NCBI GenBank assembly: GCA_016278725.1
Contig: JADQBG010000020.1
Location: 1-64,000, forward strand
DNA: 64,000 bases
Direction of reading: 5' to 3'
Source of the DNA: Actinomycetota bacterium
Lineage (GTDB): Bacteria; Actinomycetota; Thermoleophilia; RBG-16-64-13
Part shown: one piece after another, positions 1 through 64,000 of the stretch
Position numbering within the stretch: position 1 is the stretch's first letter
Layout: every line of letters begins with the position of its first letter
Notes under the pieces: generated by a model
What the model was told of the DNA's origin: nothing
The model's database searches: none
Seen by the model: the letters and a program-made list of their open reading frames with translations, nothing else
Translations under genes and position numbers: made by a program

Positions 1-68
1 CGGCGGCCACCCGGGCGCCGGCGGTGGCCACGGGGCCGGCCACAGCGGCGGCCGCGGGGAATCAGTAG
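1..68 (+). CDS. 3' end of an unidentified gene before the V-type ATPase genes
   Basis: A reading frame open from the window edge ends with TAG at 66-68. It encodes an Ala/Thr/Pro-rich tail that looks like a low-complexity C-terminus. The next start codon (78) follows within 10 bases and its Shine-Dalgarno site overlaps this stop, so the gene is probably an earlier member of the same ATPase operon, such as subunit C, E or K. Too little remains to name it. Confidence 0.3.
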   Translation, partial: AATRAPAVATGPATAAAAGNQ

Positions 69-77
69 GAGGTGACG

Positions 78-440
78 ATGGCGGGCGACGAACATACCCA
101 GATCGGTCTGGCTCCCCCCTCCGGACTGCGCCTGCTCTGCCGGCCCCAGACCGCGCCCGGCTTCGCCCTGGCCGGTCTGCGCGTCGAAGAGGTCCTGCCG
201 CAGGATGTCGATCGGCGGCTCGCGGATCTTCTCAGCGGAGGGGAGGCCGGGGTGATCCTCATCGACGAGGAACTCCTGGCCCGGGCTTCGCCCGAGCGCC
301 ACGCCGCCATCGCCCGGCAGCCCTTTCCCTTGGTGATTCCCTTCCCCGGACCGCGATGGGAGGCGGCCCCCAGCGCCGCCGAGGCCTACATCACCGAGAT
401 TCTGCGGCAGGCGGTCGGCTACCAGATGCGGCTACGCTAG
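78..440 (+). CDS. V/A-type ATPase subunit F
   Basis: This is the small central-stalk subunit of a V/A-type rotary ATPase, about 120 residues, the usual size. The C-terminus, with its Ala-Tyr-Ile-Thr-Glu-Ile helix ending in GYQMRLR, matches the family pattern of an IxxLVRRAIGYxIRL tail. The central GVILIDEELL strand is the Rossmann-like core. I chose ATG 78 because AGGAGG at 67-72 lies 5 bases upstream; a GTG at 72 overlaps that site and is less likely. Position directly before subunit A is the standard order in bacterial V-type operons. Confidence 0.85.
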   Translation: MAGDEHTQIGLAPPSGLRLLCRPQTAPGFALAGLRVEEVLPQDVDRRLADLLSGGEAGVILIDEELLARASPERHAAIARQPFPLVIPFPGPRWEAAPSAAEAYITEILRQAVGYQMRLR

Positions 441-449
441 GAGGAGGCC

Positions 450-2225
450 TTGACGCCCACACAAACCGACCGCGCGCACCTGGTCCGGATCACCGGATCG
501 CTCGCCGAGATCGAACCGGCTTCGGCGGCCTTCCTCTACGAACTGGTCCGCGTGGGGGAGCGGGGTCTTCTAGGGGAAGTGGTGCGCATCGAGGGCGAAC
601 GCGCCACCGCCCAGATCTACGAGGACACCACCGGCCTGCGGCTGGGCGAGCCCGCCGAGCTTACCGGTGAATCCCTGGTGGCCGAACTCGGACCGGGATT
701 GCTGGGGGCGGTGCTGGACGGGGTCGGGCGGCCGCTGCCGCGGGTGGCGGAAGTCTCCGGCGACCTGCTCCAGCCGGGAGTGCACCTGCCCTCCCTCGAT
801 CCCGATCGCGCCTGGAAGTTCGAAGCGCGCCTGCAACCGGGGACGGAGGTGTCGGGCGGGGACGTGCTCGGAGTGGTCGCCGAAACTCCGGGCATCGAGC
901 ACCGGGTGCTGGTTCCACCGGAGCTCGCCGGGCGACTGGCCGCGCTCGAATCGGGCAGCTTCAAAGTGGGCGAGCCCATCGGCCGGTTGGCGGACGACAC
1001 CCCCCTCTACCTGGCTCACCGCTGGCCGGTACGACGCCCGCGACCCTACGCCCGCCGCCTCCCCACCGACCTGCCCTTCGTCACCGGACAGCGCATCATG
1101 GATCTGCTCTTCCCCGTGGCCGAAGGCGGCAGCGTGGCGGTGCCCGGCGGCTTCGGCACCGGCAAGACCGTGATCGAGCAGTCCCTGGCCAAGTACGCCT
1201 CGGCCGACGTGATCGTCTACATCGGCTGCGGCGAACGGGGCAACGAGATGGCCGAGGTGCTGGACGAGTTCCCCCGGCTGGACGATCCCCGCACCGGCGG
1301 TTCGTTGATGGACCGGAGCATTCTGGTGGTGAACACCTCCAACATGCCGGTGGCGGCGCGGGAATCCTCGGTCTATCTGGGGATCACCATCGCCGAGTAC
1401 TACCGGGACATGGGCTACCGGGTGGCCGTGATGGCGGACAGCCTTTCCCGCTGGGCCGAAGCCCTGCGCGAATTGGGCTCGCGGCTGCAGGAGATGCCCG
1501 GCGAGGAGGGCTACCCCACCTACCTGGGCAACCGCATGGCCAAGTACTTCGAGCGGGCGGGACGGGTGACCGCCGCGGGCACCCCCGAGCGAAGCGGCGC
1601 CCTGACCTTCATCGCCGCCATCTCCCCGCCGGGCGGAGACTTTTCGGAGCCGGTCACCCAAGCCGCCCTGCGCGTGACCGGCGGTCTTTGGGCGCTCGAT
1701 CCGGCCCTGGCCCACAGCCGGCAGTTCCCGGCGGTCGATTGGCAGACCAGCTACAGCCTCTACGCCGATGCCTGCGCTCCCTGGTTCGAACGGGAGGTGG
1801 CGGAAGATTGGGAGGCGGTGCGCAATCGCCTGTTCGCGCTGCTCGACCGGGAGAGAGATCTGCGGGAGATCGCCGGGCTCATCGGGGCGGAGTCCATGCA
1901 GGACGAGGACCGGCTGTTGCTGGAAGCCGCCGCGCTCATCCGGGAGCTCGTCCTGGGGCAGAACGCCTTCGACGAGCGGGACGCCCTCTCGCCGCTCGCC
2001 AAGAGCTACGCCCTGGCCGCCCTGGCCGAGGAATTCCACGAGCAGGCCGGAGCCGCCGTGCGCTCCGGGCGGGCGCTGGAAGACCTCGATCTGGGTGCGG
2101 TGCGCCAGGCGCTGAACGCGGTACGCTACGCCTCACCCGAAGGCCTGGACGAGCGGGTGGCCGAAGCCCGCAAGGCGATCGCCCATTCCATCGGTAAGAA
2201 CTCCGTCGGCGAGGGGGGTGCCTGA
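450..2225 (+). CDS. atpA: V/A-type ATP synthase catalytic subunit A
   Basis: This is the catalytic subunit of the V/A-type ATPase, 591 residues, as expected. Residues 233-240 form the P-loop GGFGTGKT (commonly GPFGSGKT in the family). It is followed by the hallmark IGCGERGNEMAEVL stretch and by the VAVMADSLSRWAEALRE Walker B region. The long bulge domain inserted before the P-loop, absent from F-type beta subunits, is present at about 110-190. Translation begins at TTG 450 behind GAGGAGG at 441-447. The stop overlaps the start of subunit B by one base, so the two are translationally coupled. The complex either hydrolyses ATP to pump ions or makes ATP; ion specificity cannot be judged because the membrane subunits lie outside the window. 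Confidence 0.97.
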   Translation: MTPTQTDRAHLVRITGSLAEIEPASAAFLYELVRVGERGLLGEVVRIEGERATAQIYEDTTGLRLGEPAELTGESLVAELGPGLLGAVLDGVGRPLPRVAEVSGDLLQPGVHLPSLDPDRAWKFEARLQPGTEVSGGDVLGVVAETPGIEHRVLVPPELAGRLAALESGSFKVGEPIGRLADDTPLYLAHRWPVRRPRPYARRLPTDLPFVTGQRIMDLLFPVAEGGSVAVPGGFGTGKTVIEQSLAKYASADVIVYIGCGERGNEMAEVLDEFPRLDDPRTGGSLMDRSILVVNTSNMPVAARESSVYLGITIAEYYRDMGYRVAVMADSLSRWAEALRELGSRLQEMPGEEGYPTYLGNRMAKYFERAGRVTAAGTPERSGALTFIAAISPPGGDFSEPVTQAALRVTGGLWALDPALAHSRQFPAVDWQTSYSLYADACAPWFEREVAEDWEAVRNRLFALLDRERDLREIAGLIGAESMQDEDRLLLEAAALIRELVLGQNAFDERDALSPLAKSYALAALAEEFHEQAGAAVRSGRALEDLDLGAVRQALNAVRYASPEGLDERVAEARKAIAHSIGKNSVGEGGA

Positions 2226-3631
2226 TGGCCGGCAACGCAGCCCTCCCCCGCACTTACTTCGGCGCCCACTCCGCCGCCGGCCCGCTCCTCTACCTGCCCC
2301 GGGTGGCGCGGGCGGCCCTGGGCGAGACGGTGAACATCCGCGCGGACGGCCGCAGCTGGCGGGGGCAGGTGATCGACGCCGGCGAGGAGATCGTGGTCAT
2401 CCAGGTGCTGGAGGAAACCCTGGGTCTCTCTCCCAGCCGGGCCGAGGTAACCCTGACCGGCGAAACCGGGACCGCCACCGTGGGCCGCGAGCTCCTGGGG
2501 CGCACCTTGAGCGGAGTGGGAGTTCCTCTGGACGGCCTGCCCGCACCCTTGGGCGAAGCGGAGCTGGCCGTGTTCGGCCTGCCCCTCAATCCCACCCGCC
2601 GCCGCCGGCCGTCCGACTTCATCGAGACGGGAATCTCCACCATCGACGGCATGAACACCTTGGTGCGCGGTCAGAAGCTCCCCATCTTCTCGGGTCCGGG
2701 ACTGCCGGGGCTCGAGGTGGCGGCCGAGATCGTGGAGCACGCGCGGGCGCCCCACGGCGAGGAGTTCGCCGTCATCTTCGTGGCCATCGGCATCACCGCG
2801 CGGGAGGCTTCGCTCTTCCTGGACCGCTTCGCGCGCAGCGGGGCTTCCCGGCGGAGCGTCCTCTACCTGAACCGGGCCGACGATCCCACCATCGAACGGC
2901 TGCTCGCCCCGCGGGTGGCGCTTGCCCAGGCGGAGTTCCTCGCCTTCCAGGAAGGTGTGCACGTGCTGGTGGTGATGGCCGACATGGTCCACTACTGCGA
3001 GGCCCTGCGCGAGTTGGCCACCGCGCGGGAGGAGATTCCCGGCAGGCGCGGATACCCCGGCTACATGTACACCGACCTCGCCGGCATCTACGAAAGGGCG
3101 GGCATCGCCAGCGGTTCCGGCGGCTCGGTCACCCAGATCCCCATCCTGACCATGCCGGACGACGACATCACCCACCCCATCCCCGACCTCACCGGCTACA
3201 TCACCGAAGGTCAGGTGGTGCTCAGCCGGGAGCTTCACCGGCACGGGATCTTCCCGCCGATCGACGTACTGCCCTCGCTCTCCCGGCTGATGAACGCGGG
3301 CATCGGCCAAGGCCGCACGGTGCCGGAGCATCGGGCGTGGGCCAACCAGCTCTACGCCAGCTACACCGCGGGTCGAGAAGCCCGGCTGATGTCGTCCATC
3401 GTGGGCGAAGCCGGACTGGGCGAAGCCGATCGGCGCGCTCTGGAATTCGTGGAGGCTTTCGAGCGGCGCTTCGTGCACCAGCCCGAAGGCCGGCGCTCCC
3501 TGGCAGAAACCATCGACATCGGTTGGCAGCTCTTGGAAACTCTGCCGCGCGAGGAACTCCTGCGCTTGGACGACGAAGCCTGGGCCGCGCGCGACGCGCG
3601 CCGGCCGCATTCCGGTGGACAAACGCCATGA
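2225..3631 (+). CDS. atpB: V/A-type ATP synthase regulatory subunit B
   Basis: This is the non-catalytic B subunit that alternates with A in the V1/A1 head, 468 residues. Instead of a P-loop it has the degenerate segment SGPGLPGLEVAAEI, the family signature. The motif region SRLMNAGIGQGRTVPEHRAWANQLYA near the C-terminus and the GYMYTDLAGIYERAG segment are also typical. The start ATG shares its A with the stop of subunit A, and the gene's own stop overlaps the start of subunit D (ATGA), so the three are coupled in one transcript. Confidence 0.97.
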   Translation: MAGNAALPRTYFGAHSAAGPLLYLPRVARAALGETVNIRADGRSWRGQVIDAGEEIVVIQVLEETLGLSPSRAEVTLTGETGTATVGRELLGRTLSGVGVPLDGLPAPLGEAELAVFGLPLNPTRRRRPSDFIETGISTIDGMNTLVRGQKLPIFSGPGLPGLEVAAEIVEHARAPHGEEFAVIFVAIGITAREASLFLDRFARSGASRRSVLYLNRADDPTIERLLAPRVALAQAEFLAFQEGVHVLVVMADMVHYCEALRELATAREEIPGRRGYPGYMYTDLAGIYERAGIASGSGGSVTQIPILTMPDDDITHPIPDLTGYITEGQVVLSRELHRHGIFPPIDVLPSLSRLMNAGIGQGRTVPEHRAWANQLYASYTAGREARLMSSIVGEAGLGEADRRALEFVEAFERRFVHQPEGRRSLAETIDIGWQLLETLPREELLRLDDEAWAARDARRPHSGGQTP

Positions 3632-4296
3632 CGATTGGCGCCGGCAATCCCGAAGCCGCGGCCACCCGGATGGAGCTGCTCAAAACCCGGCGGCGGATCG
3701 AGCAGGTCAGGCGGGCGGCCGATCTGCTCGAACGCAAACGCGAGGCGCTGATCGGGGAGCTCCTGGGGCTCGCCCGGCCCGCGCTCGACGCCCGCTCCGC
3801 CATCGACGAGCGGGCCGCGGTGGCCTACCGCCTGCTGCTCGCCGCGCTGGGGGCCAACGGCGCGGCGGAACTGCGGACGCTCTCCTGGCCCACCCGCTAT
3901 CTGGAGCTCGAGCTGCGGGGCGGCTCGGTCTGGGGCGTGCCGGTGGCCGAGATCGTCGACCGGGATCCGGCGGTGAGAGAGCCGGCCCCCCGCGGCATTC
4001 CCGCCCACGCGGGCCTGCCCACCGCCTTGGCCGCCGAGAACTTCGAGGTGCTGATCGATCTGCTGCTGGACGCCGCTCCGCGGGAGATGGTGATCCGCCG
4101 ACTGGGGCTCGCGCTCGCGCGCACCACGCGGCAGGTGAACACTCTGCGCCTGCGCGTGTCACCCCAACTGGCCCGGCGCGAGGCCGGGATCAGGGCCGCC
4201 CTCGAAGAGCGGGAGCGGGAGGAGAGGCTGCGGCTGAAACACCTGCTCTCCCACCGCAGCCGCAAACGCCCCGGCTTCCGGCAGGGGGCTAGGTAG
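3628..4296 (+). CDS. atpD: V/A-type ATP synthase central-shaft subunit D
   Basis: This is the coiled-coil rotor shaft subunit that turns inside the A3B3 head, 222 residues. The N-terminus (ATRMELLKTRRRIEQVRRAADLLERKREAL) is the classic subunit D start, and the C-terminus (RTTRQVNTLRLRVSPQL followed by a charged helix) is the returning coil. ATG 3628 overlaps the TGA of subunit B. The reading frame is open further upstream, but that part is only antisense-like overlap with subunit B. The last codons and stop are duplicated in tandem just downstream. Confidence 0.95.
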   Translation: MTIGAGNPEAAATRMELLKTRRRIEQVRRAADLLERKREALIGELLGLARPALDARSAIDERAAVAYRLLLAALGANGAAELRTLSWPTRYLELELRGGSVWGVPVAEIVDRDPAVREPAPRGIPAHAGLPTALAAENFEVLIDLLLDAAPREMVIRRLGLALARTTRQVNTLRLRVSPQLARREAGIRAALEEREREERLRLKHLLSHRSRKRPGFRQGAR

Positions 4297-4347
4297 GCGC
4301 AAGCGGTGCGCCCGGCAGGGGGCCAGGTAGGCGCAAGCGGTGCGCCC
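4280..4347. repeat. 34-bp tandem duplication of the subunit D gene end
   Basis: Two adjacent 34-bp units (4280-4313 and 4314-4347) differ at one base, T versus C. The first unit holds the final codons and stop of subunit D and the second lies beyond the stop. After it come short GC-rich repeats with a possible hairpin GGCCGG (4361-4366) / CCGGCC (4372-4377), which might end transcription between this operon and the convergent gene at 4385. Confidence 0.85.
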
Positions 4348-4384
4348 GGCCGGTGCGTCCGGCCGGCGCGTCCGGCCGCGCGGC

Positions 4385-4963
4385 CTATCGGGGCAAACGC
4401 CCCTCGCCGGCGGCCTCGACCGTTTGAGCTATCCGCTTGGAACGCGTCTCCGCCCTTTTGGCGCTCACGATCCAGTGGAGGATCTGCTTCTTCTGCCCGT
4501 CAGGGAGATTGGCGAAGTAGTCTGCGGCCGCGGCGGCCGCACCGAGCGCCGCCGCCAGATCCTCGGGCACGACCAGGTGCTCCACGTCGTCCAGCAGCAT
4601 CCAGGACCCATCCGCCTTCGCCGCTTCGACCGCGGCAAGCCCGGCGGGCATCATCCGGCCCTCCGCGGTCAGCCGCGCCACCCGGGCCTTGTTCGACAGC
4701 GACCAGTTGCCGCCGACGCGGCGGGGAGTGAAGAGCTGCCGGAAGCGGTGCTCGTCCAGTCGCCGCACGGTGCTGTCGATCCAGCCGAAGCAGAGGGCCT
4801 CTTCGACGGCGGCCTCGTAGGTCAGGCTGGTGACGGGATTGCCCTTCTTGCCCACCGCCAGCCAGATGCCGTGGGAAGTGGCGTGGTTGGCCTCGAGCCA
4901 AACCCGCCACGAATCCCGGTCGGCGAAGCAGAGCAAGGGTAGTTCGGATAGCCGGTCGCTCAC
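4385..4963 (-). CDS. YdeI/OmpD-associated family protein
   Basis: The 192-residue product matches the YdeI-like family: an N-terminal CFADRDSWRVWLEANHA segment, the central TYEAAVEEALCFGWIDS motif, FTPRR, WSLSNKARV, and a GRMMPAGLAAVEAAKADGSW segment. The biochemical role of the family is not settled; some members are linked to resistance to cationic peptides. GTG 4963 was chosen because GAGGAG lies 4-5 bases upstream; longer readings add a non-conserved N-terminus. The gene stands alone, convergent with the V-type ATPase operon. Confidence 0.85.
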   Translation of the reverse strand: MSDRLSELPLLCFADRDSWRVWLEANHATSHGIWLAVGKKGNPVTSLTYEAAVEEALCFGWIDSTVRRLDEHRFRQLFTPRRVGGNWSLSNKARVARLTAEGRMMPAGLAAVEAAKADGSWMLLDDVEHLVVPEDLAAALGAAAAAADYFANLPDGQKKQILHWIVSAKRAETRSKRIAQTVEAAGEGRLPR

Positions 4964-5153
4964 CGCACTCCTCTGGTATTGGTGGACGGCACTGATGGTC
5001 TCTTTACCCGGCGCCGCCCGCGGGGAAAGCGGCCCTATCCCCTGGCCGGAGCCGCATGCCATTCGCCGCGACGGGCGGGCCCCAAACGGCCGCGGCCGCC
5101 CCCGCGCTTCTCTGCTAACCTAGGCACTTCTGTTACAAACCGAAGGAGCTCTT

Positions 5154-6374
5154 TTGGCCGAACTCCTCAAACTGCTGGTCGTCTTCACCGTGATCATTGG
5201 CCTCCTGCGCCTCAAGGTGAACCTGGGCCTCGCCATGCTGGCGGGCGCCGCGATCTTGGGGCTTTCCATGGGTATGGACGCGCTCGAAATCGGCCGTTCG
5301 GCGATCGGCGCAGCCATCGCCCCCACCTCGCTCACCATGGTGGCGGCACTGGCGCTGATCATGGTGCTGGAGAACGTGCTCCGCACGACCGGCACTTTGA
5401 ACGGACTGGTCGATTCGCTGCGCGCGCTTTTCGGCGACAACCGCGTGGTGATGGCGACCATGCCCGCGGTCATCGGCCTGCTGCCCTCCCCGGGCGGAGC
5501 CTACTTCTCCGCGCCTCTGGTGGAGGAGTCGGCCCACGGCTGCGTCATCGGCTGCGAGCGCAAGAGCTTCATCAACTACTGGTTCCGCCACCTATGGGAG
5601 TACGTCTCGCCGCTCTATCCCGGCTTCATCCTGACCGCGGCACTGGCGGGCGTCTCCATGGCCGACCTGTTCCTGGCGCAGGTGGCCTTCCCCATCACCA
5701 TCCTGGGCCTGGGCATCCTGGTGGGCTTCCGCGGAGTGGCGGCCTCTCCCGCCCTGGATGAGGTCAACCGCCGGGAGAATGCTCTGCTCCTCTTGAAGAG
5801 CGCGGCCCCCTTCGCCGCGCTGATGCTGCTGGTCGTGGCCGGCGGCGTCAACATCACGCTGGCCCTCGGCGTGGTGCTCGCGGTGCTCTTCCTGGCGCAC
5901 CGCTACGCTCCCCGGCGGCTGGCTCAAACCGTGCGGGAGGGTATCGCCGCCAAGACCCTTTTCCTGGTGGTGGGCGTGCTGATCTTCCAGGGCGTGGTGG
6001 AGGATTCGGGCGTGGTCCTGCGCATGCCCGAGACCCTGGACGAGCTCGGCGTGCCGGTCCTCGCCATCTTGTTCCTGCTGCCCTTCCTCGTGGGCTTCAT
6101 CACCGGGGTCGCCGTGGCCTTCGTGGGCATCGCCTTCCCCCTCATCCTGCCGCTGGTGGGTTATCCCGATCCCGACCTGGCCATGCTGGCCTTCGCCTTC
6201 GCCTCGGGCTTTGCCGGAGTGATGTTCTCGCCGGTCCACCTCTGCCTGGTGCTCACCAAGGAGTACTTCGGGTCCCCGCTGGCACCCATCTACCGCACCA
6301 TGGCGGTGCCGGAAATGCTGGTGGTCGGCGTGGGCCTGGTGCAGCTCTTCATCCTGCATCAGCTGGCCGCCTAG
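5154..6374 (+). CDS. DUF401 family integral membrane protein
   Basis: The 406-residue product is almost entirely hydrophobic helices, with the conserved segment LLPSPGGAYFSAPLVEESA at about 105-125 and NYWFRHLWEYVSPLYPG at about 142-158, both typical of the DUF401 (COG1906) family. These proteins resemble secondary transporters of the ion-transporter superfamily, but substrate and energy coupling are unknown. Translation begins at TTG 5154 with AAGGAG at 5143-5148. Neighbours give no functional hint. Confidence 0.8.
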   Translation: MAELLKLLVVFTVIIGLLRLKVNLGLAMLAGAAILGLSMGMDALEIGRSAIGAAIAPTSLTMVAALALIMVLENVLRTTGTLNGLVDSLRALFGDNRVVMATMPAVIGLLPSPGGAYFSAPLVEESAHGCVIGCERKSFINYWFRHLWEYVSPLYPGFILTAALAGVSMADLFLAQVAFPITILGLGILVGFRGVAASPALDEVNRRENALLLLKSAAPFAALMLLVVAGGVNITLALGVVLAVLFLAHRYAPRRLAQTVREGIAAKTLFLVVGVLIFQGVVEDSGVVLRMPETLDELGVPVLAILFLLPFLVGFITGVAVAFVGIAFPLILPLVGYPDPDLAMLAFAFASGFAGVMFSPVHLCLVLTKEYFGSPLAPIYRTMAVPEMLVVGVGLVQLFILHQLAA

Positions 6375-6466
6375 CCGCGCCTCGTTGCAGCGAGCCTAGC
6401 TCAGGGCCGAATCAGGGGCCGGGCGGAACGCGCGCTCGCTCGCCCGCGCACCAGAGACCGGGTGGC

Positions 6467-8983
6467 TCAGGCGAGGGACAGCGAGAGGATGGCCAGGTCG
6501 TCCCGCAGGCGGCCTCCGGTGAATTCGATCACCTCGCGAAAGATGAGCTCGGGCAGCTCGCCCGCCTTGGCGTCCGTGCTCCTGGTCAACTCCTGCAAGC
6601 GCTCCTCACCGAAGAAGCCGCCGTTCTGCCGGCTCTCGGTCACTCCATCGGTGTAGAGAAGGAGGACATCGCCCCGCTTCAGGCCGACGCGCTGGGAACG
6701 GTAGGAGGGCTCGTCCAGCACGCTCAGGGGCATGAAGCCGTGCTCCAGGATGCGGATGCCCTCACGGCCGCGAACGAGCGGCGGGGGATGGCCGGCCGTC
6801 GCATAGACGAGATCGCCAGAGGAAAGGTCCAGCTGGGCGTAGAAGGCCGAGATGAAGATGCCCTGTGGCAGTCGCCGGAGCAGTGCCCGGTTGGCCAACC
6901 GGAGCACCTCATCGGGGGCCATCTGCAGGTGGGCGTACGCGCGGATGGTGTCTCGCGCCAGGGAAGCGGCTCGGGCGGCTTCCACTCCGTGCCCGCTCAC
7001 GTCTCCGATCAGGACGGCGACCCGGTCGGCCTCGGTCTGCACCAGATCGTAGAAGTCGCCGCCCACCGAGGCTTCCTCGGTCGCCGAGCGGTACAGGTGG
7101 CCGATGCTCAGCCCCTCGATCTCAACCGGCACCAAGAGCAGCGCCTCCTGCAGTTCTTCCGAGATCCGGCGGTGACTCTCGTAGAGCCGGGCGTTCTCGA
7201 TGGCAACGCCCAACTGGTCCGCCACCACCTCGAGCAGTGAGATCTCGTCGTCGCTGAACCGTGCCCCCTCGGGCGGGGAGAGCACCAAACCTCCAATCGT
7301 TCTGCCTGTGACCTTTAGGGGCACTACCACCCAGTGGTCGCCCTCGGCGCCGGGCAAGACGGTCGAGATATCGCGGACCGCGGACCGAGGCAGATCCCGG
7401 CCACGGCTGGTGCCACTGTCGAGCAGCGCCCGACCCAGATGAGATCGCTCATCGAAAGCCACTTCGTCCAGCAAGGGCAGCACGCCCGGCGGATAGCCGA
7501 AGAGGGCCAGGTGGCGAAGCACCCCCGCCCCCTCGTCCAGGTGATAAAGACTCCCCAGCGAGGCGTCCAGTCTGTCCCCAACCACCTCGAGAACGGCGCG
7601 TGAGACCTCGGGCAGCTCTATCGAACTGGCCGCCGCTGAGGCCACCTCCTTGAGCAGGCCGGTGGACTTCAGTTCCCACTTCAGGCTCTGCCGCGAGAGC
7701 ACCCGCTCGGTCACGTCCCGGACGCTCAGAACGGTGAACAGCGGGTCTCCGTCAGGGCCGGGAATGAGTGCGCCCCCGTAACTGACAAAGCGACTCGCCC
7801 CAGAGGCGCGGTTACTGAGCTCGACTTCGCAATCCCGGAAGGTCTCCCCTCGGGTGACGCGCATGAGCGGCCACTCCTCCAGCGGAACCAGTTCCCCCTC
7901 GAGCGTGTACACCTGAAACTCAGACCAGTCTGCAGGCCCCCGTCGGATCTGCTCTATGCTCTTCAGACCATGGATCCGCAGAGCCTCCTGATTCATGTGC
8001 AGCACGTTGGCATGCGGATCAGCGATTACCACGCCCTCGGTCAAAGCCTCGAGGACGCTGCTCAGCCGGTCTCGCTCCTCTTCGGCGTGGGTGCGCTCCG
8101 TGACGAGTTCAGTGATGTCCTGAGCGATGATCAGCAGCTCGTAAGGGCTCTGACTTCCCGGTGACCGCAACGGCATGACCTGGAACCGCGAAAAACGCAC
8201 TTCGCCGGTGGTGGTCTCGAACCGGCGCTCGCCGGAGTAACCCTGCCCGCTCTCGACCACCGCTCTTAACCGGTCGAGCCGAATTCCCGGCACGAGTTGC
8301 TCGATCGGGAGGCCGATCACCGAGCCCGAACGATAAGGCTCCTCCCGGGTCTGGTGAAAGCGCGGGTTGGCCCACCGCAGGCAAAGCTCCGAGTCCAAGG
8401 CGAAAATGCTGAGCGGGGCGGCGTCGAGAATGGCGGAGAGAAGCACGTTCTCCTGACGCACCTCGAGTTGATTGGGGGGCACGGGGAAGTCGATCTTGTC
8501 GTCGGCAGCCAGGTAGAAGGTGAGGGTTACCAGCGTGCCGCCTTCTCCCGTCGAGTAAAGGGCCAGGTGGTCGGCCAGAGCCGCCATCAGCGGCAGGCCC
8601 ATCCCCCGGTGCTCGTGCCGTTCGGTCTGGGCCAGCGGGTGGGTCTGAAACTCGGTATCCGAGAAGATATTGACCTCGAGCCGGTCGGGATGCAGGCGGA
8701 TGGTCAGCTCGAGATCGCGGCCGGGGCGCCCGTGCTCGATTGCGTTGGCGCAGGCCTCACAGACCGCCACCTGCAGGTCAAAGACCCGCGGTTCGGGAAG
8801 GCCGACGCGATCGGCTGCCTCCCGCAGCACCCGGCGGACCTCTCCCAAACTCTCGAGCTGCGGTGAGAAGGAGATGAACAATCGGTCCCCGGAGGCCTTC
8901 AAATCGCTGCCCGTCAGGGCCTGAGCGAAATCTCCCGTGGAATATTCGACCGGGTGTCGGTCTTCGAAGCCAAACAAGCTCAA
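6467..8983 (-). CDS. SpoIIE/RsbU-type phosphatase with RsbW-like ATPase, PAS and GAF domains
   Basis: This 838-residue cytosolic signalling protein joins several domains. Residues about 35-150 are an RsbW-type HATPase: N-box VAVCEACANAIEHG at 73-85 and G-box HRGMGLPLMAALADHL. Two PAS segments follow (about 175-290 and 305-430), then a GAF domain (about 440-600), then a PP2C/SpoIIE phosphatase (about 620-838) with GGDFYDL, IGDVSGHGVEAA, TAGHPPPL and LLYTDGVTE. Such proteins dephosphorylate anti-sigma-factor antagonists in partner switching. Having both kinase-like and phosphatase modules suggests it sets both directions of the switch, though the antagonist is not in the window. The start is TTG 8983 with GGGAG upstream. 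Confidence 0.9.
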   Translation of the reverse strand: MSLFGFEDRHPVEYSTGDFAQALTGSDLKASGDRLFISFSPQLESLGEVRRVLREAADRVGLPEPRVFDLQVAVCEACANAIEHGRPGRDLELTIRLHPDRLEVNIFSDTEFQTHPLAQTERHEHRGMGLPLMAALADHLALYSTGEGGTLVTLTFYLAADDKIDFPVPPNQLEVRQENVLLSAILDAAPLSIFALDSELCLRWANPRFHQTREEPYRSGSVIGLPIEQLVPGIRLDRLRAVVESGQGYSGERRFETTTGEVRFSRFQVMPLRSPGSQSPYELLIIAQDITELVTERTHAEEERDRLSSVLEALTEGVVIADPHANVLHMNQEALRIHGLKSIEQIRRGPADWSEFQVYTLEGELVPLEEWPLMRVTRGETFRDCEVELSNRASGASRFVSYGGALIPGPDGDPLFTVLSVRDVTERVLSRQSLKWELKSTGLLKEVASAAASSIELPEVSRAVLEVVGDRLDASLGSLYHLDEGAGVLRHLALFGYPPGVLPLLDEVAFDERSHLGRALLDSGTSRGRDLPRSAVRDISTVLPGAEGDHWVVVPLKVTGRTIGGLVLSPPEGARFSDDEISLLEVVADQLGVAIENARLYESHRRISEELQEALLLVPVEIEGLSIGHLYRSATEEASVGGDFYDLVQTEADRVAVLIGDVSGHGVEAARAASLARDTIRAYAHLQMAPDEVLRLANRALLRRLPQGIFISAFYAQLDLSSGDLVYATAGHPPPLVRGREGIRILEHGFMPLSVLDEPSYRSQRVGLKRGDVLLLYTDGVTESRQNGGFFGEERLQELTRSTDAKAGELPELIFREVIEFTGGRLRDDLAILSLSLA

Positions 8984-9017
8984 GGCAACGCTCCCAGCAG
9001 GTAATTACTCAGAGACA

Positions 9018-9023
9018 ATTATA
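9018..9023 (-). promoter_or_regulatory. candidate -10 box for the SpoIIE-type phosphatase gene
   Basis: The minus strand reads TATAAT, a perfect -10 hexamer, about 35 bases before the TTG start at 8983, in an AT-rich patch unusual for this genome. No convincing -35 box lies 16-18 bases upstream, where the end of the neighbouring SLH gene begins. Confidence 0.4.
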
Positions 9024-9028
9024 CGAGG

Positions 9029-10627
9029 TTAGAAAGACGGCGTGCTCGGAGTGGCTAGCTGCCCTAACCTTTCCCGCACCGTCCAAATCAGTTGGGCGGC
9101 TTCGGCCCGGCTCATGGGCGCCCAGGGATCCCAGGCGGCGCCGAATTCGGCAAGTCCCGCCAAGAGGCCGTTGCTCTCGGCCAGCAGCATCTGGGGCGAG
9201 TGGGTGCTGTCGAAGAGACCGAGTGAACCGGTGTAGCCCAAGGGTGGCGGGTAAAGAGCGTCCGGCCTCACCGCCTCGACCGCCCGGACCACCATCGTCA
9301 CCGCCTGAGCCCGGGTCAGCGGCGACCAAGGGGAAAACAGCCCGGGTTGCGTGCCCCGAGTGATACCGGCCTGCGCGGCGGCAGCCACGTAGTCGTGCGG
9401 GTAGAGGTCGGCCGGATCGTCTTCGCCGAGGTCGGAGAAGGGGACCGACAGCTGCTCGTCCACGGCGATGCCAAAGCTCAGCACGATGATCTTGGCGAAC
9501 TGGGCGCGGAGCAGAGAGGCCTCCGGGCGAAATTCCGCCTGGCGGCCGTTCAGATAGCCGTCCACGACTCCCGCGCCCCACAAGGACTCGATCGCGCGAC
9601 CGTAGGCGGCGCCGCCGGGCACGTCGGAGAAGATCCGGTCGTAGGGATAGGCCGGCACCGGCCAGCCGTCGGCCCAGGGAGCCGGCCGCGGATCCGCCGC
9701 CTCGGGGAGGCCGAGAAAGGGATCGCCGAAGCCGTAGACGAGAGGCCGCGGGTCGAACGGCTCCGCCACCGCCTCGAGGCCCGCGTCGTTACTCAGCACC
9801 TGCCAGGGAAGCAGGGATGGAGCGGGCTGCGCCAAAACGCCCTGGCGCAGATCCCAACTGCCGTCCCAGCCCAGGCGCAGACCATCTTCCAGCGGATCGG
9901 CCGGGGGATGAAAAGCGTGCGCGCCCTCGATCAGGCTGAGTTCCAGGTGAGTTCCCGCCTGGACCCGGCCGCGGTCGGCGAACTCCCGCCAGGCGAAGCC
10001 CGGGTAGACGCCGTGGGCGCTCAGCCGGACCCGCTCGGGGACGCCGTCATAGAAGTAGATCAGGTAGGCCTCCCACTCGTGCTCGTGCCGGTTGAGCCAA
10101 TCGTTGAAGGCGTAGTAGAGCCAGTACTGCGAGACGCTCCACCCGGGCCAACGGGGGACCTCGGAGTGATGGTAGTAGACGGCGGGCCGCTGATCGTTGG
10201 GGCCGCGGGCAGGCAGGGCGGTGGCACCCGTGCCGGTGACGGCCGGACCCAGAGCAAACGGCACCACGTTCTCGAGCGAATCCTCGGGGTCGACCACGCC
10301 GTCCCCGTTGGCGTCCTGAGACTCGTTGAAGAGTCGGGCTCCGTCCAGGCCGGCGACGCCGCTGCCCTGGACGGGGAAGTAGGCTTCGGCGCGACCTCCG
10401 TCGGCGCCGTCGAAGTAAAGCGAAGCCAGGTAGTGGTGAGGATCGGGTGCGCCGACGGGTGCCTCCGCAGCAGCGCCTGCGGCGGTGGCAGCGTCTGCGG
10501 CTCCGGCGGCATAAAGGGGAAGGGGTCCGCCGAAAATCAGCCAAAAAACGCCGAGCACGAGTAACGCGGCCAATGACGTTCGGCGAGGGCCGCCCCGCCC
10601 GCACCTCGCCGAACGTCCGGAGTTCAC
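9029..10627 (-). CDS. secreted SLH-domain protein with a Vps62-like domain
   Basis: The 532-residue product has a signal peptide (basic residues, then LAALLVLGVFWLIFGG at 18-33). A globular region at about 60-250 contains YYHHSEVPRWPGWSVSQYWL and a NDWLNRHEHEWEAYLIYFYDG-type segment; the pattern YWLYYxxNDxxxxHExxWE recalls Vps62-like proteins. Three SLH repeats follow (about 345-525: SDVPGGAAYGRAIESLWGAGVV and onward), which normally bind secondary cell-wall polymers, so the protein is probably displayed at the surface. Between them is a calcium-loop-like DANGDGVVDPED (about 107-118). GTG 10627 follows an AAGGA site. It probably shares a transcript with the SLH gene 36 bases upstream. Confidence 0.8.
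   Translation of the reverse strand: MNSGRSARCGRGGPRRTSLAALLVLGVFWLIFGGPLPLYAAGAADAATAAGAAAEAPVGAPDPHHYLASLYFDGADGGRAEAYFPVQGSGVAGLDGARLFNESQDANGDGVVDPEDSLENVVPFALGPAVTGTGATALPARGPNDQRPAVYYHHSEVPRWPGWSVSQYWLYYAFNDWLNRHEHEWEAYLIYFYDGVPERVRLSAHGVYPGFAWREFADRGRVQAGTHLELSLIEGAHAFHPPADPLEDGLRLGWDGSWDLRQGVLAQPAPSLLPWQVLSNDAGLEAVAEPFDPRPLVYGFGDPFLGLPEAADPRPAPWADGWPVPAYPYDRIFSDVPGGAAYGRAIESLWGAGVVDGYLNGRQAEFRPEASLLRAQFAKIIVLSFGIAVDEQLSVPFSDLGEDDPADLYPHDYVAAAAQAGITRGTQPGLFSPWSPLTRAQAVTMVVRAVEAVRPDALYPPPLGYTGSLGLFDSTHSPQMLLAESNGLLAGLAEFGAAWDPWAPMSRAEAAQLIWTVRERLGQLATPSTPSF
10576..10616 (-). other. perfect 13-bp inverted repeat in the first codons of the SLH/Vps62 gene
   Basis: Arms 10576-10588 and 10604-10616 are exact complements with a 15-base loop. 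The hairpin begins 11 bases after the GTG start. No U-tract follows, so it may hinder early translation or partly terminate read-through from the upstream SLH gene. Confidence 0.8.
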
Positions 10628-10663
10628 TTCGCGGTCATCCTTGCTGCCGGTCCACTGGCATAA

Positions 10664-12088
10664 TCAGTCCGAGAGGAGCATCGAGAGTTCGGCCGTACCG
10701 CCCAGTTGCACTGGGCTCAAAAGGAGCAGCGACTCCATTCCCGGGGGCACGGTGCTGAAGGCGCCCTGCAGGTTGGCGCTGGTCGCCGCGGCATTCGCGC
10801 TGATGACTACCGCGCCGTCCTCCGTGATTTCCACCGAACCGGTGACCTGCACGTCCCCGGTCAGCGTGACCGGCACCACGATCGAGGCCGCCGGAGGGGT
10901 CATCCCCGCCAGTTGCATGATCGGGGCCAGATTGACCTGGGCCACGTGGTTCAGGGTGAAGTCGAAAGTGTAGGCGAACTCGGCGATACCGTCGGTCAGG
11001 CTGACGTACTCGATGTCGTAGTCGACCGCCAAGGGGCCATCCAGGCCGGGCAGGGCCAAGGGCGCCGTCCCGGTCCAAGTACTGACTCCGGGAGTGAAGC
11101 TGGCTATGGGAGCCGCCTTCAGCTGCACCAGATGGTTGAGCAGCGCGGTCACCGCGCCGAGGTCCGTCGGCTCGAAGCCCAGCGCGCCGGCGTCGACCGA
11201 GGTCACGTTGCCCCCGGCATCGATCTCGATCGTGAAGGTGTCGCGCCCGGTCAAGTCGACCGGAGTCCCGTCCTGCTCGACCGCGCCCACCACCGCGGTG
11301 ACGGTCAGGCCGTTAGCCGCGTTCAGCACCGACTCGAAGTGGGAGAAGCCGGTGTAGGTGGTGTCGAACGGAGTCGGCGTGCCTGCGCCCATTGTAATTG
11401 AACCCGCCAGGTCGAAAATGAAGCCGTAGTTGACCGGCGGCGGGATCTGCGCCGCCCGGATCAACATGGCCGCGCCCTGAATGCGGAACAGCCCCTGCCG
11501 CGGGTTCAGCATGTCGGTGTCCGTGCCCCGGATCACGCCCTTCTCTACGGCGTAGGCCATCTCGGGCCTCAAGGACGCGCTGACCTGCTCGTCGTCGGCG
11601 AACGGCCCCAGGATCGCCGTGATCTCGGCGGCGGTGTAGAAGGATCCCAATTCGATCTGCGCGTTCATGGCCAGGTAGCGGGCGATGATGGCCGCGCCCT
11701 GCTCGCGGCTGATCGGCGCGTAAGGCCGGAAGAAGCCGTCGGGATAGCCCTCGATCAGGCCGGCGGCCGTCGCTCCCTCGACCACCGCGAAGTACTGGTC
11801 GATGCCGATGACGTCCGCGTAGGTTGGCTCCGGAGGAGTCAGCCCTGGGATGCCCAAGGCGTCCATCGCCATCTTCACGAACTGGGCGCGGGTGATCTGG
11901 GCATAGGGCCGCCAGGTCCCGTCGCCGAAGCCGTCCGAGATCCCCTCGACCTGGTCTTCGCTGATGGTGTAGTGACCCAGGACTTCCGCGGTCAGGTCGG
12001 GCCAAGCCGCAAACGCCGGTCCGGCCATTAGGAGCAATAGGATCAGACTGAAAAGCAGAAAAAGCGGTAAGCGACGTGACACGTTCAT
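10664..12088 (-). CDS. secreted SLH-domain surface protein
   Basis: The 474-residue protein starts with a clear signal peptide (RRLPLFLLFSLILLLLMAGPAFA, residues 5-27). Three SLH repeats lie at about 45-215 (for example ISDGFGDGTWRPYAQITRAQ and EGYPDGFFRPYAPISREQGA). The C-terminal half (about 225-474) is a beta-rich, Thr/Val/Gly-rich extracellular region with no catalytic motif that I recognise. Here the SLH repeats are N-terminal, unlike in the downstream gene, so the exposed domain points the other way along the chain. A purine-rich GAAAGGGG precedes ATG 12088. Confidence 0.85.
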   Translation of the reverse strand: MNVSRRLPLFLLFSLILLLLMAGPAFAAWPDLTAEVLGHYTISEDQVEGISDGFGDGTWRPYAQITRAQFVKMAMDALGIPGLTPPEPTYADVIGIDQYFAVVEGATAAGLIEGYPDGFFRPYAPISREQGAAIIARYLAMNAQIELGSFYTAAEITAILGPFADDEQVSASLRPEMAYAVEKGVIRGTDTDMLNPRQGLFRIQGAAMLIRAAQIPPPVNYGFIFDLAGSITMGAGTPTPFDTTYTGFSHFESVLNAANGLTVTAVVGAVEQDGTPVDLTGRDTFTIEIDAGGNVTSVDAGALGFEPTDLGAVTALLNHLVQLKAAPIASFTPGVSTWTGTAPLALPGLDGPLAVDYDIEYVSLTDGIAEFAYTFDFTLNHVAQVNLAPIMQLAGMTPPAASIVVPVTLTGDVQVTGSVEITEDGAVVISANAAATSANLQGAFSTVPPGMESLLLLSPVQLGGTAELSMLLSD

Positions 12089-12129
12089 CTGAAGGCCCCT
12101 TTCCCCCCGGTCGGGACGCTAAATAGATT

Positions 12130-12155
12130 TTCCCCGGCTCGGGCGAGCCGGGGAA
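12130..12155 (-). terminator. intrinsic terminator after the dodecin gene
   Basis: A perfect 11-bp stem (12130-12140 with 12145-12155) has a 4-base loop. On the minus strand it is followed by a T-rich run (AATCTATTT). It lies 15 bases after the dodecin stop and before the SLH gene, separating the two. Confidence 0.75.
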
Positions 12156-12169
12156 TAAGCACAAGAAGC

Positions 12170-12391
12170 CTAGCCGGCTTCCTCCTCGTGATACTTGAAG
12201 GAGACCTTCATCTTGACCCGATAGGCGGATACTTTGTCGTTCTCCATCTTGAGATCCTGCTCGACCACCTCGGCCACCCGGATGTCTTCCAGACTCTTCG
12301 CCGCCTTCTCCACGGCAGCACGGGCCGCCATCTCCCAGGACTCGGTGCTCGTCCCGATGAGCTCGATCACCTTGTATACCGATTCCGCCAT
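12170..12391 (-). CDS. dodecin family flavin-binding protein
   Basis: The 73-residue product closely matches dodecin: SVYKVIELIGTSTESWEMAA at the N-terminus, the KAAKSLEDIRVAEVVEQDL helix and strand, and a final VKMKVSFKYHEEE strand. Dodecins form hollow dodecamers that bind riboflavin, FMN or lumichrome and act as flavin stores; the aromatic residue that stacks on flavin is Trp at position 19. ATG 12391 follows GAGGAGGTGACGAGC. It has its own promoter and terminator, so it appears monocistronic. Confidence 0.95.
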   Translation of the reverse strand: MAESVYKVIELIGTSTESWEMAARAAVEKAAKSLEDIRVAEVVEQDLKMENDKVSAYRVKMKVSFKYHEEEAG

Positions 12392-12507
12392 GCTCGTCAC
12401 CTCCTCGGGGACCAGGTCCCCGCTCGTGCGGTGCCGGACGAGACCCGGCGCTGCCCTAAGCTCGCTTCCGGGCCGATCGGCCGCCCAATCGCCCAATTAC
12501 TCTCTTC

Positions 12508-12536
12508 ATCATCTGCACAACCGGGGAGGGTGTCAA
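12508..12536 (-). promoter_or_regulatory. promoter of the dodecin gene
   Basis: On the minus strand TTGACA (12536-12531), a perfect -35 box, is followed after exactly 17 bases by GATGAT (12513-12508), which matches TATAAT at four positions. The predicted start site is near 12501, leaving a leader of about 110 bases. A perfect 12-bp palindrome GGCCGATCGGCC (12471-12482) lies in that leader. Confidence 0.55.
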
Positions 12537-12586
12537 CCGATGCCCGCTTGACGGCTCCCAAGTGGATCAGATGGCCGAACCCCAAG

Positions 12587-13612
12587 CTACAACTCGGATG
12601 CCGCAGCCTGCAGCTCCTCTTCCAACCGGCGGCGGCGGCTCCGATCGATGACGGCCGCGGCGTAGGAGTTGCGGGCAAGAGTCAGGATCTGTTCCCGCGT
12701 GAGGTCCAGAGCCCTCCGCGCGGCCAGGAAGTTCTCGGTGAGGTAGCCGCCGAAGTAGGCGGGGTCGTCGGAGTTAACCGTGACCGCCAGCCCCAACTCG
12801 AGCATTCGGCGGAGCGGATGCTCCCGCAACGAGGACACCACCCCCAGCTTCACGTTGGAGAGCGGGCAGACGGTCAGGGGCACGCCTTCCCGCACCAGTC
12901 TCTCCACGAGCTCGGAGTCTTCCAGGGCGCGCACCCCGTGGTCGATGCGCCGCGCCCCCAGTTGATCCAGCGCCTGACGCACGAAATCAGGCGGCCCCTC
13001 CTCCCCGGCGTGGGCCACGGCGAACAGCCCCTGCTCCCGGGCACGGAGAAAGACCTGCTCGAACGGACCGGGCGGGTAGCCGACCTCGGCAGAATCCAAT
13101 CCCACTCCGGCCAAGTCGGCGATGTGAGGCAGAGCCTCCTCCCAGGTGGCGGCGGCGGCCTCGGGCCCCAGATCCCGCAGGAAGCACATGATGAGGCGGG
13201 AGGTCATTCCCCAACGCTCCTCGGCTTCATCCAGGGCACGCCGGATGCCCCCGACCACCACCGCGAAGGGGACGCCCCGGGTGGTGTGCGTCTGGGGATC
13301 GAAAAAGAGTTCGACATGGCGCACCCGCTGGCCGTTGGCCCGCTCCAGGTAGGCCTGGGTGAGCTCGTAGAAGTCGCGCTCTTCCTGCAGGACGGCCGCT
13401 CCCCGGTAGTAGAGATCCAGGAAGGACTGCAGGCTGCCAAAAGAGTAGGCCGCCCGGGCCTCCTCCACCGTGCGGTACGGCAACTCCACCGAATTTCGCT
13501 GGGCCAAAGCGAACATCAACTCCGGCTCGAGGGTCCCCTCCACATGCACGTGGAGCTCTGCCTTGGGCATATTCCGAATCAGAACTTCCAGGGCGGTCGC
13601 TTCTTGGGTCAC
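12587..13612 (-). CDS. adenosine/adenine deaminase
   Basis: The 341-residue protein is a metal-dependent amidohydrolase of the adenosine deaminase superfamily. Metal and catalytic motifs are visible: HVH at 21-23, AHAGEEG, DHG, and NSDDPAYFGG near the C-terminus. The segments SLQSFLDLYYRGAAVL and RHVELFFDPQTHTTRG, and NSDDPAYFGG in place of NTDDP, resemble the adenine deaminase (AAH1-like) branch, so I infer adenine to hypoxanthine rather than adenosine to inosine. GTG 13612 follows GAGGAG with short spacing. It would feed purine salvage, along with guaB and the mtnA region elsewhere in the window. Confidence 0.88.
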   Translation of the reverse strand: MTQEATALEVLIRNMPKAELHVHVEGTLEPELMFALAQRNSVELPYRTVEEARAAYSFGSLQSFLDLYYRGAAVLQEERDFYELTQAYLERANGQRVRHVELFFDPQTHTTRGVPFAVVVGGIRRALDEAEERWGMTSRLIMCFLRDLGPEAAAATWEEALPHIADLAGVGLDSAEVGYPPGPFEQVFLRAREQGLFAVAHAGEEGPPDFVRQALDQLGARRIDHGVRALEDSELVERLVREGVPLTVCPLSNVKLGVVSSLREHPLRRMLELGLAVTVNSDDPAYFGGYLTENFLAARRALDLTREQILTLARNSYAAAVIDRSRRRRLEEELQAAASEL

Positions 13613-13732
13613 GGTCTCCTCTGCTGGGCCGGCAACGCTGTCCCGGACTTTCTACCGTCGGCCGGACTTGGCTCAATCGCGGATGGTCCATCGAGGGGCA
13701 GATCGCGCGGGAAGGGGGTGACTCATTGCCTC

Positions 13733-13768
13733 GTGCGCATGCCTCGCCGCGTGCGCATGCCTCGCCGC
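13733..13768. repeat. two 18-bp tandem repeats
   Basis: The unit GTGCGCATGCCTCGCCGC occurs twice in exact tandem (13733-13750, 13751-13768), preceded by a partial copy. It lies in the 208-bp gap between the divergent deaminase gene and the broken SMP-30 gene. Each unit contains the palindrome GCATGC, so a regulator site is possible. Confidence 0.85.
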
Positions 13769-13820
13769 CATACCGGGAAATAGTGAAGTATTGCGGGAAG
13801 CACCGGAGAAGGAGCAAGAG

Positions 13821-14660
13821 ATGAACACTTCAGCGACGCCGTGCGGCGTGGGTTTGGCCGCGAAACTCGCCTGACCACAACCGGCGTGGTTTACCGGGCC
13901 GACTTCCGGGCGGACGAGGCCGAGTTCTTCCTCGACCAATCCGAGGAGCGTCCCACCGCGATAGGCATGCAGGTGATCGAAGGCATGCTTGGTGATAGCC
14001 GGAGGGCCGAGCGGCCAGGTCTGGGCCTACGACACCGCGACCGGGGATCTGGTCGCCAGTTTTAAGACGGACCTGGTGGACCAGCCGGACCCGGTCTTCA
14101 TCAACGACCTGGCGGCGACGCGGAACGGCGATGTCTACGTCACCGATTCTTTCGGCCCGGTGATCTACCGGATCGACTCCGAGGCGTTCCCGCAAGAGAG
14201 CACCGATCCGCAACCGCTGGAGGTGTGGCTCGACCTGGAGGGGTCTCCCATCGAATACGGTGACGGGTTCAACCTGAACGGCATCGTGGTGACGCCCGAC
14301 GACCGTTACCTGCTGACGGTCCAATCGAACACCGGCAAGCTCTACCGCATCGATCTGGAGACTCAGGCCATCGAACAGGTGGACCTGGGAGATGCCGTTC
14401 TCAGTGAGGGCGACGGCCTGGTCCTGCAAGGGCACACCCTCTACGTCGTCGATCACGAAGGCGTGGTGCAGGTAAGGCTCAGCGGGGATTGGTCCGAGGG
14501 AGAGGTGGTGGGCAAGATTCTGGACGAGAGCTTCGCCTATCCCACGACTGCGGCTGAGGGTCGAGGCCGTCTATACGTGGTGAATTCCCAGTTCGACCGG
14601 CAGGGTCCCCCGGACACCTCGGAGCAACCGTTCACCCTTTCGGTGGTCCGGCTGAACTAG
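13821..14660 (+). pseudogene. truncated, frameshifted SMP-30/gluconolactonase-type beta-propeller gene
   Basis: From 13989 the frame encodes a propeller protein (VIAGGPSGQVWAYDTATGDL, VYVTDSFGPVIYRID, LNGIVVTPDDRYLLTVQS, GRLYVVNSQFD) that lacks the usual first blade. The preceding blade is in another frame (13841-13988: TTTGVVYRADF, then RPTAIGMQVIEGML). Removing one G near 13991-13992 would join them as GML-VIAGGPSG. The ATG at 13821 has a good GGAG site but runs into a stop at 13872-13874. Thus the gene has lost its N-terminus and carries at least one frameshift. A sequencing error could explain the frameshift but not the missing start. It would have been a secreted or cytosolic lactonase-like protein. 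Confidence 0.65.
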
Positions 14661-14682
14661 GACGCAACGGCCGGCGGCGCCC

Positions 14683-14976
14683 TTAAGAGTAGTGGCGCAG
14701 CCCCGGCTCGCCGTAATCCTGGCGCTTGGGCGCGAACTCTCCGCACCAGGCGCCCGCGACCACGGCGGGCCACACGCCGGTCAGCGCCGAGCGCGGTCCG
14801 TCGACACCGGTGCCCTCGCGAGCGCCATCGACCATCCCTGCCGGGACGGGGGGCCAGCGGTGACACTCGAGCGCCCCGGCTTCCCCCGCCTCCACCGCGG
14901 AGGTCTTCTCGGTTTCGCCGCCCTTTGCCTGGACGGCGGAGAAGTTACAGACCCCACAACTCTCTCTGGTTCGCAT
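14683..14976 (-). CDS. small conserved cysteine protein (CxxC ... WCGEF)
   Basis: The 97-residue product has CGVC near the start, then ECHRWPP, then WPAVVAGAWCGEFAPK at the end. This spacing of CxxC, CxRxPP and WCGEF recurs in small bacterial proteins of unknown function that probably bind a metal through four cysteines. ATG 14976 has GGAGGTG 5 bases upstream. It is convergent with the SMP-30 pseudogene and divergent from the CODH operon. Confidence 0.65.
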   Translation of the reverse strand: MRTRESCGVCNFSAVQAKGGETEKTSAVEAGEAGALECHRWPPVPAGMVDGAREGTGVDGPRSALTGVWPAVVAGAWCGEFAPKRQDYGEPGLRHYS

Positions 14977-15080
14977 CCGGCACCTCCGCCAAGACTTCTC
15001 GCTTCCACGCGGCTCGAGGCCGGTTCTGTCCTCCATTACCCTGAAGGCCGAGTCGCCACCCTACTCCCCCGGTCCTTCAT

Positions 15081-15109
15081 TTGACACCCCAACTGTCTAG
15101 ACTTAATGT
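15081..15109 (+). promoter_or_regulatory. candidate promoter of the CO dehydrogenase operon
   Basis: TTGACA (15081-15086), a perfect -35 box, is followed by 17 bases and TAATGT (15104-15109). The spacer holds the 8-bp palindrome GTCTAGAC (15095-15102), where a regulator could bind. Just downstream, GGCGCA (15117-15122) and TGCGCC (15129-15134) form a small hairpin at the start of the transcript. Confidence 0.5.
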
Positions 15110-15175
15110 GAAATTAGGCGCACGAAATTGCGCCGAGCGCCCGCCACTGCCCACCCATCGACGATTCGAGGCCGC

Positions 15176-16525
15176 ATGCGCTACGTCATCATCGGTAATG
15201 GAGTGGCGGGAATCACTGCCGCCGACACCATCCGCCGCATCGATCCCGAAGGGCACATCGTTTTCGTCGCCCGGGAAGCCTTCCCCCCCTACTGCCGGCC
15301 CATGATCTCGAACATACTCGCCGGAAGCGCCGAACTCGATGAACTCCCCATCCGGCCGGACGACTACTACCGTTCCCTGGGGGCCACCGCGTACCTGGGG
15401 GTGGAGGCAACCGGACTCGATCTCGAAAGCCGGGAGGTTTCCATTTCGGCCGGAGCCAACCTTGCTTTCGACCGTCTGCTGATTGCGAGCGGGGCCGATC
15501 CGCACCGCATCGAGGCCGAGAATCTCGATCTGGAAAACATCTTCTTCATGCGCACCGTCAAAGACGTGCTGGGCATGGTGGAGGCCCTGCCGAAGGTGAA
15601 GCACGCGCTGGTGCTGGGCGGCGGACTCGTCGGCTTCAAGGCCGCCTACGGCTTCCTCAGCCGTGGGATACGGGTGACCATGCTGATCCGCTCGGGCTTC
15701 CCGCTTTCGATGCAGATCGATCAGACCGCCGGCGAGATGATTCAGGCTGAGCTCGAACGTCACGGCCTGGAGGTGCGCACCGGCATCGAAGCAACCGGCT
15801 TCGAAGCCGGCGAGGATGGGGCCGTACGCGCGGCGCGGCTCTCCGACGGCACCTCCCTCGAGTGCGACGCGGTGGTGGTGGGCAAGGGGGTATTCCCCGC
15901 CCGCGGCTACGTGCCCTCGGCAATCGAGACCGACGCCGGCATTCTGGTGGACGACTCCATGCAAACCAATGTCGCCGGCGTCTATGCCGCTGGTGACGTG
16001 GCCCAGCACGTGGACGTCGCCCGGCGGCGGCCCTGGGTCAACGCCATCTGGCCGGTGGCAGTCGAAATGGGACGGGTCGCGGGGCACAACATGGCGGGCT
16101 ACCCCATGCGCTATCCCGGCAGCCTTTCCCGGAACGTCATCCGCATCTTCGATCTGGACGTGATGACCGCCGGCATGGTCAGCCCCAGAGAGAGCGAGGG
16201 GCTCGAGACCGCCGAGGGATACGACCGCCGCCGCCACACCTACCGCAAGCTGCTCTTCCGCGAGGGTGTGCTGGTGGGCTTCGTGCTCGTCAACCAGATC
16301 GAACAGGGCGGCGTGCTGATGAATCTGGTGCACCAAGGCGCCTCCCTGAACGGCCTGACCGCCGAGGCCCTGGGGCCGCGCTTTAACGTGGGTCAGGTGA
16401 TGGGCCGGGGCCGCCAGGCAGGCACCGGCTATCCCGCTCCGGCCGTCGGCGCCCCGTCGACGCGCCACACCGCCAACGCCGCGGCGGCCGGTTCCTCGGC
16501 CGCCGTCACCACCGCCACCGAGTAG
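15176..16525 (+). CDS. FAD-dependent pyridine nucleotide-disulfide oxidoreductase linked to CODH
   Basis: The 449-residue flavoprotein has an N-terminal FAD Rossmann motif (YVIIGNGVAGITAADTI), an NAD(P)-binding motif at about 143-165 (VLGGGLVGFKAAYGFLSRG), and the late FAD motif GVYAAGDVAQH. It belongs to the NADH oxidase/nitrite-reductase-like branch, and homologues sit beside cooF and cooS in other anaerobes. It probably passes electrons between the CODH ferredoxin and NAD(P). The C-terminus ends in a low-complexity Ala/Thr/Ser tail of about 40 residues. ATG 15176 begins right before the FAD motif; no strong Shine-Dalgarno site is seen. cooF follows after 12 bases. Confidence 0.88.
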   Translation: MRYVIIGNGVAGITAADTIRRIDPEGHIVFVAREAFPPYCRPMISNILAGSAELDELPIRPDDYYRSLGATAYLGVEATGLDLESREVSISAGANLAFDRLLIASGADPHRIEAENLDLENIFFMRTVKDVLGMVEALPKVKHALVLGGGLVGFKAAYGFLSRGIRVTMLIRSGFPLSMQIDQTAGEMIQAELERHGLEVRTGIEATGFEAGEDGAVRAARLSDGTSLECDAVVVGKGVFPARGYVPSAIETDAGILVDDSMQTNVAGVYAAGDVAQHVDVARRRPWVNAIWPVAVEMGRVAGHNMAGYPMRYPGSLSRNVIRIFDLDVMTAGMVSPRESEGLETAEGYDRRRHTYRKLLFREGVLVGFVLVNQIEQGGVLMNLVHQGASLNGLTAEALGPRFNVGQVMGRGRQAGTGYPAPAVGAPSTRHTANAAAAGSSAAVTTATE

Positions 16526-16537
16526 GAGGTAGCGTCC

Positions 16538-17143
16538 GTGAAGCAGGTGATCGTCCATCCGGAACGATGTGTGGGCTGCATGCAGTGCATGACGGCCTGT
16601 GCCACCGCCCACTCGACTTCGAAGACCCTGATCGGCGCGCTGCTCGAAGAGCCGCGCCCGGCGCCCCGGATCCACGTGGGAGCGGGACTCGAGGACGAGG
16701 GTTTCCCCAACCGCTGCCGCCACTGCGATCCGGCCCCCTGTCAGCTGGGCTGTCTGCCCGGGGCAATCTACCGGGCCAAGGGGTCCAACACGGTGATGGT
16801 CGATTACGACCTCTGCATCAACTGCGCCTCCTGCGCCATGGCCTGTCCCTACGGGGTGATCCGCTTCGCCGAGGATCCGAAGGCGCCCCCCGGCAAGACG
16901 GTGGCGGTCAAGTGCGACAACTGCGTGGAGAGGCAGGCCCAGGGTAAGGTGCCCGCCTGCGTGGAGACCTGTTTCGCCGGGGCCCTCACCTTCGAGGAGC
17001 CGTCCGAGGCGATGAAGCGGCGCACCGGCGAGGTGGCGGCCTCGATCTCCCTCGACGCGGCCGCCCACCGGGTGCCGCTTTCGGCCTCCTGGGACCTGCA
17101 AAGCGAGATGAAGCGCCGCCAGAAGGCGCTCGACCAGCGGTGA
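16538..17143 (+). CDS. cooF: CooF-like polyferredoxin, CODH electron carrier
   Basis: The 201-residue iron-sulfur protein has four cysteine clusters: CVGCMQCMTAC near residue 11, CRHCDPAPCQLGC, CINCASCAMACP and CDNCVERQ...ACVETC, the arrangement expected for four [4Fe-4S] clusters. It matches the CooF/HycB/DmsB family that takes electrons from CooS. GTG 16538 lies behind AGTAGGAGGTAGCGTCC. The order flavoprotein, cooF, cooS points to a CO-to-NAD(P) electron path rather than to a hydrogenase, since no hydrogenase genes are in the window. Confidence 0.92.
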   Translation: MKQVIVHPERCVGCMQCMTACATAHSTSKTLIGALLEEPRPAPRIHVGAGLEDEGFPNRCRHCDPAPCQLGCLPGAIYRAKGSNTVMVDYDLCINCASCAMACPYGVIRFAEDPKAPPGKTVAVKCDNCVERQAQGKVPACVETCFAGALTFEEPSEAMKRRTGEVAASISLDAAAHRVPLSASWDLQSEMKRRQKALDQR

Positions 17144-17187
17144 ACCCCGCCGCCGAGAAATCCAGCCTAACCTACGAGGAGGAATAG

Positions 17188-19140
17188 ATGGGCGCCAACG
17201 GTAACGGCCACAAGAAGGGCGAGTTCAGCATCACCCAGGATGCCCAGGCCATGCTGGTCAAAGCGGAGCGCGATCAGGTGGAAACCGTCTGGGACCGCTT
17301 CCAGGCGCAGCAACCCAGTTGCGGCTTCTGCGAAACCGGGCTCTCCTGCCGGATCTGCGCGATGGGCCCGTGCCGGATCGATCCCTTCGGGGAGGGTCCG
17401 CAAAAAGGCGTCTGCGGCGCGGATGCGGACATCATGGTGGCGCGGAACCTGGCGCGGATGATCGCCGCGGGCGCCGCTTCGCACTCGGATCACGGCCGTG
17501 ATTTGGTCGAAACCCTGACCGCCGTGGCCGAGGGCAAGGCCGAGGGCTACGGCATCGCCGACCCCGATAAGCTGCAGGCGTTGGCCGCCGAGTGGGGCGT
17601 CGAGGTCGAAGGCAAGGACGAGCTCGCGCTGGCGGGCGCATTGGCCTACGCCATGGAAGAGGACTACGGCATGCGCAAGAAAGCGCTGCAGTACGTGACC
17701 CGCGCTCCGGCCAAGCGGCAGGAGATCTGGGCGGGGCTCGGCATCACCCCCCGAGGCATCGACCGCGAGACCTCGGAGATGATGCACCGCACCCACATGG
17801 GCGTCGACAACAACTGGGTGACCATCCTGCTGCAGGGCCTGCGCAACTCGCTGGCCGACGGCTGGGGCGGCTCCATGATCGCCACCGACGTCTCGGACGT
17901 GCTCTTCGGCACGCCGCAACCCCATGCCAGCCAGGCGAATCTGGGCGTGCTCAAGGAGGACCACGTCAACATCGCGGTCCACGGGCACAACCCGGTGGTC
18001 TCGGGCACGGTGCTCCAGTCGGTCGAGAAGGAAGAGCTGGTCGCGGCGGCGCGCGAAGCCGGCGCGGCAGGCATCAACCTGGTGGGGCTCTGCTGCACCG
18101 GCAACGAGCTCCTGATGCGCGCGGGCGTCCCCCAAGCGGGCAACCACCTGATGACCGAGCTCATCCTGGTGACCGGGGCGCTCGACATGATGATCGCCGA
18201 CTACCAGTGCATCATGCCCTCGCTGGGCGAGGTGGCCGGCTGCTACCACACGCGCATGATCTCCACGAGCGACAAGGCCCAGTTCCCGCGCTTCGATCAC
18301 CGCGAGTTTCACCCGGAGACGGCGCAGGCGACCGCCGACCAGCTGGTGCGCGACGCCATCGAAGCCTTCAAGAACCGCAACCCGGACAAGGTCAACATCC
18401 CGGTGGAGCCCATGGACCAGACCACCGGCTTCTCCATCGAGGCCATCCTGGGGGCGCTGGGCGGCACTCCGGAGCCGTTGCTGGACGCGATCAAAGACGG
18501 CACCATCCGTGGCGCCGTGGGCGTGGTGGGCTGTAACAATCCCAAGATCAAACACGACTACGCGCACGTCACCCTGATGAGGCGCCTGATCGAAAACGAC
18601 ATCCTGGTGGTGGACACCGGTTGCGCCGCGGTGGCCTCGGCCAAGGCGGGTTTCAAGAACGCGGCCGCCAAGGAGTGGGCGGGGCCGGGCCTCCGCAAGA
18701 TCTGCGACGCCGTGGGCATTCCCCCGGTGCTCCACCTGGGAAGCTGCGTGGACAACGTGCGCATCCTCACCCTGCTGAGCGCACTGGCCAACGCCCTGGG
18801 AGTGGACATCAGCGATCTGCCGGTCGCCGGTTCGGCGCCGGAATGGTACTCGGAGAAGGCCGTGGCCATCGGCGCCTACTTCGTGGCGTCGGGAGTGACC
18901 ACGCACCTGGGGCCCATGCCTCCGGTGGCGGGCAGCATGAACGTGGTGGGTCTGCTCACCCAGGGACTCGAGGAGCACGTGGGCGCCACCTTCGCCGTGG
19001 AACCCGACCCGGAGAAAGCGGCGGTCATCCTGATGAAGCACATCGAGGCCAAGCGCGCGGCACTGGGGCTGGACAGCCGCGAGGTGGGCGAGGCCGCGGA
19101 TACTGCGGCTCCGGCCACGCCGGCGGCTCCGGTGGCGTAG
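17188..19140 (+). CDS. cooS: anaerobic Ni-Fe carbon monoxide dehydrogenase catalytic subunit
   Basis: The 650-residue CooS oxidises CO to CO2 at a Ni-Fe-S C-cluster. Ligand motifs of the C-cluster are all present: HGHNP, GLCCTGNE, DYQCIMPSLGE, VGCNNPK, DTGCAA and LGSCVDN. The B-cluster cysteines are C54, C57, C62 and C76. The D-cluster region has C45 and C48 (CGFC), while the usual second cysteine next to C54 is Ser53. This is the CX2C spacing known from the [2Fe-2S] D-cluster of Desulfovibrio vulgaris CODH, not the common CX7C [4Fe-4S] form. ATG 17188 follows GAGGAGGAAT. No acetyl-CoA synthase or CooC/CooT/CooJ nickel chaperone gene lies in the window. Confidence 0.97.
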   Translation: MGANGNGHKKGEFSITQDAQAMLVKAERDQVETVWDRFQAQQPSCGFCETGLSCRICAMGPCRIDPFGEGPQKGVCGADADIMVARNLARMIAAGAASHSDHGRDLVETLTAVAEGKAEGYGIADPDKLQALAAEWGVEVEGKDELALAGALAYAMEEDYGMRKKALQYVTRAPAKRQEIWAGLGITPRGIDRETSEMMHRTHMGVDNNWVTILLQGLRNSLADGWGGSMIATDVSDVLFGTPQPHASQANLGVLKEDHVNIAVHGHNPVVSGTVLQSVEKEELVAAAREAGAAGINLVGLCCTGNELLMRAGVPQAGNHLMTELILVTGALDMMIADYQCIMPSLGEVAGCYHTRMISTSDKAQFPRFDHREFHPETAQATADQLVRDAIEAFKNRNPDKVNIPVEPMDQTTGFSIEAILGALGGTPEPLLDAIKDGTIRGAVGVVGCNNPKIKHDYAHVTLMRRLIENDILVVDTGCAAVASAKAGFKNAAAKEWAGPGLRKICDAVGIPPVLHLGSCVDNVRILTLLSALANALGVDISDLPVAGSAPEWYSEKAVAIGAYFVASGVTTHLGPMPPVAGSMNVVGLLTQGLEEHVGATFAVEPDPEKAAVILMKHIEAKRAALGLDSREVGEAADTAAPATPAAPVA

Positions 19141-19156
19141 GGCTCCCGTGGCGTAG
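19125..19156. repeat. 16-bp tandem duplication of the cooS stop region
   Basis: The last 16 bases of cooS, including its TAG (19125-19140), are repeated at once at 19141-19156 with a single mismatch (G to C). The arrangement mirrors the duplication at the end of the V-type subunit D gene. Confidence 0.85.
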
Positions 19157-19183
19157 GGAAGGCGCACCCGCCGCTTTGACCGC

Positions 19184-19220
19184 GCCTGCCGGGCGAACCC
19201 CCAGGGTTTGTCCGGCAGGC
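19184..19220 (+). terminator. 17-bp RNA hairpin after cooS
   Basis: Bases 19184-19200 pair with 19204-19220 around a CCA loop. Fifteen pairs are Watson-Crick and two are G-U, which hold only in the plus-strand transcript. There is no U-tract, so it may be a U-less terminator or protect the 3' end of the CODH mRNA. Confidence 0.6.
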
Positions 19221-19266
19221 CTCGATGGGGACCTCGCCCTTGTCGGGAGCAACCAAAGGAGGACCT

Positions 19267-20589
19267 CTGAACAGAGGATTGATTCGTTCTGTCGTTCTCC
19301 TGCCGGCGCTGGGGGCGCTGGTGCTGCTGCTGATCGTCCCCCTGGGGTTCCTCCATCCTCCGCCGGCTTATGCCCAGAGCGTACAGGCGGCGATCGATGA
19401 TCTGCGGGACTTCGACGTCACCTTCGAGGAAGGCGCCATCAGCGACGCCGACCTGCAGGACCTGGACGAAGCCGCCGCCCGCCTGCAAAGCGACGCCGGG
19501 GTCTTCAAGGTGGTCGTGCTCTCCGAAGAGGTGAGCGATTTCTCCAGCACCGACGCCTTCGCCGAGGAAGTGCTGAGCGGTCTGGACGAGGAGGGGCGCG
19601 TACTGGTCTACACTCCCGATACTGCCGCCGTCGCCTCCAACATCGACTCGGCGAGCGAGCAGGCCCAGGCCGAGACCGCCGCCGCCCAGAGCGCCAACGA
19701 GAGCGACTCGTTCGCCCAAGGAGCGCTGGCCGCCATGGGGGTCTTGCTGGAGGGCGACCTGCCTCCGGCGGCCGAAACCCCGCCACAGGGCAATGACTCC
19801 GGGGACTCTGGGGGTGGAGGTCTGTTCTCTCTCTGGTGGCTGTTCGGGCTGGGCGGGCTCGTGCTTTTCATCTTTCTCTGGTGGAACGGCACCTTCCGCA
19901 GCAAGTCCAGCTACGAAGATGTCGAGGCCGAGGTCCTGGGACGGGGCGAGGCCAAGGTCAGAGAAGCCGTGAACCGGGGGGCCAACGCGATCATCAAACT
20001 CGACGAGCCGGTCAACCTGCCGGATTCGCCGCGGGCGGCTCAGGAGGACTACCGCGAGGGGTCGCGGCTCTTCATGGCGATTCAAGGCGAGCTCGAAGAG
20101 GCGGACACCAGGCCCGAGTTGGAAGCGGTCTACCCCCGGGTGCTCGAGGCCAATTGGTACTTCGAGAGCGCCCAGGCCCGGCTGGAGGGACGAGAACCGC
20201 CACCCAAGCCCCAACCCGAGCCCCTGTTCCCCCGGGGGGAGATCGTCCGCGAGGGCGAAGCCGCCGCCCCAGCACCGCAGGCCGGGGCGCCGCCCGCCGG
20301 TCAACCGGAAGGGCGGCGGCGCTACAGCGACTACGACGAAAGCCCCTGGCTGACCGACGCCGCCACCATCGCCACGCGCATGCTGATGAGCCGCTGGGGC
20401 TGGGGAGGCTACCGCAGCTACCGCCGGCCGATGGGCGACGACGACTTCGGCCGCAACTTCGGCGGCGGCGGCATCTTCGGCGGAGGTCAAAGCCGCGGGA
20501 GCAGTTGGCGTCCGCGAATCAATATCGGCGGGGGCCGGGGCATGGGGCCCCGCGGCGGTGGAGGCGGGCGCGGGATGGGAAGGAGATAG
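19267..20589 (+). CDS. TPM-like secreted/membrane protein upstream of pspA
   Basis: The product (about 440 residues) has a signal peptide ([20 protein letters not shown]), an extracytoplasmic domain of about 130 residues resembling a TPM domain (LDEAAARLQSDAGVFKVVVL), a TM helix (FSLWWLFGLGGLVLFIFLWW), then a cytoplasmic alpha-helical part and a Gly/Arg-rich tail. AAAGGAGG at 19255-19262 points to CTG 19267 as the start, 4 bases downstream, giving an N-terminus NRGLIRSVV. An in-frame ATG at 19225 lies before the ribosome site and has none of its own; TTG 19279 is a third option. It lies 108 bases before pspA and probably works with it in envelope stress. Confidence 0.7.
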   Translation: MNRGLIRSVVLLPALGALVLLLIVPLGFLHPPPAYAQSVQAAIDDLRDFDVTFEEGAISDADLQDLDEAAARLQSDAGVFKVVVLSEEVSDFSSTDAFAEEVLSGLDEEGRVLVYTPDTAAVASNIDSASEQAQAETAAAQSANESDSFAQGALAAMGVLLEGDLPPAAETPPQGNDSGDSGGGGLFSLWWLFGLGGLVLFIFLWWNGTFRSKSSYEDVEAEVLGRGEAKVREAVNRGANAIIKLDEPVNLPDSPRAAQEDYREGSRLFMAIQGELEEADTRPELEAVYPRVLEANWYFESAQARLEGREPPPKPQPEPLFPRGEIVREGEAAAPAPQAGAPPAGQPEGRRRYSDYDESPWLTDAATIATRMLMSRWGWGGYRSYRRPMGDDDFGRNFGGGGIFGGGQSRGSSWRPRINIGGGRGMGPRGGGGGRGMGRR

Positions 20590-20657
20590 CGGTAAGACTC
20601 TGAGCGGCGCGCCTCTCGAGGCGGTCCTTTGGAGGATGCAGAGGTACGCACACCATA

Positions 20658-20680
20658 TCGAGGCCCGGGAAAGGCCTCGA
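20658..20680. other. 8-bp hairpin in the pspA leader
   Basis: TCGAGGCC (20658-20665) pairs with GGCCTCGA (20673-20680) around a 7-base loop, ending 17 bases before the pspA ATG and just before its AGAGGAGG site. It could be an attenuator, a processing signal or an operator. Confidence 0.55.
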
Positions 20681-20697
20681 CGAAAGAGGAGGCCGCC

Positions 20698-21477
20698 ATG
20701 GCGGGACTTTGGGACTACATCAAGACTCTCTTCGGCCAGAAGGTAGAAGAGATGAAGGACCCCGAGGTCGAGATCGAACAGGCCATCAGAGACGCCCGCG
20801 AAAGAGACCGACGGCTACGCTCGCAGGCAGCTAAGGTGATCGCCCATCGCACCCGCTTGGGCAGCGAACTGGAGGACGCCGGGGAGGAGCTCGCCACGGC
20901 CAAGGAACTGGCAAAGCAGGCGCTGATGAAAGCAGACGAGGCGCGGCAGGCCGGCCGTGAGGAAGACGCCCAGAAGTGGGAGCAATCGGCGCAAGCCATC
21001 GCCATGCGCATTCAAGCGGCGCAGTCCAACTACGACCGCCTCCAGACCCAGCTCGTCACAGCCGAACAGCAGGCGGTTCAGGCAAAGCAGGCCGTCCAGG
21101 AGAACGCGATGCAGTTGCAGGAGATCTCCTCCCGGCGGATGGAGCTACTGGGGCAGTTGGAGACCGCGCGGATGCAGGAGTCCGTCAACGACGCCATGGG
21201 CGCCCTGTCGGCCAGCGTCGACGAGGAAGGCCCCGACCTGCGCAAGATCGAGGACAAAATCCAACAACGCATGGCCGAGGCCCAGGCCACAGCGGAATTG
21301 GACGCGGCGACTCCCGAAGGCTCGATGCGCGAGCTCGAGCGGTCGGTCAACCGGGCTCAGGCAGATCAGGTGCTCGACGACCTGCGGGCGGAACTCGGCA
21401 TGAAAAGCAGCGTGCGCGGCGCCCTACCTGCCAGCGAGCAGCCCGCGCTCGACAAGGGTGACGACAGCCCGCAGTAG
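20698..21477 (+). CDS. pspA: PspA/IM30 (ESCRT-III-like) membrane-stress protein
   Basis: The 259-residue protein is almost all charged coiled coil after a short amphipathic N-terminus (GLWDYIKTLFGQKVEEMKDPEV), the PspA/Vipp1 pattern. The family oligomerises on damaged inner membrane and preserves the ion gradient. The C-terminal part (DEEGPDLRKIEDKIQQRMAEA and onward) is the expected last helix, followed by a disordered tail. ATG 20698 follows AGAGGAGGCCGCC. A TPM-like membrane protein precedes it, a pairing seen in other Gram-positive bacteria. Confidence 0.92.
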   Translation: MAGLWDYIKTLFGQKVEEMKDPEVEIEQAIRDARERDRRLRSQAAKVIAHRTRLGSELEDAGEELATAKELAKQALMKADEARQAGREEDAQKWEQSAQAIAMRIQAAQSNYDRLQTQLVTAEQQAVQAKQAVQENAMQLQEISSRRMELLGQLETARMQESVNDAMGALSASVDEEGPDLRKIEDKIQQRMAEAQATAELDAATPEGSMRELERSVNRAQADQVLDDLRAELGMKSSVRGALPASEQPALDKGDDSPQ

Positions 21478-21561
21478 GCAAGACAGCCCTGCGGCCGCTT
21501 GACCTTGGGACCCTGCGCTGATTCACTATCGGCTCCTTTACCGCTCTTTTTCGGAGGTTCA

Positions 21562-22407
21562 GTGCAGATTTCCAAGGAGAGGTGCGTCGGCTGCGCTAAT
21601 TGCACCGCCGTATGCCCCATGGGAGCCATCTACATCGCGGCGGACGGTCTCGCGGAGATCGACCGGGAAGCCTGCGTGGAATGCCACAACTGCTACCGGG
21701 GCATGAGCTTCGAGCATCTGCCGCCCGAGATGGTGCGCGCCGGACGCCGCCTGCTCTCGCAGGTGCAGTTGCGGTTCCAACCCGACCCGGACGTGTGCCC
21801 CACCGAGGCGCTGGTTCCCGAGGAGCTCGAGTGGCCGCGCATCGTGCGCCGGGCCTTCAGCGACCCCATGGTCACCCACGAATCCACCGGCGTGCACGGG
21901 CGCGGCACCGAAGAGGTGAAGACCAACGACATCACCAACCGCATCCAGCAAGGCGACGCGGGCTTCGTGGTGGAGCTGGGGCGGCCGGGAATCGGGGTCT
22001 ACTTCCGCGACGTGCAGACGGTGACCAAAGCCCTGGCCGCGGCGGGTGCCGAGTTCGAAGCGGGTAACCCGGTCACCGGGTTGATGACCGATCCGGGCAC
22101 CGGCGAGATCCGGGAAGATCTGCATGGCGAGAAGGTGCTCTCCTGCATCGTCGAACTCAAGGCCGCTCTCGACGAGGTCCCGGGGCTTCTGGAGGTGGTC
22201 GAAGAGGTGGCGAAGGACTTTCCCTCGGTCATCAGCCTGGGTGTCAGCACGCGCACGGACGCCAACGGCGAGGAAGAACTGCAGGAACTCCTGCGTTCCG
22301 CCGGCTACGATACCTGGCGGGCCAAGGTCAATCTGGGTATGGGACGCGCGACCAGCTTCCCGGGCAGCGGTCCGGCCGGCTTAGAAGAGCAAGGGGTGCG
22401 GCCATGA
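21562..22407 (+). CDS. two-cluster ferredoxin fused to an uncharacterised domain
   Basis: The 281-residue protein begins with a ferredoxin domain: CVGCANCTAVCP for one [4Fe-4S] cluster, then CVECHNC whose fourth cysteine is probably the distant VCPTEAL, after a 50-residue insertion. The rest (about 125-281) is a domain I cannot name, with EVKTNDITNRIQQGDAGFVVELGRPG-like text and a final GYDTWRAKVNLGMGR. GTG 21562 was chosen from CGGAGG upstream; earlier in-frame codons lack one. Its stop overlaps the next gene (ATGA), so the two form a unit, probably a redox or ligand-sensing pair in an anaerobe. Confidence 0.65.
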   Translation: MQISKERCVGCANCTAVCPMGAIYIAADGLAEIDREACVECHNCYRGMSFEHLPPEMVRAGRRLLSQVQLRFQPDPDVCPTEALVPEELEWPRIVRRAFSDPMVTHESTGVHGRGTEEVKTNDITNRIQQGDAGFVVELGRPGIGVYFRDVQTVTKALAAAGAEFEAGNPVTGLMTDPGTGEIREDLHGEKVLSCIVELKAALDEVPGLLEVVEEVAKDFPSVISLGVSTRTDANGEEELQELLRSAGYDTWRAKVNLGMGRATSFPGSGPAGLEEQGVRP

Positions 22408-23084
22408 CCAACACTCTGCACCGCTACGGTTCTCCGCAATCGCTGCGCAACGACTACATCGTCTTCGCCATGGCGGCCAAAGGCCACAACGAGCAGGGGG
22501 CGCTGGAGAAGGCCCGGACCTTCCTGCGCGCCGCCATCAAGCACCGGCCGATCAACATGGGAAACGCCCTGATCAATCCCCGCTACCGGCCGGAGAAGGA
22601 CCTGACCTTCCTCAAGCTCTACCTCTTTGGCCGCAAGCAGGAGGTTCCCTACGAGCAATTGATCGAGGAACTCCCGGCCCCGGGTTCGGCGGCGGTGGTC
22701 TTCGACAACACCTACGCGATGAGGCGCTTCCTGGAGGACGTCAAGAAACTCGACCTGGGGCTCTCTATCAACGTCAGCGCGCTGATCGACGACGTACGCC
22801 AAGTCTGCGGGGAAGTGGGGATCACCCCGCACTCCGTGGAGTACTCCCTGCCTTTCCGCGGCGCCACCGAGAAACTGCCCAGCGACGACGTCCTCTCCCT
22901 GTCGACCATGTGCGGGCACGGAATGGTCTCGGCCAACCTGGCCAAGAAGATGGTGGACCGGGTGCGTGAAGGCCGCATGGAACCGGACGAGGCCGCCAAG
23001 TGCATGGCCAAGTTCTGCGTGTGCGGCGTCTTCAACACCACCCGGGCGATGAGGGTGCTACACGAGACCGTGCGCCGGGACTAG
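22404..23084 (+). CDS. conserved protein of unknown function with a C-terminal cysteine cluster
   Basis: The 226-residue soluble protein is not one I recognise. It has an alpha/beta core (GSAAVVFDNTYAMRRFLEDV, LGLSINVSALIDDV) and a C-terminal region with four cysteines: MCGHGM, then KCMAKFCVCGVFN. The cluster and its coupling to the ferredoxin-domain gene suggest that it binds an iron-sulfur cluster or another metal. The start ATG overlaps the upstream stop. Confidence 0.6.
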   Translation: MTNTLHRYGSPQSLRNDYIVFAMAAKGHNEQGALEKARTFLRAAIKHRPINMGNALINPRYRPEKDLTFLKLYLFGRKQEVPYEQLIEELPAPGSAAVVFDNTYAMRRFLEDVKKLDLGLSINVSALIDDVRQVCGEVGITPHSVEYSLPFRGATEKLPSDDVLSLSTMCGHGMVSANLAKKMVDRVREGRMEPDEAAKCMAKFCVCGVFNTTRAMRVLHETVRRD

Positions 23085-23119
23085 GCGGCGCGTCAATACG
23101 TGCTCCGAGGCGCGCCGCC
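23084..23119. terminator. bidirectional hairpin between convergent genes
   Basis: GGCGGCGCG (23084-23092) and CGCGCCGCC (23111-23119) are perfect 9-bp arms around an 18-base loop. They begin at the last base of one stop codon and end 10 bases before the stop of the convergent gene. No U-tract is present. Confidence 0.5.
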
Positions 23120-23128
23120 GCGCCCAGA

Positions 23129-23587
23129 CTAGAAGGGCAGCCAGGAACTCTTCTTCTTGGTCTTCTTCAGCTGCCCCTCGGCGCTCTCGCGGGCTTCACG
23201 CCAGGCTTCCTTGACCTCGCCGGTTCCCTCTTCCAGGCCGCGCTTGGCCACTTCGAGCATCGGCCCGGTGCGTTCGCGGGCCACGCTCAGGTAGGGGCCG
23301 CCCCGTTCCTTGGCGGTCTCGAGGCCGCGCTCCTTGACCTCCTCCCAATCCACCTCCGGCCGGAACCAGTACCAGGCGGCCACGAGGGCCGCGATAAGGC
23401 TGAAGGCGTTGATGATCACCAGGGTCCAAAGGGCCGAGTTGATGCCGGCCGACCGCTTCAACTGCCGCCGTTGTAACTCCGCCTGAACCAGGTCGTCGTA
23501 GTCGTCTTCATGCTTGGCCAGTTCCTGCAGCAGCTGATCCTCGTCCATCCGCTGCAGCTTTTCGAGTCGGCCTTCTTGCTTACCCAC
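23129..23587 (-). CDS. single-pass membrane protein with a charged helical tail
   Basis: The 152-residue product has a charged N-terminal helix (LQRMDEDQLLQELAKHEDDYDD), one TM segment at about 48-72 (ALWTLVIINAFSLIAALVAAWYWF), and a C-terminal amphipathic helix rich in Lys and Glu with loose 11-residue repeats (LETAKERGGPY, MLEVAKRGLEE), ending KKTKKKSSWLPF. It resembles no catalytic family. GTG 23587 has AGGAGG 6 bases upstream. It may be an envelope-associated helical protein, fitting the nearby pspA. Confidence 0.6.
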   Translation of the reverse strand: MGKQEGRLEKLQRMDEDQLLQELAKHEDDYDDLVQAELQRRQLKRSAGINSALWTLVIINAFSLIAALVAAWYWFRPEVDWEEVKERGLETAKERGGPYLSVARERTGPMLEVAKRGLEEGTGEVKEAWREARESAEGQLKKTKKKSSWLPF

Positions 23588-23701
23588 TTCGCACCTCCTG
23601 CTCGGTAACGCGCTCGCTCCCGATAGGGACCATTCCCGGAGCCGGGGGGATATATCCAGGAAGTGTGCGTTAGCGCGGCTCTGAGCGGGAAACTGCGCAT
23701 C

Positions 23702-24094
23702 ATGAAGACCTCCACGGGCAGCAGGGCAAACCTCAGCGCCCGCATCCGCGGCACCTTGCGTTTCGCGGCCGCCTTCCTGGTCGGGATACCGCTGGGCTTT
23801 TTCGGCGTGTTCAATTTCCTGCTGACCGACACGATCGAGACCGGCGACGTTGCCATCGCTTTTGCGATCCTGGCCGCGGTGTACGCCTTGACCGGGCTGG
23901 CCTTTGGCTACGGCATGCGCTGTCGACCCTATGAGTTGGCGCTGTGGCTGGCGCTGCCGGGCCTGATCGCAGTCCTCATGTTTCTCTTCCTGGAGCCGGG
24001 GCGGACGCTGCTCCACCTGGCGTACGCCGCCGCCATCGGCGCGGCCAGCGTGATCGGCACCTCCATCGGAACGGCAATGCGGGCCAGATTCTGA
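23702..24094 (+). CDS. small integral membrane protein
   Basis: The 130-residue product has four likely TM helices (FAAAFLVGIPLGFFGVFNFLL, VAIAFAILAAVYALTGLAFGY, ELALWLALPGLIAVLMFLFL, and a C-terminal Ala/Gly-rich one). No known domain is visible. ATG 23702 is preferred; a GTG at 23663 also opens the frame but has its AGGAA directly against it. The last codons with the stop are partly duplicated downstream. Confidence 0.55.
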   Translation: MKTSTGSRANLSARIRGTLRFAAAFLVGIPLGFFGVFNFLLTDTIETGDVAIAFAILAAVYALTGLAFGYGMRCRPYELALWLALPGLIAVLMFLFLEPGRTLLHLAYAAAIGAASVIGTSIGTAMRARF

Positions 24095-24140
24095 CCTGCG
24101 GGGTGGCCCTGCGGGCCAGATTCCGAGCCACGGGTGGCGC
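24078..24140. repeat. approximate 32-bp tandem duplication of a gene end
   Basis: The segment from 24078, which includes the final codons and TGA of the upstream gene, is repeated from 24110. The first 14 bases are identical and the remainder diverges, with one base deleted. In the second copy the stop has become CGA. Confidence 0.7.
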
Positions 24141-24155
24141 TGCCGAGCGTCCCGC

Positions 24156-25340
24156 CTAGTGCTCCGCCTTCTTCTGGCTCAGCCGGCCGCGAAAGAGCAG
24201 ACCCGCGAGCAAGGCGGTCGCCGCCAGGGCGGCGGAAGCGTAGAAGGCGCCGTTTCTCCCGAATCCCACCCAAAAGAGGCCCACGAGCAGAGGCCCCAGA
24301 GTTTGTCCTCCCCGGATCACCATGGCGTTGACCGACATCACGGCTCCGCGGTACTCGAGAGGCGCCAGGCTCGCCACCGAAGTCATGATCGCCGGAGTGT
24401 TGAGACCGTTGGCGGCACCGAAGACGATAGCGGGGATGATCAGCAACCAGATCGAGTCGAGCACCGGGATGAGAAGCAGCGACACGGTGTAGAGCGCAAA
24501 GGCCAGCCGGATCACGTCACCCAACGGCAGCCGTCGACTGATGCGCCCCAGCTGTGAAGAAACCAGGGCGGTGGTCAGCGAGGCACTCATGAAGACCAGG
24601 CCGATGGTGAGAGAGGAGGCATCGAAGCGGGTGCCCATCAGGAGCGAAAAGTAGGTCAGGTAGCTGCCGTAGATGAAGACGAAGGTGAGCACGCCGGCCG
24701 CGAAGAGGGCCAACAGCCGCAGGTTGCGAAAATGGCTCCAGGCTCCCGAGAGGTACGCGCCCACGGTGCCGCCGCCCTGAGGCTCGGGATTCTTCAAGAA
24801 GAGCCACACCAGGAGGGCTACCGGGAAGGCCAGTCCGGCGAGGGCAAAAGGGTAGTGCCAGCCCAGTAGAGCCAGGGCGCCCCCGATCGCGGGGTAGGTG
24901 GCCGTGCCGATGCTGAGCACGCTGGCGTTCAGGCCCATGGCGGCGGCGCGGTCCTGCCCCGAGAAGAGGTCGCCGATCAGGGTGGTGGCCAGGGCTCCCA
25001 GAGGCGCGCCGCCCACGCCCTGCAGGCCCCGGAAGATCAGCAGAATGTGAAAGTCGCGGATGAAGACCTGGATGATGCCCGCGATCCCGAACAAGAGCAG
25101 CGCGGGAATCAGGATGCGGCGGCGACCGAGACGGTCGGCCGCCACTCCCAGGAAGGGCGCGAGGAACACGCCGGGCAGGGTAAACACCGTAATCAGCAGG
25201 CCCACCTGGCCCTCCGAGATCCCCAGTTCCCGGGTTATCTTGGGAAAGGCGGGGGTGATGCTCGAAACCGCGAGAACCGCAATCAGGGTCACGCTGAAGA
25301 CGACCTGGAGATTGCGTTCGAGGTAGAGACGGCGGGCCAT
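24156..25340 (-). CDS. MFS family transporter
   Basis: The 394-residue protein has about twelve TM segments and the major facilitator motif ADRLGRRRILIPALLLFG after TM2 (residues about 65-82), with a second-half counterpart LGRISRRLPLGDVIRLAFA. It resembles drug or small-molecule proton antiporters. ATG 25340 lies 5 bases after the stop of the SLH flavoprotein, so the genes are co-transcribed. The substrate cannot be deduced. Confidence 0.88.
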   Translation of the reverse strand: MARRLYLERNLQVVFSVTLIAVLAVSSITPAFPKITRELGISEGQVGLLITVFTLPGVFLAPFLGVAADRLGRRRILIPALLLFGIAGIIQVFIRDFHILLIFRGLQGVGGAPLGALATTLIGDLFSGQDRAAAMGLNASVLSIGTATYPAIGGALALLGWHYPFALAGLAFPVALLVWLFLKNPEPQGGGTVGAYLSGAWSHFRNLRLLALFAAGVLTFVFIYGSYLTYFSLLMGTRFDASSLTIGLVFMSASLTTALVSSQLGRISRRLPLGDVIRLAFALYTVSLLLIPVLDSIWLLIIPAIVFGAANGLNTPAIMTSVASLAPLEYRGAVMSVNAMVIRGGQTLGPLLVGLFWVGFGRNGAFYASAALAATALLAGLLFRGRLSQKKAEH

Positions 25341-25345
25341 AGGCT

Positions 25346-27517
25346 TCAGCGCGAGAGGGACCGGCCCAGTATGAGCGCGACGTGGCCGCGGCTGGCCGGG
25401 GCGTAGGGATCGAAACTCGTGGCGCTCCTTCCCTGCACCAGGCCGTTGAATTCGGCCCGGGCGACCACCGCGCGGTCCTCGAGCGCGACGTCCCGAAAGC
25501 CGGAATCATAGCCCGCCGGGGGCTGGGCCAGAGCGCTGCCCTCGGCCCGCACCAGCACCCGGACCAGCTGCACCCGGGTCATCGGCTCCCAGGGCCCAAA
25601 ACGGCCGTCCCCATAGCCCTGCAGCAGGCCGTTGGCCACCGCGGCCTGGACGTAGCCGTAAGGGTAGGCGGCCCCGTCGTCGGGGAGGTCGGGAAAGCTC
25701 AGCACGCTTCCGGTGGACGATTCCTGCCCGAGTTCGTATCCTTCGACCACCATCTTGGCTACCTGGGCCCGCAGCGCGGCCCCGGACGGGCCGAAGGTGC
25801 GGTCGCCCCGGCCGATGACCGCGCCCAGCACGTTCAGGTGGGTCACGCGACCGTAGAGCTCACCGGAAGCGGGCACGTCCCAGAACAGGCGGCGCGTCGC
25901 GGCGGGCATCTGATCCGCGGGCAGGCCTTCCCGCTCCTCGGCCAGCAGTGCATGCCCCTGCACGCGCAGTTCCCCCGAAACCTGGTCATAAGGGAGGTCC
26001 TGCAGATCGGTCCCCTTGATCAGGGCCAGACCGGCCATCACCCCGGCTGCCGCGCCCATGTTTCCCCGGACCGACTCCATCCTCACCGCGGAGCTATAGG
26101 CGCTCTCATCGCTCGAGACGGCGGTCGGGGTGAGCAGGTAATCAAAGCCCCGAGGAATCAGGGCGCCCATCGGCACGTGAACGGCGGCCTCGGCCGAGAT
26201 CTGTTGGGCACCGGCCGGATCATGGCGGTCGTAGCGGGCGTAGCGGCCAAAGGCCACGCTCTGGCGCCTTCTATCGGCGTCGATGTCCGCGCCGCTGTAG
26301 AAATCCTCACCCATGAAGCGCACGCCTGCGCGCACGTAGGGCTGTTCGGGAACTCGGTCGACGCCCACTCGAGGATAGCCGTGTTCCTGCAGATAGCGCA
26401 CCTTGTCGAGCACCGTTGTCGCCATACGCTGCCGCAGAGCCTCGCGAGAATCGGGCCGCATCACCCAGGTGAAGATATCGGCCGGGGTCCGGTAGTCGCT
26501 CCAAGCCTCGTTGAGTTCTCGCCGGTCGTTGGGCAGCACCTGCCGCATCGACCAGCTGTCGCCAAAGCCCAGGAGGTTGTTCTCGCCAAAGGTGAAGTCC
26601 GGTCCGTAGGTGCTTCCCTGATAGAGGGGGTGCGTCAGTTCGGCCAGAGGCGGCGCGTCCCCGGGATGAAGGCGCAGGGTCAGCAGCATGCTGAGCGACT
26701 GGGGAGCGGTGAAAAACCCGTTCTCGGGGCCGGGAGGGGCCGGAGCCGGACCCAGCACGTCGTTGAAGACGGCGTTTCCCGTACCCATCATGTAGTCGGC
26801 GCCCAGGGCGCGGCCCAGGTCGCCCTCGGGGGAAGCGTCGATCACCAGCCGCGCCTCCACCGACTGCCGGGCGCCCGTCGGACTCTCGACCAGCACGCGC
26901 GTAGTTCCCGCGGCACCGGGGGGCTCGACCTGCACGAGTTTCCCGCTCAGACGGCGCAGGCCGCTGCGGGGCAGTAACGAGCGCAGCACCTCTTGAGCCA
27001 CCCGGGGTTCGTAGCGCAGGCGGCCGTCGCGGGCGGCGTCTATTCCCTGGGCCGCGTAGCGAGACAGCACTCCCCGGCGAAACTCGTCGTAGAAGCCGCT
27101 AACGGTAACTGAAGGACGGAAGACGTCTTCGACCGAGAGGCCCTGAGCCAGGGGGCTCTCGAACTCCGCGGCGGGAGCGATCAGCGCCAGCGAAAATTCG
27201 CGGCCAAAACGCCTGCCCAGCCTGTCCAGCGCGTGAAGCGCGCCTATCCCGCCCGTCGTCGAGCCGTAGACCAACACGTCGACCGATAGGGTCTCGACTT
27301 CGGCCGCAGCGGTTTCGGCCATGGGCGCCGCCTCGCCCGCGGGCGACGGTTCGGCCGCGGCCGCCTCTTCGACGGCGGCCGGCGGAATGGCGACGGTTGC
27401 GGTCGGCGCCGGGGACCCTCCGAGCAGGAGCGTCAAGAGCAGCAAAAAGCAGGCCCCCGCGGTGAGGAAGTTCCGTCTCGCTGGTACCCGTGGGCGGCCG
27501 GTGTGCCTTTCCGTCAT
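25346..27517 (-). CDS. secreted FAD-dependent oxidoreductase with C-terminal SLH repeats
   Basis: The product (723 residues from ATG 27517) has an arginine-rich start, then a signal or anchor helix (FLTAGACFLLLLTLLLGG), then an Ala/Pro linker. An FAD-dependent oxidoreductase domain follows (about 75-520): VLVYGSTTGGIGALHALDR as the nucleotide fold and VEARLVIDASPEGDLGRALGA, as in PF12831-type enzymes. Three SLH repeats end it (about 535-720). This makes a cell-wall-bound flavoprotein, which is unusual. The substrate is unknown. The start is preceded by AAGGAG at a long spacing (13 bases). Confidence 0.75.
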   Translation of the reverse strand: MTERHTGRPRVPARRNFLTAGACFLLLLTLLLGGSPAPTATVAIPPAAVEEAAAAEPSPAGEAAPMAETAAAEVETLSVDVLVYGSTTGGIGALHALDRLGRRFGREFSLALIAPAAEFESPLAQGLSVEDVFRPSVTVSGFYDEFRRGVLSRYAAQGIDAARDGRLRYEPRVAQEVLRSLLPRSGLRRLSGKLVQVEPPGAAGTTRVLVESPTGARQSVEARLVIDASPEGDLGRALGADYMMGTGNAVFNDVLGPAPAPPGPENGFFTAPQSLSMLLTLRLHPGDAPPLAELTHPLYQGSTYGPDFTFGENNLLGFGDSWSMRQVLPNDRRELNEAWSDYRTPADIFTWVMRPDSREALRQRMATTVLDKVRYLQEHGYPRVGVDRVPEQPYVRAGVRFMGEDFYSGADIDADRRRQSVAFGRYARYDRHDPAGAQQISAEAAVHVPMGALIPRGFDYLLTPTAVSSDESAYSSAVRMESVRGNMGAAAGVMAGLALIKGTDLQDLPYDQVSGELRVQGHALLAEEREGLPADQMPAATRRLFWDVPASGELYGRVTHLNVLGAVIGRGDRTFGPSGAALRAQVAKMVVEGYELGQESSTGSVLSFPDLPDDGAAYPYGYVQAAVANGLLQGYGDGRFGPWEPMTRVQLVRVLVRAEGSALAQPPAGYDSGFRDVALEDRAVVARAEFNGLVQGRSATSFDPYAPASRGHVALILGRSLSR

Positions 27518-27564
27518 CTGCTCATACCCTCTCCTTGTGCTCAGCGTCTGCCAAGAAACCGGTT

Positions 27565-29937
27565 CTACTCTCCCTCGGCCGCGGTTGCCCTCACGCCCGA
27601 TCCCGCCTCGAGGGCCGGGACGGCGACCCGGGGCAGCACAAGCGCCTCGGGGCGCAGATCGGGCAACCAGCGCAGCCACCTAGGCAAGTACCAGTTGATA
27701 TCTCCAAGCAGGGCCATGGTAGCGGGAACCAGGACTGAACGCACGAGCGTCGCATCCAAGAAGACCGCCACCGCCAGTCCGAAGCCGACCTGCTGCATCA
27801 TGACCAGGCGTCCGGAGGCAAAGGTCCCAAAGACCACCACCATGATGGCCGCGGCTCCGGTGATGATCCGCCCGGTGGCGCGCAGCCCCACGGCAACCGA
27901 CTCCTGGTTGCGCCCGGTTCGGTCGAAGTGCTCCCGGATGCGGCTGAGGAGAAAGACGTGGTAGTCCATGGAAAGGCCGAACAGGATGCAGAAGAGAAAA
28001 AGCGGAACCCACGCCTCCACGGCAGGAGTTCTCTGGAAGCCAAGCAGTTCGGCTCCCCAACCCCGCTGGAAGACCATCACCAGCACTCCGTAAGCGGCTC
28101 CCACCGAGAGCAGATTCATGAAGATGGCTTTGAGCGGCACCACCACCGAGCGAAAGACCACCAGTAAAAGCAGAAAGCTCAGCCCGAGCACGAAAGCAAA
28201 CACCCAGGGCGTGTAACTCCCGATAACCGCAAAGGAGTCGACCTCGGCGGCCGTCTTGCCGGTGACGTAGGCCTCGACCGCCGAACCTGCGAGGGCAGCC
28301 GGCAGTGTCTCTTGGCGCAGATCCTCGACCGCCAAGCGCGCCTGTTCGGAATTTGGCCGGGCTTCCAGGTAGAGGGTGAGCCGGGCCACCTCGCCGGAGC
28401 CGGCCCACTCGAGCCGCGGTTGGGAGAAGCCGGGTACCGCCGCCAGCGACGCCGGCAGACGCTCGATCGCCGAGCGGGCCTCGGCGTTCGCCGGCCGCAG
28501 GGCCACCTCGACAGGACTGAGTGCCCCGGCAGAGAAATCCTCCTCCAGCAGCTGATAGGCATCTCGCGCCTCTCCCGGGGGAAGCGTCTCGGCGCCGGCC
28601 GCGCCGCGCTCGAGTTGCAGGAAGGGCTGCGCCAGGAGAAGAAGCACTCCCCCGGCCAGGATCACGCTTACGACCGGCCGGACCATCACCCAGTGGGCGG
28701 TTCTGCCCCAGAAGCCGGAATAGGGCTGTCCCGGTGCCTTTTGCCCGCCTTCGTCCGCGCGTTCACCCCGGGGATCGGGCTTTGCGGCCGGACGGGGGCT
28801 CCTCCGCAGCCGGTTGAGGCTCAGCCAATCGATGCGGTTTCCCAGCAGGCCGAGCGCGGCCGGGACCAGGGTGAGCATGGCGACCACCCCAACGCCGACC
28901 ACCAGGGTCGCCCCCAACCCCAAAGAACGGAAAGTGGTGATGGGCACCAGGAAGAGCCCCAACAAAGCCAGGATCACGGTCACGCCCGAGAAGAGCACCG
29001 CCCGGCTGGCGGTTGCGCCGGTGACGCCGATCGCCTCGAGGGAGGCACGTCCGGCATTGCGCTCCTCCCGATAGCGCTCGATGATCAAGAGAGCGTAGTC
29101 GATACCCACCGCCAGTCCGATCATGGAGATCATGTTGACCACGAAGAAGGAGAGATCGAACACCCGCCCGATGAGGGCGGCCAGGCCGATGGCCGTCACG
29201 ATCGAGACCGCGGCCAGACCCAGAGAGAGCCCGGCGGCAAGCAATGCGCCGAAGACCAGCACCAGCACGCCCATGGCGGCCGGCAGCCCCACCAACTCGG
29301 CGCGGATCAGATCTTCCTCGGCGATGGTCATGAAGGTCTCGCCCACGCTCCCGTCGCCGATCATCGTCAGCGTAAAAGCGGGAGTGCGGTGACTGTCGAG
29401 GATCTCGGCGAGGCGCTCTTGGCCGTCCGGCCCCGCCGGGCCGCCCTCCGCTTGGGCGCCGTCTCCTCTGAGCGAGACCTGCACGAGCGTGCTTTGGCGG
29501 TCGGCCGAGACCAGAGCGTTCGCGGACTCCGGATCAAAGGCTGCGACCAGGGGATAGCTGTAGGCTTCCACCACCACATCGCGGGCGGCAACTAGATCCG
29601 CCGTCAGCACCTGGAGGAACTGCTGGTAGGCAGGGTCGTCCACCGTCGTTCCGTTTTCCGTCGAGACCACGATGGTTTCCTGTTCGCCTTCGGCCGAGCC
29701 AAAGGCTTCGTTCAAGAGTTCTTGCCCCCGAACCGACTCCGGCCGGCCCAGCAGCGTCATTTCCCCTGCACTGACCACCGCGCCAATCTGCAGGGCCAAG
29801 AAGACCGCGACCACAAAAACCGCAAGCCAGACGCCGAGCACGAGCCGTCCGTGCCGGGCGCTCCAAACGGCAAGCCGGCCGGTCAGCGAGGACAGGACCA
29901 AGGGGTGAACGGTGGCATCGGTGGGGTCGGAAGGCAT
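27565..29937 (-). CDS. MMPL/RND family membrane transporter
   Basis: The product (about 790 residues) has the MMPL layout: an N-terminal TM helix, a large extracytoplasmic loop (about 50-200), five or six TM helices with GIDYALLIIERYREE at about 315, a cytosolic loop, then a second copy with GLSMDYHVFLLSRIREHFDRTG. Aspartates within these TM motifs carry the proton relay. Family members export lipids or drugs in Gram-positive bacteria. ATG 29937 gives MPSDPTDATV; an upstream GTG at 29955 is an alternative. It lies between the radical SAM and SLH-flavoprotein genes on the same strand. Confidence 0.9.
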   Translation of the reverse strand: MPSDPTDATVHPLVLSSLTGRLAVWSARHGRLVLGVWLAVFVVAVFLALQIGAVVSAGEMTLLGRPESVRGQELLNEAFGSAEGEQETIVVSTENGTTVDDPAYQQFLQVLTADLVAARDVVVEAYSYPLVAAFDPESANALVSADRQSTLVQVSLRGDGAQAEGGPAGPDGQERLAEILDSHRTPAFTLTMIGDGSVGETFMTIAEEDLIRAELVGLPAAMGVLVLVFGALLAAGLSLGLAAVSIVTAIGLAALIGRVFDLSFFVVNMISMIGLAVGIDYALLIIERYREERNAGRASLEAIGVTGATASRAVLFSGVTVILALLGLFLVPITTFRSLGLGATLVVGVGVVAMLTLVPAALGLLGNRIDWLSLNRLRRSPRPAAKPDPRGERADEGGQKAPGQPYSGFWGRTAHWVMVRPVVSVILAGGVLLLLAQPFLQLERGAAGAETLPPGEARDAYQLLEEDFSAGALSPVEVALRPANAEARSAIERLPASLAAVPGFSQPRLEWAGSGEVARLTLYLEARPNSEQARLAVEDLRQETLPAALAGSAVEAYVTGKTAAEVDSFAVIGSYTPWVFAFVLGLSFLLLLVVFRSVVVPLKAIFMNLLSVGAAYGVLVMVFQRGWGAELLGFQRTPAVEAWVPLFLFCILFGLSMDYHVFLLSRIREHFDRTGRNQESVAVGLRATGRIITGAAAIMVVVFGTFASGRLVMMQQVGFGLAVAVFLDATLVRSVLVPATMALLGDINWYLPRWLRWLPDLRPEALVLPRVAVPALEAGSGVRATAAEGE

Positions 29938-30036
29938 GAGCCCGTATGCTAACACTTGCCCCCCGAAACCGACCGCTCGAAGGTCCCGTCTGGGGCTCCC
30001 GCTCGAAAGCCCGCGTCCAGGGGCCGCTCTCGCCCC

Positions 30037-31107
30037 CTAGAGTGAGGCGAGGGCCAATACCTTCCGCAGCATGGCCGGGCGCAGGTCCCAGAGCCACGAG
30101 GTCTCGACCACGTCCGGATTGTTGCAGGCCGTGCAGGACTCTGCTTCGCGGGCCATCTCCCGGTAGCGCGGGGATCGGTAGAAGGCCTCGAGCCCCGCTC
30201 CGCCGGCGATCTGCTCGTAGGAGGCCAAGGGGCGGTCGCGGCGCAGGCAATGGCGCACGGAGCCGTCGGCTTCTATGGTGAGGATGGCCCGGGGCACGCG
30301 GCAGGTGTACCGGGTCAGCTCCGGATCGCGTTCCAGCAGCCGCAGGTATCTCTCCGTGGAAAGCAGGGGGTAGCCCGCGGCCTTTAGCCGCAGGGCGCCG
30401 GCGGCGGCGCGGCGGAGCTCATCCGCCGGCAGCGCCAGGTCCGCCATCCGCCCGTCGAAGCCCTCGCTCTGCATCTGCCCGGTTTCCATGGGGCAGAAGT
30501 AGAGGCCCGCCCCCCATCTCTTCGCCAACGGGGCCACGCGTTCGAGCGCGCCGGGGTTGGCGGCGGAGAGCACCGTATTTAGCAGGAGCCGCGGCTTCAG
30601 CGGGTCCTCCGCCAATCGCCCCACCAGCATTTCCAGGCGCGCGAACAGGCCCGGGATACCCCGCATTTGGTCGTGGGCCTCTCCCAGATCGTCCACGCTC
30701 AGGATAAGGGTGTCGACCGAACCGCGCAGCTCGGGCCAGCGGCGCCCAAGGAGGTGGCCGTTGGAGATCAGGGTAACGAGCAACCCCGCCTCTTTCGCCC
30801 CCCAGAGCAGGCGGGGCAGGTCGCGGCGAAGGGTGGGCTCCCCGCCCCAGACCACCAGTTGCACGAGTCCCGCCCGCGCCGCCTGGCGGTAGAGCTCTTC
30901 CACCGCCGTGGTATCCAGTTCGCCTGCGGTTTGCGCCTCTAGGCCACCGCCGGCGACGTCCTCCATACGCCACATGCACGTGGGGCACCGGGCGTTGCAC
31001 CGGCCGGTCACCAGGTGACTGAGAATGAAAGGCCGGCCGCGCGCACGGGCGCGCAGAAAGCCTGCCACGAGGCGGCCGCCTTCGAGCATGGGGGGCACTT
31101 TCGCCAC
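30037..31107 (-). CDS. radical SAM protein with a cysteine-rich C-terminus
   Basis: The 356-residue enzyme has the radical SAM cluster CNARCPTC (C37, C41, C44), a GGEP motif (VVWGGEPTLRRDLP), and later SAM-binding strands (LISNGHLL, LILSVDD). The C-terminus has further cysteines (YTCRVPRAIL, RHCLRRDR, SCTACNN), a SPASM/Twitch-like pattern for an extra cluster. Such enzymes often modify peptides or help make cofactors or lipids. GTG 31107 follows GGGAG 6 bases upstream. It starts a same-strand series with the MMPL, SLH-flavoprotein and MFS genes and is divergent from the small-membrane-protein operon. Confidence 0.85.
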   Translation of the reverse strand: MAKVPPMLEGGRLVAGFLRARARGRPFILSHLVTGRCNARCPTCMWRMEDVAGGGLEAQTAGELDTTAVEELYRQAARAGLVQLVVWGGEPTLRRDLPRLLWGAKEAGLLVTLISNGHLLGRRWPELRGSVDTLILSVDDLGEAHDQMRGIPGLFARLEMLVGRLAEDPLKPRLLLNTVLSAANPGALERVAPLAKRWGAGLYFCPMETGQMQSEGFDGRMADLALPADELRRAAAGALRLKAAGYPLLSTERYLRLLERDPELTRYTCRVPRAILTIEADGSVRHCLRRDRPLASYEQIAGGAGLEAFYRSPRYREMAREAESCTACNNPDVVETSWLWDLRPAMLRKVLALASL

Positions 31108-31145
31108 TGACGACTCCCGTGTGTTGGCGGTAAAACACTCATCTC

Positions 31146-31204
31146 ACGGTAAGGCAAATGTTCAAGATTAGAATCTTACCCATTTGACCTGGGCCCCTTA
31201 CCGT
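31146..31204. promoter_or_regulatory. nested dyad in the divergent region before the radical SAM gene
   Basis: A symmetric 32-bp dyad is centred at 31170/31171: CAAATG (31155-31160), AAGATT (31164-31169), AATCTT (31172-31177), CATTTG (31181-31186). A further pair, ACGGTAAGG (31146-31154) and CCTTACCGT (31196-31204), encloses it with a 9-base offset. The remaining intergenic stretch up to 31475 (368 bp in all from 31108) holds smaller hairpins, for example 31317-31329 and 31431-31443. It has no gene that I can support and no convincing promoter. Confidence 0.6.
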
Positions 31205-31475
31205 TGTACAACCCCTGTAGGGACGCTTTCGGGCTCCGGCCGGACCGCGTCCCAACTTCTTACGACGGGGGACATATGGGGTCTGGGGGGGCCTATAGCG
31301 CTTTGCGCGGGAATCGCGCCGATTCGGCGTGGCGTAGAGCCGCAGCCCAAGCCCCGCCCGGGACGCTGTCGATGGCGGCCCCCGGGAACTCGGTCTCAGG
31401 GAAACCCCTTGGGGGGTGGTGTTCTTGAAAGTCAGCCGCTGACTGAGGCGCCACTCAATATCAAGGAGGTAACCC

Positions 31476-31994
31476 GTGTCCACTGCGACAGACACACAAG
31501 TGTCTCCCGCAGAGCGTCCTTCGGTTTCGACCGACCCGCTTTCGTCTTCCGCGTCCTTCTGGGCCTCGAAGACCGCCGAGCGCATCTTGACCATGTTGGT
31601 CGTATGGGGGGCGGCAGCGGCCACCACCTACGTCTTCTGGTGGATCGACAACGGATTGGTCGACGCCAGTCTGTTCTCCGCGGTATTCGCCTATTGGGGA
31701 CTCTTCTTCACATTCACCCTCGGCTTGTACCTGGGTCTCGGAGGAGGCGACTGCTACTCGTGCACTCTGCAGAGCGAGCTGTTTTCCCCGGAAGCCCTCC
31801 GCAAGGCCGCAGGGATCGGCATCGCCATGATCGGTACCGCCATATCGGTCGCGCTCACCACTCACTTCGCGCAATACGCCGGGCCTGACGGTGCCCAGGG
31901 TCTCAACCTGGCCGGAACTCAGGTGTTCTCCCTGCTGCCCCTGCATTGGGGCTTCGTTTGGGTGGTCTTCGTTCAGCACGTCGGACTGGTATAG
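31476..31994 (+). CDS. unrecognised four-TM membrane protein, first of a three-gene operon
   Basis: The 172-residue product has a Ser/Thr-rich cytoplasmic start of about 35 residues and four likely TM helices at about 37-57, 63-88, 108-130 and 145-168. A GLGGGDCYSC loop with two cysteines follows TM2. GTG 31476 has AAGGAGGTAACCC just upstream. I do not recognise the family. Topology and scattered motifs (a Gly-Leu-Gly turn after TM2, RKAxG before TM3, SLxxxxW in TM4) match the next protein, so the two look like diverged paralogues. Confidence 0.7.
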   Translation: MSTATDTQVSPAERPSVSTDPLSSSASFWASKTAERILTMLVVWGAAAATTYVFWWIDNGLVDASLFSAVFAYWGLFFTFTLGLYLGLGGGDCYSCTLQSELFSPEALRKAAGIGIAMIGTAISVALTTHFAQYAGPDGAQGLNLAGTQVFSLLPLHWGFVWVVFVQHVGLV

Positions 31995-32005
31995 GAGGTG
32001 CCGCG

Positions 32006-32410
32006 ATGACCAACATCGGAGGCAAACTTGGAGTGCTGCTGGCAATAGTCGTTCTCGCCGCCATCAGCGTATTCGCGATGACAGCGCTAGATTGGCACGT
32101 GGCCGGAAGCGACGACGCCCAGGGATTGCTTGGGCTCGACATCGATCTCTGGCTGATCTTCTGGACCCTAATGCTGACCGGTTATTGGGGACTGCCGGGA
32201 AAAGACGTACCCTACGCGCGCAAAGCCATAGGCACGGTGGTCATTCTCGTCCTGGGGGTGATCTTCACCTACCTATTCAAAGCGATCAGCCCCGGAATCG
32301 TCGGCGGAAGCGTGGATGAGTACCCCCTGATGTCCCTGACCTTCGTAGCCTGGTCGCTGGTCTTCGTGATGTCGGCTCTGTGGGTGGGGTCGTTCTATCC
32401 AAAGCTCTAG
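32006..32410 (+). CDS. unrecognised four-TM membrane protein, second of the operon
   Basis: The 134-residue product has four TM helices: LGVLLAIVVLAAISVFAM, LWLIFWTLMLTGYWGLPG, AIGTVVILVLGVIFTYLF and LTFVAWSLVFVMSALWVG. A short polar segment DWHVAGSDDAQG links TM1 and TM2. ATG 32006 follows ATAGGAGGTGCCGCG. It lies 11 bases after the first gene and resembles it in layout, suggesting two subunits of one membrane complex. Confidence 0.7.
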   Translation: MTNIGGKLGVLLAIVVLAAISVFAMTALDWHVAGSDDAQGLLGLDIDLWLIFWTLMLTGYWGLPGKDVPYARKAIGTVVILVLGVIFTYLFKAISPGIVGGSVDEYPLMSLTFVAWSLVFVMSALWVGSFYPKL

Positions 32411-32446
32411 ACCCCCGGAGGCAAAGCTCATGCAGAGGAGGCATTC

Positions 32447-32614
32447 ATGATTACCACCAGGAACCGCGTGCTACTCGAAGTGCTCGTGGTCGGGGTGCTG
32501 ACAGTCGTTACCACCACAATCTTGCTTGCGCTCAATATCGGCGGAGTCATCGGCTCAGTCGTGTCGCTCTGGGCGTTGCTCTACATGCTCTGGTACCACT
32601 ACCTCGTGACCTGA
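32447..32614 (+). CDS. 55-residue membrane protein, third of the operon
   Basis: A short frame begins at ATG 32447 behind GCAGAGGAGGCATTC, a strong ribosome site, and ends at TGA 32612-32614. The protein is mostly hydrophobic (LLEVLVVGVLTVVTTTILLAL, then IGSVVSLWALLYMLWYHYLV), enough for two TM helices. A six-codon frame starting at 32430 overlaps its start codon. A clear terminator follows, so this is the last gene of the unit. Confidence 0.65.
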   Translation: MITTRNRVLLEVLVVGVLTVVTTTILLALNIGGVIGSVVSLWALLYMLWYHYLVT

Positions 32615-32653
32615 TCGCCAAGCGAGCCGGCCGCCTCGGCCGTCACTGAACCG

Positions 32654-32689
32654 AACCGGCCGGGGCCGTCCTCGGCCGGTTATTTCTTC
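32654..32689 (+). terminator. intrinsic terminator of the small-membrane-protein operon
   Basis: AACCGGCCG (32654-32662) pairs perfectly with CGGCCGGTT (32673-32681) around a 10-base loop, followed by ATTTCTTC. It begins 40 bases after the third gene. Confidence 0.75.
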
Positions 32690-32720
32690 GGGTGATCCTA
32701 GCCCCCCGCGCGTCGTCTGC

Positions 32721-36129
<3,409 letters not shown>

Positions 36130-36245
36130 GAGAGAGGCTGTCCGCGCCGCCGAGCTAGGGCCGTTCGCGGCGCCGGGCCGAGGCCTTCGCCGCCGCCGGG
36201 GCGAGGCCCTCGCGTTGCCCGGCCGAGGCGTTCGCGTCTCGGCGA

Positions 36246-36266
36246 CGGCGCCCGGACCGGGCGCCG
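36246..36266. terminator. GC-rich hairpin between guaB and recO
   Basis: CGGCGCCCG (36246-36254) pairs with CGGGCGCCG (36258-36266) around a 3-base loop, serving either strand of the convergent pair. The bases before it (about 36160-36235) hold three imperfect 22-23-bp repeats built on GCCGAGGCNTTCGCG. No U-tract is seen. Confidence 0.5.
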
Positions 36267-36285
36267 GGGGTCCCGGCCGGCGCTG

Positions 36286-37011
36286 TTAGTGCCCGTGGTG
36301 GTCGAAGATCCGGCTGACCGCCCGCTCGACTTCTCCGGAAACGGCCTTGCTCACGCGGACCTCGGCGGCCTCGCTCAGAGGGCGCACCAGGACCTCGCGC
36401 AGAGCAGTCAGTCCCTGATCGCTCAGCCGGAAGCAGTCCTGCACGCCTTCCCCGTAGCAATCCCGGCAGACCACGCCACCCAGGGACGGGTCGAAGGCGC
36501 ACAGGAACTCATCCTCGCCGCACTTCTGGCAGGAATCCAACTCGGGCAAATAGCCGTGCGCCACCAACAGTTTGGAACGAGCGGCGAGCACCACCCCGGC
36601 AGCCGCCTCGCGGCTCTCGGCAAGCGAGAGATAGCCCACGGCCCGCACCAGCAGGTTGAAGGCGGCGGCGTTTTCCTCCTCTTCGGGAAAGTAGCGGCGT
36701 ACGTCCTCGAGCAGACGGGCGCCTTCGTCCATGCGGTATAGCCGGTCCCGCACCGCCTGAAATGTGCGGATGGTCTGGGCCCCGGTGATGCTGTAGAGGC
36801 TCGAGCGCCCCAGGTGCAGCGAGATCTCCACCAGACTGAAGGGCTCGAGGCGGCCGCCGAGCCGGGACTTGGTGCGCCGAATACCCTTGGCGATCGCGGA
36901 CACCCGTCCGCGATCGCGGGTGTAGAGGGTCAGGATCTGATCGGCCTCTTTGAACCGGCGCGAACTGACGACCAGGGCCGGGGTCTCCAGAGATCGGTTG
37001 CCGCCCGCCAT
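36286..37011 (-). CDS. recO: DNA repair protein RecO
   Basis: The 241-residue protein matches RecO: an N-terminal OB fold (ETPALVVSSRRFKEADQILTLYTRDRGRVSAIAKGIRR), a helical middle, and a zinc site of four cysteines (CQKCGEDE, then CRDCYGEG). RecO loads RecA with RecF and RecR in recombinational gap repair. ATG 37011 follows GGGGGAACGAC. deoC and era lie upstream on the same strand, in the common era-recO order with deoC inserted between. Confidence 0.93.
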   Translation of the reverse strand: MAGGNRSLETPALVVSSRRFKEADQILTLYTRDRGRVSAIAKGIRRTKSRLGGRLEPFSLVEISLHLGRSSLYSITGAQTIRTFQAVRDRLYRMDEGARLLEDVRRYFPEEEENAAAFNLLVRAVGYLSLAESREAAAGVVLAARSKLLVAHGYLPELDSCQKCGEDEFLCAFDPSLGGVVCRDCYGEGVQDCFRLSDQGLTALREVLVRPLSEAAEVRVSKAVSGEVERAVSRIFDHHGH

Positions 37012-37057
37012 GTCGTTCCCCCGGCCAAACTCGAGGTTGCTGGAATCGAAGGCGCGG

Positions 37058-37747
37058 CTAGGACTCGGAGAAGCCCTTGATGATGTTGACCGCCGAAGAA
37101 GTGCCGATACGGGCGGCGCCCGCGTTGATCATCAGTTCGGCGTCCTCCGCGGTGCGGATGCCGCCCGCAGCCTTGACTCCGACGTTCTCGGAGAGGAGGT
37201 CGCGGAAGAGCTCGACGTCCTTGGCCGTGGCTCCCCCCGGGGCTTTGCCGGACGAGGTCTTGAGAAAATCGGCGCCCGAGTCCTCGACGATCTTGGCCAC
37301 CAGGCGTTTGAGCTTCTCGTCCAGGTAGTAGGCTTCGACGATCACTTTGACCTGCACGATCCCGCGGCCGATGTTCACGCTCTTCATGCGCACGGCCCGC
37401 GTGAGGCTGGCGAGCTCGTCCCTCACGTAGCGGAAATCCCCCGAGAGCATGGCGGGGATGTTCATCACCACGTCGAGTTCATCCGCGCCGGCCGCGACCG
37501 CGGCCTCAGCGGCGGTGATCTTCGCCCGGCGGCCGTCCGCTCCGTAGGGGTAGGAAACCACCGTTCCCACCTTGACGTCGTAGCCCCGCAGAAGCTGCTG
37601 CGCCAGGGGGACGAAATACGGAAAGATAGACACGGCCGCGAAGTGGTGCTCGATTGCGTCCTTGCACAGCCTTTCGACGTCCTGCTCGGTCGCCGTGGGC
37701 TCGAGCAAGGTGCTATCGATGGTCTTGGCCAGCTCCTCGACTCTCAC
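37058..37747 (-). CDS. deoC: deoxyribose-phosphate aldolase
   Basis: The 229-residue class I aldolase splits 2-deoxyribose-5-phosphate to glyceraldehyde-3-phosphate and acetaldehyde. Motifs include IDSTLLEPTATEQD, the GADELDVVMN strand with the catalytic Asp, VKVIVEAYYLDE, the Schiff-base lysine in ADFLKTSSG, and VKAAGGIRT. GTG 37747 follows AAAGGACGGGATCAC. It serves nucleoside catabolism. A hairpin-like CCCCTTTTTTTGGGG lies just upstream (about 37777-37791). Confidence 0.94.
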   Translation of the reverse strand: MRVEELAKTIDSTLLEPTATEQDVERLCKDAIEHHFAAVSIFPYFVPLAQQLLRGYDVKVGTVVSYPYGADGRRAKITAAEAAVAAGADELDVVMNIPAMLSGDFRYVRDELASLTRAVRMKSVNIGRGIVQVKVIVEAYYLDEKLKRLVAKIVEDSGADFLKTSSGKAPGGATAKDVELFRDLLSENVGVKAAGGIRTAEDAELMINAGAARIGTSSAVNIIKGFSES

Positions 37748-37933
37748 GTGATCCCGTCCTTTCCACCCGCTCCGCGCCCCTTTTTTTGGGGCCGCCCTGA
37801 AGCGAGCGATCACTCTACCTGGAAACTACCATTCTACCGCCCTGTGCAAGCCCCCCTGCCGAACCGCCCCATGTCGCCTCCGCAGCCCGGCGTCTCGCAC
37901 CGGTCATCTGCCGGAGCCGCGAAGCCACTTCGC

Positions 37934-38842
37934 CTACAGTCCCAGTCGCTCGAGCATGCTCGAATCGCGGCGCCAACGTTTGCGCACCTTGACCCCCAAA
38001 TCCAAGTAGAACTTCGAGCCCAGCAGCGCCTCGGCTTCGCGCCGGGCTTCGGAGCCGATCTCCTTGATGCGCTCTCCCCCTTCCCCGAGCAAGATCGGCC
38101 GCTGGGAATCGCGCTCGACGTAGATCAGCGCGCGCACATAGACCAGTTCGCCGCCCTTTCGCGGAGCCATCTCCTCGACCTGCACGGCCAACGAATGCGG
38201 CACCTCGTCCTGGGTCACGCGGATGGCCTGCTCCCGGATGAGCTCGGCAATCAACAGCTCCTCCGGCTGGTCGGTCTTCGTCCCTCTGGGGAAGTAGAGA
38301 GGACCTTCAGGTAGCCTTTCGGAAAGCTCCACGCGCAGAGCGGGAACCCCGGTGCCCTCCAGGGCACTCACCGCAAACACACCATCGGCAAAGCCCATCC
38401 GGCGAAGCGTCTCCCGCCGGAGTTCCAGGGGCCCCTCGCCCACCAGATCCACCTTGTTGAGCGCCACGAGCACGGGCGTGCGCAGCTCCGCCAGCCGGTC
38501 GGCGATGAAGCGGTCCCCCGGCCCCGGCTCCTCGTCGGCAGGCAGAATGAAGAGAACCACATCCACCTCGGTCAGGGTCTGCTCCACCCTTGCCTGCATG
38601 CGCTCGGTCAGCTGATCGCGGGGCCTCTGCACCCCGGGAATGTCGAGCAGCACCAGCTGATAATCGTCCGTGGTCACCACTCCGGTCACGCGGTGCCGGG
38701 TGGTCTGCGGTTTGTCCGAGGTGATGCTCACCTTGCGGTCGACCAGCGCATTTACCAGAGTGGACTTGCCCACGTTCGGCCGGCCCAGCAAAGCCACATA
38801 GCCGGAGCGAAAACCCGGCGAGGATTCGCCTACGCCGTTCAC
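37934..38842 (-). CDS. era: GTPase Era
   Basis: The 302-residue ribosome-assembly GTPase binds the 3' end of 16S rRNA. G1 is GRPNVGKST (about 21-29), G3 is DIPG where DTPG is usual, G4 is NKVD and G5 is SALEG. The C-terminal KH domain contains ILLGEGGERIKEIGSEARREAEALLG and KVRKRWRRD. GTG 38842 lies 3 bases after the stop of the acetyltransferase gene. Confidence 0.96.
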   Translation of the reverse strand: MNGVGESSPGFRSGYVALLGRPNVGKSTLVNALVDRKVSITSDKPQTTRHRVTGVVTTDDYQLVLLDIPGVQRPRDQLTERMQARVEQTLTEVDVVLFILPADEEPGPGDRFIADRLAELRTPVLVALNKVDLVGEGPLELRRETLRRMGFADGVFAVSALEGTGVPALRVELSERLPEGPLYFPRGTKTDQPEELLIAELIREQAIRVTQDEVPHSLAVQVEEMAPRKGGELVYVRALIYVERDSQRPILLGEGGERIKEIGSEARREAEALLGSKFYLDLGVKVRKRWRRDSSMLERLGL

Positions 38843-38845
38843 CCG

Positions 38846-39259
38846 CTAGCCCTCGTCCCAGGCAAGCACGATGCGATGTTCGCCGGGTCCATAGAAGTCC
38901 TCGATCCGCTCGAGTTCCCGGAAACCGAACTCCGCATAGAGGCGCCGGGCACGCCGGTTCGCGGGGTCCACCGTCAGCCGTACGCCCCGGATGCCAGATT
39001 CTCCCAAGAGCCCGAGAAGTTCGCGGAGAAAGGCCCGGCCCAAACCCCGCCCCTGAAATTGCGGCCGCACCCAGAATCCGACCACCCAGGCAGACTCGGG
39101 CTCGTCCATCATGCGCATGAACTGGCAGCAGGCTGCGATCTCTCCGTCGACCAGGCCGAGGAAGAGCGATCCCGCCCGCGCCACCACGCCCAAATCGTAG
39201 CTGCGCAGACCGGTTTCGCCGAAAGCCTCGCGGTCGTAGGCGGAGAGCAGAGCGAGCAT
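38846..39259 (-). CDS. GNAT family N-acetyltransferase
   Basis: The protein has the GNAT acetyl-CoA motif VRPQFQGRGLGRAFLRELL (about residues 64-82 of the ATG version) and the late NRRARRLYAEFGFRELE motif. ATG 39259 gives 137 residues but cuts off the first beta strand. The frame upstream encodes LTIERWTAPDQQ, which looks like that strand, without any ATG, GTG or TTG. AGGAAGGAG lies just before an in-frame ACG at 39322-39320, so a start there (159 residues) is possible. Substrate unknown; some such enzymes acetylate ribosomal proteins, but this one lacks specific marks. Confidence 0.8.
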   Translation of the reverse strand: MLALLSAYDREAFGETGLRSYDLGVVARAGSLFLGLVDGEIAACCQFMRMMDEPESAWVVGFWVRPQFQGRGLGRAFLRELLGLLGESGIRGVRLTVDPANRRARRLYAEFGFRELERIEDFYGPGEHRIVLAWDEG

Positions 39260-39434
39260 CTGCTGATCGGGCGCGGTCCATCGCTCGATGGTCAGTCGTT
39301 TGGCGGATTCTCTGACTTCCGTCGCCGGCTCCTTCCTATCTGTTCATGACCGGCGAAGAGAGCCCTCGGCGGCCTTTGGCTTTACATCTGCCCAGCTGGA
39401 GCCGCGCTCACGCCGCCGAGCGGTTGGGCCTTGC

Positions 39435-40232
39435 TCAATACGCCAACTGAAACATGAGCGTGGTCACCGTGGCCCCGAGCAGCGCCCCCAGCGCCACCTC
39501 CAGGGTGGTGTGAATCCCGGCCTGCACCCGGCTTTGCGCGGTGAGACCGGCCATGAAGAAAGCCACCGCGCTGACCAACAACTGATAAGGCGTCCCGGCG
39601 AGCACGAAGCTGATGGCGGCCCACCCGGCGAACGCGACCGCGGCGTGCCCCGACGGCAGGCCCCCCGAGAGTAGATCGGTTCGCCCCGCCAGGGCTTTGG
39701 CCACTATCACCAGGAGAACCACCAAGATCAGCGCCACGAAGGTCAGATGGGACGCGGAGCTTCTGAGCGAGGTGAACACGGAGGCCGAGACGCCCGACGC
39801 CTTGGTCCCGAAGACAAAGTACGCCACGACCAGAGCGTGCATCGCGGCCACCAGCACCGCGCCCGCGGAGACGTCCTTGGCCACCTTGGCGCGAGGATCG
39901 TCGTCCGGCATCACCAGATCGACCAACGCCTCGATCGCCGTGTTCAGGAGTTCCGCGATGAAGACGAAGGTGATCGCGCCGAAGATGAAGAGCAGTTCCA
40001 ACCGGGTGAGCGAGAAGAAGAGGCTTGCCAGCAGCACGAGGAAGGCCAGCGAGAAATGCACCCGGAAGTTGCGCTGATACCGAAAGGAGTAGACCAGGCC
40101 GTCGAAGGCGTGGCTGAAGCTCCGGAGGATGCTGGCCCGCGGAGCGGGGCGCCAGGGAATCGGTTCCGGTTCGGCGCGCGCGAGGCGCCGCCTGGCCGCG
40201 GAACGCCGCGATGGCCGTTCTTCGCGGCTCAC
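39435..40232 (-). CDS. diacylglycerol/undecaprenol kinase fused to a PAP2-like domain
   Basis: The 265-residue membrane protein joins two lipid enzymes. Residues about 35-150 are a DgkA-type kinase with NFRVHFSLAF, the catalytic ELLNTAIEALVDLV and AKDVSAGAVLVAA. Residues about 155-265 are a PAP2-like phosphatase region with LPSGHAAVAF and SRVQAGIHTTLEV; the last position is Glu where Asp is usual, and the first K-x6-RP motif is not clear. Together they could phosphorylate and dephosphorylate undecaprenol. GTG 40232 overlaps the upstream stop by four bases. Confidence 0.85.
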   Translation of the reverse strand: MSREERPSRRSAARRRLARAEPEPIPWRPAPRASILRSFSHAFDGLVYSFRYQRNFRVHFSLAFLVLLASLFFSLTRLELLFIFGAITFVFIAELLNTAIEALVDLVMPDDDPRAKVAKDVSAGAVLVAAMHALVVAYFVFGTKASGVSASVFTSLRSSASHLTFVALILVVLLVIVAKALAGRTDLLSGGLPSGHAAVAFAGWAAISFVLAGTPYQLLVSAVAFFMAGLTAQSRVQAGIHTTLEVALGALLGATVTTLMFQLAY

Positions 40233-42532
40233 TCGGTTGCGATCAGCGACGCCGGCGGCACGGACGCCAGAAGCTGCACCTCCCGGCTGCGCATCTGGCC
40301 CTGGTCGACCTCGTGGTCGTAACCGAGCAGGTGCAGGGTACCGTGGACCACCAGCCGCCGCAGTTCCTCACCCAAGGGCGTACCCTCTTCCGCGGCATAC
40401 ATGGCGGCCACTCCCGGGCAGATGACCACGTCTCCCAGCCGGTTCTGCGCCTCGCCGTCAACCTCCGGCCACTCGTTCTGGTCTTCCAGGCTCAACTCGG
40501 GGAAGGCAAGGACGTCTGTCGGCTCGGCCACATTGCGAAAACGGCGGTTGAGGGTGGCCATACTGTTTTTCTCGATAAAGGCCACCGCGACCTCGCCCTC
40601 CGCCCCCTCGGCGTTGAGGACGGCACGCACCAACTGCTTCACCGCCCGCTCCCGGATGCGCACGGCGGTCTTGTTGCTGACGTCCACCTGGATTTCGGGG
40701 ATGCCGCCGGGCGCCTGCTCGTCGCGAGCGGCGCCGTCACCCACAGACAGAAGTCCGCTCCCTCCGTCGAGATCCGGCCCCAGAGCATCACCCGGTTCCC
40801 CGGCCCGGCCGGGGAAGGCGGCTTCCCCGTGCTTTCGCCGCACCACGTCCGTCCCCTCGCCGCTGTATCTGCTCGGAGACTCATATCTGCTGGACGAAGG
40901 CACCGCCCGCAGGCGCACCTTGTTCGGTTCCACTTCTTCGGCGATCGGGCCACCACCGGGCCCGTCGGCGGCGGAAACGCCGCCCGGGCCGGCACCCTGT
41001 TCCCGGCCGGGACCGCCGCCGGAGGCGCCGGCCACCTTGCGCTCGCCGCCGGGGAAGCCGCCTCCGGCCCCGCCGACCGCGGCCTTCTGGACACGACGCT
41101 CGTGCCGTCCATTCTCCGAGGGATAGGGGATCCGTCCCCCCAGCACACCCCAGAGCGAGGTCTCGAAGATCTCCCGGATGCGGTTCAGGTCTCCCAGGCT
41201 CAAGCCGGACTGGTCGAGCTGCCCGTCGTCCACCTTCTGCTTGATCACCTCGCTGATCAGCCCCTGTAGTTTCTTGGGCGTGGGACTCTTCATCGCTTTG
41301 ACCGCCGCCTCGACGCTGTCCGCCAGCATGATGATCGCCGCCTCCTTGGAGTGCGGCTTCTCGGCCTCATAGCGATAGGACTCCTCGGCCACGGCGTCGA
41401 CCGAAGTCTCTTTGGCCTTCTGATAGAAGTAAGAGAGCACCGAGGTGCCGTGATGCTGCCGGATGATGTCGGTGATCGGCCGGGGCAGACCGTACTGCTT
41501 GGCCAGTTCGCCCCCGTCGCGCACGTGAGCGGTGATGGCAAGCCGGGAGATGTTGGGGTTCAGCTTGTCGTGCGGATTCTTGATGTGCAGTTGATTCTCG
41601 ATGAAGTACTCGGGCCGCATTACCTTGCCGATGTCGTGGTAATAGGCCCCCACCCGGGCGAGCAGAGCATTGGCGCCGATGGCCTCCGCCGCGGCCTCGG
41701 CCAGGTTGCCCATCAAGATGCTGTGGTTGTAGGTCCCCGGTGCCACCTGCATCAGCCGCCGCAGGAGCGGGTGGGCCGGATTCGCCAGTTCGAGCAGCCG
41801 GATCGGCGTGGTGAGATTGAAAGCCGCCTCGAAAACGATCAGCAGGCTCACGGTCAGCACCAAGCTGAGGATCCCGTTGGGAATCGCCCAAAGAGTCAGC
41901 CGGAGCGATTCGGCCACCGGGGTGTCCAGCAAGAGCTCGGCGCCCAGGATCGCGGCCGCGCCCGTGATGATCACGTTGCCGGTGGCGGTCAGAAATTTCG
42001 TGCGCTGGTCCAAGCGAAGCATGGGCTGCAGGGAGAAGAGACCCATGACCAAAGCGACCACCGTATAGCTGAGTTCAAAACCGGTAAGCAGCCCGACATT
42101 GAGCCCGCCGAGAATCACCAGGAGCAGACCGGCGCGCAGGTTGAGTATGACCGCGCTCAGCATGCCCAGAGCGGCGGTGGGGATCAGATAGGGCGAGAAT
42201 TCAGGTAGCAGAAGAAGCCGAGCCGACCCGGCAAAGGAGAGGAACAAGATCGTGACGACCAGAAGCAGGTTGTTGTCCTCGATCGCCTCGGGGCTGAGCA
42301 GCTTGAGGAACGAGTAGAGGAATAAGAGCTCGAGCACGACCAACAGCAGCGTGCCCACCCAGTCCCTGACCGCGAGCCAGCTTCCCTCGGCGGTGGGACT
42401 GGACATCACGATGACCACGAGCCCAAGGGCCATCAGCCCGAACACCACCATCGTGAACCGGCGGGTATCGCGTGCCTCTATCCAGCTGCGAAAGCCCCGC
42501 AGCTTCTCGTAAAGCAGAAGCCTGTATTTCAT
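40229..42532 (-). CDS. 7TM-HD phosphodiesterase fused to endoribonuclease YbeY
   Basis: The 767-residue protein begins with TM helices (about 27-265), then a PgpH/YqfF-type HD domain (about 280-450) with NHSILMGNLAEAAA, VGAYYHDIGK and IIRQHHGTS. The large extracellular domain normally found after TM1 is reduced to a few residues. A Gly/Arg-rich linker of about 135 residues follows. Residues about 630-767 are YbeY, with the zinc motif HGTLHLLGYDHEVDQ. HD domains of this type hydrolyse cyclic di-AMP; YbeY acts in 16S rRNA 3'-end maturation. The two are separate adjacent genes in most Gram-positive genomes. The frame is continuous and no internal start with a ribosome site was noticed. Confidence 0.88.
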   Translation of the reverse strand: MKYRLLLYEKLRGFRSWIEARDTRRFTMVVFGLMALGLVVIVMSSPTAEGSWLAVRDWVGTLLLVVLELLFLYSFLKLLSPEAIEDNNLLLVVTILFLSFAGSARLLLLPEFSPYLIPTAALGMLSAVILNLRAGLLLVILGGLNVGLLTGFELSYTVVALVMGLFSLQPMLRLDQRTKFLTATGNVIITGAAAILGAELLLDTPVAESLRLTLWAIPNGILSLVLTVSLLIVFEAAFNLTTPIRLLELANPAHPLLRRLMQVAPGTYNHSILMGNLAEAAAEAIGANALLARVGAYYHDIGKVMRPEYFIENQLHIKNPHDKLNPNISRLAITAHVRDGGELAKQYGLPRPITDIIRQHHGTSVLSYFYQKAKETSVDAVAEESYRYEAEKPHSKEAAIIMLADSVEAAVKAMKSPTPKKLQGLISEVIKQKVDDGQLDQSGLSLGDLNRIREIFETSLWGVLGGRIPYPSENGRHERRVQKAAVGGAGGGFPGGERKVAGASGGGPGREQGAGPGGVSAADGPGGGPIAEEVEPNKVRLRAVPSSSRYESPSRYSGEGTDVVRRKHGEAAFPGRAGEPGDALGPDLDGGSGLLSVGDGAARDEQAPGGIPEIQVDVSNKTAVRIRERAVKQLVRAVLNAEGAEGEVAVAFIEKNSMATLNRRFRNVAEPTDVLAFPELSLEDQNEWPEVDGEAQNRLGDVVICPGVAAMYAAEEGTPLGEELRRLVVHGTLHLLGYDHEVDQGQMRSREVQLLASVPPASLIATE

Positions 42533-42555
42533 GTCGAAATCAAAGCCCCTCTGGC

Positions 42556-43608
42556 TCAGCGCCGGCGACGGCGCCCCGGAGAGCTCCGCCCGTCCCCTTC
42601 CAGCCGATCCAACTCTTCGCTGTGCCGTTTGTATGCCGAGACGATGTCCTGAACCAGACGATGACGGACCACGTCCCGGCTGTCGAAGGTGATGAAGGAG
42701 ATATCCTCGATCCCCCCGAGTATGTCGCGAACGATCTTGAGGCCGGAATGCTGGCCGGCCGGAAGGTCGATCTGAGTGACGTCACCGGTCACCACCATCT
42801 TCGCGCCGAAACCCAACCGGGTCAGAAACATCTTCATCTGCTCCGGGCTGGTGTTCTGCGCCTCGTCCAGGATTACGAAGGAATCGTTCAGAGTCCTTCC
42901 CCGCATGTAGGCGAGCGGCGCCACCTCAATAGCCCCGTTCTCCAGATATTCCTGAACCTTTTCGGGATCCATCATATCGTAGAGGGCATCGAACAACGGG
43001 CGCAGATAGGGATCGACCTTCTCCATCAGGCTCCCCGGCAGGTAGCCCAGCTTCTCGCCCGCCTCGACGGCAGGACGGGTGAGGATGATGCGGGCGATCT
43101 CGCCGCTGAGCAGAGCGCGGGTGGCCATGCCCATGGCCAGATAGGTCTTGCCCGTACCCGCCGGGCCGATACCGAAGGTGATTACCTTGTCGCGGATGGC
43201 GTCCACGTAGGCCTTCTGGTTGACCGTCTTGGGGGCGATGCGCCGCCCGCGATGCTCGATGATGACGTCGCCCACGATCTTGCCGAGCTTCATGTTCCCG
43301 CCGCCCTGCCGGGTCTCCCGGCTACGGCCCGGTTCGCCGGACTCGGGCTCGGGCGCAGCGAGAAGCGAGGCGCCCAGCTTGATGGTCGCCTCATCCAGGG
43401 TATGGCCGGCCTCGACCAGCCCCAGCAGTTCCTCGATCAGTTCGGCCACCCGCCCGACCTGTCCCTCGGGACCCTGGAGCGTGAGTTCGTTTCCCCGCAG
43501 GGTCAGGTCGCAGCAGTCGATGAGCGCCTCCAGACGGCGCAGGTTGGCGTCCGCCTCGCCCACGAGCAAGGCGGCGGCCTCATTATCCAGGTATAGAGTC
43601 TTCTTCAT
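42556..43608 (-). CDS. phoH: PhoH family ATPase
   Basis: The 350-residue protein has an N-terminal KH-like region (about 1-105) and a PhoH ATPase domain with Walker [30 protein letters not shown], and Walker [17 protein letters not shown]. In this neighbourhood PhoH is linked with YbeY and RNA metabolism. ATG 43608 follows CGGGAGAAACCGGCTG. The HD/YbeY gene begins 23 bases downstream. Confidence 0.94.
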
Positions 43609-43691
43609 CAGCCGGTTTCTCCCGAGAGGGCAAAGGTTCGAGTGCGGCGGCCAGGGTGGAACCACCCTGAAGCCGGACGAGCGGAACTAAT

Positions 43692-44138
43692 CTAGGTGGA
43701 AAGCCGCTCCTGAGCCAGGCGGGAGGCCATCTTGCCGTCCACCTGAGCCCCACCGCGGGCCATGACGAAGGACATCACTTTCCCCATGTCTTTGGGCGAG
43801 GAGGCCCCGGTCTCGGCGACCGCTTCGTCGATCAGCGCCCGCAGGGCGGCTTCGTCCATCTGTTGCGGCAGGAACCCCTCGATAATGGCCAGGGCATGCT
43901 CTTCCTTGAGGGTCAACTCCTCCCGTCCGGCCTCCCTGAAGGATTCCGCCGACTCCAGGCGTTTCTTCCGCTCGCGTCTGAGGATGGCGACCTCCTGCTC
44001 CTCAGTGAGCTCAGCGCCGCTCTCCTTGGCCTCGCGCTGCAGGTCGGCCAGCAGCATGCGATAGGCCGACAGGTCTTCCTTGCGGCCCTCGCGCAGGGCG
44101 GTCTTCATCTCTTCCTGCACCTTTTGGGTCAGCGCCAT
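43692..44138 (-). CDS. GatB/YqeY domain protein
   Basis: The 148-residue protein matches YqeY: an N-terminal helical half (MKTALREGRKEDLSAYRMLLADLQ) and the C-terminal GatB-tail-like half (MGKVMSFVMARGGAQVDGKMASRL). It may act on tRNA-dependent reactions, but the stand-alone role is unproven. The start shares its A with the stop of the HIT gene. Confidence 0.92.
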   Translation of the reverse strand: MALTQKVQEEMKTALREGRKEDLSAYRMLLADLQREAKESGAELTEEQEVAILRRERKKRLESAESFREAGREELTLKEEHALAIIEGFLPQQMDEAALRALIDEAVAETGASSPKDMGKVMSFVMARGGAQVDGKMASRLAQERLST

Positions 44139-44476
44139 CAGAATCCTCCGAGCCGCTCTCCGCCCAGCACATGGACGTGCAAATGGTCCACCTCCTGGCC
44201 GGCGTCAGGACCGACATTGGAGACGATGCGGTAACCGGATTCACGGATGCCGAGCTTGTCGGCGACGGCGACGATGCACTCGAGCAGAGCGTGGCTCTGG
44301 TCGGCCCGCCACTGCCCGACCTGGTCGAGCGACGCAAGGTGCTCTTTGGGGAGCACGAGCACGTGCACCGGCGCTTTGGGGTGGAGGTCTTTGATGGCGA
44401 GGAAGCGATCGTCCTCGAGCACGCGTTCAGCGGGGATCTCCCCCCGCACGATCTTACAGAATATGCAGTCTTCCAT
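44138..44476 (-). CDS. HIT family nucleotide hydrolase/transferase
   Basis: The 112-residue protein begins with CIFCKIVRGEIP and carries the histidine triad HLHVHVLGG near the end, typical of Hint-type purine nucleoside phosphoramidases. Cys4 and Cys7 could bind zinc with histidines. It is coupled to the YqeY gene downstream. Confidence 0.94.
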   Translation of the reverse strand: MEDCIFCKIVRGEIPAERVLEDDRFLAIKDLHPKAPVHVLVLPKEHLASLDQVGQWRADQSHALLECIVAVADKLGIRESGYRIVSNVGPDAGQEVDHLHVHVLGGERLGGF

Positions 44477-44492
44477 TCAGGGGATTATTATA

Positions 44493-45308
44493 CTACCAAT
44501 CGCTCAGCGCAAACCGGACGACCGCCGCGGCGACCGATCCCGCCGTCTCAGTGCGCAGTACGCGGCGGCCGAGGGATACCAGCTCACCCAACTCGTCCAG
44601 CCGCTCGAACTCGGCCTCCGACCATCCGCCCTCCGGTCCCACGGCGAGAAAGACTCTCTCCGGTTCCGCCGCCGGGGTCAGCCGCTCGTCCAGCCGTTCG
44701 CCCAGCGACGCCCGGGCGCTCGGTTCGAGGACCAGGCTGTAGCGGGGTTGCTCGGCCACCAATAGGGTCCGCACCGCCTCCCACGAAGTCAGTTCGATCG
44801 CCGGCACCGCCAGCTGCTTGCTCTGCCTGGCTGCAGCCACGGCCACCCGCTGCAGACGCTCGACCCGGCGCTCCAGCCGGTCATGGGGCACCGGGGGCGA
44901 GCCCTCCGTGGGCAGGATGAGGAAACGGTCGATCCCCACCTCGGTGCCTTTCTCCACGACCTCATCGAGCAGCTTGGGTTGGGGAAGGCCCTGGATCAGA
45001 GTGAGATGAATCGCGGGACTCGCCACTTCCCGCCGCCGATCGATCCGCACCGTCACCGACACGGACACCTGGGCAAAGGAGCAATCGTACAAGGCCGGAA
45101 GCGATCCCTCGCCCAGGCTCAGAACGAGCTCGCAGGGATCGCCGGGGCGCGCGCGGAGCACGGTGCGGGAGTAGCGGGAGTCGTCGGCGTTCAGCGTGAT
45201 TAGGTCGCCCGCGGCCGCAGGCGACACCGCCACCGATGCGGTTCCCTCGGTCTCGAGAAAGAAGCGCGGCCGAAAACGCCTCTTGGTGTTTTCGGCCGCG
45301 GAGGTCAC
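44493..45308 (-). CDS. rsmE: 16S rRNA m3U1498 methyltransferase
   Basis: The 271-residue SPOUT enzyme methylates U1498 of 16S rRNA. The knotted C-terminal domain has AVGPEGGWSEAEFERL and SLGRRVLRTETAGSVA; the N-terminal PUA-like part begins RPRFFLETEG. GTG 45308 lies 8 bases after the ctpA stop without a clear ribosome site. It adds about 13 residues, encoded by a perfect hairpin, before the usual RFF start, so the true start is uncertain. Confidence 0.9.
   Translation of the reverse strand: MTSAAENTKRRFRPRFFLETEGTASVAVSPAAAGDLITLNADDSRYSRTVLRARPGDPCELVLSLGEGSLPALYDCSFAQVSVSVTVRIDRRREVASPAIHLTLIQGLPQPKLLDEVVEKGTEVGIDRFLILPTEGSPPVPHDRLERRVERLQRVAVAAARQSKQLAVPAIELTSWEAVRTLLVAEQPRYSLVLEPSARASLGERLDERLTPAAEPERVFLAVGPEGGWSEAEFERLDELGELVSLGRRVLRTETAGSVAAAVVRFALSDW
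45265..45300 (-). terminator. 13-bp hairpin between ctpA and rsmE
   Basis: Arms 45265-45277 and 45288-45300 are perfect complements around a 10-base loop. On the minus strand it starts 17 bases after the ctpA stop and is followed by GCTTCTTTCTC. It lies within the first codons of rsmE, so it could partly terminate or control rsmE. Confidence 0.65.
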
Positions 45309-45316
45309 CCGGGAAG

Positions 45317-46573
45317 CTAGTTCTCCTGCGCGATCACTTCGCGGACACGCTCCAGGGTCTCGTCGACGTCCTCGGTCTCTTGCAGGTCCGGAGCCTTGAC
45401 GTCGGGCTCAATCCCCTTCTCGTTGATATTTCGCCCGTCGGGAGTGAGGTAGACCGCGGTGGTCACCTTCAGGGCGCCCTCGTTACTCAGCGGCTCGATG
45501 GTCTGCACCAGGCCTTTGCCGAAGCTGGTGTCCCCAACCAGGGTTGCCCGGCCCGTGTCCTGGAGCGCCCCGGCCACGATCTCCGACGCGCTGGCCGAGA
45601 ACTCGTCGATCAGCACGTAGAGCGGAACTTGGTCAAAAGCCTGTCCTTCGGCCTCATAGACCTGTTTGGGCGAATGCAGGCCCTCGGTGGTAACGATGGT
45701 GCCGTCCTCGATGAAAAGGCTGGCCACGTCGACCGCCTCGCTGAGAAGGCCTCCGCCGTTGCGGCGCAGATCGAGGATCACCGCATCGGCGTTTCCCTGG
45801 GTCACATATTGCTCGAGGGGCTCGCGCAGCTTCTCCGAGGATTCCTGCGAAAAGGTGAAGAACTGCAGATAGAGGACGTCCTGGCCGTCCACATCCAGCA
45901 TCTCGGCCTCGACCACGGGGATTTCGATCTCGCGGCGCTCCAACGTGAACTCCAGGGTTTCCCCGCCCTCGGGCAGGTGGATCTGATCCTGGGGCAGATC
46001 TTCGGGCAACGGCTCGGCGTCGGCCGGCGGCCGGTAGACTTCCAGGTCGACCGTGGAGCCCTCCGGGCCCTTGATCAGCGTGACCACTTCCTCCAGCGTC
46101 TTGCCCCGAACAGATTCGCCGCCGACCGCGGTGATGATATCGCCGGGCTCAATGCCTGCTTCCGCCGCGGGGCTGCCCTCGAAGGTCGTGACCACGGTAA
46201 CCAGACCGTTCTTTTCCTCGACGCTCATGCCGACGCCGGAGTACTGACCGCCCGAGTGCTCCCGGAAGCGTTCGTACTCCTCCGGGCTCATGTAGGTGGT
46301 GTAATCCTCTTCCAGCCCGCTTAGCATGCCGCGAATGGCGTCGTCCTGGAGCTCAGCGGGATCCACATCCCGGTAGTAGTTGCGATCCAGCTCGCCCAGG
46401 ACCTCCTCCTGCAGACGGAAGTCGAGCTCGCCGTTGTCGGTCAGCGCCAGTGCGTCCTGGATGCTTCCGCGCAGTCCGGGATGCACGCCGAAAAGGACGC
46501 CGAAAGAGAATACGACGATAAGCAGAAGAACGGCGACGACCGTGAAAAGCGTATTACGGAGCACTCGCTCCAA
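45317..46573 (-). CDS. ctpA: S41 family carboxy-terminal processing peptidase
   Basis: The 418-residue membrane-anchored protease has a TM helix at about 8-30, a PDZ domain (about 100-185: GVGMSVEEKNGLVTVV, AGIEPGDIITAVGGESV), and a catalytic domain with the Ser in FSASASEIVAGAL and the Lys in TSFGKGLVQTIEPL. Such Ser/Lys proteases trim envelope proteins. The start is TTG 46573 behind GGAGGTCGG. The M23 peptidase gene lies directly upstream, so CtpA may process it or its partners. Confidence 0.94.
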   Translation of the reverse strand: MERVLRNTLFTVVAVLLLIVVFSFGVLFGVHPGLRGSIQDALALTDNGELDFRLQEEVLGELDRNYYRDVDPAELQDDAIRGMLSGLEEDYTTYMSPEEYERFREHSGGQYSGVGMSVEEKNGLVTVVTTFEGSPAAEAGIEPGDIITAVGGESVRGKTLEEVVTLIKGPEGSTVDLEVYRPPADAEPLPEDLPQDQIHLPEGGETLEFTLERREIEIPVVEAEMLDVDGQDVLYLQFFTFSQESSEKLREPLEQYVTQGNADAVILDLRRNGGGLLSEAVDVASLFIEDGTIVTTEGLHSPKQVYEAEGQAFDQVPLYVLIDEFSASASEIVAGALQDTGRATLVGDTSFGKGLVQTIEPLSNEGALKVTTAVYLTPDGRNINEKGIEPDVKAPDLQETEDVDETLERVREVIAQEN

Positions 46574-46666
46574 CCGACCTCCAAGACAAAAGCCGGGCCG
46601 CTATTCTCATGTCGACAGCCCGAGCGGGGGTTCGCAAACCGGGTTCACCGGTCTCGAAAGGAGATT

Positions 46667-48055
46667 TTACAGGAAGTTGAGCGGGTTTACCGGGGAGCCG
46701 TTCCGCCGGACCTCGAAGTGGAGATGCGGACCCGTCGAGTATCCCGTGCTGCCCACGCGCCCCACCTGAGAGCCTTTGCCGACCGACTGCCCGTTCGAGA
46801 CCAGAAGCGCCGATTGGTGAGCGTAGAGTGTGGTCAGCCCTCCGCCGTGCGAGATGATCACCGTTTTGCCATAGCCTCCGCGCCAGCCGGCGTACACGAC
46901 GGTCCCCGCATCGGCGGCTTTGATCGGCGTGCCCGCGCCCACGGCGATGTCGATCCCGGTGTGCATCCTGCGCGTCTTGAAAATGGGGTGGACCCGATAG
47001 CCAAAGCTCGAGCTGATCCGTCCCGATACCGGCCACATCATCTGCCCGGTCCCCTGCACCGAACCGGCCGCCGGAGTGGAGGCGATACCGCGCAGTTCGG
47101 CTTCGATGCTGTTGGATTCCGCGAGCAGGGAATTCTCCTGCTTCTCCCAGGCCGCCTTGTCGGTCTCGGCCTTCGCCACGATCGCCTGCTTGGCGTCGCG
47201 GGCCCCGTCCAGTTCCCGGAGGGTGGTTACCCTCAGGCCGACCAGTTCCTCGAGATGGGCGGTGGTCTCGGCCTGCTCGGCCTCCATCTTGGCGACCTGC
47301 GCCTGATCCTGCTCGAGCGAGTCCTTCTCGCGCGCCACCTTGGTTCGCAGCCGCTCGATCTCGTTGAGCACGTCTTGATCCTGCTCGATGACCCGGTTGA
47401 GCAGGTCCATGCGATTGATCAGATCGAGCAGACGCTCGGTATTGAGTAAAATCTCCACGTAGGCGATGCGGCCGCCCTTGTAGATGGCCGCGGCCCTTTC
47501 CCCCACCCGCTCCTGCTGGACCCTCAGATCCTGACGCGCCTTGTCCAGGGTCTTCTGGCGCTCGCGGATGGCCGTCTCCAGCCGATCGAGTTCGGCACGC
47601 GTCTCGGAGAGTTTGGCCTCGGCGGCGTCGCGCTTGCGGGTGACGGTGGCGAGTTCCCCCTCCAACCCGTCGATCTTCTGATCGAGAGAGGAGATGTCCT
47701 GAAGCGCCGCCTTCTTGGTGGCCTCCGCCTGATCGATGTTCTTGCGGATCTCGCCGAGCTTGCGCTGGGTTTCGTCGAGTTTGTCCCGCAGTTGCGCTCG
47801 GCTGGTGGCGGCTTGGGCAGAATCGAGACCGGGCGGGCGAGTGGAGGGCGGAGCCAGCAACGATGCCGCCACGAATAGGCCCGCGAGCAAGAGAAGGGCC
47901 AGGGCACGGGAACGACTTCGGGAAAGCCGGGGCAGGCCGAGGCCCCGGTCGGCCTCGGCCTGCGTCGCTTGGGCACGCATCTCCGGAGTGCGCGTCTTCG
48001 CGGCCGAAGCCGCCCCCGGGCGCGTCCCTCGTTTGCCGATCCCCCTGATGCTCAT
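46667..48055 (-). CDS. M23 peptidase with EnvC-like coiled coil
   Basis: The 462-residue protein has a long basic N-terminus with a TM/signal helix ([18 protein letters not shown], about 51-68), a long coiled coil (about 85-330), and an LytM/M23 domain (about 345-460) with [21 protein letters not shown] and the HLHFEV motif, so the zinc ligands are retained. It resembles EnvC/PcsB-type hydrolases or activators controlled by FtsEX, whose genes are directly upstream. An 87-base gap holds a 7-bp hairpin (48102-48108 with 48120-48126). Confidence 0.93.
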
Positions 48056-48142
48056 ATCCTCCCTGGCCCGGTTACCCGGTAACTCATGGCTTTCCTACGT
48101 TCGGCGCGCCCCGAGGTAACGCGCCGCGATGCCTTTACGCGG

Positions 48143-49018
48143 CTAGACGTTCAGGAAGCGCCGCAGACCAAGACCCGATCCGGCCGCCCCGATCAACGCG
48201 CCCACTCCCAGCAGCACGATGGCCAGCTGCACAAACGAGATGGCATCGAAGGGCACCGAGAGGAATATCAGGTTCTCCCTAATGCGCTCGACCACGAAGT
48301 CGGTTCCCAGTTGGACCACGGCCAGAGCGGCGGCGGCGCCGACCGTGCCCACCACTATGCCTTCGATGACGAAGGGCCAGCGAATGAACCAGTTGGTCGC
48401 GCCCACCAGCTTCATGATCTCGACCTCCTTGCGGCGGGCGTAGATCGAGAGCCGGATGGTGTTCGAGATCAGCAGGATCGACACCCCGCCGAGCATCACG
48501 AGAAAGACCACCAGGATGTTGCGGATGACCGAGGTCACCTGGAAGATGCGTTCGGCTATCTCCTGCCCGTAGCTGACTTCGTCGATGTACTCGCGTCCCT
48601 CGAGCCTCTGGGCGACTTTCCCGACCTCTTCGGGGTCGTTCAAAGAGATTTCGAAGGAAGCGGGCAGGGGATTCCTGCCCAGGTCTTCGACCACATCGGC
48701 GCCTTCACCCATGTCCTCTTTGAGGCGCTGCAGGGCTTCGTCCTTGCTCACGAATTGCGATTGCTTGACCTCTTCCCAGCCCACGATCTCCCCCTGCAGG
48801 GTCTCGATCTGCTCTGCGGTCACCGAGTCCTTGAGGAAGACGCTGATCTCCACCTTTTGCTCGACGTCCTTGAGCACCGCCTCGATGTTGTAGACGAAGA
48901 CCATGACCGCCCCGAGCACGGCCATGCTCAAGAAGACCGTCACCAGCGCGGCGATGGTCATGAAGTAATTGCGCCGCAGGGAGCGCAGCGCCTCCGCCAG
49001 GAAGAACTTAACTTTCAC
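48143..49018 (-). CDS. ftsX: cell division ABC-type protein FtsX
   Basis: The 291-residue protein has four TM helices with a large extracytoplasmic loop between TM1 (about 21-45) and TM2 (about 165-190), the FtsX topology. The RRKEVEIMKLVGATNWFIRWPF motif is diagnostic. FtsX with FtsE transmits ATP-driven changes to a cell-wall hydrolase outside, here probably the M23 protein encoded next. GTG 49018 (product begins VKVKFFLAEALRSLRRN) has GGAGGG 8 bases upstream; GTG 49027 is an alternative. The gene overlaps the end of ftsE. Confidence 0.94.
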   Translation of the reverse strand: MKVKFFLAEALRSLRRNYFMTIAALVTVFLSMAVLGAVMVFVYNIEAVLKDVEQKVEISVFLKDSVTAEQIETLQGEIVGWEEVKQSQFVSKDEALQRLKEDMGEGADVVEDLGRNPLPASFEISLNDPEEVGKVAQRLEGREYIDEVSYGQEIAERIFQVTSVIRNILVVFLVMLGGVSILLISNTIRLSIYARRKEVEIMKLVGATNWFIRWPFVIEGIVVGTVGAAAALAVVQLGTDFVVERIRENLIFLSVPFDAISFVQLAIVLLGVGALIGAAGSGLGLRRFLNV

Positions 49019-49691
49019 CGTAGCCACCCCTCCGCTGGTCGCGGACGATCTGCCCGTCGTCCAGGGCGATCACCCGGCGGCGCATGGCGTCCACCATTTC
49101 CCGATCGTGGGTCGCCATGATCACCGTCGTGCCGGTCTTGTTGATCCGGTAGAGCAGCTGCATGATGCCGTTCGAGGTTTCGGGATCCAAATTCCCCGTG
49201 GGTTCGTCGGCGATCAAAAGCGGCGGGTGATTGACGAAGGCGCGGGCTATGGAAACCCGCTGCTGTTCCCCGCCGGAAAGCTCATCCGGATAGTTGTTGG
49301 CCTTGTGCGACAGACCCACCAAATTGAGGATCTCGCTGACCTTGCGCCTGGCGGAACTGCCGCCGTTGCCGGTGACCTGCAGGGCGTAAAGCACGTTGTC
49401 GAAGATGGTCTTCGAATTCAGGAGCTTGAAGTCCTGAAACACGCAGCCGATGTTGCGCCGCAGGTAGGGCACCTTCCACTTGCGCAGGGTCCCCAGGTCT
49501 CGGCCGCCGACGGCGATTCTGCCGCGGTCGGGATCGATCTCTTTGATCAGCAATCTGATGAAGGTGGATTTGCCCGAGCCCGAGGGGCCCACGAGGAACA
49601 CGAACTCGCCCTTTTCGATATGTAGGTCCACGCCCTCGAGCCCGATGGTGTCGGGGGGGTATATCTTCGTTACGTCTTCGAACTTGATCAA
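49008..49691 (-). CDS. ftsE: cell division ATP-binding protein FtsE
   Basis: The 227-residue ABC ATPase has Walker A GPSGSGKST (about 36-44), the Q-loop segment CVFQDFKLL, signature ELSGGEQQRVSIARA, Walker B LLIADEPTGNLD and the switch histidine in MATHD. TTG 49691 follows AGGAGACGCGG. It partners with FtsX. Confidence 0.96.
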   Translation of the reverse strand: MIKFEDVTKIYPPDTIGLEGVDLHIEKGEFVFLVGPSGSGKSTFIRLLIKEIDPDRGRIAVGGRDLGTLRKWKVPYLRRNIGCVFQDFKLLNSKTIFDNVLYALQVTGNGGSSARRKVSEILNLVGLSHKANNYPDELSGGEQQRVSIARAFVNHPPLLIADEPTGNLDPETSNGIMQLLYRINKTGTTVIMATHDREMVDAMRRRVIALDDGQIVRDQRRGGYGES

Positions 49692-49805
49692 CCGCGTCTC
49701 CTACTTCTCCGCGTACTGCTCTCCAGAGAGAGACCGAACCGTCGCGAAACCATCACCGGCACAGGGAGCGTTAGAGGTATTCTCGACGGCGGCGTTAACT
49801 CCTTG

Positions 49806-49827
49806 AAAACCCCGCCGGCTCGCGGGG
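49806..49827 (-). terminator. intrinsic terminator after prfB
   Basis: CCCCGC (49810-49815) pairs with GCGGGG (49822-49827). On the minus strand the stem is followed by TTTT (49809-49806). A second small dyad, ACTACA-CGA-TGTAGT (49837-49851), lies just before it. It separates prfB from ftsE. Confidence 0.65.
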
Positions 49828-49877
49828 GCCCCATAAACTACACGATGTAGTCCAAAGTTGCCACCCATTAGGCATGA

Positions 49878-51039
49878 TTAGGCCTTTCCCCGGTCCTCTG
49901 CCGCTGCCCGCTGCAGGAGATAGGCCCGGATGAACTCGTCGATGTCTCCGTTCAGCACGCCCTCGACGTTCCCCTTCTCCAGATTGCTCCGGTGGTCCTT
50001 GGCCAGGGTGTAAGGGGCCATCACGTAAGAGCGGATCTGACTGCCCCAGCCGATGTCCTTCTGCTCGCCCTTTTCCCGGGCCATTTCTTCCTGCCGGCGC
50101 TCGTGCTGAAGAAGGACCAGTTTGCCGCGCAGCATCTTCATCGCCGTCTCGCGGTTCTGCAGTTGCGAGCGTTCGTTCTGGCACTGGACCACTATCTTGG
50201 TGGGCAGGTGCGTGATGCGCACCGCGGAGTCGGTCTTGTTGACATGTTGGCCGCCCGCGCCCGAAGCCCGGTAGGTCTCAACGCGCAGATCCTTGTCGTC
50301 AATCTGCACCTCGGCGGCCTCCTCGACCATCGGAGTCACGTCCACCGAGGCGAAGGACGTGTGACGCCGGTTGGCCGCGTCAAAGGGCGAGATGCGCACC
50401 AGCCGGTGAACTCCCCTCTCGGCGGCGGCCAACCCGTAGGCATTCTCTCCGCGGATGGTGACCGTCGCGCTCTTGATGCCGGCTTCGTCCCCCTCGGTCA
50501 CTTCGTTGATTTCGACATCGAATCCGCGGCTGTTCGCCCAGCGCGTGTACATGCGGAGCAGCATCTCTGCCCAATCCTGACTCTCGGTGCCGCCGGCGCC
50601 CGGGTGGATGTTCATGATGGCGTCGCCGCCGTCGAACTCCCCATTGAAGAGGCGCTGCTCCTCAAAGCGGTTGAGTTCCTCCGCCACCTGGCTCCCGAGC
50701 TCGTCCAGTTCCGCGGTGACTTCCGCGGGCAGATCCTGGCCTTGGCCCTCTTCGGTTCCCATTTCGAGCAGCAAGTCCATATCCTCGAGGTGCGAGGTGA
50801 CCAGACGGTAGAGCTCCAAGCGGGACTTCAGGCGGCTGTAGCGGGAGGAGACCTTCTGGGCGTAGGCCTGGTCGTCCCAGAATTCCGGGCCGTGCATCTC
50901 CTCCTCGAGGGAAGCGATCTCCCCCTCTAGCGAATCCGGGTCAAAGGTACTCCTTAACCCAGGCGAGCTTCTCGTGGAAGCCGGCCAAATCCTCCTGGTA
51001 CTGGGTGACGGTGCGCGCGGTGTCAGTGTGCTGATTCAT
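49878..51039 (-). CDS. prfB: peptide chain release factor 2, made by programmed +1 frameshift
   Basis: The gene is read in two frames: 51039-50944 (32 codons) and, after skipping one T at 50943, 50942-49878, giving 386 residues. RF2 recognises UAA and UGA. The tripeptide motif SPF is in RISPFDAANRRHTSF and the peptidyl-hydrolysis loop is ASGAGGQHVNKTDS. The zero frame stops at TGA 50943-50941, which RF2 itself would read, so its level controls the shift. ATG 51039 lies 10 bases after the secA stop, so the gene probably shares the secA transcript. Confidence 0.96.
50940..50955 (-). promoter_or_regulatory. prfB frameshift signal
   Basis: The minus strand reads AAGGAG-TAC-CTT-TGA-C: an internal Shine-Dalgarno sequence, the slippery CTT codon and an in-frame stop followed by C, the classical RF2 autoregulation signal. 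Translation resumes in the +1 frame with DPDSLEGEIASLEEEMHG, which matches the RF2 N-terminal helix. Confidence 0.95.
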
Positions 51040-51049
51040 ACCCAAGTGT

Positions 51050-53728
51050 CTAGGCTCCGTGGCATTTCTTGTATTTCTTACCGCTGCCGCAGGGACAGGG
51101 GTCGTTGCGGCCCACCTTGTCGTCCACATGGCGCGGCGCGGTGACGGTCTGCGTGGCGCTCTGGGCGCTCTCGTACTGCTGCCGGCCGGTGTCGGCCAGT
51201 ACCGGGTTCTGGGCGCCGAAGCCAAAGGCTGCAGGCTGACCGGCGCTGCCCACCCCCGGGCCGACGTAGGTGACGTCGCCTCTGGGCTTCTCGACGGCGC
51301 TCTCCTCCTGTTCCGGCCGAGTGATCTCCACGTGGTAGACGTAGCGGACGAAGTCCTCCTGGATGGAATCCATCATCCGTTGGAACATGGCGAAGCCCTC
51401 GGACTTGTATTCGACCAGAGGGTCTCTCTGCGCGAGCGCCCGCAGTCCGATGCCCTCCCGCAAATAGTCCATCTCGTAGAGGTGGTCGCGCCACTTCGCG
51501 TCCAGGACCCGGAGCAGCACCCAGCGCTCGACGTTGCGAATCGTCTCCTCGCCCAACTCCTCTTCACGGGACTCATAGACCGCGAGGGCGTCCTCGACCA
51601 CCAGATCGGCAAGCTCTTCGGGCGTCAGCACCTCCAGGTCGAGCCCGGCCAGGTCGATGGTGGCGGGGAAGAATCCCTTCACGATCGTCAGGAACTCCTC
51701 CAGATCCCACTCTTCGACGTACTGGGTCTCGGCGGCGAACTCGGCCACCTTGCTGCGCATCACCCGCTCGATGATCTCGCGCACGTCTTCGCCCAGGTCC
51801 TCGCCCTCGAGGATGCGCTCGCGCTGACCGTAGATGACCTCTCGCTGCTTGTTCATGACGTCGTCGTACTCGAGCACGCGCTTCCGGATGGCGAAGTTCT
51901 GCTCCTCCACCTTCTTCTGGGCGTTCTCCACCCCGCGAGAAATCAGCCGGTGCTGGATGGGCACGTCCTCCTCGAGGCCCAGGCGGTCCATCATGCCGTA
52001 GATGCGGTCACCGGCGAATAGCCGCATCAGGTCGTCCTCCAGAGAGATGTAGAAGCGGCTCGCGCCTTCGTCGCCCTGCCGGCCCGAACGGCCGCGCAGC
52101 TGATTGTCGATCCGCCGCGACTCGTGCCGTTCGGTACCCAGGACGTACAGACCGCCGACCGCCTTGACTCCATCGCCCAGCTTGATGTCGGTCCCCCGGC
52201 CGGCCATGTTCGTGGCGATGGTGATGGCGCCCTGTTGTCCGGCGCACTCGACGATCTGCGCTTCGCGCGCGTGTTGCTTGGCGTTCAAGACCTCGTGGGG
52301 GATTCCCCGCCGGGTGAGCATGCCGGCGAGCCGCTCGGACTTCTCCACCGAGATGGTGCCGACCAGGACCGGCTGGCCCCGCTCGTAGCAGTCGGCGATG
52401 TCCTCGACCACGGCCCTGAACTTGGCCTTCTCGGTCTTGTAGATCAGATCGTCACGGTCCTCCCGGATCATCGGCATGTTGGTGGGAACGACCACGACCT
52501 CCATGTCGTAGATCTCCCGGAACTCGTCGGCTTCGGTGGCCGCGGTCCCGGTCATGCCCGAGAGCTTCTCGTAGAGCCGGAAGTAGTTCTGCAGGGTGAT
52601 GGTGGCGAGGGTCTGATTCTCCTGCTTGATCTTGACGCCCTCTTTGGCCTCGATCGCCTGGTGCAGGCCTTCGGAGTACCGGCGGCCCTCCAGCACCCGC
52701 CCGGTGTACTCGTCGATGATCTTGACCTCGCCGTTATCCAGCAGATAGTCGACGTCGCGCTTGAAGAGCGATTGCGCCTTGAGCGCCTGCTGCAGGTGGT
52801 TGACCAGCTGCCCGGAGAGGTCTTCGTAGAGGTTTTCCAGCCCGAGCATGGCCTCGACCCGGGCGAGACCCTCCTCGGTGATGCCTACGGTCTTCTTCTT
52901 CTCGTCTACCTCGTAGTCGTGCTCGGCGGCGGCGCGCCCGTGGCGGTCGCCGCCCTCGTGATCCGAGCTGTCCTCGTGGGTGACGTCCTTGGCCTTGAGT
53001 TGTTTGGCGATGCGGGCAAAATCGTAATAGGTCTTTGCGGCGTGCTCGCCCGCGCCGGAGATGATGAGCGGGGTCCGGGCCTCATCGACGAGGATGGAGT
53101 CCACCTCGTCCACGATGCAGAAGTTGTGGCCCCGCTGGACCTTCCCCTCACTGGCGTGCGCCATGTTGTCGCGCAGATAGTCGAAGCCAAACTCGGTATT
53201 GGTGCCGTAGGTGATGTCACGCGCGTAGATCTCGCGGCGTTCCTCGGGCTTCATGGCGTTATGGACGGCCCCCACGGTGAGGCCCAGGAACTCGTAGACC
53301 GGCCCCATCCACTCGGCGTCCCGCTGAGCCAGGTAGTCGTTCACCGTGACCACATGCACGCCCTTGGCGGGGAGCGCGTTCAGATAAACGGGCATGGTTG
53401 CGACCAGAGTCTTGCCCTCGCCGGTCTTCATCTCGGCGATGGAACCCTGGTGCAGGACCACCGCGCCCATCACCTGCACGTCGAAGGGGCGCATGCCCAG
53501 AGTGCGCCGCGCCGCCTCGCGGACCACGGCGAAGGCTTCGGACATGAGCTCATCGAGCTCTTCGCCTTCCTCCAGCCGCGCGCGGAACTCCTCGGTCTTA
53601 TCCCGAAGCTCGTCATCGGTCAACGGCTCGATCTCGGGCTCGAGTGCGGCCACGCGCTCGACGACGTCATCGAGTTGCTTGACCTTACGGCCCTCGCCGG
53701 CCCTGAGAATCTTGTCCAACAAACCCAT
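51050..53728 (-). CDS. secA: preprotein translocase ATPase SecA
   Basis: The 892-residue motor drives secretion through SecYEG. Walker A is MKTGEGKT, the DEAD-type motif is [15 protein letters not shown], and the second helicase domain holds [14 protein letters not shown] and [13 protein letters not shown]. The C-terminal zinc domain [17 protein letters not shown] is intact. An acidic/His-rich insertion at about 240-260 ([26 protein letters not shown] in part) is longer than usual. ATG 53728. It would export the SLH proteins and envelope peptidases in this window. Confidence 0.97.
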
Positions 53729-53750
53729 ATCTACTACCCGGTGTTCTCGG

Positions 53751-54338
53751 CTATTTCTGGGGCTCGATCAGCCCGTAATCTCCGTCGCGACGCCGGTAGA
53801 CGACCGCCGTGTCATTGGTGTCCGCGCTGGTGAAGACGAAGAAGTCGTGTCCCACGAGCTCCATCTGCAGAGCGGCTTCCTCGGCGGTCATGGGCTTGAT
53901 CATGATCTGCTTGGTCTTGACGATCTGAGGCGAGCCCTCGCCCTCGTCGGCCATGGTGGTCTCCGAGGCGCCCGCAGCAGGCTGCTCGAGCGGTTTGACT
54001 CCGAAATTGATCACGGCTTCGCGGTGGCCCAAAGCATGGCGCTGGCTCAGCCTTCCCCGGTATTTCTTGACCTGCCGCTCCAACTTGGCGGCCACCAAGT
54101 CGAGCGAGGCGTACATGTCGGTGGTCGCTTCGCGCGCGCGGATGACCGGGCCCTTGGTGAAGATGGTCACCTCGGCCACCTGGTTGTCCGCGATCGCGGG
54201 ATTCTTCTCCTGCATCAGCTCGATGTCGCACTGAGCTTCGTCAAAGACGTACTTGGAAAGCCGCCCGATCTTCTCTTCGGCGTACTCGGTCAGCGCGTCC
54301 GTTAGTTCGACGTTGCGGCCCTTCACGATAAGCTTCAC
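53751..54338 (-). CDS. hpf: long-form ribosome hibernation promoting factor
   Basis: The 195-residue protein has the N-terminal HPF/YfiA domain ([25 protein letters not shown]) and the C-terminal dimerisation domain ([30 protein letters not shown]), so it would form 100S ribosome dimers in stationary phase. GTG 54338 has AAGGAG 7 bases upstream. secA follows after 22 bases. Confidence 0.95.
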
Positions 54339-54388
54339 CAGGGTCTCCTTGTCCGTTGTCGATTCGACCCGGGCTGAGCCTCGAGGCG

Positions 54389-54414
54389 AACAGTATATGT
54401 TACCACCCGTTCCC
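54389..54414 (-). promoter_or_regulatory. candidate promoter of hpf, possibly stress-sigma type
   Basis: On the minus strand GGGAAC (54414-54409), 17 bases, then GTT (54391-54389) resembles the SigR/SigH-type GGAAN-N17/18-GTT pattern of actinobacteria. TATACT (54397-54392) in the same stretch could be a housekeeping -10, but its -35 is poor. The start would be about 45 bases before the hpf GTG. Confidence 0.4.
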
Positions 54415-54446
54415 TCTGGCACCGCCCTGGGTCCCGTCTGCTGCCG

Positions 54447-55343
54447 CTAATCCCGGGTGACCGAGCCACCGCCCGGGGTACGGCAAAAGGTGAATACGTA
54501 AACGGGGAGGCCGAAGCCACCCTCGATCACCGCGGAAACCTCGTGCGCCGTGGCTCCCGTGGTGTAGACGTCGTCCACCAGAATCACCGCCTTCGCCTCT
54601 TCGGGGGGCGCGCTCGGCACCGCCGCGAACGCCCCTTTGAGATTCTCCCGCCGGCCCCGGCGGTCCAAGGACTGCTGGTGGCCGGTGCGGGCCGTCTTAC
54701 GCACCAGGGCGCGGGCCTCGCAGCCCGCCATCCGCGCCAGCCTCCGGGCGAGGATCTCCGCCTGGTTATACCCGCGCCGCCGCTGCACGGACCCATGCGC
54801 CGGAACCCAGGTGAACAGCAGCGAACTCGCCGCGCGGGGCCGGGCGCCGCCATCCACACGACTCGCACCCGAGACTGCCATTTCCAGGATCTCGGCGCAG
54901 GCCGGCCAGGCGAGCTCGGTCATCAACGGTGCCAGGGAACGGAGACCGGCTCCTTTCAGACCCAGCACCAACGAGCGGGCGGCATCCCGATACACAAAGG
55001 CGCTCCGCGCCGCGCGGAAGGCAAAACCGGCGGCAACGCACTCCCCGCAGTAAGGCACCGAAAGCCCGGCGCCTTCGGGCGAGCCGCAGCGCTCGCAGCC
55101 CTCGGCCAGAGGCACCAGCGTGGCCGTGCACTCGGCGCAGAGCAGTTCACCGAAATCGCCGCAATGAGCGCACCGCGCAGGCAGGAAGAATTCGAGCAAG
55201 GCTTCCTTGGCCTCTTGCAGCCGGCTGCGGCGCTCGAAAGTCTGGGGCGTGACGGGAAGGCCCAGGCCGGAGGCAGTTTCCCCGCCGCGCGCCGGGCCGG
55301 TACCGTCCGGCGCGGAGTTTGCCTGCATGATGCGCGAAGTCAC
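54447..55343 (-). CDS. comF: ComF family phosphoribosyltransferase-like protein
   Basis: The 298-residue protein has two zinc-finger pairs (CAHCGDFGELLCAEC and CERCGSPEG...CGEC, about 58-105) and a type I PRTase domain with the PRPP loop AVILVDDVYTTGAT. ComF acts in DNA uptake in competent bacteria and is also widespread elsewhere. GTG 55343 has no clear ribosome site; the conserved part begins about 40 residues in. Confidence 0.9.
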   Translation of the reverse strand: MTSRIMQANSAPDGTGPARGGETASGLGLPVTPQTFERRSRLQEAKEALLEFFLPARCAHCGDFGELLCAECTATLVPLAEGCERCGSPEGAGLSVPYCGECVAAGFAFRAARSAFVYRDAARSLVLGLKGAGLRSLAPLMTELAWPACAEILEMAVSGASRVDGGARPRAASSLLFTWVPAHGSVQRRRGYNQAEILARRLARMAGCEARALVRKTARTGHQQSLDRRGRRENLKGAFAAVPSAPPEEAKAVILVDDVYTTGATAHEVSAVIEGGFGLPVYVFTFCRTPGGGSVTRD

Positions 55344-55418
55344 GGCGGCTACCGTTGCCCGGCGTTCATGAGATCGGGGTGTCCGATGGTCCGCGGTCCT
55401 GGGGTTGACCGGAGGCGC

Positions 55419-56543
55419 CTAGGCCAACCCCTCGTCGACCAGCTTCTCTCCCGCCTCGACCAGCGACCCGACACCCACCAGGGATCGCTCGACCGCCGCT
55501 CCTTCCAAAAGGCCGCAACGCTCCCCCACGACCGAATCCACCACGCGGGCCTCCGGCCAAAGCGAAGTGTGCGAGGCGACGATGCTGTCCTGCACCTGCG
55601 CGCGGGGACCTACCAGCACACCGCTCCACAACACGCTCGATTCGAGAGTAGCTCCGGCCTCGATCACGCAGTAATCCCCGATGACCAGCGGTCCCCGCAA
55701 GACGGCGTCGCCCTCCACCCGGCAATCACGGCCCAGAAGCACCGGACCCTCGACCGACGCTTCCGGCGAGATGTAGGTGCGCTCGCCGGCACGCACTCCC
55801 GGAGACACCTCGGTCCCTTCGGGTTCCAACTGCACCTTGCCCCGAAGCGCGTCGAAGTTTCCCTGGCGGTACTCGGAAAGGCTGCCCACGTCGTTCCAGT
55901 AGCTCTCGATGCGGTGCACGTAGAAGGGAATGTCCTCCTCCACCAGCCCGGGTAGCACCTGGTTGCCGAAGTCGTAGAAGGTATCGGCGGGAATGCGCTT
56001 GAAGATCTCGGGCTCGAAGATGTAGATGCCGGCGTTGGAGAGATTGGAAAGCGCCTCCTCCGGAGCCGGTTTTTCCTGAAAGCCGGTGATGCGGTCGTTC
56101 TCGTCCACGATCATGACCCCGTAGTCAGAGGGGTCTTCCACCTCCTTGACCGATAGAGTGGCGATACCCCCCTTCTGCCGATGGGTGCGGACGGCGGCTT
56201 CCAGGTCGAGGTCGGTGAGAGCGTCGCCGCTCATCACGATGAAGGTGCCGCCGCCCAAGAAGTCCTCGTTGTTCTTGACGCCTCCGGCGGTCCCCAGCAG
56301 TTCCTCCTCGTAGGCGAAGCGGATGGACATGCCCAGGTCGTAACCGTCCCCCAGGTAGCTCGTCAGCGTGTCGGGGAAGTAGTGGATGTTGATCACCACC
56401 TCGGTGATCCCGTGCCGCTTGAGCAACTCCACGATGTGGTAGAGCGCCGGACGGTTCGCCAGCGGCGCCATCGGCTTGGGTATCAGGCCGGTCAACGGGC
56501 GCAGACGGGTTCCCAGACCGGCGGCCATGATCATTGCGCGCAT
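55419..56543 (-). CDS. NDP-sugar pyrophosphorylase with left-handed beta-helix
   Basis: The 374-residue nucleotidyltransferase starts with the signature MIMAAGLGTRLRPLTGLIPKPM. The metal-binding GDAL segment is in FIVMSGDALTDLD, and FQEKPAPEE and SYWNDVGSLSEY are also typical. Hexapeptide repeats fill residues about 250-370. It probably makes GDP-mannose or dTDP/UDP-glucose for surface polymers; the sequence does not settle which. ATG 56543 directly follows the mtnA stop. Confidence 0.9.
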   Translation of the reverse strand: MRAMIMAAGLGTRLRPLTGLIPKPMAPLANRPALYHIVELLKRHGITEVVINIHYFPDTLTSYLGDGYDLGMSIRFAYEEELLGTAGGVKNNEDFLGGGTFIVMSGDALTDLDLEAAVRTHRQKGGIATLSVKEVEDPSDYGVMIVDENDRITGFQEKPAPEEALSNLSNAGIYIFEPEIFKRIPADTFYDFGNQVLPGLVEEDIPFYVHRIESYWNDVGSLSEYRQGNFDALRGKVQLEPEGTEVSPGVRAGERTYISPEASVEGPVLLGRDCRVEGDAVLRGPLVIGDYCVIEAGATLESSVLWSGVLVGPRAQVQDSIVASHTSLWPEARVVDSVVGERCGLLEGAAVERSLVGVGSLVEAGEKLVDEGLA

Positions 56544-57689
56544 TTAGCAAGCACCTCCCGTGAGCCTCGCCTTGCTCGGATAGGGCCCCTCGGCCACGGG
56601 GCGCAGACTATCCTCGTAGGGGGGACGAGCCGTCCCCTTCTCTGTGACGATCGCGGTTATGTTGGCGGCGGGGGTCACGTCGAAGGCGGGGTTACGTACC
56701 CCCACCCCCGCCGCCGCCACCCGGACGCCGCCCAGGTGGGTGACCTCCTCGCTGAGACGTTCCTCGATGGGTATGCCGGTGCCGTCGGCCAGAGAGAAGT
56801 CGACCGTGGAGATGGGAGCGGCCACGACGAAGGGAACCGCGTGCTCCCGGGCCAGCACGGAAAGCGGATAGGTCCCGATCTTGTTGGCGGTGTCGCCGTT
56901 CGCGGCGATCCGGTCGGCTCCCACCACGACCGCGTGGATCTCACCACGGCTGAGGAAGTGGCCGGCCATGTTGTCGGTGATCAGTTCCACCGGAATCCCT
57001 TCCTGCACCAACTCCCAGGCGGTCAGCCGGGCGCCCTGCAGGAAGGGACGAGTCTCGTCCACGAAAACCCGCAGGCCGGGAATGCGGGCGAACGTCGAGC
57101 GCACCACCCCAAGCGCCGTCCCATAACCGGCGGTGGCCAGGGCTCCCGCGTTGCAGTGGGTAAGCAAGGTGAGGTCCGGCCGCCCCTGTGTCAATTCAGC
57201 CAGCAAATCTGCCCCGTTCTCCCCTATGGCGCGGCAGGCGGCCAGGTCTTCTTCGTAGATCTCGAGCGCCCGCCGCTCCATCAGTTCGGCCGTCTCTCCC
57301 GGCTCGTGGTCACTGCGCGCCCAAATCCGCTCCATCTCGTCGAGCGCCCACCTCAGGTTAACCGCGGTGGGGCGGGTGGCGAACAGACCTTTGGTCGCAC
57401 GTTGGAGCGAGGAGTGAAAGGCTTCCGGGCCGAATGCGGATGACTGCCGGGCCGCCAGCGCCATTCCCATCGCCGCCGCGACTCCGATGGCGGGGGCACC
57501 CCTGACGACCATGTCCCGAATGGCCTCCGCGACCTCCTCCCAGCTGCGGCAGGCGACGTACACCTCGTCGTGGGGCAGCACCCGCTGGTCGATCAGAACC
57601 ACGGCAGAGTCACGCCATTCGATGGTCCGCACGCCACTTTGCCGGCCGCTTCGCGCGCCGCTCCGCTCGCCGCTCCGCTCGCCGGTCAT
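56544..57689 (-). CDS. mtnA: methylthioribose-1-phosphate isomerase
   Basis: The 381-residue enzyme converts methylthioribose-1-phosphate to methylthioribulose-1-phosphate in methionine salvage. Motifs: [31 protein letters not shown] with the catalytic Cys, [18 protein letters not shown], and [20 protein letters not shown] with the catalytic Asp. The N-terminus has an unusual repeat, [15 protein letters not shown], coded by near-identical 12-base units. ATG 57689 follows AAGGAGGCGG and overlaps the upstream stop (ATGA), so it is coupled to the phosphorylase-like gene. Confidence 0.95.
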
Positions 57690-58300
57690 CCGCCTCCTTC
57701 CTCGTCGATCAACACCGCCGCCATCCACCTGTCCCGGTGGGCCAGAGGCAGGACGATGCCCGCCAATTCCTCGCTCAGCGCCTCCACCTGCGGCCGCCGC
57801 ATGAGTTCGGTTTCCAGGGCGTCCGGGGCGCCTTCTTCTCGCACACATACCACCACGCCCTCGGGGATAACCGAAGGCCGGAGAGCCTCCGCCGCAACCT
57901 CCGGCCGGTAACGCCCGGCCACAACCGGGAAGCGCGGTCCCCGCCGATCATCGTTCGGGCCGGCGAGCGGGGAGGGAACGGTGAAGGCGATGTGGTCGCG
58001 AACCAAGATGATCCCGGGGGGGCTAAGTCCGGAGCCGGCCGCTTCGGGAGTGGAATCACCGCCGCGAAGGACCCGTCCGGCAAGCACCAGGCCGACCAGC
58101 GGACCGGCTTCGCCGAGCAGCTTGTCGAGCGCCTCCAGTTCGGCGGGGGTTTGCCGGCGGGCGAGGTTGCGGATCCCCTTCTCTTGCAGGGAGACGACCC
58201 GGCCGGCGCTCCCGGCCAGGCGCAGAGCCAGTTCGGGGCCACGCTCCAGCGCGGCCGCCCGGGGCGTAAGGAGGACGAGGAGGCCCTCGTCCCCGATCAC
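57686..58300 (-). CDS. degenerate purine nucleoside/methylthioadenosine phosphorylase-like protein
   Basis: The 204-residue protein aligns by eye with family II phosphorylases (PNP/MTAP): [20 protein letters not shown] and [11 protein letters not shown] correspond to the DHINLTGxxPLxGPN and GPRFPxMxxxY segments, and EGVVVC...LETELMRR to EGVYxxxxGPxFETxAExR. The phosphate loop, the TNAAGG motif and the GPxFETPAE residues are altered or lost, and the protein is some 65 residues short. Its place before mtnA is where MtnP would be expected. Activity is doubtful; a binding or regulatory role, or decay, is possible. GTG 58300 overlaps the upstream stop. Confidence 0.6.
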
Positions 58301-60141
58301 TGCACCGGGACCATCGACTCCGCGATCGCCAGCATCTCGTCCCGGTCCAGGCGATAGGAAAGGGTGTTGGAGATCCAGTAGAGGACTCCGTTACTCTTCC
58401 ACCAGATGCGGTCGACCTTGCCCTCGTAGTCGACCACGGTCAACTCGAGATCGCCGGACTTGACCTTGTCTCCGGGAGAGGCGGCGGGAGCGTCGACGAA
58501 GACCGTCTCCATGAGGCCCAGGTATTGGTCCTCGCCCTTGAGCTTGTAGTAGACCTTGAGCGCCGCCCGGTTGCCGTCGTCGGAATCTATGTCGTAGAGC
58601 CGGTAATCCTTCCAGCTGTAACCCTGCGGGATTGTGGTCGGCGCCATCAGATCAAACGAGGCCTGGTTCCGCAGAGCCTGCCAGTCGCCGGCGTTGGGCA
58701 TGCTCGGCATGCTCACGGTTTCTCTTTGGACATCGCCCGAAGGCTTGAAGTCCGCGCCCAGGATCACGGTGATGGTGGAAACGCCCTCGGCCACGACCTC
58801 TCCGGCATTGACCGCTTCGGCCACCAGGGCGGCCGCCCCGGATTGCCCGGCGGGATACGCCACCACCGTCTCGCTATAGCCAAAGCTCTCGGCATCGTCG
58901 ACCCGGTTGACCGAAGCGCCCATATTGCGCAGGTACCTCGCGCCCCGGGTGGCCTCGCCACCGCGGCCGTTGCCGTTGAGCACATCGACGGTGATGCCGC
59001 GAAGATCGGGGGCGCCGGCGTTCGGGTTGGAAGCGTTGTCCCGGTCGGTGGTGGTCGAATCAGCGCCGGAATCGGGGGAATCGCCGCCCGCGCCGGTCTC
59101 GCCTTCGGCCACCTGTGGGTTCGCCGGCGCGGCCGGGGGAGTCAACAACTCATCTACCGCATCCCGGATCGCGGCATCGGTGGCCGTCACGTAGGAAATG
59201 CCGCCGATGTCGTCCATGCCTGACTCCAGGGTGACCTGGCGGATACGGTCCGGTCCCAGGCGGATGCCGTAATAGGCCAGGCGAAGCAGATCACCGGTAT
59301 CGATCTCGGTTTCCAGATTGGCGGCCACCACCTGCACCATCTTGGGCAGTTTGAGCGCGCTATCCCAGCGGAAGGCCTGATCCTTGACCGCCTTCAAGAA
59401 GCGCTGCTGGCGCTCGATCCGGCCGAAGTCCCCGTTGGAGTCGTGGCGGAAGCGGACCCAGTCGAGGGCGTTTTCCCCGTAGAGCCGCTGGTAGCCCGGC
59501 TTCAGGTTGATCCACTCCCAAGACTCCTTGTCGTTGTAGTAGCGGCGGTCGACGTCCACGAACACACCGTTCAGCTGCTTGGTAACCTCACGGAAGGCCT
59601 CGAAGTCGATGTTGACGTAGTGGTCCACCTTGACCCCGGTCAGGTCCTCCACCGTCTGTATGGCGAGCAGCGGCCCCCCCAGGGCATAGGCGGCGTTTAT
59701 TTTCTCCTCGCCGTAACCCGGGACGGTCACCCGCAGGTCGCGGGGCAGCGAGAGGATCGAGGCGAACTTATGGTCGGGATCGACGTGCAACAACATCATG
59801 GTGTCCGCTCGCCCGTACTCCTCGTCGCCCAGTTCCGCGCGGCTATCCGAGCCCATCAGCAGGATATCCATCCCCGCGGGGTCCTCGATGTCGGCCGGGT
59901 CGACGGTTGATCCCTCGTAGTCCTTCCGCGTGGGGTCATCCCGCTCGATGTACTCCGAAATCTGGTCCGATCGCTTCGAGTTCTGCGTGGTGCCCAGGGT
60001 GTAGTTCAGCCAGAGGTATGTCCCCCCCGCGGTGACCAGGACGCCGGCCAGGGCAAACATCGACAACCATAGAAGGACGCGCGGCCAACGGGCGCCGCCC
60101 GCATCGCCGACACGGTAAACAGTGTAAGGCTTCTGGCTCAG
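58297..60141 (-). CDS. LytR-CpsA-Psr family protein with LytR_C and extra C-terminal domain
   Basis: The 614-residue protein has a short cytosolic start, a TM helix (VLLWLSMFALAGVLVTAGGTYLWL), an LCP domain (about 90-330: GSDSRAELGDEEYGRADTMML, SLPRDLRV, DWVRFRH), a LytR_C domain (about 380-480, VDVLNGNGRGGEA), and a C-terminal domain of about 130 residues ending [14 protein letters not shown] that resembles DUF4367-like regions. LCP enzymes attach polymers to peptidoglycan. The start appears to be CTG 60141, 8 bases after GGAGG; the first ordinary start, TTG 60066, would cut into the TM helix. Confidence 0.88.
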   Translation of the reverse strand: MSQKPYTVYRVGDAGGARWPRVLLWLSMFALAGVLVTAGGTYLWLNYTLGTTQNSKRSDQISEYIERDDPTRKDYEGSTVDPADIEDPAGMDILLMGSDSRAELGDEEYGRADTMMLLHVDPDHKFASILSLPRDLRVTVPGYGEEKINAAYALGGPLLAIQTVEDLTGVKVDHYVNIDFEAFREVTKQLNGVFVDVDRRYYNDKESWEWINLKPGYQRLYGENALDWVRFRHDSNGDFGRIERQQRFLKAVKDQAFRWDSALKLPKMVQVVAANLETEIDTGDLLRLAYYGIRLGPDRIRQVTLESGMDDIGGISYVTATDAAIRDAVDELLTPPAAPANPQVAEGETGAGGDSPDSGADSTTTDRDNASNPNAGAPDLRGITVDVLNGNGRGGEATRGARYLRNMGASVNRVDDAESFGYSETVVAYPAGQSGAAALVAEAVNAGEVVAEGVSTITVILGADFKPSGDVQRETVSMPSMPNAGDWQALRNQASFDLMAPTTIPQGYSWKDYRLYDIDSDDGNRAALKVYYKLKGEDQYLGLMETVFVDAPAASPGDKVKSGDLELTVVDYEGKVDRIWWKSNGVLYWISNTLSYRLDRDEMLAIAESMVPVQ

Positions 60142-60178
60142 AAAGGGATCCTCCGGGAATTAACGCAGCAGAGTGAGT

Positions 60179-61501
60179 TTAGCTTGGAGAAGGGGTTTCG
60201 ACGAGCGGCCGGTCCAAGGGCTCCCCTTCGGCATCCACCCGTTCGAGGTCCGCACCCACCGATCGCAGCTTCTCCGTGAAGCCTTCGTAGCCCCGGTCGA
60301 TGTGGAAGATGTCCCTCACCTCGGTCACGCCCTCTCCCATCATCCCGGCCAGCACCAGTGCCGCTCCTGCCCGGAGATCGGGGCAGCGAACGATGGCGCC
60401 CGTGAAGCTGCGGCCCCCGTTGACCAGGGCGTGATGGCCGGCCACCTTGATGTCGGCGCCCAAACGGATCAACTCATCTACGAAGCCGAAGCGGTTCTCG
60501 AAGACGTTCTCAGTGACTATGGAGGAGCCCTGAGCCAGGGACAAGAGCACCATCATCGGCGCCTGCAGATCGGTGGGGAAACCGGGATAGGGAAGCGTGG
60601 CCACGTCCGTGCCCGTGTAGTCGCCGGGACTTCCCCACACGCGGATCTTACGCCCGTTCTCCTGGACGTGGACTCCCACCGCCCGCAACTTCGCCAGGAA
60701 CATCTGGAGAATGTGGGGGGTTATGCCCTCGACCTCGAGGTCGCCCCCGGTGACGGCCGCCGCCACCAAATAGGTTCCGGCCTCGATACGGTCAGGCATC
60801 ACCGTGTGCTCGGTCGGACTGAGCTCGTCCACGCCGTGAATCTCGATGCGCGAGGTGCCGGCTCCCTCGATGCGCGCCCCCATGCTGATCAGAAATTTCC
60901 CCAGATCGAGGATCTCGGGTTCGCGGGCCGCGTTATCGATGACCGTGGTGCCCGTCGCGGTGACCGCGGCCATCAGGAGGTTCTCGGTCGCACCCACGCT
61001 GGGGTAGTCCAGGAAGATGGAGGTCCCGCGGAGACGTTCCGCCGAGACCTCGACGAAACCGTGATCGGCCCGCACCGTGGCGCCCAGCCGTTCCAGTCCG
61101 CGCAGGTGGAAATCGATCTTGCGGGGCCCCAGGTTACAGCCGCCGGGCATGGCCACCCGCGCGCGGCCGAAGCGGTTGAGCAGAGGGCCCATGATCTGGA
61201 TGGAGGCGCGCATGCGCTGCACCAGATCGTAGGGAGCGACGTGCGACTCCACTTTGGTCGTGTCGATGGTGAGCGTACCGTCCTGGAAGTCGATGACGGC
61301 TCCCAGGAACTCGAGCACCTCGCTCATCGTGCGCACGTCCTGTATCTGGGGGACGTTGTGCAGCCGGGTGGTTCCCGGGGCCAGGAGGCTTGCCGCCATC
61401 AGCTTGAGCGCGGAGTTCTTCGCTCCCGATACATGGAGGCGGCCGGTCAATGACCGGCCGCCTCGAACCAGCAATCTTGGTCCTTCGATCACGTTTTTCA
61501 T
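60179..61501 (-). CDS. murA: UDP-N-acetylglucosamine 1-carboxyvinyltransferase
   Basis: The 440-residue enzyme makes the first committed step of peptidoglycan synthesis, moving enolpyruvate from PEP to UDP-GlcNAc. The N-terminal [16 protein letters not shown] and the catalytic loop [16 protein letters not shown], with Cys as the fosfomycin target, are present. ATG 61501 gives [15 protein letters not shown]. Position after atpC is typical of actinobacteria and relatives. Confidence 0.96.
61437..61463. other. 27-bp palindrome in the first codons of murA
   Basis: AGGCGGCCGGTCA (61437-61449) and TGACCGGCCGCCT (61451-61463) are perfect arms around one base. On the minus strand it covers about codons 13-22 of murA. 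Confidence 0.85.
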
Positions 61502-61554
61502 CGCGCTAACCCTACATCCGCCGGGCACGTACGACAAGGTGGCCCAGGCGAAGC

Positions 61555-62001
61555 TCAGACCTTGCGAACCACCTTGATCCTATTCTTCGCTCTGGCCACC
61601 GCCTTTTCCTCCACGTAAGGATCGAGGCAGTCGTCCTCGTCCGCGACGCCCAGACGGCAGGACTCGAGCTTTTTCTGCGCCTCGTCGTAAGCCTTCTCCG
61701 CCCGCTCCAGGTCGATCTCCGAAGCCAGTTCGGCGGCGTCCGCCAGGATGATCACCTTGTCGAACTGCACCTTGGCAAAGCCCTGCGCAACGGCCACGGA
61801 GAACCACTCGTTGGCGGGGGTCTTGACGCGGCACTCGCCGATGGCGAGCGCCGCCACCATGGGGGCGTGCCGCGGGAGAATGCCCATCTCGCCCCCCACG
61901 GCGGGAATGATCACCATGGCCACGTCCCCGTCGTAGACGGGGCCATCCGGAGCCACTATCTCCAGGCGCAGGAAGTGCTGCGTGTCGACGGGGACCGCCA
62001 C
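61555..62001 (-). CDS. atpC: F-type ATP synthase epsilon subunit
   Basis: The 148-residue protein has the beta-sandwich domain (LRLEIVAPDGPVYDGDV, GGEMGILPRHAPMVAAL) and a C-terminal helical part (EIDLERAEKAYDEAQKKL) followed by a short extension with CRLGVADEDDCLDPYVEEKA that breaks the usual hairpin. It belongs to the central stalk and can inhibit hydrolysis. GTG 62001 has GAGGAGG 8 bases upstream, inside the end of the beta gene. Confidence 0.95.
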   Translation of the reverse strand: MAVPVDTQHFLRLEIVAPDGPVYDGDVAMVIIPAVGGEMGILPRHAPMVAALAIGECRVKTPANEWFSVAVAQGFAKVQFDKVIILADAAELASEIDLERAEKAYDEAQKKLESCRLGVADEDDCLDPYVEEKAVARAKNRIKVVRKV

Positions 62002-62004
62002 GGC

Positions 62005-63465
<1,461 letters not shown>

Positions 63466-64000
63466 CTATTCCAGGGCGTCGGCGCCCGCGACCACCTCGA
63501 GGATTTCTTGGGTGATGCTGGCCTGCCGGACCCGGTTCATGGCCAGGGTCAGTTGATCGATCATTTCACTCGCGCTCTCGGATGCGTTCCGCATGGCGGT
63601 CATCCGGGCGCCGTGCTCGCTGGCGGTGCTCTCCAGGAGAGCCCGGTAGATGGTCATGTCCAGATAGCGCGGCAACAGTTCCCTCAAAATGACCGAAGCC
63701 GGCGGCTCAAAAATGAAGTTCAAGTTGATGGTCGCCGCCTCGGGCAGGTACTCCGGCACGAGCTCCTCCTGGATGGGCAGGATCACCTGGTCGGTGACTA
63801 TCTGCTCCATGGCCGATTTGAAGGAGTTGAAGATCAGGTGGACCCGGTCGACGCGCTCCTCGGCGTAGAGCTCGGCCACCCGGTAGGAGATGGCCTGGGC
63901 GTCGGGGAAGGACGGCATGTCCGTGATTCCCACGTAGGTGCGGTCCATCTGGTAGTTCTGGAAGCGCAGCGTGCCCACGCCCCGTTTGCCCACCACGACC
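63466..64000 (-). CDS. atpG: F-type ATP synthase gamma subunit (5' part beyond the window)
   Basis: The C-terminal 177 or so residues are present. They end in the long coiled-coil helix that contacts the beta DELSEED loop: SEHGARMTAMRNASESASEMIDQLTLAMNRVRQASITQEILEVVAGADAL (in part) is diagnostic. The VHLIFNSFKSAMEQ Rossmann part also fits. The start lies past position 64000, so earlier F-type subunits should follow to the right. Confidence 0.95.
   Translation of the reverse strand, partial: VVVGKRGVGTLRFQNYQMDRTYVGITDMPSFPDAQAISYRVAELYAEERVDRVHLIFNSFKSAMEQIVTDQVILPIQEELVPEYLPEAATINLNFIFEPPASVILRELLPRYLDMTIYRALLESTASEHGARMTAMRNASESASEMIDQLTLAMNRVRQASITQEILEVVAGADALE

Follow-up and report, generated by a model that had tools for sequence, protein, structure and literature searches.

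A small membrane-protein operon that accompanies methanol methyltransferase genes in one clade of Actinomycetota

What do three small genes for membrane proteins, set close together in the genome of an uncultured actinomycetotal bacterium, contribute to the cell? The window analysed here is a 64,000-nucleotide stretch of that genome (contig JADQBG010000020.1 of assembly GCA_016278725.1), and the three genes, here called A, B and C and jointly the triad, lie on its forward strand (Table 1). An earlier note on this DNA had described them as having strong ribosome sites, close spacing, a clear terminator and a lower GC content than their surroundings, and all four points were borne out. Shine-Dalgarno (SD) sites precede A (AAGGAGGT), B (AGGAGGT) and C (AGAGGAGG), the gaps measure 11 nt between A and B and 36 nt between B and C, and a hairpin with a T-rich tail follows C. 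The GC content of the triad is 59.7%, against 66.2% +/- 2.4% in same-length stretches of the window, of which 0.3% are lower; this is partly due to the A/T-rich second codon position of membrane proteins, and GC3 is likewise lower (75-80%, against 81-90% in neighbouring genes). For A, B and C, dN/dS is 0.06-0.08 in the window's genus (window versus congener) and 0.09-0.12 in a second genus, g4, values that mark all of them as apparently real genes subject to purifying selection. The operon A-B-C is genuine.

Table 1. Features of the triad locus and of related loci. Plain numbers are positions in the window; prefixed positions refer to other loci.
Feature	Position	Strand	Details
Promoter-like TTGACC-N17-TACAAC ahead of triad	31184..31212	+	by eye
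Triad leader, ~260 nt	31213..31475	+	strong SD-like site GGGGGGTGGTG near 31414, then very short ORF
Gene A	31476..31994	+	GTG start, 172 aa, four TM helices
Gene B	32006..32410	+	134 aa, four TM helices
Gene C	32447..32614	+	55 aa, one strong and probably a second, weaker TM helix
Intrinsic-terminator-like hairpin	32654..32681	+	12 pairs, T-rich tail; just past 32614, the end first noted
Radical SAM/SPASM-like protein	30037-31107	-	below every NCBIfam cut-off shown
FAD-dependent oxidoreductase	25346-27679	-	C-terminal S-layer homology domains
Shared leader stretches	L010:1960-2100 (-); L025:1735-1880; L024:12989-13130 (-); L003:11255-11391; L028:9475-9611		alignment
mtaB clusters with CobS-like AAA ATPase and 593-660 aa protein	L029:5041-6126 (-); L029:3240-5021 (+); L027:7818-9800 (+)
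MFS transporter gene of g4	L027:15060-18710	+	divergent from triad
Second RamA of G006	G006:C1:4347923-4349536		above cut-off, 692.9 bits

Both hydropathy and AF2 models give A and B four transmembrane (TM) helices each. A hydropathy scan finds one strong helix in C, and a second, weaker one makes two the probable number, so that the triad would span the membrane about 10 times; the charge distribution suggests that each protein has both ends inside. The first 28-30 residues of A are an extension restricted to the window's genus. The earlier note could place none of the three in a known family, and that judgement stands: searches of Pfam, NCBIfam and PHROGs returned sub-threshold matches alone, and PDB sequence profiles gave nothing significant. 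As the AF2 models are weak (mean pLDDT 62 and 65, pTM 0.52) and the best Foldseek E value against PDB folds was no better than 0.4, no fold is assigned. DUF6050 (PF19517) was considered as a family for C, which it matches weakly along a stretch of 32 residues (E 0.0054; 17.5 bits, where the cut-off is 27), as do four of the six C proteins at E <= 0.1; the match lies below the cut-off, covers a hydrophobic stretch only and is probably due to chance.

The cysteine pair to which the earlier note drew attention, GDCYSC, is indeed present in the window's A, in the longest cytoplasmic loop of that protein, but it does not hold as a conserved functional feature: both A proteins of genus g6 (in genomes G006 and G014) lack the CxxC, and the loop is shortened there. 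A redox membrane protein built on this pair was accordingly ruled out. The residues that are invariant near the end of A are H157, Q167 and H168, the invariant histidines of the triad are confined to one helix of A, and neither B nor C has an invariant His or Cys across the triad genomes.

Are the subunits related to one another, as the note's view of A and B as diverged paralogues would have it? A profile comparison of helices 1-2 of A with helices 3-4 of B scores 51.5, a value reached by none of 200 shuffles and none of 115 unrelated membrane stretches, and in four of the six genomes single-sequence alignments of A and B also score above windowed shuffles. The probability that hhalign assigns to A against B is just 36%, and most other helix-pair comparisons among the three proteins are not significant. 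A two-helix module common to A and B is the likeliest reading of these profiles, and it supports a distant relatedness of the two proteins. Helices 1-2 of A also score against C, more weakly, at 36.3, which 0 of 200 shuffles and either 0 or 5 of 115 unrelated stretches reach, depending on the side compared; that C contains the same module is only suggestive.

The distribution of the triad is narrow within the Actinomycetota genomes searched. A was found in 6 of 99 related genomes, all from one Actinomycetota family, a profile of B run on 399 class genomes retrieved these six again, and a profile of A found 2 of 396 genomes in a phylum sample, both from the window's genus. A weak B match in genome G072 (E 5e-4, 20.5 bits, with an internal stop) was taken as noise, and tblastn of plasmids with B gave no match. 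The search beyond Actinomycetota consisted of one scan with exact A peptide patterns, which also missed the copies of g6. The carriers fall into three genera, g1 (G000, the window's genome, and G001), g4 (G004 and G013) and g6 (G006 and G014). The three genes recur together in all six genomes with the order A-B-C intact, one of the signs that the note had named in favour of a complex, and identities between genera are 50-68% for A, 55-71% for B and 53-85% for C.

It is the neighbourhood of the triad in other genomes that points to a function. In four of the six carriers (G004, G013, G006 and G014) the triad stands directly upstream of mtaB, the gene for methanol:corrinoid methyltransferase, and then mtaC on the same strand; the MtaB encoded after C in g4 and g6 has 457 residues, and the next gene specifies the B12-binding MtaC. 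In G000 and G001 the triad and mtaB are both present and unlinked. Among the 399 class genomes MtaB is present in the six that carry the triad and in no others, in the phylum sample it is found in the same 2 of 396 genomes as A, and RamA above its cut-off is found in the same 6 of 18 family genomes as the triad. Contig 18 of G000, separate from the contig that bears the triad, holds a full cluster of mtaB, mtaC, mtaA and ramA, which also encodes a CobS-like AAA ATPase, a CobT-VWA-like protein and a CobW GTPase. The G000 MtaB matches PF12176 over its full length (645.6 bits), scores just under the NCBI naming threshold for the NCBIfam equivalog (648 against a cut-off of 720), and aligns end to end with Methanosarcina barkeri MtaB (2i2x), retaining E164, C220 and C269, which we take to be the zinc ligands; the RamA-type corrinoid activase of this genome reaches 720.7 bits. 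MtaABC with RamA is the system of methanogens, of acetogens such as Moorella, and of Desulfotomaculum kuznetsovii, and the window's genome has all four components as full-length family matches, whereas no member of the triad matches any of them. CODH/ACS is present in 12 of 18 family genomes, G000 among them, which would allow methyl groups to be fed into the Wood-Ljungdahl pathway. Three observations carry the weight of the link between triad and Mta genes: they are adjacent in two genera, both have been kept in the third after becoming separated, and the G006 triad has the leader described below.

In the mtaB clusters that pair a CobS-like AAA ATPase with a protein of 593-660 residues, the latter matches CobT-VWA weakly (8e-7 in L027, 0.0097 in L029), and together they may act on MtaB/MtaC as a reactivase or chelatase pair. 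A gene for an MFS transporter is divergent from the triad in g4, followed in G004 by one for a multicopper-oxidase-like protein, recognised by eye. G006 encodes a second RamA, which hints that this genome may have another methyl-compound pathway as well.

The leaders of the triad and of mtaB add a second kind of evidence. About 140 nt of the G006 triad leader can be aligned with mtaB leaders (E 2.6e-8 with that of G014, in a small pairwise comparison), and the opening codons of mtaB recur there in degenerate form. Among the triad genomes such an mtaB-like triad leader is seen in G006 only; blastn of the six genomes with this leader found no other strong copy, in a search so insensitive that mtaB leaders themselves were not scored. 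The window's own triad leader is 79% identical to that of G001, in which the promoter-like sequence is kept as TTGACC-N17-TAAAAC; the window's version was missed by a consensus scan in which the last -10 position had to be T. Judged by eye, triad and mtaB leaders appear to carry sigma70-like promoter sequences, and most seem to contain, ahead of the main gene, a strong SD site with a very short ORF, in the window TTG AAA GTC AGC CGC TGA. A conserved stretch in which a strong SD site and a two-codon ORF lie some 100 nt ahead of the main start is common to the G006 triad leader and to the leaders of mtaB in g4 and g6. A riboswitch was considered for these leaders and rejected, with no Rfam match and folding no better than that of shuffles. 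In at least three linked genomes mtaB has promoter-like sequences of its own after C, and co-transcription of the triad with mtaB is therefore not established.

Could the triad simply be a neighbour by history, with an unrelated membrane function, inherited beside mtaB from one ancestor? On an rpoB tree, from which G014 was left out for want of an rpoB match, g1, g4 and g6 form a single clade (support 87/90), so the joint counts of triad and mtaB probably trace back to a single shared gain or shared retention and do not stand for six separate events, and the co-occurrence may reflect a single event. The separate promoter-like sequences of mtaB, the distance between triad and mtaB in the window's genus, and the faster evolution of the triad (identity between genera of 50-71% for A and B against 82-85% for MtaB) are all in keeping with such a history. 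Against it, both triad and mtaB are retained in six of six genomes, even where unlinked, the G006 triad has its mtaB-like leader, and A, B and C are under purifying selection; we regard a purely historical association as unlikely.

The radical SAM gene that diverges from the triad in the window had been suggested in the earlier note as a functional partner, and this link was rejected. Its distribution does not track that of the triad: the gene is scattered through the family, in 7 of 18 genomes, adjoins the triad in the window's genus alone, is missing in g4, is separated from it by about 2.5 Mb in G006, and also occurs in relatives without the triad. Elsewhere in the window, the FAD-dependent oxidoreductase carries S-layer homology domains, a combination that is unusual in a surface protein.

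We propose, at what we judge to be an even chance, that A, B and C are a membrane module serving the corrinoid-dependent methanol methyltransferase pathway in an uncultured, CODH/ACS-bearing clade of Actinomycetota, where the module would serve MtaB, MtaC, MtaA and RamA. The three proteins probably form one hetero-oligomer, with the two-helix module common to A and B, and the earlier idea of a heteromeric complex is plausible and partly supported. As to mechanism, our first choice is a permease or channel, followed by a membrane anchor for the methyltransferases and then by metal or corrinoid supply. Transport is preferred because the proteins are almost wholly intramembrane, without nucleotide-binding, solute-binding or soluble domains; the lack of a nucleotide domain and of a conserved Cys pair, with invariant His in a single helix of A, makes an ATP-driven or redox role unlikely. 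Such a permease or channel, a tentative reading to which we give somewhat less than even weight, would carry methanol, or a pathway-related methylated compound, ion or product, across the membrane. Methanol crosses membranes easily, which weakens the case for methanol itself as the cargo. It is doubtful, though conceivable, that the bacterial corrinoid-dependent methanol pathway has, in a previously undescribed three-subunit complex with a shared two-helix block, a permease or energy-coupling element of its own.

Alternatively, A-B-C might transport nothing and act as a membrane anchor or organiser, docking MtaB/MtaC/MtaA/RamA or the CobS/CobT-like ATPase pair. The genomic link of the triad to mtaB clusters and RamA would suit this role too, and the CobS-like AAA ATPase and CobT-VWA-like protein of those clusters could need a membrane partner, but A, B and C expose hardly any mass in the cytoplasm to which a protein could dock, and in g6 the longest loop of A on that side is shortened; docking is in our estimate quite improbable. 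Less probable still is a role of the module in bringing cobalt, zinc or a corrinoid into the cell for MtaB and MtaC, given the few conserved metal-binding residues, the absence of invariant His or Cys from B and C, and the lack of a match to ECF or cobalt-transporter families in Pfam and NCBIfam, despite the pathway's requirement for zinc and cobalamin, the CobW-type GTPase and CobS/CobT-like proteins within mtaB clusters, the invariant residues at the end of A, and a putative Co2+ transporter that is methanol-induced in Moorella (PMC13391211).

How does the proposed pathway module compare with known systems? In plan it recalls small paired membrane transporters such as heterodimeric SMR proteins or Fluc/CrcB, which consist of two related 4-TM subunits and likewise combine two short proteins from one operon with a shared module. 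The resemblance is in plan only: the triad has no Pfam or NCBIfam match to these families, no fold match, and an extra third subunit of 55 residues. The mtaABC operons of Desulfotomaculum (PMC5770442) and Moorella (PMC13391211), as far as the available portions of these reports describe them, have no three-gene membrane module, so the triad does not appear to be needed by the pathway generally. In the part of PMC10805028 available to us, Actinobacteriota are among the main methylotrophic bacteria of thawing peatland and express genes for demethylating methylated oxygen compounds, and no such membrane genes are mentioned there. The triad is best placed as a membrane accessory of the Mta pathway in one actinomycetotal clade, apparently undescribed in the openly readable main texts on mtaB in Actinobacteria.

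Accounts of anaerobic methanol use by the Mta enzymes usually picture the pathway as soluble. A membrane module retained with these enzymes would suggest that a step of transport, anchoring or energy coupling is missing from that picture. Methanol turnover in thawing peatland bears on methane release, and the triad would serve as a genomic marker of this lineage of methylotrophs.
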